From Fructobacillus ficulneus (GTDB taxonomy: Bacteria; Bacillota; Bacilli; Lactobacillales; Lactobacillaceae), in contig NZ_DF967986.1 of NCBI RefSeq assembly GCF_001047075.2, positions 1-49,907 on the forward strand: DNA of 49,907 bases, read 5' to 3'. The notes beneath the pieces were generated by a model. The model was not told the DNA's origin and searched no databases. It worked only from the letters and a program-made list of their open reading frames with translations. Positions 1-49,907 of this stretch are shown piece by piece. The position numbers and the translations under genes were made by a program. Every line of letters starts with the position of its first letter. Within the stretch, counting starts at the first letter, position 1.

Positions 1-40
1 AAAAAAGCCGATGAGATTATATAATCTCATCGGCTTTTTG
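1..40. terminator. Bidirectional intrinsic terminator
   Basis: A perfect 28-base palindrome (7-34) is preceded by an A run and followed by a T run, so it can terminate on both strands. It ends the minus-strand TetR gene and probably a gene left of the window. Confidence 0.85.
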
Positions 41-65
41 GTGATAATCACCAATTGACAATGTT

Positions 66-653
66 TTATTCTTTTTTCGCCAAATCCACCAGTGAATGGG
101 TAAAGAGGAATAAGAACCTTTCAGAAAAGACTTCTGGTGGAACGGGTTCATCTTCCGTGAGCCAGACACTGATAGCGGCCATAACGGAATTGATGGTTAG
201 CTCAGCGAGCGTTTTGGACGTGAGGCCGTGGACGTTGCCATCTGCACCTTCATAGTAGGGCATTAAGAGGTCAACGTATTGCTTGTTGAGGTAGGGGCGC
301 CAAGCCGGGTCAGCAACGTGGGAGTAGAAGACCCCTAAAAAGTCATGCTTTTCATAGAGGTTGGGGATGATTTCCTCGGCAAAAAAATTTAATAACTCTG
401 GCAGGTCGTAACTCTCTTGGTGTTTGACGAACCGTTTCATGGCTTGAAAGGGTTTATTATCGACGTAGTAATGCAGGGATTGCGTCAACTCGTTGATATT
501 TTGGAAATGATTTTTGTAGATGGCCTGACGGGAGACTCCCAACACTTCGGCAATTTTAGCCAAAGAGATGTCCTTTGGGTTGTCGGCATGACGGGCAACC
601 TGTAAATAGGCATGAAAAATTCGTTCTGTTGTGAGGGGAGAAGGGTTATCCAT
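66..653 (-). CDS. TetR/AcrR-family transcriptional regulator
   Basis: About 195 residues, the usual size for a TetR-family repressor. The N-terminal third has the family's helix-turn-helix (around residues 28-50: SLAKIAEVLGVSRQAIYKNH, with the typical AxxxGVSxxxIYxxF pattern). The rest is helical, as expected for a ligand-binding and dimerisation domain. I chose the ATG at 653; a GTG two codons upstream (659) is also possible. A perfect inverted repeat at 702-717 next to a -10-like hexamer suggests autoregulation. No divergent target gene lies beside it, so its regulon and ligand cannot be read from this window. Confidence 0.8.
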   Translation of the reverse strand: MDNPSPLTTERIFHAYLQVARHADNPKDISLAKIAEVLGVSRQAIYKNHFQNINELTQSLHYYVDNKPFQAMKRFVKHQESYDLPELLNFFAEEIIPNLYEKHDFLGVFYSHVADPAWRPYLNKQYVDLLMPYYEGADGNVHGLTSKTLAELTINSVMAAISVWLTEDEPVPPEVFSERFLFLFTHSLVDLAKKE

Positions 654-684
654 AGGCACCTGCTAACTTTAATTAATTACTCCC

Positions 685-717
685 AGTATAGCACCAAATG
701 TTTCAAAGAGGTTTGAA
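685..717 (-). promoter_or_regulatory. Promoter -10 and palindromic operator of the TetR gene
   Basis: On the minus strand, TATACT (complement of 685-690) is a good -10. At 702-717 the palindrome TTCAAA-GAGG-TTTGAA covers the spacer and -35 region. A symmetric site just upstream of a TetR gene is the classic autoregulatory layout. The -35 itself is poor. Confidence 0.5.
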
Positions 718-750
718 CGGGTCAAGTTAACGAGTGACAACCAAAAGCGG

Positions 751-955
751 TTGAAGTATAAGTACATTTATCGGTAAAATGTAACTATTGTGATACTGAC
801 ATATTTTTGAAATTTTGTAGTGAAGAGAGACACTACCGAAAAATTGTTGGTCGCTTGATGTTCGATGTGTTGTTCCAGTTAATCTATACATAGATTTCCA
901 AGTTTGAAGAAAGAGACTAAGTTATTGAGAGTTAACTTAGTCTCTTTCTTATTCA
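751..955 (+). ncRNA. Candidate small RNA or leftover transcription unit
   Basis: This stretch between the TetR gene and rpoB has no convincing reading frame. It has a promoter-like pair (TTGAAG 751-756, 18-base spacer, TAAAAT 775-780). It ends in a strong hairpin with arms around 907-922 and 935-951 and a T-rich 3' side. Together these would make a transcript of about 165 nt. I do not recognise a known RNA family; it may instead be the relic of a lost gene. Confidence 0.25.
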
Positions 956-1040
956 TATAAAATTGAATTTATAATAATATGACCTAAATTATAATATGGT
1001 AAAGAATGGTCAAAATGCCAGTCGTAGCAGTGGCTAAGAC

Positions 1041-1068
1041 TTGCAATTTTTGAAAATACCCGTATAAT
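1041..1068 (+). promoter_or_regulatory. rpoBC promoter
   Basis: TTGCAA (1041-1046), a 16-base spacer and a perfect TATAAT (1063-1068). It lies about 210 bases before the rpoB start, with no gene between, and predicts a long untranslated leader. Confidence 0.6.
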
Positions 1069-1135
1069 TATTAACAGAAGCACTGTAAATAAATACGGCA
1101 TTTGTGATCTCTTGTCCATAAAAGCCTTCATAATA

Positions 1136-1180
1136 GCAATGCCCGCTCCTTATCACGAGGTGCGAGGCTTGCTTTTTTTG
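1136..1180 (+). promoter_or_regulatory. Terminator-like hairpin in the rpoB leader (possible attenuator)
   Basis: GCAA...CC.CGC (from 1136) pairs with GCG.GG...TTGC (to 1172), and seven T follow directly. It lies downstream of the only good promoter and upstream of rpoB, so it would terminate the rpoBC transcript itself and not an upstream gene. A conditional attenuator is inferred. Confidence 0.45.
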
Positions 1181-1276
1181 TGCCTTTTTGGCCGGAAAAA
1201 CGAAGGAAAATGGAAAATGTAATCAAAATGTAATATTTTATTTGCTCGAACAGTGAAATATAGACGAGGTGATACT

Positions 1277-4200
1277 GTGGCAGGACATTTAGTAAATTAT
1301 GGTAAATACCGTACCCGTCGATCATATGCCAGCATTAAAGAAGTGTTGGATCTTCCAAATTTGATCGAGGTACAACTGGCATCCTACCAATGGTTCTTAG
1401 ATGAAGGAATCAAGGAGATGTTTAACGACATCATGCCAATCGAAGACTTCCAGGGTAAGCTCTCTTTGGAGTACGTGGACTATCAATTGATGGAACCAAA
1501 GTACAACATCGATGAAGCCCGTGAACACGATGCAAACTACTCTGCACCCTTGCACGTAACTTTGCGCTTGACGAACCATGAAACTGGTGAAATCAAGTCC
1601 CAAGACGTTTTCTTTGGTGACTTCCCATTGATGACGGAACAAGGAACATTCATTATCAACGGAGCAGAACGAGTTATCGTTTCTCAGTTGGTTCGTTCAC
1701 CTGGAATCTACTACAACCAAGAAGCTGACAAGAACGGTCGTCCACACTTTGGTACAACTGTTATCCCTAACCGGGGAGCTTGGTTGGAATACGAAACGGA
1801 TGCGAAGGGGATTGCCAACGTCCGCATCGACCGTACTCGTAAGTTGTTGATGACTGAATTGATTCGTTCACTTGGTTTTGGTTCTGACTCAGATATCATT
1901 GATATCTTCTCAGACAGCTATGATGCCTTGAACATGACTTTGGAAAAGGACGTTCACAAGAACATGTCCGATTCCCGTGTTGAAGAATCATTGAAGGACA
2001 TCTACGAACGACTACGTCCGGGAGAACCAAAGACGGCGGATTCATCACGAGCACTTTTGGTCGCTCGTTTCTTCGATCCAAAGCGTTATGATTTGGCACC
2101 GGTTGGTCGTTACAAGATTAACAAGAAGTTGTCTTTGAAGACGCGCTTGTTAAACCAAACTTTGGCCGAAACTTTGGCTGACCCTGATTCAGGTGAAATC
2201 ATTGCCGAAAAGGGAACGGTTGTTGATAAGGCTGTTATGGCTAAGTTAGCACCATTCTTGGATAACCCTGACTTTAAGACGGTTACTTATACACCATCTG
2301 GTGATGCCGTCTTAGAAGACGAAGTTATCTTGCAAAAGATTAAGATTGAATCACCAGAAAACCCCGACAAGACTTTGCTCTTGATTGGTAACGGTCACTT
2401 GCCTGAAAACGAACATAACGTTCGCCCAGCCGATATCTTGGCTGGTATGAACTACTTCTTGAACTTGCAAGAAGGTGTTGGTCAAGTTGATGATATCGAT
2501 CACTTGGGTAACCGTCGTATTCGTTCAGTTGGTGAATTGTTGCAAAACCAATTCCGTATCGGTTTGACTCGGATGGAACGTGTGGTTCGCGAACGGATGT
2601 CAATCCAAGACGCAGCTACTGTAACACCACAACAATTAATTAACATTCGTCCAGTTGTGGCGGCTGTGAAGGAATTCTTTGGTTCATCACAGCTTTCACA
2701 GTTCATGGATCAGACTAACCCATTGGGTGAAATGAACCACAAGCGTCGTTTGTCAGCCCTTGGCCCTGGTGGTTTGACTCGTGACCGTGCCGGTGTTGAA
2801 GTTCGAGATGTTCACTATACTCACTATGGTCGAATTGATCCGATTGAAACGCCAGAAGGTCCTAACATCGGTTTGATTAACTCTTTGGCCACTTATGGTC
2901 GTATCAACAAGTATGGTTTCATTGAAACACCATACCGTCGTGTTGATTGGGGAACCCACAAGGTTACCGAAAAGATTGATTACCTAACTGCCGATGAAGA
3001 AGACAACTACATCGTTGCCCAAGCCAACACGGAATTGGAAGACGATGGTTCATTCATCCACAAGACAGCCATGGCTCGTTTTGGTGAAGAAAACGTTGAA
3101 ACACCAGTCGACAAGATTGATTATGTCGATGTTTCCCCTAAGCAAGTTGTTTCTGTTGGAACATCTGTTATTCCTTTCTTGGAAAACGATGATTCCAACC
3201 GTGCCTTGATGGGAGCCAACATGCAGCGTCAGGCCGTTCCTTTGCTTGACCCTCATGCACCAATCGTTGGTACTGGTGTTGAATATAAGGCTGCCCACGA
3301 TTCTGGTGCTGCTATTATCTCAACTGCCGGTGGTGAAGTTGAATACGTTGATGCCAAGGAAATTCGTGTCCGTCGTGAAGATGGTCAATTGGATACCTAC
3401 GAATTGATGAAGTTCCGCCGTTCAAACGGTGGTAAGAACTATAACCAAAAGCCAATTGTTAAGGTTGGAGAACAAATCGATGCCGATCAAGTATTGGCCG
3501 ATGGACCTTCAATGGAAAAGGGTGAATTAGCCTTGGGTCAAAACCCATTAATCGCCTTTATGACTTGGCACGGTTATAACTTCGAAGATGCCATCGTTTT
3601 GAACGAACGTTTGGTCCGTGAAGATGTTTATACATCAATTCACATCGAAGAATATGATTCAGAGGCTCGTGATACAAAACTTGGCCCTGAAGAAATTACC
3701 CGTGAAATCCCTAACACTGGGGAAGAACAACTTAAAGACTTGGACGAAAACGGAATTATCCGGATTGGTGCCGAAGTTAAGGACGGCGACATCTTGGTTG
3801 GTAAGGTGACACCAAAGGGTGTGACTGATTTGTCAGCCGAAGAACGTTTGCTCCATGCCATCTTTGGAGAAAAAGCTCGCGAAGTTCGCGATACTTCTTT
3901 GAAGGTTCCGCACGGTGGTGGCGGGGTTGTTCAATCTGTCCGCATCTACACACCTGAAAATGGTGATGAGTTGGCCCCAGGGGTTAACATGATGGTTCGT
4001 GTTTATATTGCGCAAAAGCGTAAGATTCAAGTTGGTGACAAGATGGCCGGTCGTCACGGAAACAAGGGTACTGTTTCAGTCGTTGTTCCTGAAGAAGACA
4101 TGCCATACATGCCAGATGGAACTCCAATTGATATCTTGCTTTCACCCATGGGTGTGCCATCACGTATGAACATTGGGCAGGTTTTGGAATTGCACCTTGG

Positions 4201-4897
4201 TTTTGCCGCTAAGAAGTTAGGCATCCACGTTGCTTCTCCTGTCTTTGATGGTGCTTCTGATGATGAAATCGAAGAAGCATTGGCCGAAGCTGGTTTGCCA
4301 CAAGATGGTAAGTCTGTTGTTTATGATGGACAAACTGGTGAAGCCTTCGACAAGCGCGTTGCCGTTGGTGTGATGCACTATATGAAGTTGGCCCACATGG
4401 TCGACGACAAGATTCACGCCCGGTCAATCGGCCCTTACTCTCTTGTTACACAACAGCCTTTGGGTGGAAAAGCTCAATTCGGTGGACAGCGTTTCGGAGA
4501 AATGGAAGTTTGGGCACTGGAAGCTTATGGTGCCGCTTATACTTTGCAAGAAATCTTGACTTACAAGTCGGATGACGTTGCTGGCCGTGTTAAGGTTTAT
4601 GAATCAATCATCAAGGGCGAAGCAATCCCTAAGCCAGGTGTGCCGGAATCATTCCGAGTTTTGGTGAAGGAATTGCAAGCCTTGGGACTTGACATGCGTG
4701 TCTTGGACCAAACTGGTGAAGCAGTTCAATTGAAGCAAATGGACGAAGACGACTCAGTCTTGCCTGTTGATGCTTTGGAAAAGTTGGCTCGAACAAACCC
4801 TGATTTGCTTAACCGTGATGATGAAGAAGTTAAGGTAGCCTTTGATAAGGTTGGGGATGAAGCAACTCCGGTTGCCCCAACTGATGAACAAGAATAA
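1277..4897 (+). CDS. rpoB: DNA-directed RNA polymerase subunit beta
   Basis: Beta subunit of RNA polymerase, 1206 residues, full length. Family signatures are present: PNLIEVQ near the N-terminus, the rifampicin-pocket region including [33 protein letters not shown], and [17 protein letters not shown] near the C-terminus. I start it at the GTG at 1277, which gives the standard [10 protein letters not shown] beginning, with a ribosome site (GAGGTGA) at 1265-1271. A GTG eight codons upstream (1253) is less likely. It is followed after 22 bases by rpoC. The gene has its own promoter and is not downstream of rplJL as in Bacillus; see findings. Confidence 0.99.
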
Positions 4898-4919
4898 TTA
4901 AAGAAAGGTGACCGAATAG

Positions 4920-7900
4920 ATGGCAATCGATGTTAATAAGTTCGAAAGTATGCAAATCGGTCTGGCCTCACCTGATCAAATCCATGACTGGTCTCATGGA
5001 GAAGTCAAGAAGCCTGAAACGATTAACTATCGAACTCTCAAGCCCGAAAAAGATGGCTTGTTTGATGAACGAATCTTTGGTCCAACTAAGGATTACGAAT
5101 GTGCCTGTGGAAAGTACAAGCGCATCCGTTATAAGGGAATCGTCTGTGACCGCTGTGGTGTTGAAGTTACTTCAGCCAAGGTTCGTCGCGAACGCATGGG
5201 GCACATTGAATTAGCTGCTCCTGTAACCCACATCTGGTACTTCAAGGGAATCCCTTCACGAATGGGATTGGTCTTGGATATGTCACCCCGCTCATTGGAA
5301 GAAATTATCTATTTCGCTTCTTATGTCGTGGTTGAACCAGGGGAAGCACCCGTTGAAAAGAAGCAATTGTTGACGGAACGTGAGTATCGTGACTACAAGA
5401 AGGAATTCGGTGCTAACTTTAAGGCTGGCATGGGTGCCGAAGCTGTTAAGGAATTGTTGGCTAATGTTGATTTGGCCGGCGAAGCCGATGCTTTGAAGCA
5501 CGAATTGCAAGAAGCAACTGGTCAAAAGCGTGTCCGTGCGGTTCGTCGTTTGGATATTATTGAGGCCTTCTTGCAATCAGACAACAAGCCAGAGTGGATG
5601 GTCATGGATGTTATCCCTGTTATCCCACCTGACTTGCGTCCAATGGTTCAATTAGAAGGTGGCCGTTTCGCCACTTCTGATTTGAACGATTTGTACCGTC
5701 GTGTTATCAACCGTAACAACCGTTTAAAGCGATTGTTCGACTTGCATGCTCCTGGCATCATCGTTCAAAACGAAAAGCGGATGTTGCAAGAAGCCGTTGA
5801 TGCTTTGATGGATAACGGTCGTCGTGGCCGTCCAGTTTCTGGACCAGGTAACCGACCATTGAAGTCTTTGTCTCACATGTTGAAGGGAAAGCAAGGACGT
5901 TTCCGTCAAAACTTGCTTGGTAAGCGTGTCGATTATTCTGGTCGTTCAGTTATCGATGTTGGTCCATTCTTGAAGATGAACCAAATGGGCTTGCCTCGTC
6001 CAATGGCAATCGAATTGTTCCGCCCATTCATCATGCGCGAATTGACGAAGCGTGGCCTTGCAGGCAACGTTAAGTCAGCTAAGCGTAAGATTGACAAGGC
6101 TGATGAAGATGTCATGGATGTTTTGGAAGATGTAATCAAGGAACACCCAGTTCTTTTGAACCGAGCACCTACATTGCACCGTCTTGGAATCCAGGCCTTT
6201 GAACCAGTTTTGGTTTCTGGTAAGGCGATGCGTTTGCACCCATTGATCTGTGAAGCCTATAACGCCGATTTCGATGGTGATCAGATGGCCATTCACGTGC
6301 CTTTGTCTGATGAAGCTCAAGCTGAAGCGCGTTTGTTGATGCTTGCTGCAGGTCACATCTTGGCTCCTAAGGATGGAAAGCCAATCGTTGCTCCTTCACA
6401 GGATATGGTGATTGGTAACTACTACTTGACGACTGAAGAAGAAGGTCGTGAAGGCGAAGGTATGATTTTCTCATCTGTTGACGAAGCCCGTTTGGCCTTT
6501 GAAAACAAGTTTGTGCACTATCATACTCGTGTTGGAATTCAGACAGCATCATTCCCTGAAGAAAAGCCATTTACGGCTGACCAACGCACTAAGATTATGG
6601 TGACATCAGTTGGTAAGTTGCTCTTCAACGAAATCTTGCCAACAGAATTCCCTTATATCAACGAACCTTCTGACGATAACTTCAAGGGACTTTCAGACGA
6701 CTTCTTCATGGAAGCCGGAGAAGACATTCATGACTTCTTGGATAACCGTGAAATTATTAAGCCGTTTAAGAAGGGCTTCTTGTCAGATATCATTGCTGAA
6801 GTTTACAAGCGCTACAAGGTTACTGAAACTTCATTGCTTTTGGACCGCATGAAGGACTTGGGTTACGATATTTCAACTCAATCTGGATTGACTGTTGCCA
6901 TGACCGATGTTACGGAATTGGCCGACAAGCCTCAAATTTTGGCTGACGCCCATAGTGAAGTTGAACAAATCACTAAGCAATTCCGTCGTGGATTGATTAC
7001 TGATTCAGAACGTTATCAACGAGTTGTTGATGTTTGGTCAAAGGCCAAAGATAAGATTCAAGACGAATTGATGGCAACCTTCGACCCTAAGAACCCAATC
7101 TATATGATGCAGGATTCAGGGGCTCGAGGAAACATTTCGAACTTCGTCCAGTTGGCCGGAATGCGTGGATTGATGGCTGGACCTGGTGGTAAGATTATCG
7201 AATTGCCAGTTACTTCGAACTTCCGTGACGGTTTGACTGTTATGGAAATGTTTATCTCAACCCACGGTGCTCGTAAGGGTATGTCTGATACGGCCTTGAA
7301 GACGGCCAACTCAGGTTACTTGACTCGTCGTTTGGTCGATGTTGCCCAAGATGTTATCGTCCGTGAATACGACAACGGTTCTGACCGTGGTGTTGCTGTT
7401 CGTGCGATTATCGATGGTAGCTCATTGGTTGAACCATTGTACGACCGAATCCTTGGTCGTTACGCAATGAAGTCAGTCTTTGATCCAGAAACTGGTGAAA
7501 AGATTGTCGCTCGTAACGAAATGATTGACGAAGATGCTGCTAAGAAGATTGACCAAGCTGGTATCGAAGAAGTTACTATTCGTTCCGTCTTTACTTCAAC
7601 CACTGAACACGGAGTTTCTGTCTTGGATTATGGACGAAACTTGGCCACTGGTGAAGAAGTTGAAGTTGGTGAAGCCGTTGGTACTGTTGCCGCCCAATCA
7701 ATTGGGGAACCTGGTACGCAGTTGACCATGCGTAACTTCCACATGGGTGGAGTTGCCGGTGGAAACGATATCACGCAAGGTTTGCCTCGTGTGCAGGAAA
7801 TTGTTGAAGCTCGTATCCCTAAGGGTCGTGCTGAAATTTCTGAAGTCACAGGTAAGATTACGACTATCGAAGAAAATCCAGCTGAACGGACAAAGGAAGT

Positions 7901-8576
7901 TACGATTGAGGGTGAAACTGATACTCGTACTTATACTTTGCCTTTGACAGCCCGCATGCGCTTCGGTGAAGGCGATTTGATCCAACGTGGTGATGCCATC
8001 AACGAAGGACCAATCGATCCGAAGGAATTGTTGGCCGTTACGGACACTTTGACTGCAGAATCATACATGTTGTCAGAAATCCAAAAGGTTTACCGTTTGC
8101 AGGGTATCGAAGTTTCCGACAAGCACATCGAAGTTATGATTCGTCAAATGCTTCGTAAGATCCGAATCATGGATCCAGGTCAGACTGACTTGTTGCCAGG
8201 AACTTTGATGGATATTGCTGACTTTAAGCGTGCGAACGAACCAGCTTTGTTCGCCGGCAAGACTCCAGCGACTGCTCGCCCAGTCTTGCTTGGAATTACT
8301 AAGGCTGCCTTGGAAACTAATTCATTCTTGTCAGCTGCATCATTCCAAGAAACAACTCGTGTCTTGACTGATGCTGCTATCCGTGGCAAGAACGATCCAC
8401 TTGTTGGATTGAAGGAAAATGTTATCATTGGTAAGATTATTCCTGCCGGAACTGGAATGGCTGAATATCGTAAGATTAAGCCTGAAGTTGTTGGTGAAGT
8501 TGTTGCTCAACCTGAAAATTCAGATGACATTCAATCTTTGGACGACGTTGCCCACACGATTGATGGCCAAGATTAA
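4920..8576 (+). CDS. rpoC: DNA-directed RNA polymerase subunit beta'
   Basis: Catalytic beta' subunit, 1218 residues. The N-terminal zinc site is intact (CACGKY...CDRCG, residues about 60-80). The catalytic magnesium loop NADFDGDQM begins at residue 448. The trigger-loop and bridge-helix regions follow ([23 protein letters not shown]), and the C-terminal [16 protein letters not shown] segment is present. ATG start with AAAGAAAGGTG just upstream. It is co-transcribed with rpoB and ended by a hairpin at 8586. Confidence 0.99.
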
Positions 8577-8585
8577 TTTCTTGGG

Positions 8586-8611
8586 AAAAACCAGCGAAAG
8601 CTGGTTTTTTT
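8586..8611 (+). terminator. rpoBC terminator
   Basis: AAAAACCAGC-GAAA-GCTGG followed by seven T, nine bases after the rpoC stop: a textbook intrinsic terminator with a GNRA loop. Confidence 0.92.
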
Positions 8612-8668
8612 ATTGTTCAAAGCGCCTGAGTACGGTAGACTAGAAATAGATTTTAAAACGAGGCAATT

Positions 8669-9115
8669 ATGAAAAAAGTAGAAATTCAATGGAACCCCTG
8701 GGTTCAAAAATTAAGCAAAACCAAGTTGTGGTCAATCTTTGGAGGGGCGATAGTAATTTTGTTAGCCTTGCTAGGCTTACAATTTGCAAGTGGTAATGAA
8801 CCATACAATCCGAACTGGTTTGTCTATTGTTTTACCATTTTTTACGCATTTGCATTTTGCCCAATTGGGGAGCAAATGCAATTTCGACTTTTCCCGAAGT
8901 CAATCCCACATAACCAGTACCAGGTAACGACTTGGGGGCAGTGGAAGCAAGCAATGTTGATTTCATTTGTTTTGATAATTACGTCATTGCTATTCTGGCC
9001 GATTCAAAAGCAGGGTGAAATTGCGATTCATTTGATTGCTGCACTAATCGCCGGATTCCTAATTATGTGGGGAATCCGCATGGTTCAAGGCATGCTGGCA
9101 AATAAAAAAGGGTAA
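8669..9115 (+). CDS. Hypothetical four-helix membrane protein
   Basis: 148 residues with four likely membrane helices at about 22-40, 50-68, 92-110 and 116-136, joined by short loops. The conserved-looking loop CPIGEQMQFRLFPKS follows helix 2. ATG start with an AACGAGG ribosome site. I do not recognise the family. It stands alone between the rpoC terminator and mrnC, and no function can be assigned. Confidence 0.7.
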   Translation: MKKVEIQWNPWVQKLSKTKLWSIFGGAIVILLALLGLQFASGNEPYNPNWFVYCFTIFYAFAFCPIGEQMQFRLFPKSIPHNQYQVTTWGQWKQAMLISFVLIITSLLFWPIQKQGEIAIHLIAALIAGFLIMWGIRMVQGMLANKKG

Positions 9116-9293
9116 TCACGCTTTTTATACCAAGCAATTTGGGATATTTTCAAGGAAAAAGTTTGGAATTGTTCATTTATGCTAATTTTTAGCGAAAATA
9201 TGGCAAATTCGGGGTTTTGACTTGGCAAAAAATGCTGTCCCTGTTATTGTCAAGGTGTTAATAGCCAGGTTGAACCGTAATAAAAGGAAAAAC

Positions 9294-9707
9294 ATGGAAC
9301 AATTAGACTATCAACAAATGAATGGGTTGTCGCTAGCTTATATTGGTGATGCGATTTATGAACTCACGGTGCGCAATCATTTGGTGTCATTAGGGTTAAC
9401 CAAGGTAAACGACTTGCAAAAAAAGTCGCGCGACTATGTTTCGGCAAAAGCACACGCTGCCTTATATCAGTTGATGGAAGAAAACCATTATTTGAATGAT
9501 GAAGAAATGGTTTACTTTAAACGAGGCCGCAATGCCAAGTCGTATACAAAAGCGAAGAATACAAATGTTGTTGCTTATCGAATCTCAACGGGGGTTGAGG
9601 CAATGATTGGTTATCTGTATTTATCGCAACAGCAAGAACGTTTAACCGAAATGATGGAATGGATTTTTATCCAAGTTGAAAGTGGGAAAACCAATGAAAG
9701 CAGATGA
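9294..9707 (+). CDS. mrnC: Mini-ribonuclease III
   Basis: Mini-III ribonuclease, which in Bacillus matures the ends of 23S rRNA precursor. It has a bare RNase III catalytic domain (137 residues) without the double-stranded-RNA-binding domain. The signature YIGDAIYELTVR has catalytic D19, and the second acidic motif GVEAMIGYLYL is present. I chose ATG 9294 (AAAAGGAAAAAC upstream) over a TTG at 9222. In Firmicutes it normally sits between cysS and rlmB; rlmB follows and overlaps by 14 bases, but cysS is not upstream here. Confidence 0.93.
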   Translation: MEQLDYQQMNGLSLAYIGDAIYELTVRNHLVSLGLTKVNDLQKKSRDYVSAKAHAALYQLMEENHYLNDEEMVYFKRGRNAKSYTKAKNTNVVAYRISTGVEAMIGYLYLSQQQERLTEMMEWIFIQVESGKTNESR

Positions 9708-10446
9708 ACAAACACCGGCCTTTGTCTATGGCCATCATGCTGTAGTGGAGACACTGAAGCAAAAGAAAGCAATTAATAAACTTTGGTTGCAACCAGGGCT
9801 ACAACCCCGAGTGGAACGAGAAGTTAGTCAACTAGCAAAAGCGCAAGGAATTGTTATTCAACAGGCCCCCAAAGCAAAATTAGATGAATTAGCCGATGGT
9901 GGTAATCACCAAGGGTTGGTTTTGTCTGTTGCGGCCTTTGAATATGCTAGCCTTGATGATTTATTTGCTAACGCAGCTGAAAAGAACGAAGAACCGTTTT
10001 TCTTGATTTTAGATGAAATTGAAGACCCCCATAATCTGGGATCAATTTTAAGAACAGCTGATGCAGCCGGAATTCACGGTGTTATTATTCCTAAGCGTCG
10101 GGCCGTTCAATTAACAGGAACGGTTGCTAAAAGTTCCACTGGGGCCATTGAACACGTTCCCGTATGCCGAGTAACAAACTTGGTGCAAACGGTTAAGACA
10201 CTCAAGGAACGTGGTATCTGGGTCTTTGGAACCGATATGGCTGGACAAGACTATCGGTCTTGGGATGCCAAAGGGGCAACAGCTTTGGTGATTGGTAACG
10301 AAGGCAAAGGCATTTCGCCATTACTTAAGAAACAAGTTGATGGCATGCTAACCATTCCAATGATTGGACATGTCCAATCATTGAATGCTAGTGTGGCCGC
10401 TAGTTTGTTGATTTATCAAGGATTTAGTTCGCGACACCCTCGCTAA
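9694..10446 (+). CDS. rlmB: 23S rRNA (guanosine-2'-O-)-methyltransferase RlmB
   Basis: SpoU/TrmH-class methyltransferase of 250 residues. The N-terminal substrate-binding domain starts FVYGHHAVVETL. The knotted SAM-binding domain shows all three family motifs: NLGSILRTADAAG, GNEGKGIS and IPMIGHVQSLNASVAA. In this family it modifies G2251 of 23S rRNA. I chose ATG 9694, which overlaps the end of mrnC and implies translational coupling; a TTG at 9676 is the alternative. Its stop lies 35 bases before the sigma factor start. Confidence 0.95.
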   Translation: MKADEQTPAFVYGHHAVVETLKQKKAINKLWLQPGLQPRVEREVSQLAKAQGIVIQQAPKAKLDELADGGNHQGLVLSVAAFEYASLDDLFANAAEKNEEPFFLILDEIEDPHNLGSILRTADAAGIHGVIIPKRRAVQLTGTVAKSSTGAIEHVPVCRVTNLVQTVKTLKERGIWVFGTDMAGQDYRSWDAKGATALVIGNEGKGISPLLKKQVDGMLTIPMIGHVQSLNASVAASLLIYQGFSSRHPR

Positions 10447-10454
10447 GGTGGCTG

Positions 10455-10483
10455 ATTGAAGCCGCCGTTAGGAGGGCTTCAAT
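10455..10483 (+). promoter_or_regulatory. Hairpin enclosing the sigma-factor ribosome binding site
   Basis: ATTGAAGCC (10455-10463) is perfectly complementary to GGCTTCAAT (10475-10483). The Shine-Dalgarno GGAGG (10471-10475) lies in the 11-base loop and at the edge of the stem, and the first two bases of the ATG (10482) are paired. Seen directly; translational control is inferred. Confidence 0.65.
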
Positions 10484-11054
10484 GATCACAAACACAAGGA
10501 AAGAACGAATTCATAAGGCATTACTTGCAGCACAACAAGGTGATGAAGAAGCATACAGCTTGTTATATGATGATTTAAAGGGTCTGTCTTTTAAAATTTA
10601 TTTTAATTTTTTACATGGTTCTTACCGGTCTGATGATTGGGAATCCGACGCCTTAGAAGTTTTGTTGCGGTGTGTTCAGCACTATGACTGTCAAAATAAT
10701 CGAGCGTTATTTTCAACTTACTACATGACAGCTCTCCACCATAAGGCTGTTGATCGGCTGCGAGAAATGTACTCGCGAAACAAGCGGATTGAGCAAAAAA
10801 TGTTGTACTACAATGGTTTAGACGCGCCGTGCATTGATATTAGGACCGAAAATTATAATCCAGAAGAAATTGCCATTACTCGAGCAGCAATCGAAGAAAT
10901 GGCAATTCCTAAAAATGCCGATTATCGGAAGGTTGTTGCCTTCCTAATTGGTCAGGGACCAAAGCTCCACCAACCAGGGGCCCAAACTGAACCAGTCATT
11001 CGGGTTTCGTATCGGTTTAAAAAATTATTATTAAAGCATTTGCGCCAACACTAA
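10482..11054 (+). CDS. SigH/ComX-like alternative sigma factor
   Basis: 190 residues resembling sigma-70 region 2: an N-terminal helix pair (KALLAAQQGDEEAYSLLYDDL), then SDDWESDALEVLLRCVQHYD and a FSTYYMTALHHKAVDRLRE segment matching the core-binding and -10-binding helices. The C-terminal region-4 part is weak. The position after mrnC-rlmB and before rpmG-secE-nusG is exactly that of sigH in Bacillus, which supports the call. In lactic acid bacteria this gene drives late competence genes. Bacillus yacP, normally between rlmB and sigH, is missing. ATG with a strong ribosome site held in a hairpin loop. Confidence 0.75.
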   Translation: MITNTRKERIHKALLAAQQGDEEAYSLLYDDLKGLSFKIYFNFLHGSYRSDDWESDALEVLLRCVQHYDCQNNRALFSTYYMTALHHKAVDRLREMYSRNKRIEQKMLYYNGLDAPCIDIRTENYNPEEIAITRAAIEEMAIPKNADYRKVVAFLIGQGPKLHQPGAQTEPVIRVSYRFKKLLLKHLRQH

Positions 11055-11055
11055 G

Positions 11056-11084
11056 TTGTCAAATGGCATTAAAGATGCTATTAT
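11056..11084 (+). promoter_or_regulatory. Promoter of rpmG-secE
   Basis: TTGTCA (11056-11061), 17-base spacer, TATTAT (11079-11084), directly after the sigma-factor stop and 22 bases before rpmG. Good match to a housekeeping promoter. Confidence 0.65.
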
Positions 11085-11106
11085 AGACACTTAGTGAGGT
11101 AAAATT

Positions 11107-11256
11107 ATGCCAAGTCAAAGAGCATCACTGGCCTGTGAGGTCTGTGGATCAAGAAATTATACCGTTACCTTATCAAAGGGACGGGTTGAACGCTTGGGAG
11201 TTAACAAGTTTTGCCCCCATTGTGGAAAACACACTTTTCACCGCGAAACAAAGTGA
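11107..11256 (+). CDS. rpmG: Large ribosomal subunit protein bL33
   Basis: A 49-residue ribosomal protein. Both CxxC pairs are present (C10/C13 and C36/C39), so this is the zinc-binding (C+) paralogue type. Sequence and size fit L33, and the place before secE matches Bacillus rpmGB. ATG with TGAGGTAAAATT upstream. secE follows after 12 bases. Confidence 0.93.
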
Positions 11257-11268
11257 GGTATTGAAATA

Positions 11269-11445
11269 ATGATTACTTATTTTAAAAACGTCGCCGCAGA
11301 AATGCGTAAAGTTTCATGGCTTTCAATGGAACAGACGACCAAAGAGTCGGTTGCGGTTATTAGTATTTCAATCGTCTTTGCCATTATTATCGGGTCATCA
11401 GACTGGCTTTTGCAAAAGGCAGTTGATTTCTTCTTGGCACGATAA
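11269..11445 (+). CDS. secE: Preprotein translocase subunit SecE
   Basis: 58 residues: an amphipathic N-terminal stretch (YFKNVAAEMRKVSWLS) with the conserved VSWL-type motif, then a single membrane helix (about residues 28-52). This is the short Gram-positive form of SecE, which clamps SecY in the translocon. ATG with TGAGGTATTGAAATA upstream. It lies between rpmG and nusG, as in Bacillus, but a terminator separates it from nusG. Confidence 0.93.
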   Translation: MITYFKNVAAEMRKVSWLSMEQTTKESVAVISISIVFAIIIGSSDWLLQKAVDFFLAR

Positions 11446-11475
11446 GGCCGGTTATAGTATACTTAAAGCAGTTAG

Positions 11476-11498
11476 AAGAGTCAGCCGACTCTTTTTTA
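11476..11498 (+). terminator. Terminator after secE
   Basis: AGAGTC-AGCC-GACTCT followed by six T. It splits rpmG-secE from nusG, which are usually co-transcribed; read-through may still feed nusG because I see no strong promoter between. Confidence 0.75.
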
Positions 11499-11510
11499 TT
11501 TGCACTTAAA

Positions 11511-11528
11511 GGAGGAGGGCATTTGCCC
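11511..11528 (+). promoter_or_regulatory. Distant nusG ribosome site with intervening mini-hairpin
   Basis: GGAGGAG (11511-11517) is the only strong Shine-Dalgarno before nusG, but it lies 24 bases from the ATG. A small stem GGGC-ATTT-GCCC (11517-11528) sits between them and would shorten the effective spacing to about 11 bases. Confidence 0.5.
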
Positions 11529-11539
11529 TAATATCAATT

Positions 11540-12109
11540 ATGACTGAAGAAATCGAAAAAGCTTGGTTCGTTGTCCACACATATTCTGGTTACGAACATA
11601 AGGTCCAAGCAAACTTGGAATCACGGACACAAACAATGGGCATGGCCAACCAAATCTTTCGGATTTTAGTTCCGGAACAAGAAGTTGCCACCGTTCAAGA
11701 TGGTGAAGTGAAAAAGTCAATCGAAAACGATTTCCCAGGTTATGTCCTTGTTGAAATGGCCACACCACAAGAGGGGAACATGACCGATGAAGCTTGGTAT
11801 GTTGTTCGAAACACACCAGGAGTTACTGGTTTCTTGGGTTCTCACGGTGCTGGATCAAAGCCTAATTCATTGTTACAAGAAGAAGTTGACTTGTTGATGA
11901 AGCGGATGGGCATGACTGGTCAAGCAACGGTGGACTTGGACCTTGAAGTTGGCCAAGTTATCAAGATTGTGGCTGGTCCCTTCAATGGTATGGAAGGTGT
12001 GGTTCGCTCAATTGATGCTGAAAAGCAAGAAGTTGAAGCAACGGTTGAAGTCTTTGGTCGGGAAACACCAACTGAATTAGGCTTTGACGACATCGATACT
12101 AACTTTTAA
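11540..12109 (+). CDS. nusG: Transcription termination/antitermination factor NusG
   Basis: 189 residues. The NGN domain begins KAWFVVHTYSGYEHKVQANLE and contains FPGYVLVEM and VRNTPGVTGFLG. A C-terminal KOW domain follows (about 133-185, VGQVIKIVAGPFNGMEGVVRSID). It binds elongating RNA polymerase and links it to the ribosome or Rho. Monocistronic here: terminators lie on both sides. The start is ATG 11540, the only in-frame candidate giving the standard N-terminus, although the best ribosome site is unusually far upstream. Confidence 0.97.
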   Translation: MTEEIEKAWFVVHTYSGYEHKVQANLESRTQTMGMANQIFRILVPEQEVATVQDGEVKKSIENDFPGYVLVEMATPQEGNMTDEAWYVVRNTPGVTGFLGSHGAGSKPNSLLQEEVDLLMKRMGMTGQATVDLDLEVGQVIKIVAGPFNGMEGVVRSIDAEKQEVEATVEVFGRETPTELGFDDIDTNF

Positions 12110-12132
12110 TCAAAATTAATTTTAAAAATTTC

Positions 12133-12161
12133 AACTATCCTTTACAGGGGATGGTTTTTTT
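12133..12161 (+). terminator. nusG terminator
   Basis: AACTATCC pairs with GGATGGTT (one wobble) and a T run follows. The loop contains the -35 hexamer of the next operon. Confidence 0.75.
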
Positions 12162-12169
12162 GTTAAAAT
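12141..12169 (+). promoter_or_regulatory. rplKA promoter embedded in the nusG terminator
   Basis: TTTACA (12141-12146), 17-base spacer, TAAAAT (12164-12169). The -35 lies in the terminator loop and the spacer includes its 3' arm and T run. Confidence 0.65.
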
Positions 12170-12245
12170 AGTTAAGTATGTCAAAGACATGCGTGGAAGC
12201 AGCATTCAAGCTGCGCTCTACCACAACACGAGGAGGAAATATATC

Positions 12246-12710
12246 GTGGCTAAAAAAGTAATCAATGTTGTTAAATTGCAGATTGCCGCTGCCAAAGCAA
12301 CACCAGCTCCACCAGTTGGTCCTGCATTGGGTCAAGCCGGTATTAACATCGCGCAATTTACTAAGGAATTCAACGCACGGACTGCGGACCAAGCTGGTTC
12401 AACTATCCCTGTTGAAATCTCAGTTTTCGATGACCGTTCATTCGAATTCGTAACTAAGACTCCACCAGCAGCTGACCAATTGCGTAAGATCGTTGGTAAG
12501 GGTTCTGGTGAACCTAACCGCGTGAAGGTTGGAAACGTTACCTTGGACCAAATTCGTGCAATTGCTGAAAACAAGATGGCTGATTTGAACGCCAACGACG
12601 TTACAGCAGCAATGAAGATGATCGAAGGAACTGCACGTTCAATGGGTGTTACTGTTGAAGGTGTGGACTTGACTGTTGAAGGTACAGCAATCAAGGAGGA
12701 CGCAGAATAA
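12246..12710 (+). CDS. rplK: Large ribosomal subunit protein uL11
   Basis: 154 residues, about 13 more than the usual L11; the excess is an acidic C-terminal tail ([12 protein letters not shown]). The N-terminal domain shows [26 protein letters not shown] and the C-terminal RNA-binding domain shows [11 protein letters not shown] and [12 protein letters not shown]. Start is GTG 12246 with a strong AGGAGG; an ATG 57 bases upstream is in frame but adds a non-homologous extension. It overlaps rplA by one base. Confidence 0.97.
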
Positions 12711-13402
12711 TGACACAAAAGCATGGTAAGAAGTATTTAGAAGCTGTTGCTAAGGTTGAAGCTGAAAAGGCTTACGCCTTAACAGACGGAATTTCTTTGT
12801 TGAAGGAAGTTTCATACGCAAAGTTCGACGCTTCAGTTGAAGTAACATTCAAGTTGAACGTTGACACTCGTCAAGCTGACCAACAACTCCGTGGTGCTGT
12901 TGTTTTGCCTAACGGTTCTGGTAAAGACAAGACTGTTGTTGTCTTTGCTCAAGGCGACAAGGCAAAAGAAGCCGAAGCTGCTGGTGCTGACGTAGTTGGT
13001 GCTGCTGACTTGGTTCAACGCATCCAAGACGGTTGGTTAGACTTTGACGTTGCTGTTGCAACTCCTGACATGATGGCACAAGTTGGTCGTGTTGGTCGCG
13101 CATTGGGTCCTAAGGGATTGATGCCAAACCCTAAGACTGGAACAGTAACGATGGATGTTACAAAGGCTGTTTCAGATGCTAAGGGTGGTCAAGTGACTTA
13201 CCGTACTGACCGTGACGGAAACGTTGCTGTTACTGTTGGCCGTGTATCATTTGATGATGCTAAGTTGGCAGAAAACATCAAGACAATTGCTGAAACTGTC
13301 TTGAAGGCTCGTCCTGCTGCTGTTAAGGGTACTTACGTTGCTAACGTAGCTCTTTCATCAACAATGAGTCCTGCAGTTACTTTGGACTTGGCTTCTCTTT
13401 AA
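12710..13402 (+). CDS. rplA: Large ribosomal subunit protein uL1
   Basis: 230 residues, normal length for L1. Typical segments: [27 protein letters not shown] and [19 protein letters not shown]1 forms the stalk at the E site and often represses its own operon by binding the mRNA leader. ATG overlaps the rplK stop by one base (TAATG), implying coupling. The next promoter begins right at its stop codon. Confidence 0.98.
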
Positions 13403-13431
13403 TTGACAGCCGGTTTCAAAACTGCTAAGAT
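13403..13431 (+). promoter_or_regulatory. rplJL promoter
   Basis: A perfect TTGACA (13403-13408), 17-base spacer and TAAGAT (13426-13431), beginning on the base after the rplA stop codon. Confidence 0.8.
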
Positions 13432-13437
13432 TATTAA

Positions 13438-13552
13438 GTAAATCAAATCAATTTTGCCTAAGACTCAGGTGGTGCTTGCACCTTAATATCCTGCCGAGGA
13501 AGTTAATTATTAACTTTACCCGTCTGTCTTTTGCAGGCGGGTTTCTTTTGCA
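13438..13552 (+). ncRNA. L10 leader (ribosomal protein autoregulatory RNA) with attenuator
   Basis: The leader has the conserved Firmicutes L10-leader features: CCTAAGAC...CAGGTGG, a GTGC-TTGCAC hairpin and TTAATATCCTGCCGAGGA (13483-13500). It ends in a terminator hairpin (13518-13542, ACCCGTCTG pairing with CAGGCGGGT) and a T-rich tail. In this family L10(L12)4 binds the RNA and favours termination, holding L10/L12 output to demand. Confidence 0.85.
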
Positions 13553-13580
13553 AAAAAATCTTTGAAAGGAGTACATTTAC

Positions 13581-14090
13581 ATGAGTGAACAAGCTATTGC
13601 TATCAAAGCACAAAAAGTTGCTGAAGTGGCTGACCAATTCAAGAATGCTGCTGCTGCCGTTGTCGTTAACCCCCGTGGTTTGACAGTTGCGGAATCAACA
13701 GACTTGCGTGGACAATTGCGCCAAGAAGGTGTCCAATTGGAAGTTATCAAGAACAAGGTCTTGGTACGTGCTGCTGAAGAAGCTGGATATGCTGAATTAA
13801 ACGATTTGTTTGCTGGACCATCAGCCGTTGCCTTCTCTACTGAAGACGCAGTTGCCCCAGCCCGCATTTTGAAGAAGTTTGCTGACGGAAACGAAAAGCT
13901 CGTTATTAAGGGTGGAGTTGTTGACGGAAGCGTTGCTAGTCTTGATGAGATTAACAAGTATGCTTCATTGCCTTCTCACGAAGGTTTGCTTGGCCAGTTG
14001 ATGGCCGAGTTCCAGTTCCCAATCCGTTCCTTCGCATATGCTGTTAAGGCAGTGCAAGAAAAGATGGAAGCTGAAGCCGCTGCTGAATAA
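13581..14090 (+). CDS. rplJ: Large ribosomal subunit protein uL10
   Basis: 169 residues. N-terminal globular domain with AAAAVVVNPRGLTVAESTDLR and KNKVLVRAAEEAG, then the C-terminal helix that carries L7/L12 dimers. ATG with GAAAGGAG upstream. First gene of the rplJL operon, under the L10 leader just upstream. Confidence 0.97.
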   Translation: MSEQAIAIKAQKVAEVADQFKNAAAAVVVNPRGLTVAESTDLRGQLRQEGVQLEVIKNKVLVRAAEEAGYAELNDLFAGPSAVAFSTEDAVAPARILKKFADGNEKLVIKGGVVDGSVASLDEINKYASLPSHEGLLGQLMAEFQFPIRSFAYAVKAVQEKMEAEAAAE

Positions 14091-14138
14091 GCAGTTTGAC
14101 ACATTACAAACTATTTAAACTAATTGGAGGATTTAATC

Positions 14139-14504
14139 ATGGCTTTTGATAAAGACGCGATTATCGCATCATTGAAGGATGCAACAATTTTGGACTTGGC
14201 TGACTTGGTTTCAGCTATCGAAGAAGAATTTGACGTTTCAGCTGCTGCTCCTGTAGCCGCTGCTGGTGCTGGTGCCGAAGGCGCAGCTGCTAAGTCAGAC
14301 TTCGACGTAGAATTGACTTCAGCAGGTACTGCTAAGGTTAAGGTTATCAAGGCAGTTCGTGAAGCTACTGGTCTTGGCTTGAAGGAAGCTAAGGACATGG
14401 TTGACAACGCCCCATCAATCGTTAAGGAAGGGCTTGCAGAAGCCGAAGCTAACGAATTGAAGGAAGCTTTGGAAGCTGCCGGTGCTGCAGTTACTTTGAA
14501 GTAA
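14139..14504 (+). CDS. rplL: Large ribosomal subunit protein bL12 (L7/L12)
   Basis: 121 residues. The N-terminal dimerisation region ([24 protein letters not shown]) is followed by an Ala/Gly-rich hinge (about 37-56) and the factor-binding C-terminal domain ([20 protein letters not shown]). I start at ATG 14139 with TTGGAGG in front, not the TTG 15 bases upstream, which is part of that ribosome site. Confidence 0.98.
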
Positions 14505-14514
14505 TTACAAAAGG

Positions 14515-14536
14515 AGAGCCGTTTGGCTCTTTTTTT
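14515..14536 (+). terminator. rplJL terminator
   Basis: AGAGCC-GTTT-GGCTCT followed by a T run, 10 bases after the rplL stop. Confidence 0.9.
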
Positions 14537-14576
14537 ATACATAAATTTTAGTACACTAGAGATAGAGGATATAACG

Positions 14577-15194
14577 ATGACTGAGAAAATTTCAGGCGAA
14601 CAATACTTTACGGCCCAGCCAGACGCGGCCCATGATTACCAAGATTTTGATTTTGAATTATTGGGTAATCAAATTCATTTCACCACCGATGCTGGGGTTT
14701 TTTCGAAGCGGACAGTGGATTTTGGGACGCGGACGATGCTTGACGTTGCCGCGGGTCTTGATTTTCCCACGGGTAAAATCCTGGACTTGGGAACAGGTTA
14801 TGGACCGGTTGGGATTGCGATGGCTAAGGCATTGAATAAGAATGTCGATATGGTTGATGTCAACGAACGAGCCTTGGAATTGGCTCGGAAGAATGCCGAC
14901 CGGAATGGTGTCGGTAGTCAGGTCAATGTCTTCCAATCAAATATCTACGATCAAATTAACGACCAATATGCGATGATTTTGGTTAATCCGCCAATTCGGG
15001 CTGGGAAGACGGTCGTGACACAGATGCTGCAAGAGGCTCAACAACACCTAGTGCCTGGCGGCAAGTTGATTGCCGTTTTGCAAAAGAAGCAGGGAGCACC
15101 ATCGGCCCAGAAAAACTTGGAAGCAGTATTCCCCACGGTTCAGGTTGCTGGCAAAAAGAAGGGCTACTACGTTTTGGAGGCCATTAATGGCTGA
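14577..15194 (+). CDS. Class I SAM-dependent methyltransferase, YbxB/RsmC-like
   Basis: 205 residues. SAM-binding motif KILDLGTGYGPVGIAMAK (about 64-80), motif II VDMVDVNERALELA, and the substrate motif NPPIRAGK of the RsmC family (N2-guanine methylation of 16S rRNA). The place after rplL matches Bacillus ybxB. Its exact RNA target is inferred. ATG with GAGGATATAACG upstream; an upstream TTG at 14523 falls in the terminator and is rejected. It overlaps tadA by eight bases. Confidence 0.85.
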   Translation: MTEKISGEQYFTAQPDAAHDYQDFDFELLGNQIHFTTDAGVFSKRTVDFGTRTMLDVAAGLDFPTGKILDLGTGYGPVGIAMAKALNKNVDMVDVNERALELARKNADRNGVGSQVNVFQSNIYDQINDQYAMILVNPPIRAGKTVVTQMLQEAQQHLVPGGKLIAVLQKKQGAPSAQKNLEAVFPTVQVAGKKKGYYVLEAING

Positions 15195-15729
15195 GATTCC
15201 AGACCTGACTTCTCAAGAGGTCGCCCATTTTATGGATTTGGCCTTAGAAGAAGCCCGTAAGGCCGAAGCAATCGGTGAGGTGCCAATTGGCGCGGTTTTG
15301 GTCAAGGATGGCCAAGTGATTGCCCGCGGGTCCAACCGACGAGAAATCGACCAAGAAGCCAGTAGCCACGCCGAACTATTAGCAATCAATGAAGCTAATC
15401 AAACACTTAAGACCTGGCGTTTGGAGAATACAGCCCTCTTTGTGACCTTAGAGCCGTGTTTGATGTGTGCTGGGGCAATTATTAATGCCCGTATCCCATT
15501 GGTCTACTATGGAGCCAAGGACGCCAAGGCGGGGGCGGTTTCGTCGTTGTACCACGTCTTTGATGACGATCGCTTAAACCACCAGGTTAAAACCTATGTT
15601 GGCATCAAAGCTGATGAATCCAAGTCCTTACTGAAAAATTTCTTTCAAAATATTAGGGCCCAGCAAAAGCTGCGAAAGCAATTACGTAAAGTAGAAAATC
15701 TCAGCGAAAATCAAGGGGAAAACTCGTGA
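15187..15729 (+). CDS. tadA: tRNA-specific adenosine deaminase TadA
   Basis: 180 residues, cytidine-deaminase fold. Zinc ligands and catalytic Glu are visible: H61-A-E63 and PCLMC (C91, C94). It converts adenosine-34 to inosine in tRNA-Arg(ACG), allowing decoding of CGN codons. ATG 15187 overlaps the methyltransferase end; an upstream in-frame start would run inside that gene. It is followed by SRP RNA and dnaX, the usual Firmicutes order. Confidence 0.96.
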   Translation: MAEIPDLTSQEVAHFMDLALEEARKAEAIGEVPIGAVLVKDGQVIARGSNRREIDQEASSHAELLAINEANQTLKTWRLENTALFVTLEPCLMCAGAIINARIPLVYYGAKDAKAGAVSSLYHVFDDDRLNHQVKTYVGIKADESKSLLKNFFQNIRAQQKLRKQLRKVENLSENQGENS

Positions 15730-15758
15730 AACTATCGGTTTTATCCCCTTGGTATTTC

Positions 15759-15787
15759 TTGCCTTTCGACTAAAATTTCGCTATAAT
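15759..15787 (+). promoter_or_regulatory. SRP RNA promoter
   Basis: TTGCCT (15759-15764), 17-base spacer, perfect TATAAT (15782-15787), placing initiation at about 15794. Confidence 0.75.
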
Positions 15788-15793
15788 ATTAGA

Positions 15794-15871
15794 TGCAGGC
15801 AAGGGTTGCCTTCGAACCGAGTCAGGACAGAGATGTAGCAGCTCTAAGATTGATTAACCTTGTGCCTGTGT
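15794..15871 (+). ncRNA. ffs: Signal recognition particle RNA (small bacterial type)
   Basis: The ends pair (GCAGGCAAGG with CCTTGTGCCTGT). The conserved Ffh-binding domain is present: GTCAGGACA-GAGA-TGTAGCAGC, with symmetric and asymmetric loops and a GNRA tetraloop (GAGA, not the commoner GGAA). There is no Alu domain, so it is the 4.5S-like form. The location between tadA and dnaX is canonical. Confidence 0.9.
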
Positions 15872-15883
15872 ACATAAGCAAAA

Positions 15884-15905
15884 CCGCCTAGGGGCGGCTT
15901 TTTTT
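15884..15905 (+). terminator. SRP RNA terminator
   Basis: CCGCC-TAGG-GGCGG followed by seven T after one C. Confidence 0.9.
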
Positions 15906-15918
15906 GTAAGGAGGAATC

Positions 15919-17832
15919 ATGGCATACCAAGCGCTTTACCGGGTTTACCGGCCCAAGACCTTTCAAGATATGGTCGGCCAAGACGTCATTACAAAAACGT
16001 TAGAAAATGCCATTGAGCAAAAGCAGACTGGACATGCTTACCTATTTTCCGGGCCACGGGGAACAGGGAAAACATCGGCAGCCAAAATTTTTGCTCGGGC
16101 GGTTAACGGAATCAGTCCTGACCAAGCTGGGGCGTCTCATCCGGATATCATCGAAATCGATGCGGCTTCGAACAACGGTGTTGATGAAATTCGGTCAATC
16201 CGTGATTCTGCTAACTACGCGCCAATCGAAGCTCCCTTTAAAATTTATATTATTGATGAAGCCCACATGCTTTCGACGGGGGCTTTTAATGCGCTATTGA
16301 AAACGCTAGAAGAACCACCAGCCCAGGTCAAGTTTATTTTGGCGACGACTGAAATCCAAAAGATGCCAGCCACGATTCTTTCGCGGACTCAGCGGTTTGA
16401 ATTCAAGCGGTTAGCTAATCAAACCATCAAAGACCAAATGGTCAAAATTTTGCAGATTGAAAACCAGGCATTTGATGAACCGGCATTAGATGTGATTGCT
16501 TCAGCTGCCGAAGGTGGGATGCGCGATGCCTTGTCGATTTTAGACCAGGTTATTGCTTTTGGCCCCGAGAAAATTACGGTTGATAATGCCTTAACGGTCA
16601 CTGGGTCAGTTCAAATTGATCAGTTACTCGCCTATTTGGATAAGGTTTTGATCCACGAAACGGCGCAGGCATTGGAAGTTTTGTCAACTATCCTCCTAGC
16701 TGGTAAAGATGCCAACCGTTTTTTGGCTGATTTAATGTCAGCTCTACGAGATATCATGCTGGTTGAAATTGCTCCTGATTTGGTCAAATCAACCAACCAG
16801 TTGGCCGAATTAAAAGTCTTCAACCAGCGTCTTAACCAGACAGATTTGCAAACAATGCTGGTCACGATTGATGATATTAAGACACAGTTAGCACAATCAT
16901 TACAAAGTGATATTTATTTGGAAATTTTAACGGTCAAATTAAGCCGAGTTGGACAAGAATCAGTTTCTCCTGTTGGTAAGGAAGCAGAAGATAGTCCAGC
17001 TAAACCAGCAGTTAAAGAAATCACCCAGCCACAAGTTAGCCAAGCCCCAAGTCAAATGAAGACTGACCAACCAGTTGAGACACCTGCAACGGAGTCAGTA
17101 CACGCTCTCGACAAGAAAGAAACAGCTAAGTCAGATTTAGCCGATTCAGAAAACCAGTCTGATGAAGGATTGCAAAACTTGGTTAATCAAGCGGATCAAA
17201 GCGAGAGTCCTGACCAAGACATACGCCCAGTAAAGCAGTCCCCACAAGAGCCGGTGGCGACGCCGGCACCAGTTGAATCTGTTGCTTTGCCAACCATTTT
17301 TACCGGTCAAGAACCAGTTCAAGCGGTGCTAAGTCAGGCTAAGCGAGAAAGTCTAACCCATGCCCAAACTATTTGGTCAGAGTTAGTTCAAGGGTTTGCA
17401 GTTAAAGACCAGGCCGTCTTACAGACTGCTGAACCAATGGCTGCCTCACAAGATGCATTGATTTTAGCTTTTGATTTTCCAGCAATTTTAGCAGCGACAA
17501 TTGAAAATCCAACTTTGCTCGCTAAGCTGGGTCAAGAGCTAGCTAAGAATAATTTACCAGAGGTATTGGTTTTACGAACGAAGGATGAATGGTTTAATGA
17601 CCGTGCAGCTTACGTTCAGGCATTGAAGTCCGGCCAGGCTAGTGCAATCAAACTAAGTGACTTAGAGCCACATATGATAGCTGGCCAAGTAGTGAATAAA
17701 GTTGAGACAGAAGAAGTTGTTGCAGAAGAGACTCAACCGGCTGAAACAGGTTTTGACTTAGTTGCTGAAGCCAAAAATTTATTCGGTGACGATTTGGTTG
17801 TCGTGACTGATTCAGGGGATGAGGAGAAGTAG
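15919..17832 (+). CDS. dnaX: DNA polymerase III subunit gamma/tau
   Basis: Clamp-loader ATPase and tau subunit, 637 residues. Walker A GPRGTGKT (45-52), Walker B DEAH (113-116), sensor/arginine-finger region [11 protein letters not shown] long polar Pro/Gln/Ser-rich linker spans about 350-455, and a tau-type C-terminal region follows. Oddity: between AVN (61-63) and HPD (74-76) the usual four-cysteine zinc module is absent, replaced by ten residues with no cysteine. The reading frame is open throughout. ATG with AAGGAGG. recR begins two bases after its stop; the ybaB gene usual between them is missing. Confidence 0.96.
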
Positions 17833-17834
17833 AT

Positions 17835-18440
17835 ATGCAGTATCCAGAGCCAATTGCAAAACTAATTGATTCTTATACGAAGCTGCCTGGTATTGGTGCT
17901 AAAACCGCCAGTCGACTTGCTTTTTACACCTTGGGAATGGACCAAGAAGATGTAAGGGACTTTGCTAGTGCCTTGGCAACTGTTAAAGATTCGATTACAT
18001 TTTGCGATATTTGCGGTAATATAACAACAAAGGATGAAAACCCTTGTGCAATCTGTTCAGATCCAAGTCGTGACCAAAGTATTGTCTTAGTCTTGCAAAA
18101 TCCTAAAGATGTCATGGCAATGGAACAGACTGGCGAATACCACGGGCTTTACCACGTTTTAAATGGTGTTATATCGCCAAGTTCTGGTACAGGGCCTGAA
18201 GACATTAACCTCCCAGCATTAATTAAACGATTGTCAAAGGATGAAGCTATCCAAGAGGTGATTGTTGGGACGAATGCTAATACGGATGGTGAAGCGACGG
18301 CGATGTACTTAGCCCGGTTATTAAAGCCAGCTAATATTAAGGTAACGCGCTTGGCAACTGGTTTGGCAGTTGGTGCAGACATTGATTACGCAGACCAATT
18401 GACTTTAATTAAGTCAATTGAAGGCAGAAATGAGCTCTAA
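17835..18440 (+). CDS. recR: Recombination protein RecR
   Basis: 201 residues. Helix-hairpin-helix [14 protein letters not shown], an intact four-cysteine zinc site (CDICG...CAICS, about residues 56-76) and a Toprim domain ([19 protein letters not shown]). It works with RecO/RecF to load RecA at gaps. ATG right after dnaX, with GAGGAGAAG inside the dnaX end. The stop overlaps the next ATG (TAATG). Confidence 0.97.
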
Positions 18441-18706
18441 TGTTTAACAAAAAAAAGAAAAATACTCATCGTCAATTGAAGGATGAATATGATGCAATAC
18501 TTTTACGTCAGGTTAATGAAGCTCGGGTAAACTATCAACAAGCACAGGAATCTGAAGTTGCCTTAATTGATTCTCGGGTCAATGGTCACCTAATTCAAGC
18601 CCAAACAGCAATGGAAAAGGCCAAGTTTAGTTACTTGTACAACGAAGCTCGGCGGCGCAAGACTGTGGCTAAAAATCCACTCTTGTTCCATCAGCCACAA
18701 GATTAG
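18440..18706 (+). CDS. YaaL-family protein (DUF2508)
   Basis: 88 residues, charged and helical: a basic N-terminus ([19 protein letters not shown]), a long helix rich in Gln/Glu, and an ARRRKT tail. Size, composition and position directly after recR match Bacillus yaaL. Function unknown in the family. One-base overlap with recR implies translational coupling. Confidence 0.8.
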   Translation: MFNKKKKNTHRQLKDEYDAILLRQVNEARVNYQQAQESEVALIDSRVNGHLIQAQTAMEKAKFSYLYNEARRRKTVAKNPLLFHQPQD

Positions 18707-18716
18707 GAGTTCGAAA

Positions 18717-19349
18717 ATGACAAAGATGCAATTTTTATCATTTGAAGGGCCCGAGGGGGCGGGAAAAACAACCGTTATTCAGGCGATTCAACCGTTTTTG
18801 GCGGAGCTAACGGGGCAAGAAGTCTTATTAACTCGAGAACCCGGTGGTAGCCAGGTTGCCGAAGGGATTCGATCAATCCTGCAGACGAAAACAACGCCTG
18901 CCATGGATGGCTGGACCGAAGCCTTGCTCTTAGCAGCCTCTCGGCGGGAACACCTAGTACAGACGATTCAACCAGCCCTTGCTGCTGGGAAAGTGGTTCT
19001 CTCAGATCGGTACTTGGATTCCTCATTGGCCTACCAAGGTGGCGGTCGCGGACTGGGGATGGATAAAGTTAGGGCACTCAATGAATTTGCGATTCAAGGA
19101 CGGATGCCGGACCTAACCATCTATCTTGATTTACCGGTGGAGATTGGCTTGCAGCGGATTTTTGAAAACCGGCAGGACAAAATTGATCGATTGGATGAAG
19201 AGGCCTTGTCCTTTCACCAACAGGTTCGCAGGACCTACTTAGAATTAGTTGATGAGCAGCCACAGCGAATTAAACTCGTGGATGCCAATCAAGACTTAGA
19301 TCGTGTTATTGCTCAAGTTCAGGAAATCTTACAAACACACTGGAGGTAA
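18717..19349 (+). CDS. tmk: Thymidylate kinase
   Basis: 210 residues. P-loop FEGPEGAGKTT (9-19), substrate motif TREPGG, DRYLDSSLAYQG, and the family lid and core. It phosphorylates dTMP to dTDP for DNA synthesis. Embedded in the dnaX-holB operon, as in Bacillus. Confidence 0.97.
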   Translation: MTKMQFLSFEGPEGAGKTTVIQAIQPFLAELTGQEVLLTREPGGSQVAEGIRSILQTKTTPAMDGWTEALLLAASRREHLVQTIQPALAAGKVVLSDRYLDSSLAYQGGGRGLGMDKVRALNEFAIQGRMPDLTIYLDLPVEIGLQRIFENRQDKIDRLDEEALSFHQQVRRTYLELVDEQPQRIKLVDANQDLDRVIAQVQEILQTHWR

Positions 19350-19353
19350 GAAA

Positions 19354-19677
19354 ATGAAGTTAGTAAACGCAATTGTTCAAGATAAAGATGCAACTAAGTT
19401 AGCCAATGCTTTTGTGAAGGCTAAGATTCAAGCAACACGATTAGCCACATCAGGTGGTTTCTTACGGTCTGGTAACACCACCTTCATTATCGCCATTGAT
19501 GAAAACCGAGTAGAAGAAGTTTTACAGATTATCAAAGAAGTCTCACAAAAGCGTAAGCAGTTCATGGTCCCACCAATTGGTGTTGAGGGTGAACGAACCG
19601 GTGCCTTTCCAGTCGAAATTGAGGTTGGAGGCGCCACTGTCTTCACGCAAACGATTGATGATTTCTACCAGTTTTAA
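19354..19677 (+). CDS. darA: Cyclic-di-AMP receptor, PII-like (DarA/PstA, YaaQ)
   Basis: 107 residues of the YaaQ family: MKLVNAIVQDKDATKLANAF, then ATRLATSGGFLRSGNTTF, the family's c-di-AMP-binding strand/loop, and a GAFPVEIEVGGATVF C-terminal strand. In characterised relatives a trimer binds c-di-AMP; downstream partners are unclear. ATG 19354 with GGAGG; the upstream TTG lies inside tmk. It overlaps holB by one base. Confidence 0.9.
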   Translation: MKLVNAIVQDKDATKLANAFVKAKIQATRLATSGGFLRSGNTTFIIAIDENRVEEVLQIIKEVSQKRKQFMVPPIGVEGERTGAFPVEIEVGGATVFTQTIDDFYQF

Positions 19678-20636
19678 TGGCTAAGCAGGGAAAAATAAAG
19701 GGGGCGAACCCTGAAAATAATACACCTGTCTTAGCTGATACAGATTTTTTAGGGCGAGCAGAAAGGGCTTACCCAGATAACTTTGGCCAATTTCAACAGG
19801 TGGTAGCCGAAGACCGGCTCTCACACTTATACCTAATTGGTGGACCGGGACAAGAAGAAAAGCTTGCTCTGGCACAAAGCTTAGCCTCTTTTGTTTTGGG
19901 ACGGGATTCGCTCACCAAGCAACGTATCGCGGCTTTTGATCACCCTGATTTTATTACGGTTCTAGCCGAGAAGCCTGGGGCAGCCATTAAAATCGCTCAA
20001 ATTCGGGCCCTTGTACCAGAATTGACGACTACTGCCCTGGAAGGTTCTAAAAAAATCTTCGTGATTGACCAGGTAGAAACACTGACAACAGCTGCAGCAA
20101 ATTCGCTCTTAAAATTTATTGAAGAGCCAGCAGGGCCTCAATTGATTCTGCTGTTGACTAATCGAGTAGCAGATGTCTTGCCGACGATTAAGTCTCGAGC
20201 CCAACTTGTGACCTTGCATGCCAGTGATGCAATTAATCAAAGTCATGTTGAGGCTCGACAAGAGTTTTTAAACCAGGCACAACCAATCGCTGTTAAATGG
20301 TTTGAAAAGGCTATGCGGGCTGACGTTTCCTTGATGGCCTACTTACAACAAGAGCTATTACCAATGGTTACAACCGGTGAACAAGAGGGCCAGGTTTTAG
20401 CCTGGCTACAGGCATTGGGACGGGATTTGACGCTTTATTCCTATGTGGATAAGAGTCAGCTTAATTTTCCGAATTTAGTTGGTTTTTACCAAAAAATGAA
20501 CCAAACATATACTGCAGACCAGCTTTTACAGGTTAGTGAATTGATCTTAGAGGCGGATAAATTGCGGACGGTTAATATTTCTTGGCAAAGTCGGCTAGAA
20601 AAATTAGGATTAGAAATGACGATGATTCTCGGATAG
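19677..20636 (+). CDS. holB: DNA polymerase III subunit delta'
   Basis: 319 residues, AAA+ clamp-loader subunit with a degenerate Walker A (IGGPGQEEKLALAQ), as expected for the non-ATPase delta' subunit, and the core VIDQVETLTTAAANSLLKFIEEP...KSRAQ. The protein has no cysteine at all, so the zinc-binding module of ordinary delta' is missing, as in DnaX here. It follows the c-di-AMP receptor. Bacillus yaaR, yaaT and yabA, normally nearby, are absent. Confidence 0.93.
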   Translation: MAKQGKIKGANPENNTPVLADTDFLGRAERAYPDNFGQFQQVVAEDRLSHLYLIGGPGQEEKLALAQSLASFVLGRDSLTKQRIAAFDHPDFITVLAEKPGAAIKIAQIRALVPELTTTALEGSKKIFVIDQVETLTTAAANSLLKFIEEPAGPQLILLLTNRVADVLPTIKSRAQLVTLHASDAINQSHVEARQEFLNQAQPIAVKWFEKAMRADVSLMAYLQQELLPMVTTGEQEGQVLAWLQALGRDLTLYSYVDKSQLNFPNLVGFYQKMNQTYTADQLLQVSELILEADKLRTVNISWQSRLEKLGLEMTMILG

Positions 20637-20642
20637 GTTTTT

Positions 20643-21551
20643 ATGCAAATACAAAAAAGTTTTTCACAACAAACGGTCGGGACCTTATTCCTGGTCGCGA
20701 CGCCAATTGGTAATTTACAAGATATGTCGAATCGGGCGGTCACAACTTTGTCAGAAGTTGATGTAATTGCGGCTGAAGATACTCGGCACACGCAATTACT
20801 ACTTAATCATTTTGATATTCACACCAAAAAAACTGCCTTACATGAACATAACTGGCAGGAGAAAGCACCATTATTGGTCCAAGATTTATTAGCAGGCCAG
20901 TCAATTGCTCAGGTATCAGACGCGGGTTTGCCCTCAATCTCTGACCCTGGGAAGGAACTAGTGGCTCAAGCAATTGCTGCTGGAATCCCGGTGGTTCCTA
21001 TTCCAGGTGCTTCAGCCGGGATTACGGCCTTGATTGCCTCTGGATTAGTACCACAACCATTTTATTTCCATGGCTTTTTGCCAAGAAAAAAGACGGAGCA
21101 AATCCAAGAAATTCAGACTCTGGCTGTGCGGCCAGAGACGTTGATTTTTTATGAAGCCCCCCACCGATTGAAAGCAACGATTGCTAACTTCTTGGAGGTT
21201 TGCGGACCAGACCGTCAGCTGGTTTTAGCCCGGGAATTAACCAAGCGTTACGAAGAGTTTTTACGGGGAACGACGGCGGAACTGTTGGCCTGGTTTGAAG
21301 AAAATCAAGCCCGTGGCGAGTTTGTGCTGATGGTTTCGGGAGCAAGTCCCGCTGACCAAAAGCTAATTACGGCCGGGGATGCTGACCAGGAAACGGATAC
21401 GAGTGACTTGCCGGTTGCGCAAGCAGTGCAAGCCTTAGTTGAGAGTGGTCAAAAGCCTAATCAAGCGATTAAGCAAGTTGCTAAGGACCGGGAAATGAAC
21501 CGCCAAGAAGTTTACAAAATTTACCATCAAATCGAGGAAGACCATGGCTGA
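20643..21551 (+). CDS. rsmI: 16S rRNA (cytidine1402-2'-O)-methyltransferase
   Basis: 302 residues, tetrapyrrole-methylase-like fold. Signature segments: LFLVATPIGNLQDMSNRAV, AAEDTRHTQLLLNHF, SDAGLPSISDPGKELV, PIPGASAGITALIASGL. It 2'-O-methylates C1402 in the decoding centre. ATG six bases after holB, and it overlaps the thioesterase by eight bases. Last conserved member of this operon order. Confidence 0.96.
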   Translation: MQIQKSFSQQTVGTLFLVATPIGNLQDMSNRAVTTLSEVDVIAAEDTRHTQLLLNHFDIHTKKTALHEHNWQEKAPLLVQDLLAGQSIAQVSDAGLPSISDPGKELVAQAIAAGIPVVPIPGASAGITALIASGLVPQPFYFHGFLPRKKTEQIQEIQTLAVRPETLIFYEAPHRLKATIANFLEVCGPDRQLVLARELTKRYEEFLRGTTAELLAWFEENQARGEFVLMVSGASPADQKLITAGDADQETDTSDLPVAQAVQALVESGQKPNQAIKQVAKDREMNRQEVYKIYHQIEEDHG

Positions 21552-22302
21552 TATCTTTTCAATTAACCGACCCGTTGAATACTACCAAGTTGATTTAACG
21601 CGGAAGTTGTCATTACCAATGGTCTTGAACTTAGCAATCTTGTGCTCCCGGCTTCAAGGTGAGCACCTTAAGATTGGCTACCGTGAGACCGACCGCCGTG
21701 GATTAGGTTGGGTTATTTTACAATACGACCTGAAAATTAACCGCCGTCCTAGCCTAGGGGAAACCATTACGATTGAAACTAAGGCTGGTGAGTGGTCCTC
21801 TTTCTTTGCCATGCGTGGCTTCTTAATTAAGGATGAGGCAGGTGAAGTCATCATTGATATTGATTCACTCTGGGCCTTGATTGACTTGGAGACCCGGCGA
21901 ATGCAAAAGCTGCCCGAAGACCTAGTTGTCCCTTACGGAGGTGACGAAGTTCGCCGCTTATCAAAAATGGTTAAAATTGATAAAATCAAAGATGATGAAG
22001 TCGAAATGACACGTCCATACCAAGTCCGCTTCTTGGACATTGACGGCAACCGTCATGTTAATAATTCGAAGTATTTGGAGTGGATGCTGGATGTTTTGCC
22101 ATTGGACTTTGTTAAAGACCATGAGGCGACAGCGGTGACGATTCGTTATGAAAATGAAGTCCATTATGGCCACCGGGTTGAGTCGCAGGCGATTTTAGCC
22201 GATAATGTGTCTAGACATCGAGTTCAAAAAGAAGATGGCATTGCCGCTGAGGCAATGATTACATGGGATTCAGTCCCCAATCAAATTAGTGAGGATAAAT
22301 AA
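21544..22302 (+). CDS. Acyl-ACP thioesterase, FatA-like
   Basis: 252 residues with two hotdog repeats, as in PF01643 proteins. The first half holds YRETDRRGLGWVILQYDLKI and the second the catalytic-region signature DIDGNRHVNNSKYLEW. It would release fatty acids from acyl-carrier protein in the cytoplasm. It overlaps rsmI by eight bases and its stop is directly followed by the galE ATG, so it is probably the tail of the replication/rsmI operon. Confidence 0.87.
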   Translation: MADIFSINRPVEYYQVDLTRKLSLPMVLNLAILCSRLQGEHLKIGYRETDRRGLGWVILQYDLKINRRPSLGETITIETKAGEWSSFFAMRGFLIKDEAGEVIIDIDSLWALIDLETRRMQKLPEDLVVPYGGDEVRRLSKMVKIDKIKDDEVEMTRPYQVRFLDIDGNRHVNNSKYLEWMLDVLPLDFVKDHEATAVTIRYENEVHYGHRVESQAILADNVSRHRVQKEDGIAAEAMITWDSVPNQISEDK

Positions 22303-23298
22303 ATGTCTGTATTAGTATTAGGTGGAGCCGGGTATATCGGTTCACACATGGTTCGTCGTTTGCTTGACCAAGGACAAGATGTAGTTGTCGTTGATAACTT
22401 GGTTAAAGGACATCGTGGTGCCTTAGCACCGGAAGCTAAGTTCTACGAAGTTGACATCCGTGATAAGGAAGCTTTGTCAGCGGTCTTTGAAAAAGAAAAC
22501 ATCGAATCCGTTGTTCATTTTGCCGCTTTTTCAATCGTGCCTGAATCAGTTGCTGAACCATTGATGTACTTCGATAACAATACTGCCGGAATGGTCACTT
22601 TGTTGGAAGTCATGAAGGAACACGATGTGAAGAAGATTGTCTTCTCATCAACGGCCGCTACTTATGGTAACCCCGTTAACATTCCAATCAAGGAAACTGA
22701 CCCACAAAATCCAATCAACCCCTATGGGGAATCAAAGTTGATGATGGAAAAGATGATGGCTTGGGCTGATTCAGCCTACGGTATCAAATGGGTGGCCTTG
22801 CGTTACTTCAACGTCGCTGGTGCCTTGGAAGATGGATCAATCGGTGAAGACCATGGCCCTGAAACCCACCTAGTACCAATCATCTTGCAGGCAGCTGCAG
22901 GACAACGTGACTACATCGAAATGTTTGGAGACGACTATAACACTCCTGATGGCTTTAACGTCCGCGATTACGTCCACGTCGTTGATTTGGCCGATGCTCA
23001 TATCCTAGCCCTGGACTACTTAGGTCAGGGTAAGGATTCAGCTCAATTTAACTTGGGTTCTGCGACAGGATTCTCTGTTAAGGAAATGGTGGAAGCAGCT
23101 CGCGAAGCCACTGGTGTTAATATTGAAGCCAAGGTTGGCCCTCGTCGTGCCGGAGATCCTGATATCCTAGTTGCCGATTCAACAAAGGCTCGTGAAGTCC
23201 TTGGTTGGCAACCAAAGTACGACAATGTTCAAGACATTATTAAGACAGCTTGGAATTGGAAAGAACTCCATCCAAATGGTTATGATGACCGTAAGTAA
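22303..23298 (+). CDS. galE: UDP-glucose 4-epimerase
   Basis: 331 residues, short-chain dehydrogenase fold. NAD-binding GGAGYIGS (6-13), catalytic YxxxK (Y141, K145 in YGESK), plus the sugar-nucleotide region [12 protein letters not shown] and the late [14 protein letters not shown]. It interconverts UDP-glucose and UDP-galactose for envelope polysaccharide or galactose use. No galK/galT nearby. It is followed at once by a terminator. Codon use is highly biased, like the ribosomal genes, which suggests strong expression. Confidence 0.95.
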
Positions 23299-23302
23299 AA
23301 TT

Positions 23303-23327
23303 AAAAGCCCAATTGGGCTTTTTTTTA
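23303..23327 (+). terminator. galE terminator
   Basis: AAAAGCCC-AATT-GGGCTTTT continued by T, five bases after the galE stop. Confidence 0.92.
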
Positions 23328-23367
23328 TTCCATTTCGCAATAAAAAACATTAAAATGAAAGAAAGAG

Positions 23368-23396
23368 TTGAAGATTTACCTGTAAACGCTTACAAT
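23368..23396 (+). promoter_or_regulatory. Fructokinase promoter with cre-like operator
   Basis: TTGAAG (23368-23373), 17-base spacer, TACAAT (23391-23396). The spacer carries TGTAAACGCTTACA (23381-23394), a full match to the cre consensus TGWAANCGNTNWCA, which also suits other LacI-family repressors. A site between -35 and -10 predicts repression. Confidence 0.75.
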
Positions 23397-23462
23397 ATAG
23401 ATAAAGAACCTCACATTTTTAAAAAATTTAAGGTTCAAACAAAAGCGGAAAGGGAGTTAAAT

Positions 23463-24341
23463 ATGGCACTATTAGGAGCAATCGAAGGCGGCGGCACAAA
23501 GTTTGTTGTTGCTGTCTGTGATGAAGACATGAAGATTGTTGACCGGCAGTCAATTCCGACCGAAGATGGTCAGAAAACAATGGATGCGGTGATTGCCTAT
23601 TTTGACCAATACGAAGACATCAAGGCGATTGGAATCGCGATGTTTGGACCAATTGATATTAACCCCGAATCAAGGACCTATGGTCGAGTTTTGGATACAC
23701 CAAAACGTGGTTGGTCAGGTTACGATGTTTTAGGACGGATGAAGGCCTGGCGAGACTTGCCTTACTTCTGGACGACAGACGTCAATGGTGCTGCTTGGGC
23801 GGAATATAAGACCGGTGCCATTGAACCAGATCATTCGCTTGTCTACTTAACTGTTGGGACCGGTGTTGGAGCAGGAATCATTAACCGTGGTGAATTGCTT
23901 TCCGGTTATGGTCATCCCGAAGCAGGTCATCTGATGATGCAAAAGCACCCTAAAGATACTTACAAGGGTCACTGCCCATTCCACCAAGACCGTTGTTTGG
24001 AGGGACTGGCTGCAGGGCCAGCAATGGCTGAACGTTGGGGAAAGACTGCCAAGGATTTGTCAGATGATGATATTGCTTGGGAAATCGAAGCAGATTACCT
24101 TGCTCAGGCTGCTGTTGATTTCACGGTTACGCTTCGACCAGATAAGATTATTTTTGGTGGTGGGGTGCCTCACCGTGAAATCCTGTTGCCATTAGTACGT
24201 AAGGCATTTTCTGAAAAATTTAGTAATTACCTAGCAACACCTGATTTAGATGATTACATTGTGCCTGTGTCAACTGGGGATAATGCTGGAATTCTTGGTT
24301 GCTTCTACCTGGCGCAAAGCAAATTAGAAAAAATTAGCTAA
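23463..24341 (+). CDS. scrK: Fructokinase, ROK family
   Basis: 292 residues. N-terminal phosphate loop GAIEGGGTKF, ROK motif AGHLMM plus the zinc-binding cluster HPEAGH...CPFHQDRCLEG (His and Cys ligands around residues 155-180), and LVYLTVGTGVGAGII. It phosphorylates fructose in the cytoplasm. I start at ATG 23463 with AAGGGAG upstream; longer upstream frames would read through the promoter. Monogenic, behind a cre-like operator, so carbon-controlled. The name scrK is by family resemblance; no sucrose genes lie beside it. Confidence 0.9.
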   Translation: MALLGAIEGGGTKFVVAVCDEDMKIVDRQSIPTEDGQKTMDAVIAYFDQYEDIKAIGIAMFGPIDINPESRTYGRVLDTPKRGWSGYDVLGRMKAWRDLPYFWTTDVNGAAWAEYKTGAIEPDHSLVYLTVGTGVGAGIINRGELLSGYGHPEAGHLMMQKHPKDTYKGHCPFHQDRCLEGLAAGPAMAERWGKTAKDLSDDDIAWEIEADYLAQAAVDFTVTLRPDKIIFGGGVPHREILLPLVRKAFSEKFSNYLATPDLDDYIVPVSTGDNAGILGCFYLAQSKLEKIS

Positions 24342-24356
24342 TTTTGCGTAAAAAGC

Positions 24357-24385
24357 TTGCTGACAAGCCATATTCATGGTATGAT
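24357..24385 (+). promoter_or_regulatory. tRNA-Lys promoter
   Basis: TTGCTG, 17-base spacer, TATGAT (24380-24385), 24 bases before the tRNA. Confidence 0.6.
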
Positions 24386-24409
24386 ATCTTTTGTTGTGAA
24401 AGACATCAT

Positions 24410-24482
24410 GGTTAGCTAGCTCAGTTGGTAGAGCAACGGACTCTTAATCCGTGGGTCCAGGGTTCGAGCCCCTGGCTGACCA
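24410..24482 (+). tRNA. tRNA-Lys (CUU)
   Basis: Full cloverleaf: acceptor GGTTAGC with GCTGACC (one G-T pair), D arm GCTCAGTTGGTAGAGC, anticodon stem ACGGA/TCCGT around loop CTCTTAA (anticodon CTT, 24443-24445), T arm CCAGGGTTCGAGCCCCTGG. No CCA is encoded. Confidence 0.95.
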
Positions 24483-24490
24483 TCATAATG

Positions 24491-24519
24491 AAAAAGTCAG
24501 GGAAACCTGGCTTTTTTTG
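24491..24519 (+). terminator. tRNA-Lys terminator
   Basis: AGTCAGG-GAAA-CCTGGCT then seven T, starting 10 bases after the tRNA. Confidence 0.88.
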
Positions 24520-24548
24520 TACACAAAATTTAGAAAGAGAAGCTTGTC

Positions 24549-25298
24549 ATGAAAAAATCATATCTTATCATTGGATTAGCGGCCTTGCTTGCAATCGGTC
24601 TTGCAGCTACTGTCTGGGCCGTCACTAGCCACCCATCGTCAACTAGTTCTAAGAACTCGAAACAGTCAAAATCGAGTAAGCAAGGCTTGCCAGCCGGTGT
24701 TAAAACGACTGACTGGGACTTAGTGTTAGTTAATAAACAACATTCGAGAAGTTCTGAAATGTCTTTTGAACAAGGGCATGTTGGCGATAAGGCGGTTAAT
24801 GCCAAGATACAGCAAGCCGTTGTTGATTTTATGAATGGGGCCCAACAAGCGGGCTATGCAACAACCTTAGTTTCGGGATATCGATCAATCGAATATCAAA
24901 AAGAGGTCTTTGCCAATGTCCTAGCAAGCAATAAGGCGAAGGGGATGTCTGATGAGGCAGCAGAGAAGGCAACCAAAGCAGTTGTTCAAACACCTGGTTC
25001 ATCAGAACACCAAACAGGGCTAGCAATCGATTTGGCTGGTAATGATGCCCTTGCTAAGTATCCAGGATTAGATGGGGCGATGGACCAGTTTGCCTCGCAG
25101 CAATGGCTGATCAAGCACGCACCAGAATACGGATTTATCTTGCGGTATGGGTCGACTAAAGAGGACCGCCGTGAAACAGGGATTGCTTATGAATCTTGGC
25201 ATTTCCGGTACGTGGGTGTGAAAAATGCTGAATATATCACTAAGCATCATTTGACATTGGAAGCCTATTTAGCTCAAGTAAAAAAGCAAAATAGTTGA
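24549..25298 (+). CDS. VanY-like D-Ala-D-Ala carboxypeptidase (M15B), membrane-anchored
   Basis: 249 residues. An N-terminal hydrophobic segment (6-26) without a lipobox cysteine anchors or exports the protein, followed by a Ser/Lys linker. The peptidase domain has the zinc/catalytic motif SEHQTGLAIDLAG (H154, D161) and the late ESWHFRYV (E215, H218). It trims the terminal D-Ala of cell-wall peptides outside the cell. In this context it is a wall-remodelling enzyme, not vancomycin resistance: no vanRS/HAX genes are present. ATG with GAAAGAGAAG upstream. Confidence 0.88.
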   Translation: MKKSYLIIGLAALLAIGLAATVWAVTSHPSSTSSKNSKQSKSSKQGLPAGVKTTDWDLVLVNKQHSRSSEMSFEQGHVGDKAVNAKIQQAVVDFMNGAQQAGYATTLVSGYRSIEYQKEVFANVLASNKAKGMSDEAAEKATKAVVQTPGSSEHQTGLAIDLAGNDALAKYPGLDGAMDQFASQQWLIKHAPEYGFILRYGSTKEDRRETGIAYESWHFRYVGVKNAEYITKHHLTLEAYLAQVKKQNS

Positions 25299-25309
25299 TT
25301 TATTGGTAG

Positions 25310-25339
25310 AGAGCCTTTGTTTATAATTGGCTCTTTTTT
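25310..25339 (+). terminator. Terminator after the VanY-like gene
   Basis: AGAGCC pairs with GGCTCT across a 13-base loop, then six T. Confidence 0.75.
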
Positions 25340-25586
25340 ATTGCTTTTAATTTGTAAGAAAATAAATAAAGATAGCAACTATACCAATTTTGGAATGGGT
25401 GTTCGCTTGTCATTGAGGAGGATGTGTGGACGACCGTTGAATGCCGAAAAGTATTCGGATATTTTGAATTGAAAGTGCGATTGTAACAGATAAATGAGAT
25501 AATAGAAGCGAAACAAAAAGTAAAAACCGAATATTTATTTAGAATAGAAGCGAACAAATGTGCTCGGTGCAACCACAACAGTAGAT

Positions 25587-25755
25587 TGGGGATAAAGGGG
25601 GATAAAAAAGATAAAATCCGCTCGGAATGGGCTTTGTAGGAATGGAAAAGTTATCCCCGTCAACTGTGGATAAGTGGTGCTTTTGGGGATAACTTCGATA
25701 GAAGACACTGTTATTAGTGATATATTGATAAAGTAATAAGTATATTTGTGGATAA
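25587..25755. promoter_or_regulatory. Cluster of DnaA boxes
   Basis: The gene-free stretch 25,340-25,823 is AT-rich. It contains two perfect DnaA boxes, TGTGGATAA at 25665-25673 and 25747-25755. Two more have one mismatch (TGGGGATAA at 25587 and 25684) and two have two mismatches (25597, and 25651 on the other strand). Five of the six point the same way. No dnaA, dnaN or rpmH is nearby and flanking genes do not switch strand, so I read it as a DnaA-binding cluster and not as the chromosome origin. Confidence 0.65.
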
Positions 25756-25823
25756 ATACGGGTATAAAAACTAAAATTGGGGAGAAGTTCTTGGTTTAGA
25801 CCAAAAACATAAGAGAAATTTAA

Positions 25824-26303
25824 ATGAAAATTAAAGTCATTACTGTTGGAAAATTGAAGGAAGATTATTTAAAAAAAGGCATTGCGGAATATTGTAAAAG
25901 ACTGAATCGTTTTGGCACAGTTGAGATGATTGAAGTGCCAGACGAAAAAACGCCAGAAAAGGCGTCACAAGCGGAAAATCAACAGATCATGGCTAAAGAA
26001 GCTGACCGCATACAAGGTAAAATTGGTGACCGTGATTTTGTTGTAGTTCTGGCCATTGAAGGAAAGCAGCTTCCATCTGAAAAACTGGCAGATAAATTAG
26101 AAAGTGCAAAAAATTCTGGTCACGGAACGCTTACTTTTATTATCGGTGGGTCATTGGGACTTGATCCGGTGATTAAAAAACGAGCAAATATGCTCTTGTC
26201 GTTCGGCTTACTAACGTTACCGCACCAATTGATGCGGTTGGTCTTAGTAGAACAAATTTACCGGGCAATGATGATTTCGGCTGGTTCGACTTACCATAAA
26301 TAA
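25824..26303 (+). CDS. rlmH: 23S rRNA (pseudouridine1915-N3)-methyltransferase RlmH
   Basis: 159 residues, the full family length. SPOUT fold with [37 protein letters not shown] and the invariant [17 protein letters not shown]...STYHK C-terminus. It methylates pseudouridine 1915 in helix 69 of 23S rRNA. The ATG has only a weak ribosome site. A bidirectional terminator separates it from the convergent nnrE. Confidence 0.97.
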
Positions 26304-26304
26304 A

Positions 26305-26331
26305 AAGTGACCTAGCCTAGCTAGGTCACTT
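26305..26331. terminator. Bidirectional terminator between rlmH and nnrE
   Basis: Perfect 12-bp stem AAGTGACCTAGC / GCTAGGTCACTT with a three-base loop, flanked by A on the left and T/A on the right, placed between convergent genes. Confidence 0.8.
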
Positions 26332-26339
26332 AAATAATG

Positions 26340-26990
26340 TTAATTATTGGTTGAGAATTTAAAATCGTTAGGGACAACGATACCGATATCTTTTACAAGA
26401 ACTTGTCCCGCCATTTTTTTACCTTGGCCCTTAAAGAGCCCTGCCTTGCCAAAGGCAAAGCAGATGGTCGTTTTAGCCTTTAAGGCCGCTCCCATTACTT
26501 GTCCGGAAGTACCATCAACACCGGTTGGTACATCTAAGGCAACGACGGTGCTTTCGATATGGTTAGCAGCTTTAACCATTTTTTGGAGACCATCTGGTAG
26601 GTCATGGTTCAGACCGGTACCGAAGATGGCATCAATAATCAATGAAGCCTGCTTAAAATCAGATTTTTCTGACCGAGGAACCCCGCAAGCTTGAGCAATT
26701 TTAAGCTGTCGCTTAACCGTGTCCTTGGCTTTATTAACATTACCAACAAATTGTAAAGTAACAGGAATATTTAATTGGTGAAGGAGGCGGGCTAGGGCAA
26801 TGCCGTCAGCTCCGTTATTACCAAGTCCAACCAAGACCAAGACATTGGAAAGGTCATAGTTGCCAGCTCCAAGGACTTCTAAACTAGCTAAGGCTGCTCG
26901 TTCAATCAAGACGTCCACAGAGAGGCCGACTTCAGTGATGGTGTGCTGGTCAAGGGTTTGCATTTCATCTGTTGTCACGAGTTGTTTCAT
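26340..26990 (-). CDS. nnrE: NAD(P)H-hydrate epimerase
   Basis: 216 residues, YjeF N-terminal domain only; there is no ADP-dependent dehydratase domain fused. Motifs: LIERAALASLEVL, VLVGLGNNGADGIALARLL (cofactor-binding), LIIDAIFGTGLNHDLP and VVALDVPTGVDGTSG. It epimerises damaged NAD(P)H hydrates for repair. I start at the ATG at 26990, with AAGGTGAATTCA in front; a longer frame from 27029 adds 13 non-homologous residues. Confidence 0.92.
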   Translation of the reverse strand: MKQLVTTDEMQTLDQHTITEVGLSVDVLIERAALASLEVLGAGNYDLSNVLVLVGLGNNGADGIALARLLHQLNIPVTLQFVGNVNKAKDTVKRQLKIAQACGVPRSEKSDFKQASLIIDAIFGTGLNHDLPDGLQKMVKAANHIESTVVALDVPTGVDGTSGQVMGAALKAKTTICFAFGKAGLFKGQGKKMAGQVLVKDIGIVVPNDFKFSTNN

Positions 26991-27031
26991 TGAATTCACC
27001 TTAGTATAATAGATATAGTTTAGTCGCAAAT

Positions 27032-27055
27032 AGTTGTACTACAACTCATTATAAT
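27032..27055. promoter_or_regulatory. Inverted repeat and -10 between nnrE and the next gene
   Basis: AGTTGT-ACT-ACAACT (27032-27046) is a perfect inverted repeat, followed by TATAAT at 27050-27055 for the plus-strand gene. It lies between divergent genes and may be an operator for one or both. The -35 is not convincing. Confidence 0.4.
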
Positions 27056-27093
27056 ATATAAGAAGAAAAAAGAATAATTAGGAGGCAATAAAT

Positions 27094-27423
27094 ATGGATA
27101 ACATGGAAGTAGCGGATGACTACCAAGAGGTCAAAGACCAGGTCGCCATTTTAAATGCTCGTGGCGAGGCAGTCACTGAAGACCAGGTCGTTGAAAGAAC
27201 CTTACGCCGTGGTTTGGAACAAATCATGGAGTACCGGATGGATAACACTTACTATAGTGTTAAATGGAACGACCAAAAAGAACTGGACATTTATGATATG
27301 TACAGCGACTTAGTTGGTACAATCAAGCCAAAGGGTGAAAACTTTGTTGATGATTTTAAAAAGAATGACCAGGGTGTTTGGGATTATTTCAACGACGAAT
27401 TGAAAACTTTAATTACTCGATAG
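27094..27423 (+). CDS. Conserved-looking hypothetical protein
   Basis: 109 residues, acidic and soluble, with no membrane segment. It is rich in Asp/Glu and aromatic residues (EYRMDNTYYSVKWNDQKELDIYDMYSDL). A strong AGGAGG ribosome site nine bases before ATG and a TATAAT upstream support expression. I do not recognise the family. It lies just before the tRNA-Ser that hosts the element and is divergent from nnrE. Confidence 0.7.
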   Translation: MDNMEVADDYQEVKDQVAILNARGEAVTEDQVVERTLRRGLEQIMEYRMDNTYYSVKWNDQKELDIYDMYSDLVGTIKPKGENFVDDFKKNDQGVWDYFNDELKTLITR

Positions 27424-27435
27424 TATTCTAAACGC

Positions 27436-27464
27436 TTGCCGTTAAGGTAATAATCTGTTATGAT
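27436..27464 (+). promoter_or_regulatory. tRNA-Ser promoter
   Basis: TTGCCG (27436-27441), 17-base spacer, TATGAT (27459-27464), 12 bases before the tRNA. Confidence 0.65.
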
Positions 27465-27476
27465 ATTATCTGTTAT

Positions 27477-27564
27477 GGAGAAGTACTCAAGAGGCTGAAG
27501 AGGCGCCCTTGCTAAGGGTGTAGACGTGTTAAAGCGTGCGAGGGTTCGAATCCCTTCTTCTCCA
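27477..27564 (+). tRNA. tRNA-Ser (GCU), integration target
   Basis: Class II tRNA with a long variable arm. Acceptor GGAGAAG/CTTCTCC, anticodon stem CGCCC/GGGTG around TTGCTAA (GCT), variable arm GACGTGTTAAAGCGTGC, T arm GAGGGTTCGAATCCCTT. No CCA is encoded, and the base after the acceptor is A, whereas tRNA-Ser usually has G. The last 13-14 bases lie in the 15-bp repeat bounding the mobile element, so the 3' end was rebuilt by integration. Confidence 0.93.
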
Positions 27565-27565
27565 T
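27551..27565 (+). repeat. Left attachment site (attL core)
   Basis: TCCCTTCTTCTCCAT, identical to 36814-36828, covering the 3' end of tRNA-Ser. Flanking bases differ on both sides, so the core is exactly 15 bp. Confidence 0.85.
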
Positions 27566-27573
27566 TTTGCTTA

Positions 27574-27660
27574 TCAGGAGCAGTCAAGAGGGGTCACAAA
27601 ACCCAGTCTTAAGCGATTTTGATTTTTTGAGTCATCAAGAGAAGTCAAGAGAAATCAAGC
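27574..27660 (+). repeat. Two left-end triplets of TCAAGAG-type repeats, 10-bp period
   Basis: First triplet: TCAGGAG 27574, TCAAGAG 27584, TCAC 27594. Second: TCAAGAG 27635, TCAAGAG 27645, TCAAGC 27655. Every step is exactly 10 bp. The same triplet occurs twice at 35.2-35.6 kb before the integrase. Stacking on one helix face suggests a cooperatively bound protein such as an excisionase. Confidence 0.7.
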
Positions 27661-27662
27661 AA

Positions 27663-27682
27663 AAGTACAGAAAAAGGTACAG
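27663..27682 (+). repeat. Paired GTACAG site near attL (candidate integrase arm site)
   Basis: GTACAG at 27665 and 27677, 12 bp apart. The same pair is at 36756/36768, next to attR. A degenerate version (GTGCAG, 27755) lies further in. The remaining element-left sequence to 27877 holds a hairpin with a T run (27710-27732) and no gene. Confidence 0.5.
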
Positions 27683-27877
27683 AAAAAAATAAGCATGTTC
27701 TAGCTCTGTGGCGGCCCTCTGGTCGCTTTTTTTGTTGCTCTAATAACTTAAAAAGTGCAGAAAAACCTTACATAAAGAAATGCTTCCCTAACTAACAACC
27801 GTGCTTGCGAACACGCCTGTTCAAGTTGTCTAATTGTCAGCCCTGTATAATTATCTTAAAAGCTATTGGGGGATGAC

Positions 27878-28222
27878 ATGAAACAGCGTAATATCATAAG
27901 GCATTACTTCACGGGTTACGGTAAGTGGTCACTAGATGGACTTGAAAACTTAAAGGAAGAGGGGCAAGGCAGTTTTAAAGATCGGTACGCAGAAGAAAAT
28001 TATAATTTTTGGATAGAGGTACACCGTGTTTTTGATGCCTATACAGCCACACTACCCCCAGAAATTGTTAATATGGAGCGTGAGCATTATAGAGAGCGCA
28101 TCCCCTTTGGTCAGTCTTACAACGTTGTAGCTCCTACTGCTGTGATTCAAGAGGTAAACAACGAGTTGAACAGGTTGGCAAAGTCAATCGAACAGCCCGA
28201 GCGGATCAAACAAGTTAGTTAG
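27878..28222 (+). CDS. Hypothetical protein of the element (accessory)
   Basis: 114 residues from ATG 27878 with TTGGGGGATG just upstream; a TTG at 27866 is possible. The protein is soluble and charged, with an aromatic N-terminal part (IIRHYFTGYGKWSLDGLENLKEEG) and a helical C-terminus. I do not recognise it. A TATAAT at 27846-27851 may be its -10. As the first gene after attL, it may be accessory cargo. It is followed by short hairpins (for example TCCGCCA-GAAG-TGGCGGA at 28228). Confidence 0.65.
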   Translation: MKQRNIIRHYFTGYGKWSLDGLENLKEEGQGSFKDRYAEENYNFWIEVHRVFDAYTATLPPEIVNMEREHYRERIPFGQSYNVVAPTAVIQEVNNELNRLAKSIEQPERIKQVS

Positions 28223-28365
28223 TTATCTCCGCCAGAAGTGGCGGAATGCCTGTAGTACTGATTTGGTACTTGAGAAGTGTGGGCATATTTCTAAGGTCGT
28301 GAAATGCGACCCCATACTATTGTTTTAGTATTCTGGTAGAATTATATATACCCATGGGAGGACAT

Positions 28366-28728
28366 ATGATATATTTAGTAAATATTTTTAGCACTTTGGT
28401 TGCGTTAGAATTTTTTTATATTATGTATTTAGAAACATTTGCTACTGAATCAAAAGAGACCGCGCGGGTTTTTAATTTATCGAGTGAGATATTAGCAGAT
28501 AAAAATTTGCAAACGTTATTTAAAAATCAAGGAGTCTACAATGGTCTGATTGGTGTGGGAATTCTATACGCTGTTCTTTTTATGCCAGAAATGCTGTTAC
28601 CGATCATGATTTATATCGTCTTAGTAGCACTGTATGGCAGCCTATCGAGTGGGAATAAGACTCTCGTTTTTAAACAGTCAGGGTTAGCTATGTTAACGAT
28701 TCTATTAATACTGTTAGAACACCTTTAA
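28366..28728 (+). CDS. DUF1304-like small membrane protein
   Basis: 120 residues with four membrane helices (about 4-22, 52-68, 73-92, 103-119). The segment LFKNQGVYNGLIGVGILYAVLF matches the DUF1304 pattern of an NQG-YN motif leading into a helix. I start at ATG 28366, with GGGAGG seven bases upstream; the in-frame ATG at 28354 contains that ribosome site. Function unknown. Such genes are usually chromosomal, so here it is probably cargo on the element. Confidence 0.75.
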   Translation: MIYLVNIFSTLVALEFFYIMYLETFATESKETARVFNLSSEILADKNLQTLFKNQGVYNGLIGVGILYAVLFMPEMLLPIMIYIVLVALYGSLSSGNKTLVFKQSGLAMLTILLILLEHL

Positions 28729-29010
28729 GGCGATTTGTGCTTTTTTTAAAGTAAATCATCTTTTTAGACCTGACATAACGAAACGTTATGCCAGCTTATC
28801 TTTTCTTGTCACATGGTCAAACTCTCGACAGAAGTGTCGAAAAAGAAAAATCTAGCATGTTCGCCACGATTGGCGAAAATAGAAATTGTTCCCACTTAAC
28901 AACATCACATATAGGTGCTGTTGTGAGATCATCCCCACATAAAAAGGCAGGGTGTGCTTACATCCACGCCCTGAAAGAAAAAGCCTTACTCAATCGAGTA
29001 GGGCTATTTT
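28729..29010. other. Non-coding stretch with consecutive short hairpins
   Basis: No credible gene. Six inverted repeats of different sequence follow each other: CATAACG-AAA-CGTTATG (28774), CGACA-GAAG-TGTCG (28827), TTCGCCA-CGAT-TGGCGAA (28860), ACAACATCAC/GTGCTGTTGT (28900-28926), CAGGGTGTG/CCACGCCCTG (about 28950-28975), and AGCCTTACTC-AATC-GAGTAGGGCT plus T run (28982-29010), the last a terminator. Either a structured RNA or a protein-binding DNA region. Confidence 0.55.
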
Positions 29011-29022
29011 TGTGCTTAATTA

Positions 29023-29624
29023 TGCCAACAAATGCCAACATCTAGAACCTGACAAAACTTGACATAAAAACCTATGCTTACAACCTAATAAAACCTAATA
29101 TGTGTTATTACTAAAACTTGTCAAAACATGACATTAAAACCTGTGAAAACCTGTCATTAAAAATGCTATCAAAAGCTATCATTTATGTGAGTAAAAGTAA
29201 GTATTTTATACCAACTAATACCATCATTTTATCCCAACATTTTCCAACATTTAACCTTAACAATTCTTAACATTTATTCCAGTATTTTCCAGTGTGAACC
29301 TTAGCATTTCTTAGCATGTAATTGCAGTGTTTTGTAGTATATGAAGGCCAATATATAGCCATCCAGATCAGTGAATAAAGGCCGTTAAAAGCGTTGCAAC
29401 GTTGCAGAAAGTGTTGCAACCTTTTTGGGGGATGGTTGCAAAAGGTTGCATAAAAAAAGTTACACAAGGTTACACCCAAAAAGTTACATAGTTACAGGCT
29501 TTAAAACTTGGTTTAAGCGCCCTTATTGTGGGAATGGTTGCTAGTAATTACTAGTATTTGCAGGATATAAAATGTTAGTAAATGTCAGTATTTTAAACCC
29601 AAATAATCCTAGCAATTCCTAGCA
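29023..29624 (+). repeat. Array of degenerate paired decamers, about 23-bp period
   Basis: At least 16 units, each two copies of a short word exactly 10 bp apart. Examples: TGCCAACA (29023/29033), TGACA (29050/29060), ACCTAATA (29083/29093), GCTATCA (29165/29175), CTTAACA (29256/29266), TTCCAGT (29277/29287), CTTAGCAT (29300/29310), GGTTGCA (29434/29444), GTTACAC (29459/29469), TCCTAGCA (29607/29617). The word changes from unit to unit but the pair agrees. From 29118 to 29338 units recur every 22-25 bp. The region is A/T-rich and has no gene. Confidence 0.8.
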
Positions 29625-29956
29625 TTTTTCAGTATAGGGCTATGAATAAGGCGCAAAGGTGTGCACACAAAAATAAAAAAAGGGTGCACCCGAAAAGGTC
29701 ACAAAAAAGTCACAAGGTCACACCTTTATATTCTGTTCAAAAAGTCGAAAAGGGGTTTGATTGTAAACACATAGCAAAATAAAAAGCACTCACACAAATG
29801 TGAATGCTGAATGAGTAGACGAGTGGGAGACTATTGTAGGTGTGCCTACATTTGTAATTATTCCATCCCCATTAGTGGCAACTTACAGGCGTAGGTGTGC
29901 CTACGGGTTAAAAATAGTCATTCAATAAAAGGCATAATGCCTTACAACTTTCTATA
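29625..29956. other. Non-coding stretch with inverted repeats
   Basis: No gene. It has loose GTGCAC and GTCAC repeats (29661-29721), then AGCACTCACA-CAAA-TGTGAATGCT (29786), two copies of the hairpin GTAGG-TGTG-CCTAC (about 29837 and 29891), and AGGCAT-A-ATGCCT (about 29930). It continues the repeat-rich left part of the element. Confidence 0.5.
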
Positions 29957-30142
29957 TTAGCTCATATGGATAGCGTTTATAAGCAGGATAATAGCGCCTA
30001 AAATAAAAATCAAAGAACCCCAGATGATTTGAGTGATGACACTTTTATCGCCAAAGTAGAGCCGTAACAGTGGTGCAATGCTACCAAAAATAAGGATAAT
30101 GATACCAATAAATACGAGTGCCAATCCAATAAGTGCAATCAT
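29957..30142 (-). CDS. Small two-helix membrane protein of the element
   Basis: 61 residues, almost entirely two membrane helices (about 2-24 and 36-58) joined by LRLYFGDKSVITQ. AAGGAG seven bases before the ATG supports translation. It is downstream of the CI-like repressor on the same strand, so it may be expressed in the integrated state. Lysogeny-expressed small membrane proteins in phages often block superinfection; that role is only a guess. Confidence 0.6.
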   Translation of the reverse strand: MIALIGLALVFIGIIILIFGSIAPLLRLYFGDKSVITQIIWGSLIFILGAIILLINAIHMS

Positions 30143-30183
30143 TTTTTTCTCCTTGAATATTTAAAATAGGTTTTTCAACGTGT

Positions 30184-30207
30184 AAGCCCCATAGCGGGCT
30201 TTTTTTA
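30184..30207 (+). terminator. Plus-strand terminator at the end of the repressor gene
   Basis: AAGCCC-CATAGC-GGGCTT followed by T on the plus strand, so it would stop plus-strand transcripts entering the repressor gene antisense. Confidence 0.6.
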
Positions 30208-30846
30208 TTTGTTTTGTTTTTCAAGATACTCTAGCACTTCTGAAAAGGCTTTTATCATTTCAGGCTTAAAGGTCTCATCATCAAAAACCTCTCCATCTGT
30301 GATAGCTAAATTAAGATACTCATTGATGAATGCAAGGTTGTTCAATGTTGTTTCATCCCCATTAGATAGTAGTGATAAAACTGAAACAACATACATATTT
30401 TCAACTAGAGATAATTCATCATTATTAACTCTTGCCACTAATTTTTTTGCCTGTTTTCTTGATCTTGCACTGTAAGAAATACGGGCTTTTTCTGTGGCAT
30501 CCTTTATGGGTTTCATGGTGTTTTCGATAATATTTTTGAGCACATTTTGAGTGTTAAAACTTGGAAAAATATTATTTATCATAGCGTTAAAATCTGCCGG
30601 TGTTTTAGGCTCTGGATATATGGCTGTTGTATCTTTAGTGATATCAACAATATCTAATCCCTGTAAAAAATCAACATCTACATGGAAAAAGTCAGCGAGT
30701 TTTTGCCATACTTCATGCTTACCCGTTTTAACTACTCCAGTTTCATATCTAGAAAGGGTGGCATATGTAACACCTAATTTTTCGGACAATTGTTTAAGTG
30801 TTAGTCCTTCTTCTTCTCTTAGTTCTCTGATTCTGTTTTTTTCCAA
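30205..30846 (-). CDS. CI-like repressor, XRE family
   Basis: 213 residues. The N-terminal XRE helix-turn-helix (residues 4-58) reads IRELREEEGLTLKQLSEKLG then VTYATLSRYETG. The rest is mostly charged helix with no peptidase-like LexA/S24 motif, so de-repression would not be by classical RecA-stimulated autocleavage. Divergent from the Cro-like gene with three similar operators between, which is the standard immunity switch. The Rha-type gene or a helper-phage protein might relieve repression. Confidence 0.85.
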   Translation of the reverse strand: MEKNRIRELREEEGLTLKQLSEKLGVTYATLSRYETGVVKTGKHEVWQKLADFFHVDVDFLQGLDIVDITKDTTAIYPEPKTPADFNAMINNIFPSFNTQNVLKNIIENTMKPIKDATEKARISYSARSRKQAKKLVARVNNDELSLVENMYVVSVLSLLSNGDETTLNNLAFINEYLNLAITDGEVFDDETFKPEMIKAFSEVLEYLEKQNK

Positions 30847-30888
30847 TGTAATAACTCCTACTGTTTGTCTACAAGAATAATAACATTA

Positions 30889-30980
30889 TTTACGAAAAAC
30901 GAAAATAAATATTAAAAAATATTGACTTTACAAAAAACGTAAAGTAAGATTAGTTTTGTTGATTTACATAAAACGTAAAG
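30889..30980. promoter_or_regulatory. Divergent switch: three operators and the early promoter
   Basis: Three related sites: TTTACGAAAAACGAAAA (30889), CTTTACAAAAAACGTAAAG (30926) and ATTTACATAAAACGTAAAG (30962). The early rightward promoter is TTGACT (30922-30927), 17-base spacer, TAAGAT (30945-30950). The second operator covers its -35 and spacer, the third lies around +12, and the first lies toward the repressor gene. Confidence 0.8.
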
Positions 30981-30992
30981 ATGGAGGAACGG

Positions 30993-31187
30993 ATGAAAGT
31001 TTTAACGAAAAACTTTGTTGACGCCTTGACAGTTAAACAGGCACGAGAGCGCCTAAACTATGGGCAGTTAGCAGAAAAGACTGGAGTTAATAGCGTGACT
31101 ATCTCACGAATTATTAACCGCAAGGTAGACACAGCACAAGAACGTACGTTCGATAAGTTAAACGATTGGTTGCTTAAGGAGGTGTAA
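30993..31187 (+). CDS. Cro-like XRE-family regulator
   Basis: 64 residues from ATG 30993 with GGAGG in front; the ATG at 30981 contains that ribosome site. A bare helix-turn-helix domain: RERLNYGQLAEKTGVNSVTI followed by SRIINRK. First gene of the rightward operon and directly behind operator 3. By position and size it is the Cro counterpart of the CI-like repressor. Confidence 0.8.
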   Translation: MKVLTKNFVDALTVKQARERLNYGQLAEKTGVNSVTISRIINRKVDTAQERTFDKLNDWLLKEV

Positions 31188-31190
31188 GCA

Positions 31191-31394
31191 ATGGACCAAC
31201 ACACGACATCACAGACCGTCACAGAGTGGCCTAGGTGGCTCAATTTGAAAGACGGGGCCAAGTATGCAGGCTGTTCCGTGAATACGTTCCGCAGGCACTT
31301 GGTGGCCACAGGAAGAGTGACCGCACACTTAACCGACTTTGGTAATAGGTACGACAGGGACGAAATCAGCCAGGCTATTGAAAACTGGTATTAA
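31191..31394 (+). CDS. Excisionase-like winged-helix protein
   Basis: 67 residues: WLNLKDGAKYAGCSVNTFRRHL, a MerR/Xis-type (HTH_17) start where a single helix-turn-helix reads a target, then FGNRYDRDEISQAIENWY, the usual wing and helix end. Such proteins direct integrases toward excision. Ribosome site AAGGAGG lies inside the cro stop region, so it is co-translated. The 10-bp TCAAGAG triplets near both element ends are candidate binding sites. Confidence 0.7.
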   Translation: MDQHTTSQTVTEWPRWLNLKDGAKYAGCSVNTFRRHLVATGRVTAHLTDFGNRYDRDEISQAIENWY

Positions 31395-31403
31395 GGGGGA
31401 TGT

Positions 31404-31529
31404 ATGCAACTTTGGAATATTTTTACAACGCTGGTTACAGTCACATGTATAGCAGTAGTGGCCCTAGAAATCGGCTTTGAATTGGGACGACAAGACAAAA
31501 AGGGGCGGGATCACAATGGGCAACAATGA
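31404..31529 (+). CDS. Short membrane peptide
   Basis: 41 residues from ATG 31404 (AAGGGGGATGT upstream): one membrane helix (about 4-25) followed by a short charged tail (RQDKKGRDHNGQQ). Good ribosome site and tight packing support it, but the size leaves doubt. Function unknown. Confidence 0.5.
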   Translation: MQLWNIFTTLVTVTCIAVVALEIGFELGRQDKKGRDHNGQQ

Positions 31530-31605
31530 GTACAGCAAAGAAGTTTTTAGCTCTGTCATGTATTTAAAGGAGAATATGCAGTATGGAAGAGTTGGTATTT
31601 TTTAA
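31516..31605 (+). CDS. Possible 29-residue peptide overlapping the Rha gene
   Basis: ATG 31516 opens a 29-codon frame that overlaps the preceding peptide by 14 bases and the Rha gene start by 23. The ribosome site is weak. It may be a coupling or leader frame, or chance. Confidence 0.25.
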   Translation: MGNNEYSKEVFSSVMYLKENMQYGRVGIF

Positions 31606-32212
31606 AGGAATTGGAGCTAAAGCAAAGCTTTACACTACAACCGAAGTAATCGCTGAATATACAGGCATTAAATATAAGTCAGTGTATGAGTCAGTGCGAA
31701 ATAATCAAGATGATCTAAAAGAGTTGGGGGTATTACCATTTGAAATGGTAGTACCTCAAAAAGGCACGGTAGGGGGACAACCTAAAAAGGTTTACCAACT
31801 TAATGAGCCACAAGCTACCCTGCTAATCACTTACCTCCGAAACACACCGCAGGTAAAGAAGTTTAAAAAGGCATTGGTCAAGGCTTTTTACAGCATGAAG
31901 CAGGAACTAGATCAGGCAAAGTTAAGCCGAGAACTTAACAAGCGGGCCAATATTAGCCTAGCCGAAACGATTAAGGAAGAGCTACCCAATGACCCACACG
32001 CTTACAGCAATTACCACCAACTAGCCTATAAGTATGTAACGGGCATGACACCCAAGCAACTCAAAAAGGCTAAGGGTGTGAACAAACCAGAAGAGGCGCT
32101 AGACAACAGTCAGAAGGAGCGCCTGGAGCGAGCAAAACAAAATATTGCCCTGTTTATTATGGATGGCAACGAATACCAAGACATCAAAGCAAAGTTGTTT
32201 GCTGATATTTAG
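31583..32212 (+). CDS. Rha-family phage regulatory protein
   Basis: 209 residues. The N-terminal Rha-type domain has YTTTEVIAEYTGIKYKSVYE and the diagnostic KVYQLNEPQATLLITYLRNT followed by a charged helix. A helical C-terminal domain (about 120-209) contains YHQLAYKYVTGMTPKQLKKA and may set specificity. Rha proteins regulate lambdoid-type phages and satellites, often as antirepressors. AAGGAG precedes the ATG by ten bases. Confidence 0.8.
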   Translation: MEELVFFKGIGAKAKLYTTTEVIAEYTGIKYKSVYESVRNNQDDLKELGVLPFEMVVPQKGTVGGQPKKVYQLNEPQATLLITYLRNTPQVKKFKKALVKAFYSMKQELDQAKLSRELNKRANISLAETIKEELPNDPHAYSNYHQLAYKYVTGMTPKQLKKAKGVNKPEEALDNSQKERLERAKQNIALFIMDGNEYQDIKAKLFADI

Positions 32213-32230
32213 GAAAGGAGAGCCAAAAGC

Positions 32231-32602
32231 ATGAAAAAAGGCACAAAAAAGCACCCCCTGCAAGTTTGGCGACTAGATGGGGATGACTTGAAACAAACGC
32301 CTTTTAATACGGCTATTTGGCTATATTTTAACATGAAACCAACAGCAACTAAAACAGATATGTTACTGCTTTTAAATAACTATACAGATTCGGTAGACTC
32401 TCGCAGTATCAGAATAAACATTCTAATTAATCATATTGAAAGGATAGTAAGTAACATTGAGGAAATCGAGTTAAATGAATATTTGAGTGGTCGGATCAGT
32501 GAGCTAAATGAAACTATTTTCTTTGTTCAATCTGAAATGGACGCACTAGATAACCAAACTAAGAGCGTTGGCGAGGCAATAGCAATAGGAGGCAGTAAAT
32601 GA
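32231..32602 (+). CDS. Hypothetical protein of the replication operon
   Basis: 123 residues, helical: a basic start (MKKGTKKHPLQVWRLDGDDL) and a likely coiled coil from about 55 to 110. GAAAGGAG upstream of ATG. It overlaps the next gene by four bases (ATGA). Not recognised. Its place just before the wHTH and prim-pol genes suggests an accessory replication or regulatory role. Confidence 0.65.
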   Translation: MKKGTKKHPLQVWRLDGDDLKQTPFNTAIWLYFNMKPTATKTDMLLLLNNYTDSVDSRSIRINILINHIERIVSNIEEIELNEYLSGRISELNETIFFVQSEMDALDNQTKSVGEAIAIGGSK

Positions 32603-32922
32603 CTAACGTAAGACACCAGGACCAATTAACAGCACGGGAGAAGGCTGTATATATGGCCTTACCTTTTGGGCAAGAGAACGCTATTAAAGTACATGCCTTA
32701 GCTAAAAAGGTTGGCATTCCAGTAAGAAGGTTGTACAGCATTTTAAGCCACCTATCTGAACAGGGCTATTTGGTTGGTAGTCTCCGCAATCAACAGGGCG
32801 GAGTGTACAGAATTGTTAATAGTGACGAGTATTTTTATACCCTGAACATGCTCCGCAACAATGCTAAGAGCTATGAAAGGCGAGTGAACGGGCTAGAACA
32901 ACACAGGGAGCGTTTTGAATGA
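32599..32922 (+). CDS. Winged-helix DNA-binding protein
   Basis: 107 residues. A MarR/ArsR-like winged helix spans about 12-75: TAREKAVYMALPFGQENAI, then LAKKVGIPVRRLYSILSHLSEQG and the wing LVGSLRNQQGGVYRIV. A charged helical tail follows. Coupled by ATGA overlaps to its neighbours on both sides. Direct coupling to prim-pol suggests an origin-binding initiator or a replication control factor. It could instead be a plain regulator. Confidence 0.6.
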   Translation: MTNVRHQDQLTAREKAVYMALPFGQENAIKVHALAKKVGIPVRRLYSILSHLSEQGYLVGSLRNQQGGVYRIVNSDEYFYTLNMLRNNAKSYERRVNGLEQHRERFE

Positions 32923-33737
32923 ATGAAGACCAAGCTACCAAAATAAAGGCCCTCATGAAGATGGGCGCTTATATCTACATTGCTCAACCCAATACTAAAT
33001 ACAACAAAGAAGAGGGCGGACATAAAAACAGCTTCAATCACTGGGAAGATTTAGAAGAGTGGCTGGCATGGCATCCCCAATATGAGGGCGGAAATATTGG
33101 CATTGATTTAGATCGGTCGCCCTTTGTGGTTGTTGATGTGGACCAACACAGTGCCAACGGTTTACAGAGCTTAAAAGATTATTTAAAACGTCAGCAGGTT
33201 TCCCCTGAGGTTATCTCGGCAACATACTTAGAAAAGACTGCAGGAGGTGGTTGGCACGTTTTTTATACTGACACAGCCAATCAGTCCAAAACAAGACAAA
33301 TAAACGCTGTGGACGGTTTAGACGTGTTAAATAGTGGCGGTGTTATTGTTTCGCCCTCTGTTATTGATGGAAATGATTATAAAGCGGTTACGGACTTAAA
33401 CACGATACAAGAAAGGCCGAACTGGGTGGACAAGATTGGTCAAACTCAAACCAGTAAGCACCTTGGAAACAGACAAGCTAAGTACAGCATAGCCGAACGG
33501 TGGAACATGGTGGCTAATGGTTTTACCACAGGCCAACGCAATGACCAGGCTACTAGTCTGATTGGTTGGGTTCTCTCTTCTCATGTTGCCCCAGCGGTTG
33601 CCTTTAATGTGGCCATGGCAGTCAATCAACAAAGCCCCGAACCTCTCAGCTATGGCGAACTTGAAAAGGTCTATATGAGCGTGTTAAAGCGTGAAATCAA
33701 GCGGGCCAAGAATAGGGGGCGAGTAATTGGCGACTGA
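32919..33737 (+). CDS. Bifunctional DNA primase/polymerase (prim-pol)
   Basis: 272 residues, archaeo-eukaryotic primase fold. Catalytic DxD in VVVDVDQHSANG (D73, D75), the GGGWHVFY motif with H113, and a GGVIVSPSVI strand. The C-terminal part (from about 205) is a small helical domain. It makes primers and extends them at the element's own origin. It overlaps the SF3 helicase gene by 11 bases, so the two are translated together as a split primase-helicase. Confidence 0.85.
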   Translation: MNEDQATKIKALMKMGAYIYIAQPNTKYNKEEGGHKNSFNHWEDLEEWLAWHPQYEGGNIGIDLDRSPFVVVDVDQHSANGLQSLKDYLKRQQVSPEVISATYLEKTAGGGWHVFYTDTANQSKTRQINAVDGLDVLNSGGVIVSPSVIDGNDYKAVTDLNTIQERPNWVDKIGQTQTSKHLGNRQAKYSIAERWNMVANGFTTGQRNDQATSLIGWVLSSHVAPAVAFNVAMAVNQQSPEPLSYGELEKVYMSVLKREIKRAKNRGRVIGD

Positions 33738-35157
33738 AAAAGAACAGCTAGAACAGGTATTTGCTGACACTGTGGCCCAAAAGGTCGACTGGGTTCAATA
33801 TAACCAAGATGGGAAAGCCGTTGGGGTCAAATATGTAGAGTTAGCAGACCTTATTATAAAAGAACATCCTTTTTTGGCCGTTCCGTTTGGGGATGAGCTA
33901 ACCTATTACAGTTATAACGGTGTTAGCTGGGATAAAGTGACAAAAGCTAGAGCTAAAGAGCAGACAGAGCGGTATGCCTTTGACTATTTGAAATCAGCAG
34001 ACGTCTACAGACCCAGAAGGATGCAAGATGTGGCCAAAACAGTGCTGGTAAATGGGCAACAGGATCATAATCCCTTCACTGACCAAAATACTGACCGAGT
34101 GGCCTTTAAGAATGGCACTTATATGCTTGATAGTGGCGAAATGAGGCCGAACGGTCCAAAAGATTATTTAATAAATGGCCACCAGATTGAGGCACAACCA
34201 GGGAAAGCATCCCCCAATATTAATGCTTGGGGTTCATACTTGTTTGGACCGTCATGGCAGTATGTTAAAGAGGTGCTAGGGTATGCTTTTATTCCTGAAC
34301 AGACTACCTTTAACACCATCACAATTCTGTTAGATGAGACGGGTGGCAGTGGCAAAAGCTACTTTGTTGAAAAGATTGTTAGGCCCTTGATTGGTCAAAA
34401 TAATATCACAGCTAAAGACATTGATACCCTGACAGGTAGCAACGGTAAAAGTAACCGCTTTGGCACTTTTGACCTCATCAACAAGCTAGCAAATATCCAC
34501 TTAGATATTCCTGATACACGGATTGACATGCCCGACACGCTTAAAACGTTATCGGGTGGGGATGTTGTGGAGGTTGAGGGAAAGGGGACAAACTCGGTCA
34601 GTGTGAAGCTATATGCTCTTTTGATTTTCGCTAGTAATAACAAACCTAAAATAGCAGTTAGCTCCGCCTTGTTACAGCGTATGCACCTTGTGCCTGTGGT
34701 TGCTCCCAAGGTTCGGGACAATCCTCAAGAGGCCAGAGCACGGGCAAGCCTATGGAATGAAGAAAAGGCTGTAAAGGAGCTAGGTGGCTTTGCTATAGAG
34801 TGCATTGAGGCCTTTAAGCAAGCGAAAGCCCAAGGGCGTTTGAGTGTTAATGATGAGATTGAGGAAGTTACAAAGGATTGGGCGACTAGTCAAGATTTGG
34901 TAGCCACTTTCTTGTTAGAAGCTAAGAAAGAAATGCCAGAAGGTTACACGGGTGGAATATCCAAACAGGTAGCCTTTGCACGTTATCGAGAATGGCTGAT
35001 AGATAACGGCATAGAATCCAAAATAAATAAGAAGAGTTTTGGAACAGTTTTGGAACAAAAAGGCTTTTTATCCATAAAAACACGCAATCACCCAGAAGGT
35101 GACAACTCTGGAAACGTAGCAAGTTGGCTAGGTTTAGACCTTGAAAAGTACAATTAG
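33727..35157 (+). CDS. SF3-type replicative helicase (D5/P4-like)
   Basis: 476 residues. D5-N-like domain, then SF3 helicase core: Walker A LLDETGGSGKSYF (K210), Walker B region LANIHLDIPDT, motif C LLIFASNNKP, and a C-terminal winged-helix-like end. TTG start 33727 with AGGGGGCG upstream; the frame has no better start. With prim-pol it forms the replication module typical of satellites and some plasmids. Confidence 0.88.
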   Translation: MATEKEQLEQVFADTVAQKVDWVQYNQDGKAVGVKYVELADLIIKEHPFLAVPFGDELTYYSYNGVSWDKVTKARAKEQTERYAFDYLKSADVYRPRRMQDVAKTVLVNGQQDHNPFTDQNTDRVAFKNGTYMLDSGEMRPNGPKDYLINGHQIEAQPGKASPNINAWGSYLFGPSWQYVKEVLGYAFIPEQTTFNTITILLDETGGSGKSYFVEKIVRPLIGQNNITAKDIDTLTGSNGKSNRFGTFDLINKLANIHLDIPDTRIDMPDTLKTLSGGDVVEVEGKGTNSVSVKLYALLIFASNNKPKIAVSSALLQRMHLVPVVAPKVRDNPQEARARASLWNEEKAVKELGGFAIECIEAFKQAKAQGRLSVNDEIEEVTKDWATSQDLVATFLLEAKKEMPEGYTGGISKQVAFARYREWLIDNGIESKINKKSFGTVLEQKGFLSIKTRNHPEGDNSGNVASWLGLDLEKYN

Positions 35158-35194
35158 CCCCATTTTTTAGTGTTTTTGTTCCATTAACAAAACG

Positions 35195-35219
35195 TCAAGA
35201 GCAGTCAAGAGTAGTCACG
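35195..35219 (+). repeat. Right-hand TCAAGAG triplet 1
   Basis: TCAAGAG 35195, TCAAGAG 35205, TCACG 35215: the same 10-bp-spaced triplet as near attL. Confidence 0.65.
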
Positions 35220-35527
35220 GTTCCAATCGGGTTCTAAAACTGAAATTCTCAAAACCATTGAGGCTCTAAGGTTTATATATATTTTGTTCCATTTGTTCCA
35301 GTGTTTAGGTACTTGGTGAAAGTTGCAAAGAGAAAAAGAAGAAGTAAATACGTAAAAATACTCTATATATAGTAGGGCAGTATGGCGGAAAAGTGGGGCA
35401 TTTTGGAACAAAATAGGCATAACGCTTACAGCCACAAGGGTTACATCGTTTTTAGTTTTGGAACATAAAACGGAACACAACAACTAAAAAAGAACATTGT
35501 GCAAAAGGTAAAACGGTGGCAAAATAG

Positions 35528-35577
35528 GGGGCGTGGTAGTCAAGAGTAATCAAGAGCTATCACGCCCTTTTTAATTT
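35528..35577 (+). terminator. Terminator whose loop carries TCAAGAG triplet 2
   Basis: GGGCGTGGTAG pairs with CTATCACGCCC (one wobble), followed by five T. TCAAGAG 35540 and TCAAGAG 35550 fill the loop and TCACG 35560 is in the 3' arm. It ends the replication operon before int, and a protein bound to the triplet could affect it. Confidence 0.6.
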
Positions 35578-35619
35578 TGCTTGACCTTTAAGGAGCTAGA
35601 ACGGTCGGAGAGGCAAAAG

Positions 35620-36744
35620 ATGAAATTAAAAGAGGTTGAAAGTAAAAAAGGTAAGTCGTGGGAAGTTTCAGGAATGCTTGGGACTAACTATGACAAAACA
35701 AAAGCACGAGTCCAGAAGAGAGGCTTTACAAGTAAGCGAACAGCACAGGCATGGTTCAATAATGAAAAGGTTTTATTTGAGAATGGTAATAGTAAATACA
35801 ACAAAAAAGCCCCCAAGAACGTGCTAACCGTTCGGGAGCTTTATCAAATTTGGCTAGATGGCTATCAGAATACGGTAGAAGAGAGTACCCTAGCCAAAGT
35901 ATTGAACTATTTTGATTTGCACATTTTACCAGTTTGGGGGGATGTGCTTGTTAATCAGATAGAGCCAATTAAATTACAGGGTTATCTTAACACAATGCAG
36001 GCCAAACTTCTAAGATATAAAAAGGTGGTTGGCTACCTTAATCAACTTACTAAGTTAGCTGTAAAGATGGATATGATTGAGGTTGACCCGTTTACTAAGG
36101 TTTATATGCCAAGGGAACGAAAAAGCCAGCCCACTAAGAAGGCCATGGATGGGGATGAGTTCCGCAATTTTATCAGTGTGCTAGATAGTCAATATTGTCA
36201 GATCAATCGGCAGGCTTACACGCTTTTAAGGTTGGTGGCCTTTACTGGTATGAGAACAGAGGAAGTTCTAGCCTTGCAGTGGCAACACGTTGACTTTGAT
36301 GGCGGTTATATCAACATAGAACAAGCGCTAGGCCGTGGCTTGCATGGTGGCACTTATATTAAGGGCACTAAGAGCGTGACCAGTACTAGAACAATCAAAG
36401 TTGCTACTGATATGCTTAGGGTGCTCTCACACTGGTATAACTTAAGCCAACGCAATGAGCCGACTGATTTTGTATTTAACAATAATGGGAAGCCGTTGCA
36501 ATCCTTAAGGCCCAATAAGTGGCTACATGAAGTTAGTGACCAGTATAAAGTAGCCAATGGGGTAGCAATGCACGGCCTCCGCCACACTTGGGCCACGTTA
36601 GCCCTGGAGCAAGGTGCAAGCGTGAAGCAGGTACAGAGTTATTTGGGCCATGCTGATGCAAATATAACCTTAAATATCTATGCAGAGATAACGAAAAAAG
36701 CAAAGGAGCAAACAGGGGAGTTTTTGACTGGATTAATCAGTTAG
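35620..36744 (+). CDS. int: Tyrosine-family site-specific integrase
   Basis: 374 residues from ATG 35620 (GGTCGGAGAGG upstream); a TTG at 35581 lies in the terminator tail. The N-terminal arm-binding domain has the AP2-like KGKSWEVSGMLG start and the core-binding SAM-like domain covers about 70-150. Catalytic residues: R212 (FTGMRTEE), H318-x-x-R321 (HGLRHTWA), the GHA histidine near 345 and Y354 (LNIYAEIT). It ends 70 bases before attR, whose core lies in the tRNA-Ser 3' end. Confidence 0.93.
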   Translation: MKLKEVESKKGKSWEVSGMLGTNYDKTKARVQKRGFTSKRTAQAWFNNEKVLFENGNSKYNKKAPKNVLTVRELYQIWLDGYQNTVEESTLAKVLNYFDLHILPVWGDVLVNQIEPIKLQGYLNTMQAKLLRYKKVVGYLNQLTKLAVKMDMIEVDPFTKVYMPRERKSQPTKKAMDGDEFRNFISVLDSQYCQINRQAYTLLRLVAFTGMRTEEVLALQWQHVDFDGGYINIEQALGRGLHGGTYIKGTKSVTSTRTIKVATDMLRVLSHWYNLSQRNEPTDFVFNNNGKPLQSLRPNKWLHEVSDQYKVANGVAMHGLRHTWATLALEQGASVKQVQSYLGHADANITLNIYAEITKKAKEQTGEFLTGLIS

Positions 36745-36753
36745 CAAGGGAAA

Positions 36754-36772
36754 AAGTACAGAAAAAGGTACA
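36754..36772 (+). repeat. Paired GTACAG site near attR (candidate integrase arm site)
   Basis: GTACAG at 36756 and GTACA at 36768, 12 bp apart, matching the pair just inside attL. Confidence 0.5.
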
Positions 36773-36813
36773 ATATTAGTGATAAAGCCCATAACACCAG
36801 TGATTAACTGGAG

Positions 36814-36828
36814 TCCCTTCTTCTCCAT
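36814..36828 (+). repeat. Right attachment site (attR core)
   Basis: TCCCTTCTTCTCCAT, identical to the end of tRNA-Ser at 27551-27565; no tRNA body precedes it. Confidence 0.85.
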
Positions 36829-36837
36829 ATTACAGTT

Positions 36838-36884
36838 AAAGGCTCTACACAGGATTGAGAAATCCTAGTGTAGAGCTTTTTTTA
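36838..36884 (+). terminator. Displaced tRNA-Ser terminator
   Basis: GCTCTACAC...GGATT-GAGA-AATCC...GTGTAGAGC then seven T, ten bases after attR. It was probably the original terminator of tRNA-Ser before insertion. From here to 37,133 I see only AT-rich sequence, with a GTACAG-type motif at 36,926. Confidence 0.8.
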
Positions 36885-37133
36885 ATTTTAAACGGGAAAC
36901 ATTTGACTATAAAATTAGGGTAAAAGTACAGAAATGGCACAAAAAGTAACACCTAAAAATTAATAATAAAGTAGAATGGTATTTGTTTAGAAAGTATAGT
37001 CTTAATAAACATTAGGGAGAAGAAATTCACGTATATCAGAGAGTAGTGCGAACTTTTTTCCATTGAAAATCACAATGGTAAGCATTGGCACTGGCGCGAA
37101 TAACGAAGAGAGACGTTAAGAGGTGAGAGAAGG

Positions 37134-38327
37134 ATGAGTGATATATTTGTACTACTATTTTTAGTTGCCTTTGTTTGGCTAATTATTGAGTGGCGACGTG
37201 GCCGGAAAAATGGTTTGAAACTACAGAAAAAAGGTAAGTGGCTTTTAGTTGCGGTGATCATTTTCGCTGTTGCAATGGTCGAAACGGAACCAGCAAATAC
37301 TAACCAGACGAAGGCCGATGATCAGTCAGCCAAAAAAGCTAGTTCACAGAGCAAGAAAACGAAAAAAACGGCAGCAAGCAGTTCGAGTTCTGCCGAGTCG
37401 CAAAAAACGACTGCCAGTAGCATTAACCAAGCAAATGGTGAAAGTCAGAATAGTGAGATACTGACCTTCACAGGTAAACGCCAACTAGTTTTAGGTAACC
37501 TTGATAGCTTGGGGCGGGCAACTTTTTCCCATATTCAATTGCAGGATAAGGATGAGCCAAAAGCTAAGCGGACAACGCTAACCTACAATCCGGTGGGTTG
37601 GCATAACTTTAAGTTCTATTATGGGGCCGGAGCGAAGAAGGCCTGGTTGATGAACCGAGGGCACTTAGTCGGTTATCAGTTTAGTGGGATTAACGATGAG
37701 GCCCGTAACCTCGTTCCGGAAACGGCTTGGTTCAATGCGGGTAATTATACGGGGATGAATGATGGGAATCCTGATTCCATGCTCTACTATGAAAATCGCT
37801 TGGACTCATGGTTGTCTAACCACCCCAATTACTGGTTGGATTACCAGGTGACACCGCTCTTTACCGGCGATGAATTGGTACCACGCCAAGTCGAACTAGC
37901 CTATGTTGGTCTAGATGCGAACGGTCAACCACTGACTATTCAATTGGGCTCAGCTAAGGAAAGTACTGATGCTGCTGGAGTTACGCATGTCACCTTGGAT
38001 AATTCTTCGCCAAATGCGCAAATTGATTACGCAACGGGTCGGGCAACGAATACAATTGATAAGAATGCAAATACGTTTAGTTCTGACAAATCAACGACAA
38101 CGAAGAAGGGGCAAAGTAAGCAAGGAGCCCAATCAAGCAGCACGGCTGCAGTGGTAGCCGCACCAACGGCTTCATCTCGAACGGTTTATGTCAGTGGCAA
38201 TGGATCATCAGATATTTATTGGTATAATCCTGACGATATGCCGGCCCGCACTAACAAGAGTAAAGTGATTACAATGACTGAAGCGGACGCACAAGCACAA
38301 GGCAAACGTCATGCTAGTAAAGAGTAA
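37134..38327 (+). CDS. Membrane-anchored DNA/RNA non-specific endonuclease, EndA-like
   Basis: 397 residues. A membrane helix at residues 3-18 and a second hydrophobic stretch near 36-47, then a Ser/Lys-rich linker (60-100). The nuclease domain spans about 105-245, with catalytic NRGH (N174-H177, usually DRGH) and the metal-region NLVPETAWFNAGN. A low-complexity linker follows, and a C-terminal module with YWYNPDDMPARTNKSKVITM seen in lactic-acid-bacterial DNA-entry nucleases. It degrades DNA at the cell surface, possibly during uptake. ATG with GAGAGAAGG upstream. Confidence 0.85.
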   Translation: MSDIFVLLFLVAFVWLIIEWRRGRKNGLKLQKKGKWLLVAVIIFAVAMVETEPANTNQTKADDQSAKKASSQSKKTKKTAASSSSSAESQKTTASSINQANGESQNSEILTFTGKRQLVLGNLDSLGRATFSHIQLQDKDEPKAKRTTLTYNPVGWHNFKFYYGAGAKKAWLMNRGHLVGYQFSGINDEARNLVPETAWFNAGNYTGMNDGNPDSMLYYENRLDSWLSNHPNYWLDYQVTPLFTGDELVPRQVELAYVGLDANGQPLTIQLGSAKESTDAAGVTHVTLDNSSPNAQIDYATGRATNTIDKNANTFSSDKSTTTKKGQSKQGAQSSSTAAVVAAPTASSRTVYVSGNGSSDIYWYNPDDMPARTNKSKVITMTEADAQAQGKRHASKE

Positions 38328-38345
38328 ATTTTAAATTAACGGATA

Positions 38346-38376
38346 GGGGGACAATCATTGAATGGTTGCCCCTTTT
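38346..38376 (+). terminator. Nuclease gene terminator
   Basis: GGGG-ACAATCAT pairs with ATGGTTG-CCCC (one bulge, one wobble) and a TTTT tail follows. Confidence 0.75.
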
Positions 38377-38444
38377 ATAATTGCATTTCTTCCAATTGTT
38401 TTATAAACTCAAAGAATAAAGAGAAGAGTTGAGAAAAGATAAAT

Positions 38445-39188
38445 ATGAAGAATTCTAAAAAAACATTGCTGGTGGCCGTTGCTATTGCCATTGTAGCTTT
38501 AACGGCTGTTGTGACGGCGACGGCTGCAAGCAAGCACAGCCAAGCCCACCATCGACAAACTGTTTCAACGAAAAAGAAAGCGACGAGTAGTACTTCAGCT
38601 AAATCAGTTACAACTAGTTCATCCATGCCAAGTAGTAGTTCAGTACAGGCATCGGCTACTCAGTCAACTGTTAGTAATAGCCAAGTTAAAACTGCAACCC
38701 CAGTAAGCACTCCGACACCAGCAACAAATGAAGTTCCGAGTGGAACACAGTTGGTGAATGCGAATCCAAATGTTTATGGAGAACCCGGAATGTGTCTGGG
38801 TTATGTTGATGGTGCCTTTGGCGTAACGGCCCGTGGGGGACAATTAAGTTATTCCGCCACTGCTGCGGCAGGCAAGGCAACAGCAGCAGGTGCCATGCAT
38901 AACAACGATCAGTTTCCTGCCGGCAAGATGGTGCCCGTTTTCTGGAATCTAACAAGTAAGGATGACGGTGTCAATTATGGCCATGTTGCTATATGGGATG
39001 GCCAAGGTGGATTTTATTGGGAAGGAAACCATTCATCGACTCCAAATCATTTAACATATGCCGAGTTAACTGCCGTATTAAATGGCCAGCAACCGATTAA
39101 CGGTAAGTTGGTGACGGATAGTTTTACTGGAGCATCGTTAATTGGTTGGTCGGATAATTTAGAAGGTGTTCAAATCCTTTCAAAGTAA
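38445..39188 (+). CDS. Secreted CHAP-like protein
   Basis: 247 residues. Signal peptide (about 1-30, ending ATAAS), a Ser/Thr-rich linker (31-105), and a C-terminal domain with the CHAP-type catalytic pair: Cys in GMCLGYVDGAFG (C117) and His in YGHVAIWD (H180), then GGFYWEGN. This suggests a cell-wall amidase or endopeptidase. The region around C117 is somewhat unlike canonical CHAP domains, so activity is uncertain. It is close to the surface nuclease but has its own terminator. Confidence 0.7.
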   Translation: MKNSKKTLLVAVAIAIVALTAVVTATAASKHSQAHHRQTVSTKKKATSSTSAKSVTTSSSMPSSSSVQASATQSTVSNSQVKTATPVSTPTPATNEVPSGTQLVNANPNVYGEPGMCLGYVDGAFGVTARGGQLSYSATAAAGKATAAGAMHNNDQFPAGKMVPVFWNLTSKDDGVNYGHVAIWDGQGGFYWEGNHSSTPNHLTYAELTAVLNGQQPINGKLVTDSFTGASLIGWSDNLEGVQILSK

Positions 39189-39248
39189 ACGTCGACTATA
39201 TTTTTTGTTGACCAAGTAGATATAGTTGTTGAAAAACTTTTAAATCAA

Positions 39249-39276
39249 AAGGCTGATTCTAAATCAGTCTTTTTTA
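39249..39276 (+). terminator. Terminator after the CHAP-like gene
   Basis: AAGGCTGATT pairs with AATCAGTCTT (one wobble), followed by a T run. Confidence 0.8.
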
Positions 39277-39417
39277 TTTGCAATGCTCATCATAAAAAGT
39301 GATTGATTAGTTGTTAATTTTAAAAAAATAAAATCATTACAACGCATCCTGGTGTGTTTTTTATGTTATGTTAGATGTAAGGAACATTGAAAAAAAGATG
39401 CAAGGATGGTGTCTAAA

Positions 39418-39459
39418 ATGATGACCGGATTTAGCATGAATATCAGAAAGAGCGTTTGA
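39418..39459 (+). CDS. Possible 13-residue upstream reading frame
   Basis: MMTGFSMNIRKSV from ATG 39418, stopping at TGA 39457-39459, so its stop overlaps the next gene's ATG (TGATG). AAGGATGG lies upstream. Such overlap permits translational coupling. Confidence 0.35.
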   Translation: MMTGFSMNIRKSV

Positions 39460-39965
39460 TGCAGTTAATTAAGAACTTTTTACATAAACTTTTGCACCAC
39501 CAAAAGACCTTGGCGTGGGTCTTTGTTGCTTCAATGACAGCCATTATGTTGACCTATAATATGAGTATCCGTTTTGGTTTGTCAGAAAAAATTATTTTAC
39601 ATATTATGATGCTTTATCCTATTGAAGTTGTGATTGTGTACTGCTTGCGGACTTATTTCAGTTTGCCACTTGTTTTGCGCGCCCACCGTTATTATCCAGG
39701 TCTCATAACTGAAAACATTCCGGCCTGGGTTAGTCGAACGGCTTCGGTCATGTTGTTGAATGTGACGGTTATGATGGCAGGATTCACGGCACTAAACCAA
39801 CAATTATACCCAGACTTTTTGCCATCGTTTGCCGAAAATTGGGTTAAGTCGTACTTTGTGGCAGTTCCCGTGTTCTTTCTCGTTGTTCGGCCATTAATTC
39901 TATTTTCATTTAGGTATTTAAAGGCCCGCTATCCGATTCCAGCTGTAATAGAAGTGGTCGAATAG
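39459..39965 (+). CDS. Four-helix membrane protein (DUF2798-like)
   Basis: 168 residues with four likely membrane helices (about 18-36, 44-64, 91-111, 127-148). The pairing of two helix hairpins, with MTAIMLTYNMSIRFG early and VPVFFLVVRPLILF late, resembles DUF2798-type proteins. I start at ATG 39459 (weak AGAAAGAG ribosome site). A 13-codon frame ends on its start codon. Function unknown; it stands alone between terminators. Confidence 0.65.
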   Translation: MQLIKNFLHKLLHHQKTLAWVFVASMTAIMLTYNMSIRFGLSEKIILHIMMLYPIEVVIVYCLRTYFSLPLVLRAHRYYPGLITENIPAWVSRTASVMLLNVTVMMAGFTALNQQLYPDFLPSFAENWVKSYFVAVPVFFLVVRPLILFSFRYLKARYPIPAVIEVVE

Positions 39966-40017
39966 GTAGTGGTCCAATGCCTAAATTCTGAACAAAAATA
40001 AAATTAATAATTTTAAC

Positions 40018-40069
40018 GGGTGATTTTTTGGTAAAGAACAAATAATAAAAAAATATCACCCTTTTTTAT
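40018..40069 (+). terminator. Terminator before the first glutamine transporter operon
   Basis: GGGTGAT...ATCACCC with T-rich and A-rich inner arms, then six T. Confidence 0.7.
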
Positions 40070-40120
40070 TTGCTTTTTTAGTTGTAAGATTAAAATATAC
40101 TCATTTATTAATCATGTATT

Positions 40121-40137
40121 TGTTATGTAAGCTGACA
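40121..40137. promoter_or_regulatory. GlnR-like operator
   Basis: TGTTA-N7-TGACA is a full match to the GlnR/TnrA consensus TGTNA-N7-TNACA. It lies 20 bases after a TATACT -10 (40096-40101) and upstream of a glutamine-type transporter, a typical GlnR target. Binding would block transcription when nitrogen is plentiful. Confidence 0.7.
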
Positions 40138-40152
40138 AAATAATCAGAGAAT

Positions 40153-40197
40153 CCGACAAGCCCCCGTAACATGGAAGTAAGCTTGGGCTTTTGTCGG
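40153..40197 (+). promoter_or_regulatory. Structured leader of the first glutamine transporter operon
   Basis: CCGACAA-GCCC pairs with GGGC-TT-TTGTCGG, a stem of about 11 bp with a small bulge and a 21-base loop. There is no T run after it, so it is not a simple terminator. It may stabilise or regulate the mRNA. I recognise no riboswitch. Confidence 0.45.
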
Positions 40198-40230
40198 CTA
40201 AAGAAAAGAAAACCGCAAGGAGAAATTACG

Positions 40231-40968
40231 ATGTCAATGATCGAATTCAAAAATGTACAGAAGTACTATGGCGACTTTCATGCCCTGCACGATGTGAACT
40301 TAAAAATCGACCAGGGTGAAACGGTTGTCTTGATTGGCCCTTCAGGGTCAGGAAAGTCAACTTTGATTCGAACCGTAAATGGTTTGGAAGAAATCGAAGA
40401 CGGACAGTTACTGGTGGATGGCTTTGATCTCCACGACCCCAAAACGGATATGAACAAAATTCGTAAAAATGTTGGGATGGTTTTCCAACATTTTAATTTG
40501 TACAACAACAAAACCGCCCTTGAAAATATTATGTTGGCTCCACGTTTGGTATTAGGTCGCGAAGAGGGCGAAAACAAGCGCATTGCCATGGAATTATTGG
40601 AAAAGGTTGGCTTGGCCGATAAGGCCAATAACATGCCATCCGCTCTATCTGGTGGACAAAAGCAACGAATCGCGATCGCCCGTTCATTGGCGATGAAGCC
40701 TAAGGCCTTACTCTTTGATGAACCAACTTCGGCCCTGGATCCAGAAATGATTGGGGATGTTTTGGACGTTATGCGTGACATTGCCAAGGATTCATCGATG
40801 ACGCTTTTGGTCGTAACCCACGAAATGGGCTTTGCCAAGGCAGTGGCCGACCGTGTTATCTTTATGGCTGATGGCCGAATTTTGGAAGATAACTCAACGG
40901 CTGCTTTCTTTGACAATCCAACGGAACCACGTGCCAAGAAATTCCTCAGTCAAGTTGAACGCCACTAA
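40231..40968 (+). CDS. glnQ: Amino-acid ABC transporter ATP-binding protein, copy 1 (GlnQ-like)
   Basis: 245 residues. Walker A GPSGSGKST (35-43), Q-loop MVFQHFNLYNNKTAL, signature LSGGQKQR, Walker B ALLFDEPTSALDPEMIG, switch VTHEM. Polar amino-acid uptake family, most like glutamine/glutamate importers. I start at ATG 40231 (AAGGAG). First gene of a four-gene operon behind a GlnR-like box. Closely similar to the second copy at 43464. Confidence 0.93.
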   Translation: MSMIEFKNVQKYYGDFHALHDVNLKIDQGETVVLIGPSGSGKSTLIRTVNGLEEIEDGQLLVDGFDLHDPKTDMNKIRKNVGMVFQHFNLYNNKTALENIMLAPRLVLGREEGENKRIAMELLEKVGLADKANNMPSALSGGQKQRIAIARSLAMKPKALLFDEPTSALDPEMIGDVLDVMRDIAKDSSMTLLVVTHEMGFAKAVADRVIFMADGRILEDNSTAAFFDNPTEPRAKKFLSQVERH

Positions 40969-40992
40969 AATAACGAGGAAGGAGAAAACCTC

Positions 40993-41862
40993 ATGGAGAA
41001 AGCAAAAAAGCGGCGTTTTGGAATTATCGCTTCCATCGTGTTGGCTTTGGTGATTGTCTTAGGCTTCTTTTGGGCCTCAGCAACCATTTCCAAAAATGGT
41101 AAGCACCAGGACACTTTGACCCGTGTTGAGAAGCAGGGGAAGATTAATTGGGGTGTGAAAGCCGATACTAAATTATTTGGTTTAATGAATACTAAGACTG
41201 GAACTCCTGAAGGGTTCGATATTGATTTGGCCAAGGCTGTCACTAAGCAGATTGGTAAGCAAACCGGTAAGAAGCTGACGCCAACCTTTACACCTGTGAC
41301 ATCAGCTTCCAAAGTTCAATTGTTGAAGAATACGAATATTGATGCCGTGATGGCGGTTATGACTATTACCCCTGAACGGGCTAAGGTGGTTGACTTTAGT
41401 AATGCATACTTCCCAGCTGGTCAATCGCTCTTAGTTCAAAAAGATTCAGGGATTAATTCAGTTAATGACTTAAATGATTCAAGTAAGACAGTTTTGGTTG
41501 TGGTTGGAACAACTGCCGCACAAAACATCAAGAAATTTGCACCAAAGGCTAAGGTCATTGCCCTGCAAGATTACGCTTCAGCGATGCAAGCTTTGAAGGC
41601 AGGACAAGGACAAGCAATTTCGACAGATAATGCTATCTTGTATGGATTAGCAACTGAGAATCCAAGTTACCACGTCGTTGGCGGAACATTGACCTATGGC
41701 CCTTATGGGGCAGCCTTTGATCATGATGAAAAGCCAATGGTTAAGCAAACGAATGAAGCCTTGGCAACCTTGAAAAAGAATGGTGAATACAACCGCTTAA
41801 TTAAGAAATGGTTCTCGGGTGTCCCAGGATTAAATTGGCATGAGTTGGAGGTGCACGGATGA
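40993..41862 (+). CDS. Amino-acid ABC transporter substrate-binding protein, copy 1
   Basis: 289 residues. An N-terminal membrane anchor (about 10-30) without a lipobox cysteine, so an uncleaved signal-anchor is likely. Solute-binding family 3 fold: VKADTKLFGLMNT, GFDIDLAKAVTKQIG, MTITPERAKVVDFSNAYF and VVVGTTAAQNIKKFAPKAKV. Probably binds glutamine, glutamate or aspartate at the outer face. Its stop overlaps the permease ATG by four bases. Confidence 0.92.
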   Translation: MEKAKKRRFGIIASIVLALVIVLGFFWASATISKNGKHQDTLTRVEKQGKINWGVKADTKLFGLMNTKTGTPEGFDIDLAKAVTKQIGKQTGKKLTPTFTPVTSASKVQLLKNTNIDAVMAVMTITPERAKVVDFSNAYFPAGQSLLVQKDSGINSVNDLNDSSKTVLVVVGTTAAQNIKKFAPKAKVIALQDYASAMQALKAGQGQAISTDNAILYGLATENPSYHVVGGTLTYGPYGAAFDHDEKPMVKQTNEALATLKKNGEYNRLIKKWFSGVPGLNWHELEVHG

Positions 41863-42500
41863 CATTATTAGAAGATCATTTTTCAGTCTTCGCGCAAGGA
41901 TTTGGTCATACGTTATTAGCTAGTATCATTGCCTTAATTGGCTCACTGGTACTGGGGACATTCTTTGCCATTCTGCAAGTTACAAAATCAAAGTGGGCCC
42001 GTGGACTTGGCAATGTCTATGTCCAGATTTTTCGAAATATCCCACTGTTGATTATTACGCTTTTCTTTTATTTAGCAGTTGCTAAAGTGATTAAGATGAC
42101 AGGGTTTACTGCTGGAACTGTAGCACTAACCCTTTATACTTCAGCCTTTATTGCTGAGTCTGTACGAGCAGGGATTTTGTCTGTGGATCCAGGCCAGATG
42201 GAAGGGGCTCGAGCTAATGGCCTATCATTTGCTCAAGCTATGCGGGTGATTGTTTTACCTCAAGCCTTTCGCGTAGCGATTCCTTCTTTAGGAAACCAAT
42301 TTATTAATTTGGTTAAAAATTCATCAATTTTGGCCTTTGTTGGTGGTTTAGATTTGATGTACCAAGGAAACTTGGTTGCGGCTAACACCTTTGATACTTT
42401 TGCAACGTATATTATCGTTGGGGCCTTTTACCTCATTATTACTTTGCCATTGAGTTACTATATCCAGTACCTCGAACGGCAGTTGAAGCAGAAGGCATAA
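41859..42500 (+). CDS. Amino-acid ABC transporter permease, copy 1a
   Basis: 213 residues, about five membrane helices. His/Glu/Gln/Arg/opine-type permease: IFRNIPLLIITLFFYLAVAK, then the ATPase-contact (EAA-like) loop GQMEGARANGLSFAQAMRVI followed by VLPQAFR. One of two different permeases that would form the heterodimeric channel. ATGA overlap with the binding protein. Confidence 0.93.
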   Translation: MTLLEDHFSVFAQGFGHTLLASIIALIGSLVLGTFFAILQVTKSKWARGLGNVYVQIFRNIPLLIITLFFYLAVAKVIKMTGFTAGTVALTLYTSAFIAESVRAGILSVDPGQMEGARANGLSFAQAMRVIVLPQAFRVAIPSLGNQFINLVKNSSILAFVGGLDLMYQGNLVAANTFDTFATYIIVGAFYLIITLPLSYYIQYLERQLKQKA

Positions 42501-42512
42501 GGAGGCTGAACC

Positions 42513-43166
42513 ATGTCAGGATTTTTTGATGCCTTTACGGGGGCGAATCTCGGCTACTTAATGGGTGGCCTTGGGATTACCATTGGAGTTTCTGTGATTT
42601 CCATTATCTTGAGTCTGATTTTTGGCTCGATTGTTGGAGTTGTGCTCTTCGAACGGTTCCCATTCTTTTCAAGCTTTGTTGGGACTTTGAATAATATTGT
42701 CCGTAACTTACCTTTATTGTTGATTATTTTCTTTACTTACTTTGCCTTACCTCAATTTGGTTTTCATCTGCCAATTTTTTGGTCAACAGTTGTGGCCATG
42801 TCGGTCTTTCAGTCAGCAATGCTGGCGGAAATCGTCCGTGGAGGTCTTGAAGCCGTTGATGTTGGACAATTTGAGGGAGCTCGGGCGAATGGTCTGACGA
42901 ACATGCAGACGATGATTCACATTGTTTTGCCTCAGGCCTATAAGAAGATGATTCCACCAATCATTTCACAAATGATTTCATTAGTGAAGGATACGAGTTT
43001 GGCTTCTGGAATTGTTTTGGCTGAACTGACTTACCGTGGACAAATTGTCTATGCTCAAAACACTAACTTCATTGTGCCGGTTTTGATTTTCATGACGGTT
43101 GTGTACTTCTTATTGAACTATGGTTTGTCATTAGTTGCTAAATGGTTTGACAGCCGGTTAGCCTAA
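42513..43166 (+). CDS. Amino-acid ABC transporter permease, copy 1b
   Basis: 217 residues, same family as its neighbour but clearly different: NNIVRNLPLLLIIFFTYFAL, ATPase-contact loop GQFEGARANGLTNMQTMIHI then VLPQAYKKMIPP. It partners the 41859 product. AAGGAGG before the ATG. Last gene of operon 1, closed by a strong terminator. Confidence 0.93.
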   Translation: MSGFFDAFTGANLGYLMGGLGITIGVSVISIILSLIFGSIVGVVLFERFPFFSSFVGTLNNIVRNLPLLLIIFFTYFALPQFGFHLPIFWSTVVAMSVFQSAMLAEIVRGGLEAVDVGQFEGARANGLTNMQTMIHIVLPQAYKKMIPPIISQMISLVKDTSLASGIVLAELTYRGQIVYAQNTNFIVPVLIFMTVVYFLLNYGLSLVAKWFDSRLA

Positions 43167-43190
43167 GAAAATTAATTTTATTATTGATCA

Positions 43191-43230
43191 AGAAAAGCTG
43201 CAACCAGGTTTTAAGGGTTGCAGCTTTTCT
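43191..43230 (+). terminator. Operon 1 terminator
   Basis: Perfect 15-bp stem, AGAAAAGCTGCAACC with its complement at 43216-43230, with ATTATTTT after it. The rest of the gap to 43,463 is AT-rich, with a weak promoter (TAAAAT at 43,392-43,397) and a small hairpin TGCTA-GTT-TAGCA (43,424). No GlnR box is seen. Confidence 0.85.
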
Positions 43231-43463
43231 ATTATTTTCATGTAGTTGGTAGTAATTTTTTCGATTGTTAATTTGATAAACCAAGATTGATAGTTCGTGA
43301 TTATGGTCGATTAACACTTAAATTGAACAGAAATGAGAGAAAAAACCAAGCGAAATCGTTATGTTTTCTAACGTGCTATTCTAATCAATGGTAAAATGGA
43401 ATATAAGTATATTTTGTTGATTGCTGCTAGTTTAGCAATACTAATTTTCCCGGGGGAAAGATA

Positions 43464-44201
43464 ATGTCAATGATTGAATTCAAAGATGTCCAAAAATATT
43501 ATGGTGATTTCCATGCTCTGCATGATATTAATTTGAGTATTGATGCTGGGGAAACTGTTGTTTTAATCGGTCCATCTGGATCTGGTAAGTCAACGTTAAT
43601 TCGGACAATTAATGGTTTGGAAGAAATTGAAGAAGGCCAGCTATTGGTGGATGGCTTTGATCTCCACGACCCCAAAACGGATATGAACAAGATTCGTAAG
43701 AATGTTGGAATGGTTTTTCAACACTTTAATTTGTATAACAATAAAAGCGTTCTTGAAAATATTATGTTGGCCCCTCGCTTGGTCTTGAAAAGAGATGAGG
43801 CTGAAAATAAGAAGATTGCTTTAGAATTATTGGACCAAGTTGGTTTAGCAGATAAAGCGAATAACATGCCTTCGGCTCTTTCTGGTGGACAGAAGCAGCG
43901 AGTAGCAATTGCCCGATCATTGGCCATGAAGCCAAAGGCAATTCTATTTGATGAACCAACTTCAGCTTTGGACCCTGAAATGATTGGGGATGTTTTAGAC
44001 GTAATGCGTGACATCGCCAAAGACTCCGAAATGACCCTTTTGGTGGTGACTCACGAAATGAGCTTTGCCAAGGCCGTGGCTGACCGAGTTATCTTTATGG
44101 CCGATGGTCGCATTCTCGAAGATAGTTCAACCGAAGTATTCTTCGAAAATCCAACGGAGCCACGAGCTAAAAAGTTCTTGAGCCAAGTTGCCCACCATTA
44201 A
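43464..44201 (+). CDS. glnQ: Amino-acid ABC transporter ATP-binding protein, copy 2 (GlnQ-like)
   Basis: 245 residues, nearly colinear with copy 1. All ATPase motifs are intact (GPSGSGKST, LSGGQKQR, ILFDEPTSALDPEM). Most differences are conservative (for example KNVQ versus KDVQ at the N-terminus), while the DNA differs mainly at third positions. A 46-base stretch (43645-43690) is identical to copy 1. GGGGGAAAG before the ATG. Confidence 0.93.
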   Translation: MSMIEFKDVQKYYGDFHALHDINLSIDAGETVVLIGPSGSGKSTLIRTINGLEEIEEGQLLVDGFDLHDPKTDMNKIRKNVGMVFQHFNLYNNKSVLENIMLAPRLVLKRDEAENKKIALELLDQVGLADKANNMPSALSGGQKQRVAIARSLAMKPKAILFDEPTSALDPEMIGDVLDVMRDIAKDSEMTLLVVTHEMSFAKAVADRVIFMADGRILEDSSTEVFFENPTEPRAKKFLSQVAHH

Positions 44202-44240
44202 AATGAAAGAGGGAGTGGGGTAGGTAACCCACGTAAGGTT

Positions 44241-45104
44241 ATGGAAAACATTAAAAAACGACGCTTTGGAATTATTGCTTCCATTGTGTTGGTCTTAGTG
44301 ATGGTTTTGACAGGAATTTGGATGCATTTTGCCATTCAAAATAATACAGGGCATAAAGATACTTTGTCTCGGGTTGAAAAAAAGAAGCAAATTACCTGGG
44401 GTGTTAAAGCCGATACTAAACTTTTTGGTTTGATGAACACTAAGAAAGCCCAACCAGCTGGTTTTGAAATTGACTTGGCCAAGGCCATGACTGCACAAAT
44501 TTCAAAGCAAACGGGGACTAAGTTGTCTGCAAGTTTTGTTCCCGTCTCAGCAGCATCACGAATCCAATTACTGAAAAATACGAATATTGACGGTTTAATT
44601 TCGACCATGACAATCACACCCGAACGGGCGAAGATTGTTGATTTTACGGATAGCTATTTTAACGCCGGTCAGTCACTCCTTGTTAAAAAGAATTCAGGGA
44701 TTCAATCAATCCAAGATATGAACAGCTCGAAATATACTGTCTTGGTTGTCGTTGGAACAACAGCCGCCCAGGAAACGAAAAAGTACGCTCCTAAGGCCAA
44801 AATTGTCGCTCTCCAGGACTATGCATCAGCAATGCAGGCCTTAAAAGCAGGACAGGGACAGGCCTTGTCGACCGATAATGCAATCTTGTATGGGTTAGCG
44901 ACAGAAAATCCCGACTACCACTTGGTTGGCGGTGTCTTTACCAAAGCACCTTATGGAATGGCATTCGACCACAATCAGAAACCAATGACTAGAGAGGCGA
45001 ACCAAGCGTTGGCGACTCTCAAAGCCAACGGAACCTATAACCGCTTGATTGAAAAGTGGTTTAAGAGCGTACCGGGCTTAAATTGGCACGAGCTGGAGGT
45101 TTAA
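44241..45104 (+). CDS. Amino-acid ABC transporter substrate-binding protein, copy 2
   Basis: 287 residues, same architecture as copy 1: signal-anchor helix without lipobox cysteine, VKADTKLFGLMNT, GFEIDLAKAMTAQIS, TMTITPERAKIVDFTDSYF. It diverges more from copy 1 than the ATPases do, mainly at the N-terminus and binding-lobe surface, so ligand preference may differ. The ribosome site is weak (CACGTAAGG). Confidence 0.92.
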   Translation: MENIKKRRFGIIASIVLVLVMVLTGIWMHFAIQNNTGHKDTLSRVEKKKQITWGVKADTKLFGLMNTKKAQPAGFEIDLAKAMTAQISKQTGTKLSASFVPVSAASRIQLLKNTNIDGLISTMTITPERAKIVDFTDSYFNAGQSLLVKKNSGIQSIQDMNSSKYTVLVVVGTTAAQETKKYAPKAKIVALQDYASAMQALKAGQGQALSTDNAILYGLATENPDYHLVGGVFTKAPYGMAFDHNQKPMTREANQALATLKANGTYNRLIEKWFKSVPGLNWHELEV

Positions 45105-45106
45105 GA

Positions 45107-45748
45107 ATGACAGTTTTCAACCATTATTATTCCGTGTTGATGCAAGGGTTCGGCCATACTCTTTTGGCCAGTCTAATTGCCTTGATTGGATCATTAGTTT
45201 TAGGGACCCTCTTTGCGATTATGCAGGTTTCTTCTTCTAAAACTGGGCGTGTCATCGGTAATATTTATGTACAAGTTTTCCGTAATATTCCGCTTTTGAT
45301 TATTACCCTCTTCTTGTACTTGGCAGTTGCTAAAGTGATTAAGATGACTGGTTTTGTTGCCGGGACGGTGGGACTGACTTTATATACTTCAGCCTTTATT
45401 GCTGAATCGGTACGGGCTGGAATTTTGTCGGTTGATGCCGGTCAAATGGAAGGTGCTCGGGCAAATGGATTATCGTTCAGTCAAGCCATGCGAGTGATTG
45501 TTTTGCCTCAGGCCTTTCGGGTGGCGATTCCATCCTTAGGGAACCAATTTATTAATTTGGTTAAAAACTCTTCGATTCTCGCCTTTGTCGGTGGTTTGGA
45601 TTTGATGTACCAAGGAAATTTAATTGCGGCCAGTTCATTTGACACTTTTACAACCTATATTATTATCGGTTGTTTCTACTTAGTGATTACGATGCCACTC
45701 AGCTACTATGTCCAATATTTGGAAAGAAAATTAAAGAAAGCGGCCTAA
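45107..45748 (+). CDS. Amino-acid ABC transporter permease, copy 2a
   Basis: 213 residues, counterpart of 41859. QVFRNIPLLIITLFLYLAVAK and GQMEGARANGLSFSQAMRVI then VLPQAFR. I start at ATG 45107 (CTGGAGG nine bases upstream), two bases after the binding-protein stop; the TTG at 45083 lies within that gene. Confidence 0.93.
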   Translation: MTVFNHYYSVLMQGFGHTLLASLIALIGSLVLGTLFAIMQVSSSKTGRVIGNIYVQVFRNIPLLIITLFLYLAVAKVIKMTGFVAGTVGLTLYTSAFIAESVRAGILSVDAGQMEGARANGLSFSQAMRVIVLPQAFRVAIPSLGNQFINLVKNSSILAFVGGLDLMYQGNLIAASSFDTFTTYIIIGCFYLVITMPLSYYVQYLERKLKKAA

Positions 45749-45757
45749 GGAGGAACT

Positions 45758-46411
45758 ATGTCTAATTTTTTTGATGCATTTACGGCGGATAATCTTAGTT
45801 ACTTGTTAGCGGGCCTGGGTGTCACGGTGGGAGTTTCTATAATCTCAGTGATTTTGAGTTTAATTTTTGGTTCGTTGATTGGTATTATTCAATTTGAAAA
45901 GATTCCTTATTTTTCATTGCTAGTTGGTACATTGAATAATATCGTCCGTAACCTGCCTCTGCTATTAATTATCTTTTTTACCTACTTTGCCTTGCCTCAA
46001 CTTGGTTTTCATTTACCAATTTTTTGGGCAACTGTCGCGGCAATGACCTTCTTTGAATCTGCAATGCTAGCCGAAATTGTTCGAGGTGGATTGGAAGCGG
46101 TAGACCGAGGACAATTTGAGGGAGCTCGAGCTAATGGGTTGTCTAACGGTCAGACGATGGTTCATATTGTATTACCCCAGGCCTACAAGAAAATGATTCC
46201 ACCAATCATTTCGCAGTTAATTTCCTTAGTAAAGGATACTAGCTTGGCCTCGGGGGTTGTATTGGCCGAAATGACCTATCGTGGTCAAATTGTGTATGCA
46301 CAGAACACAAATTATATCGTTCCTGTCCTCATTGCCTTGACACTTGTCTACTTCCTGCTAAACTATGGGTTATCATTAGTTGCAAAGTGGTGCGACAAAA
46401 AGTTGGCTTAA
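45758..46411 (+). CDS. Amino-acid ABC transporter permease, copy 2b
   Basis: 217 residues, counterpart of 42513: NNIVRNLPLLLIIFFTYFAL, GQFEGARANGLSNGQTMVHI then VLPQAYKKMIPP. AAGGAGG upstream. Last transporter gene. No terminator is seen until after the small gene at 46436, which may be co-transcribed. Confidence 0.93.
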   Translation: MSNFFDAFTADNLSYLLAGLGVTVGVSIISVILSLIFGSLIGIIQFEKIPYFSLLVGTLNNIVRNLPLLLIIFFTYFALPQLGFHLPIFWATVAAMTFFESAMLAEIVRGGLEAVDRGQFEGARANGLSNGQTMVHIVLPQAYKKMIPPIISQLISLVKDTSLASGVVLAEMTYRGQIVYAQNTNYIVPVLIALTLVYFLLNYGLSLVAKWCDKKLA

Positions 46412-46435
46412 AATTTAGTTGGAAGTAAGAAAAGT

Positions 46436-46651
46436 ATGTTGAAAATAAAGAGAAAACATTGCATAATTGGTTTCTTGGTCCTAGCAATGCTAGCTTTTAT
46501 TGCGGTAAATTACAATAAATCATTATCAGGTTTTGCCAGTGATGTAACAGTTAGAGTTCGTTCTGGCATCAATGATAAGAGAAAAAGTATTCAGACCCAA
46601 ATCAATACGGTTAGGGCGCAAAATGCTCGAGACAATTTTGATAATGACTAA
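46436..46651 (+). CDS. Small single-pass membrane protein
   Basis: 71 residues: a basic start (MLKIKRKHC), one membrane helix (about 9-25), then an outer, charged tail rich in Arg, Asn and Asp. It follows operon 2 by 24 bases and shares its terminator. Ribosome site GGAAGTAAGAAAAG. Not recognised. Confidence 0.55.
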   Translation: MLKIKRKHCIIGFLVLAMLAFIAVNYNKSLSGFASDVTVRVRSGINDKRKSIQTQINTVRAQNARDNFDND

Positions 46652-46677
46652 AAAAGAGACCTCCCGGTCTCTTTTTT
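46650..46677. terminator. Bidirectional terminator
   Basis: AAAAAAGAGACC-TCCC-GGTCTCTTTTTT, between convergent genes, usable on both strands. Confidence 0.9.
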
Positions 46678-46713
46678 ATTGTCCATATTAGTGATAAAAC
46701 CTACTAAGCTTGT

Positions 46714-47547
46714 TTAAGCTGCATCTTGGTCACCTGTAGTTGGTGCACTTTGATTGTTAGCATCATCATCGCCTTGAGAATTATTTTGACTGCTAGAAGA
46801 GCTTGAATCTTGGTCCGTGTTGTCGGTATCATCATTGTAAGTTGAATCATTATTATCGTTGTCATCATTGCTAGAGCTAGAGCTAGATTGAGAATCACTA
46901 GAACTATTTGCACTTTGACTGCCACCCTCATTTGGATAGTCCTTTTGATCCTTATTGATACCATCTTGGACGGGCTTTTCATCGATAATGCTTTTGGCAT
47001 CGGAAGATTCTTTAAAGGAAAAGACAAAGGTATTTTGGTTATCAAACGATTGGCTCCATTGGTTAAATGTAACTTTGCCATTCGTGATTTGATAAGGGAT
47101 CTTGTACTGTCCGTCGTCGAGTATTAACGCTGTGTCTGTGATTTGATACTGCTTTGTTTGAGAGCCAACGTACATGCCTAGACCGGTCGTTCGATCGGAG
47201 TGGGCGTCGGTGAAATAATAGAATTGAGTGTAGTCGTGGACAAGATTTTGGGGTGCATTGGGTTGTCCCATTGCCGTATCGACATCAAGGCCATTATAGG
47301 TAACAGGCTCAATTTCAAAGCCATGACCAATTAAGGCATTTTGAACCAATGAAATCTTATTGCTGTCATTATTGGTTGATCCTGATGAGCTCTTTCCATG
47401 TTGACTTTTGTGAGTTACTTGGCTGGTTTTTGTAGCCGAGCTTTTACTTGCATGTGAGGGGTGACCCATGTCTGCAAAGGCGAATGTTCCACCCAGCAAA
47501 ATGGCTGCGGTGGCAATTCCTGTGATAATTTTTAATTTTTTCTGCAT
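46714..47547 (-). CDS. Secreted hypothetical protein with acidic Ser/Asn/Asp tail
   Basis: 277 residues. Signal peptide 1-25 (ending TFAFA-D), a basic Ser/Lys/His linker (30-60) and a globular part (62-200) with ISLVQNALIGHGFEIEPVTY, YGSQTK-like strands and the YQITDTALILDDGQYKIPYQ segment. A low-complexity tail of Ser, Asp, Asn and Gln (205-277) follows. No LPxTG anchor or lipobox cysteine. The middle resembles lipoprotein-like stress proteins of lactobacilli, but I cannot name a family. GGAGAG before the ATG. Confidence 0.7.
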   Translation of the reverse strand: MQKKLKIITGIATAAILLGGTFAFADMGHPSHASKSSATKTSQVTHKSQHGKSSSGSTNNDSNKISLVQNALIGHGFEIEPVTYNGLDVDTAMGQPNAPQNLVHDYTQFYYFTDAHSDRTTGLGMYVGSQTKQYQITDTALILDDGQYKIPYQITNGKVTFNQWSQSFDNQNTFVFSFKESSDAKSIIDEKPVQDGINKDQKDYPNEGGSQSANSSSDSQSSSSSSNDDNDNNDSTYNDDTDNTDQDSSSSSSQNNSQGDDDANNQSAPTTGDQDAA

Positions 47548-47797
47548 GGCTTCTCTCCATTAATTACATACTTTTCCCTAATTTTATAATTTGAATTTAG
47601 CACAACTTGAAACAAAAGTAAAACTAGTGCAACAAAAAAGAGAGGAAATGTTCTAATTTAGCTTGTATATTCAATCAATCAGCGTTAAAATCTCCTTTGA
47701 TTGAAAGAAAAAATGTCTGACCTTTAAAAATTAAAGTTGCTTTAATTTTCATATTGAAGCGGTTAACATTAATTTTGATCCGAATTGATTGAACAAT

Positions 47798-47836
47798 GAA
47801 TTAGCCAAGTCGCAAACGCGAAAGGTTGGATGAATT
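47798..47836 (+). promoter_or_regulatory. Stem-loop in the kup leader
   Basis: Three nested pairings: GAATT with AATTC, CCAA with TTGG, TCGC with GCGA around AAAC. It ends eight bases before the kup ribosome site. No known c-di-AMP (ydaO) riboswitch motif is evident. The rest of 47,548-47,797 is AT-rich and shows nothing clear. Confidence 0.4.
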
Positions 47837-47857
47837 CATTTTGTAGGAGAGAAAAGA

Positions 47858-49879
47858 ATGGCTGAAGCAAAGAAATCAAAGATGAAGTATGCTGGTTTCC
47901 TAATTGCCCTTGGAATTGTCTATGGGGACATTGGAACATCACCACTTTATACGATGAATGCAATTATTGCCGGCAATGTTCATACCGACAACATGAAAAA
48001 CTTAGTAATTGGATCAATATCCTTAGTTTTTTGGACATTGATGCTAATTACCACTATTAAATATGTCTTAATTGCCCTGCGGGCTGATAATCATGGTGAA
48101 GGTGGAATCTTTTCGCTATATAGTAAGGTGCGTAACCGCAATATGAAATGGCTGATTATTCCGGCCATGGTTGGTGGGGCAGCTCTATTAGCAGATGGGG
48201 CCTTGACGCCAGCTGTGACGGTAACGTCAGCTGTTGAAGGGTTAGAGGGGCAAAGCTTTGGACCGTTTTCTTTTCCAACGGGGACTGATTTTGTCGTGAC
48301 GACGGTGTTAGTCATTTTACTGATGGTTTTTTCCTTTCAAAGGACGGGAACCACTAAGATTGGTCGGCTATTTGGACCACTAATGCTCTTTTGGTTTTCA
48401 TTTATTGGGATTTTTGGTTTACTCCAAGTTGTGCAAAACCCAGTAGTTTTAAAGGCTTTATCACCAGTGTATGCTGTGGAAACACTTTTTAGTCCAGATA
48501 ACCGCCTGGGTATTTTTATCTTAGGTAATATTTTCCTGGCAACGACAGGTGCTGAGGCTCTTTACTCTGATATGGGCCACGTTGGTAAGAAAAATATTTA
48601 TATGAGTTGGCCCTTTGTTTATACAATGCTAATTTTAAACTATATGGGTCAAGGCGCATGGGCGATTAGCCACCATGTTAGTGGCCAAAATTTGAATTTA
48701 TTTTTCGATATTTTACCCAATCAATGGCGGTTAGTTGGTGTTTTGATTAGTACTGTAGCTGCCGTGATTGCCTCACAAGCTTTGATTACCGGGGCCTTTA
48801 CGCTGGTATCTGAGGCAATTAGTTTGAAGATCATGCCTCGGTTGCGGATTTCATATCCAAATGACGTTCGTGGCCAAATGTATATCAGCCAGGTTAACTG
48901 GATGCTCTTTGTAGCCGGTGTTTTCATTGTCTTTTACTTTAAAAGTTCTCACAATATGGAAGCAGCCTATGGTTTGGCCATCACGGTTACTATGTTGATG
49001 ACCACTATCTTGTTGTTTGAATTTATTCGTTTTAAGACTAAGACGGTATGGGCCGTTTGCTTCGCTGTTCCCTTTGGTATTTTGGAAGTTCTCTTCCTCT
49101 TAGCCAGTCTGGTCAAGTTTGTCCATGGCGGTTATGTTTCCGTCATCTTAATGTTGTTGATTTTGTCAGTAATGGTCTTCTGGTACTATGGAAACAAGCG
49201 CCGAGAGGCTTTGTCATTTAATAATGATTACTTATCATTAATTGACTACCGTAAGCAACTTTTGCAACTGGCAGCAGATAGCGATGAACCATTGATGGCC
49301 AAGAATTTGGTCTACATCGTCAATGTTCATGATGACTATAAAATTAAAAAATCAGTTATCTATTCAATTCTAGGAGCTCGACCAAAACGGGCTAAGGTCT
49401 ACTGGTTCGTGACGATTAAGGAATCGATTAACCCTTATGAAAAGAGTTATTCAGTCGATTTAATGAGTAGTCAAAACATGGTTCGAGTGGTCTTAAACCT
49501 TGGCTTCAAGGTTGATCCACAGGTCGAATACTACATTCACCGAATTGCCAAGTCATTGGTTAAGCAGGGATTCTTGGAACCACAAAAGATTCGCTATGGT
49601 TTGGACAAGAGTCGAAGTGTTGGTGACTTTAAGTATATTGTCACGAATAACTACTATACAGATCTAAAAACTGTTTCGAAAATTTCTTTCTGGGACCGGT
49701 TCTTGATTGGTGGTCGAATTTGGCTCCAATCACACAGTGTCCATCTCCGTTATTTCTACCGATTACGCTTAAGTGATACGGTGGAAGAGATTGTGCCATT
49801 GTTTATTGAACGTAAGCCGGCGGTAATTTTGAAACAAACTGAAGTAAAAAATCAAATGCCAAAGTTTCATCGAGACTGA
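47858..49879 (+). CDS. kup: Potassium uptake transporter Kup
   Basis: 673 residues, full KUP/HAK/KT length. It starts with the family signature YAGFLIALGIVYGDIGTSPL, then GGIFSLYSKVR, LLADGALTPAVTVTSAVEG, TGAEALYSDMGHVG and NYMGQGAW. Twelve membrane helices are expected in the first 430 residues, with a cytoplasmic C-terminal domain (about 440-673). It imports K+ driven by protons. TAGGAGAG before ATG. In related bacteria these transporters are held in check by c-di-AMP, whose receptor DarA is in this window. Confidence 0.96.
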   Translation: MAEAKKSKMKYAGFLIALGIVYGDIGTSPLYTMNAIIAGNVHTDNMKNLVIGSISLVFWTLMLITTIKYVLIALRADNHGEGGIFSLYSKVRNRNMKWLIIPAMVGGAALLADGALTPAVTVTSAVEGLEGQSFGPFSFPTGTDFVVTTVLVILLMVFSFQRTGTTKIGRLFGPLMLFWFSFIGIFGLLQVVQNPVVLKALSPVYAVETLFSPDNRLGIFILGNIFLATTGAEALYSDMGHVGKKNIYMSWPFVYTMLILNYMGQGAWAISHHVSGQNLNLFFDILPNQWRLVGVLISTVAAVIASQALITGAFTLVSEAISLKIMPRLRISYPNDVRGQMYISQVNWMLFVAGVFIVFYFKSSHNMEAAYGLAITVTMLMTTILLFEFIRFKTKTVWAVCFAVPFGILEVLFLLASLVKFVHGGYVSVILMLLILSVMVFWYYGNKRREALSFNNDYLSLIDYRKQLLQLAADSDEPLMAKNLVYIVNVHDDYKIKKSVIYSILGARPKRAKVYWFVTIKESINPYEKSYSVDLMSSQNMVRVVLNLGFKVDPQVEYYIHRIAKSLVKQGFLEPQKIRYGLDKSRSVGDFKYIVTNNYYTDLKTVSKISFWDRFLIGGRIWLQSHSVHLRYFYRLRLSDTVEEIVPLFIERKPAVILKQTEVKNQMPKFHRD

Positions 49880-49907
49880 GGCAAAGTAAAAGAGGGCTGA
49901 CCACATT

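Follow-up and report, generated by a model that had tools for sequence, protein, structure and literature searches.

How the small terminase subunit (TerS) of phages selects pac DNA is, by one account, poorly defined (PMC4737164). In SPP1, pac lies across the stretch of gene 1 coding for the DNA-binding domain of TerS (PMC6316719), and the isolated DNA-binding domain of SF6 TerS has been reported to bind without sequence preference (PMC4737164). Among phage satellites, some PICIs carry the pac or cos site of their helper in place of a terS gene of their own, and the PICI origin is laid out as two sets of iterons around an A/T-rich region just 3' of rep (PMC6092414). Here, we describe an array of doubled words in a satellite of Fructobacillus ficulneus that we consider, with a probability of roughly 0.78, to be a collection of pac-type sites for the start of packaging, each suited to one class of helper TerS.

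The window (the whole 49.9-kb stretch of F. ficulneus DNA that was analysed) carries a 9.3-kb integrated prim-pol/SF3 satellite at tRNA-Ser (Table 1; L and G numbers are our own handles). As read from its sequence, the element is a PICI-like phage satellite by gene content: integrase, divergent repressor, xis-like gene, primase and helicase module and att sites are all present and structural genes are absent. In addition to the genes listed in the table, it encodes a minus-strand HTH repressor, small HTH genes, a weakly Xis-like protein (phrog_66, E 0.005) and a Rha protein. Searched as DNA against phages, the whole element gave no match. In the candidate origin, GTTCCA / TGGAAC repeats flank an A/T-rich stretch on both sides (read by eye). 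TCAAGAG-type direct repeats, 10 bp apart, lie near both ends of the element (27574-27660, 35195-35218 and 35540-35563) and are probably integrase arm sites, whilst a TTTACNNAAAACG-type sequence that occurs three times between the divergent repressor and an HTH gene (30889-30980) probably represents operators. A 118-aa protein (27866-28222) has no Pfam or PHROG match and gave no match in plasmids; its relatives are found in other satellites and in the array-less Convivina locus L049, and one lies next to a similar mini-array on a separate 4-kb contig of the window's own genome (L042:2841-3160).

Table 1 Features of the satellite and units of the array, with words given on the strand shown
Feature	Position	Strand	Remarks
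Integrated satellite	27552..36828		bounded by att repeats, at tRNA-Ser 27476-27565
att repeats CCCTTCTTCTCCAT	27552-27565 and 36815-36828		ends of satellite
Terminator-like hairpin and T run	28977..29013	+	read by eye
Unit 1	29024..29043	+	GCCAAC x2, spacer AAAT; best terS match only 15/20
Unit 2	29044..29063	-	GTCAAG/GTCAGG; 19/20 to terS pair L318
Unit 3	29080..29099	-	ATTAGG x2; 20/20 to Fructobacillus prophage terS pair (L272, G005), frame shifted two bases
Unit 4	29113..29132	-	GTCATG/GACAAG; imperfect, read by eye
Unit 5	29136..29155	-	GACAGG/CACAGG; 18/20 to terS L377
Unit 6	29161..29180	-	GATAGC x2; best terS 16/20
Unit 7	29187..29206	+	GTGAGT/GTAAGT; imperfect, read by eye
Unit 8	29210..29229	+	ACCAAC/ACCATC; best terS 16/20
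Unit 9	29233..29252	+	CCCAAC/TCCAAC; 18/20 to terS L379
Unit 10	29256..29275	+	CTTAAC x2; 17/20 to terS L373
Unit 11	29278..29297	+	TCCAGT x2; 18/20 to terS L383, L391, L392, shifted frame
Unit 12	29300..29319	+	CTTAGC x2; 18/20 to terS L359
Unit 13	29323..29342	+	TGCAGT/TGTAGT; best terS 16/20
Unit 14	29431..29450	-	TGCAAC x2; 18/20 to Fructobacillus terS L280
Unit 15	29540..29559	+	GCTAGT/ACTAGT; best terS 15/20 this frame, 17/20 other strand
Unit 16	29574..29593	+	GTTAGT/GTCAGT; best terS 15/20 in this frame
Unit 17	29608..29627	+	CCTAGC x2; 17/20 to Fructobacillus terS L278
Winged-helix-type protein	32599..32922	+	adjoins prim-pol; phrog_2113; TrmB-like below Pfam cut-off
Prim-Pol	32919..33737	+	PF09250, PF08708
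SF3/D5-type helicase	33727..35157	+	DUF5906, D5_N
Candidate PICI-type origin	35160..35470		directly 3' of SF3, by eye
Tyrosine integrase	35581..36744	+	PF00589

The array lies in an ORF-poor gap, overlapped by two mechanical ORFs (85 and 70 aa). It follows a hairpin of which a close copy precedes the array in the seven Fructobacillus/Convivina relatives read by eye. Between 29023 and 29624, 4-mers recur at lag 10 in 69 cases, where 300 dinucleotide shuffles average 4.3 (z 24), and at lag 23 in 37 cases against 4.2 (z 13), making this the strongest lag-10 site anywhere in the window. A strict scan of the whole window finds 16 units, compared with a mean of 1.75 and a maximum of 6 in block shuffles. 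The array is thus real and far beyond chance, with an excess at both of the lags for which the initial annotation had proposed autocorrelation.

Each unit consists of a 6-bp word (approximately NNYADN) followed by a 4-bp A/T tract, the whole doubled with a period of 10 in a register set by terS. The words vary from unit to unit whilst the two halves of a unit agree, although several pairs are imperfect: the strict scan gives 13 units in 29000-29740, or 17 with imperfect ones added by eye. Units occur on both strands, mostly minus in 29044-29180 and plus in 29187-29342. A regular block that the annotation had put at nine to ten units comprises ten, with starts from 29113 to 29323 and a spacing of 22-26 bp. 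To its left the spacing is 20-36 bp; to its right the 24 or 34 bp noted in the annotation is joined by a gap of ~110 bp. The repeat had been called a paired decamer, and whilst the period of 10 holds, what matches between halves is not a decamer but a word of 6-7 bp, the other 3-4 bp being an A/T spacer. The identical helical phasing proposed between units fails, 23 bp not being a whole number of helical turns. A second set of repeats (GTTGCA, GTTACA, GTCACA and GTGCAC with A/T tracts) is present at 29386-29490 and 29650-29725, and unit 14 falls within a GTTGCA stretch of this kind that is retained in array-less L049, where, by eye, a similar stretch lies close to a TATAAT-like box that precedes a zinc-ribbon-like gene. 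Searched against phages, the GTTGCA-type stretch gave 28 matches, none labelled terS and one in an unannotated record, though one unit is 18/20 identical to a Fructobacillus terS.

Agreement between halves was measured on 24 array stretches containing 245 distinct CA-10-CA places. Where two core positions agree (117 places), the rest of the 7-bp core agrees in 83-94% of cases and the spacer in 49-65%; under a second condition (156 places), the values are 72-84% and 57-64%. Composition predicts 25-46%, and core agreement holds also at a position of almost flat composition. With spacer agreement as the condition (85 places), agreement at the core's far end falls to 51-55%, so that the boundary between word and spacer is graded rather than sharp. 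It is scarcely credible that the pairs are a functionless by-product of replication slippage in A/T-rich DNA. Such an origin would fit the graded boundary, the many pairs that run over 10 bp or more and the variable copy number of units (CCTCAG occurs three times in L034 but twice in L035, and TCCAAC has four copies in L262). The word agrees more strongly than the spacer, however; the motif is common to several genera; and slippage alone cannot give the fixed place inside terS described below. The pairs look selected, one of the two options that the annotation had offered. Slipped-strand DNA, also weighed as a source of the agreement between halves, was not retained.

Of 60 genomes, 18 have a relative of the SF3 helicase, the window's own among them. 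The comparison with other prim-pol/SF3 satellites that the annotation had called for proved positive: the window and seven of eight Fructobacillus/Convivina loci (two loci being from one strain) have an array upstream of SF3, the exception being L049. No array is seen in L031 (SF3 50%), nor in L036, L037 and L039; contig-end fragments (L029, L030, L032, L033) were left out of this judgement. L036 and L039 encode a Terminase_4 TerS, and L036, which also has a terminase-large-like ORF, looks like a prophage on that account. A DNA search with a single array matched 38 of 397 family genomes, own included, and nine of the 14 non-array match places compared with terS coordinates fall inside terS. 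Fifteen loci of other genera (L092-L106), all picked up through DNA similarity to an array, have lag-10 clusters with different words, some of them weak (L105, L106), and in seven of the 15 the fetched stretch encodes Prim-Pol or helicase relatives (or a VapE-type helicase). Eight streptococcal satellites contain two to six units in a loose scan, where shuffled sequences average 0.65-1.05 and reach at most 2-4, and only some of these units are credible. The window's array region found no match in plasmids; with the L026 array as query, two streptococcal satellites and a Latilactobacillus curvatus plasmid with an integrated satellite were found at E 0.01. Pattern scans of viral contigs yielded at least 153 loci, at least 22 of which have a lag-10 cluster, most of the clusters being unrelated or unclear by their genes (ten inspected).

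Could the array be a replication origin or a regulatory array read by the satellite's own wHTH, SF3 and Xis proteins? Direct repeats spaced by roughly one turn of the helix within an A/T-rich gap would suit an iteron region, relatives of the wHTH, Prim-Pol and Rha proteins are present in most array-bearing Fructobacillus and Convivina elements, and in L094 and L097 the array lies 3' of the SF3 relative at distances of ~0.2 kb and ~1.1 kb, respectively. An iteron origin, however, would be expected to repeat one word, where here the words differ inside one array, and the element has a separate PICI-type origin candidate (by eye). Moreover, the Convivina loci L049 and L050, compared over their shared core, are 98.7% identical across this 9.7-kb replication-integration core and share all these genes, with an array in L050 only, indicating that the core genes do not depend on the array. 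(L050 also has about 13 tandem 5-bp units, ACAGA, at positions 190-255 in a likely restriction specificity gene, a tract read by eye that is possibly phase-variable.) Taken together with the occurrence of the same pairs in phage terS genes, these points make an origin or regulatory array very unlikely. The initial annotation had offered an initiator, a partition (centromere) protein and a packaging factor as possible ligands, acting as a cooperative filament. The first is not supported on the evidence just given, and the second is opposed by the absence of partition families among 13 window proteins (Pfam), by the non-uniform words and by the L049/L050 difference; nothing was found in favour of a filament, and of the three guesses only the packaging factor agrees with our reading. 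An analogy with Pho-box-like tandem sites for the wHTH protein was set aside once the terS matches emerged.

These matches came to light in weak BLAST comparisons (E 0.07-10) of the window array with phages. Among the 60 matches listed, out of 79, 18 lie in annotated terS genes and represent 15 phages, three of which appear twice; satellites account for a further 15 (SA-TP1 and 14 named as satellites), and 27 lie elsewhere, with unit 9 the source of most of the terS matches. Another array as query placed 12 of 21 matches in terS and four in satellites. The terS genes of phiNJ2, StB27 and Javan115 have TCCCAACA doubled at 10 bp and that of BE28 has TTCCAACA; Javan258 has another doubled word at the same place, encoding different amino acids, and the Javan1 pair is imperfect.

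We therefore examined 123 Lactobacillaceae Terminase_2 terS genes (13 genus places plus the 110 best-scoring others, repeats removed). Of 294 6-mer matches at lag 10, 283 fall at domain positions 110-129. Other lags give 21-27 matches in all (7, 8, 11 and 13) or 58 and 81 (9 and 12, which are whole codons), spread out. A best run of at least 6 at the fixed place is found in 84 of the 123 genes compared with two of 1041 control windows. The place was first noticed in 43 genes; of the 80 added afterwards, 50 show such a run. Synonymous recoding predicts 7.0 genes where 84 were seen or, for runs of at least 8, 1.36 where 59 were seen; pairs so far above expectation imply a constraint on the DNA, not on the protein. 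The remaining 39 genes have no run of 6, and 36 of them none at neighbouring lags either. The pair is not a feature of Terminase_4 genes, which form another terS family (any lag-10 6-mer repeat in 3/30, against 89/123 for Terminase_2), nor was it found in the LL-H terS. In 80alpha there is a 6-bp run at the same terS place, and the TP901-1 terS (L394:2063-2473) has an 11-bp version, TTTTGGTAAGG twice, at about the same place.

Word similarity tracks the TerS DNA-binding domain: over 84 genes the partial rank correlation is 0.37 (Mantel p 0.001), the value for the TerS C-terminus being only 0.14. Of the words with a final G, 30 of 32 belong to short TerS proteins (no longer than 235 aa), whereas other words more often belong to long ones (28 of 47). 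This covariation bears on the idea that the pair is a site for some other phage late function, such as an ArpU/RinA-type activator, and lies in terS by chance. Proteins of phrog_248 (transcriptional activator) are indeed encoded near the arrays of L092, L093, L095, L096, L099 and L101, and one small HTH protein of the window weakly matches a late-activator family (E 0.005). None of the eight window proteins scanned against PHROGs matches phrog_248, however, and a word that covaries with the TerS DNA-binding domain and a place that matches that of the SPP1 pac (PMC6316719) both speak against such a site. We regard it as highly improbable.

Do array words and terS words correspond? The terS pair window matches a satellite array at 18/20 or better in 71 of the 123 genes, 11 of them exactly, compared with one of 1888 other windows of the same genes and one of 123 with shuffled arrays. 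The arrays used here included three stretches (L043 4721-5160, L045 3421-3860 and L048 2801-3240) that are att-end repeats and a GGTCACA run; without them the figures are still 71/123 and 1/1888. Fructobacillus and Convivina arrays alone match 49 of the 123 genes at this level against 1/1888. Real terS words were also compared with recombined words of the same motif on the Fructobacillus arrays: 39 of 92 real and 6 of 105 recombined words match at 18/20 or better, 20/92 and 0/105 at 19 or better, with only a small contrast at 16 or better (75/92 and 70/105). At high identity, the match between array and terS therefore goes beyond a shared motif. The terS genes of the satellite's own genus fit no better than those of other genera (4/13 and 35/79 at 18/20 or better), so no tailoring to local prophages is seen. 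Units 1, 6, 8, 13, 15 and 16 have no terS match above 17/20 in the 123-gene sample.

Further evidence comes from the satellites' own gene content. With the Terminase_2 and Terminase_4 profiles, no TerS-like gene was found in the window, in the array-bearing loci scanned (L044, L048 and L092 being cut by contig ends) or in array-less L049, where, with neither array nor TerS-like gene, packaging must be solved otherwise. The Terminase_2 profile detected 20 of 20 positive-control loci, and among 33 loci gave a TerS-like ORF, a weak one, only in array-less L031. This related-genus satellite ORF (L031:2009-2416) matches the PHROGs terminase small subunit at E 5e-5 and falls below the Pfam cut-off for Terminase_2.

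On the packaging-address reading, each unit resembles the paired site inside the terS gene of headful (pac) phages of this host range, a pair that TerS would recognise within the phage's own gene and at which packaging would start. The two half-words would match because one TerS species reads both, and words would differ between units because each suits another TerS specificity class. The satellite, in which no TerS-like gene was detected, would excise, replicate and then be recognised and packaged by whichever of several helper phages is present. What speaks for this is, at the level of sequence, the array and its recurrence, the fixed terS pair, the word matching and covariation and the lack of a TerS-like gene in scanned array loci, together with the place of the SPP1 pac; the preference-free binding of the SF6 domain counts against it, as do the terS genes with no run of 6, the six units with no terS match above 17/20, array-less L049 and the absence of a better fit to terS of the same genus. 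The units might instead bind helper TerS chiefly as decoys, blocking packaging of the helper rather than starting that of the satellite. Decoys would show the same word matching to terS pairs, and the PICI protein Ppi is described as binding phage TerS and reducing phage packaging (PMC12597102). One or two sites per word would seem to make a poor sponge, however, and packaging of an element that has no TerS still requires a site, none other having been identified in searches aimed at TerS. One element can serve both roles, but a mainly blocking function appears unlikely.

A broader reading, which we think more likely than not, is that the phages of Lactobacillales are packaged by means of a readable address code, namely a 6-bp word repeated after 10 bp that lies inside terS and is matched to the TerS DNA-binding domain, and that satellites without TerS maintain multi-address arrays for many helpers. 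Arrays that gain, lose and diversify units would then form a record of the helpers used by a satellite lineage, suggesting a generalist strategy based on many packaging addresses rather than a terminase. A fixed, word-coded pair in so many terS genes (84/123) offers a testable recognition code: the pair could allow pac sites and transduction-prone places to be predicted from sequence, and the words which helpers move which satellite.

We found no description of such an array in open-licence PMC papers, and within that literature the annotation's statement that it knew no repeat family of this form holds, though the same pairs are present in phage terS. Several known systems nevertheless resemble it in part. 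Like SaPI-type PICIs, the window satellite is PICI-like in gene content and order, but those elements have their own TerS and none was found here. With PICI and P4-type iteron origins the array shares clustered short direct repeats in a satellite gap, differing in that its words are not alike and that a near-identical element does without it. The pac sites of the SPP1/SF6 type likewise comprise direct repeats in terS over the part encoding the DNA-binding domain, with repeats before and within the start of terS (PMC6316719, PMC4737164), whereas here there is one compact period-10 pair whose word changes from phage to phage, and many different pairs are gathered in the satellite. Also related are the PICIs that lack TerS and borrow the packaging signal of their helper (PMC6092414); where these have one signal for one helper, the window satellite has ~13-17 sites of many word classes.
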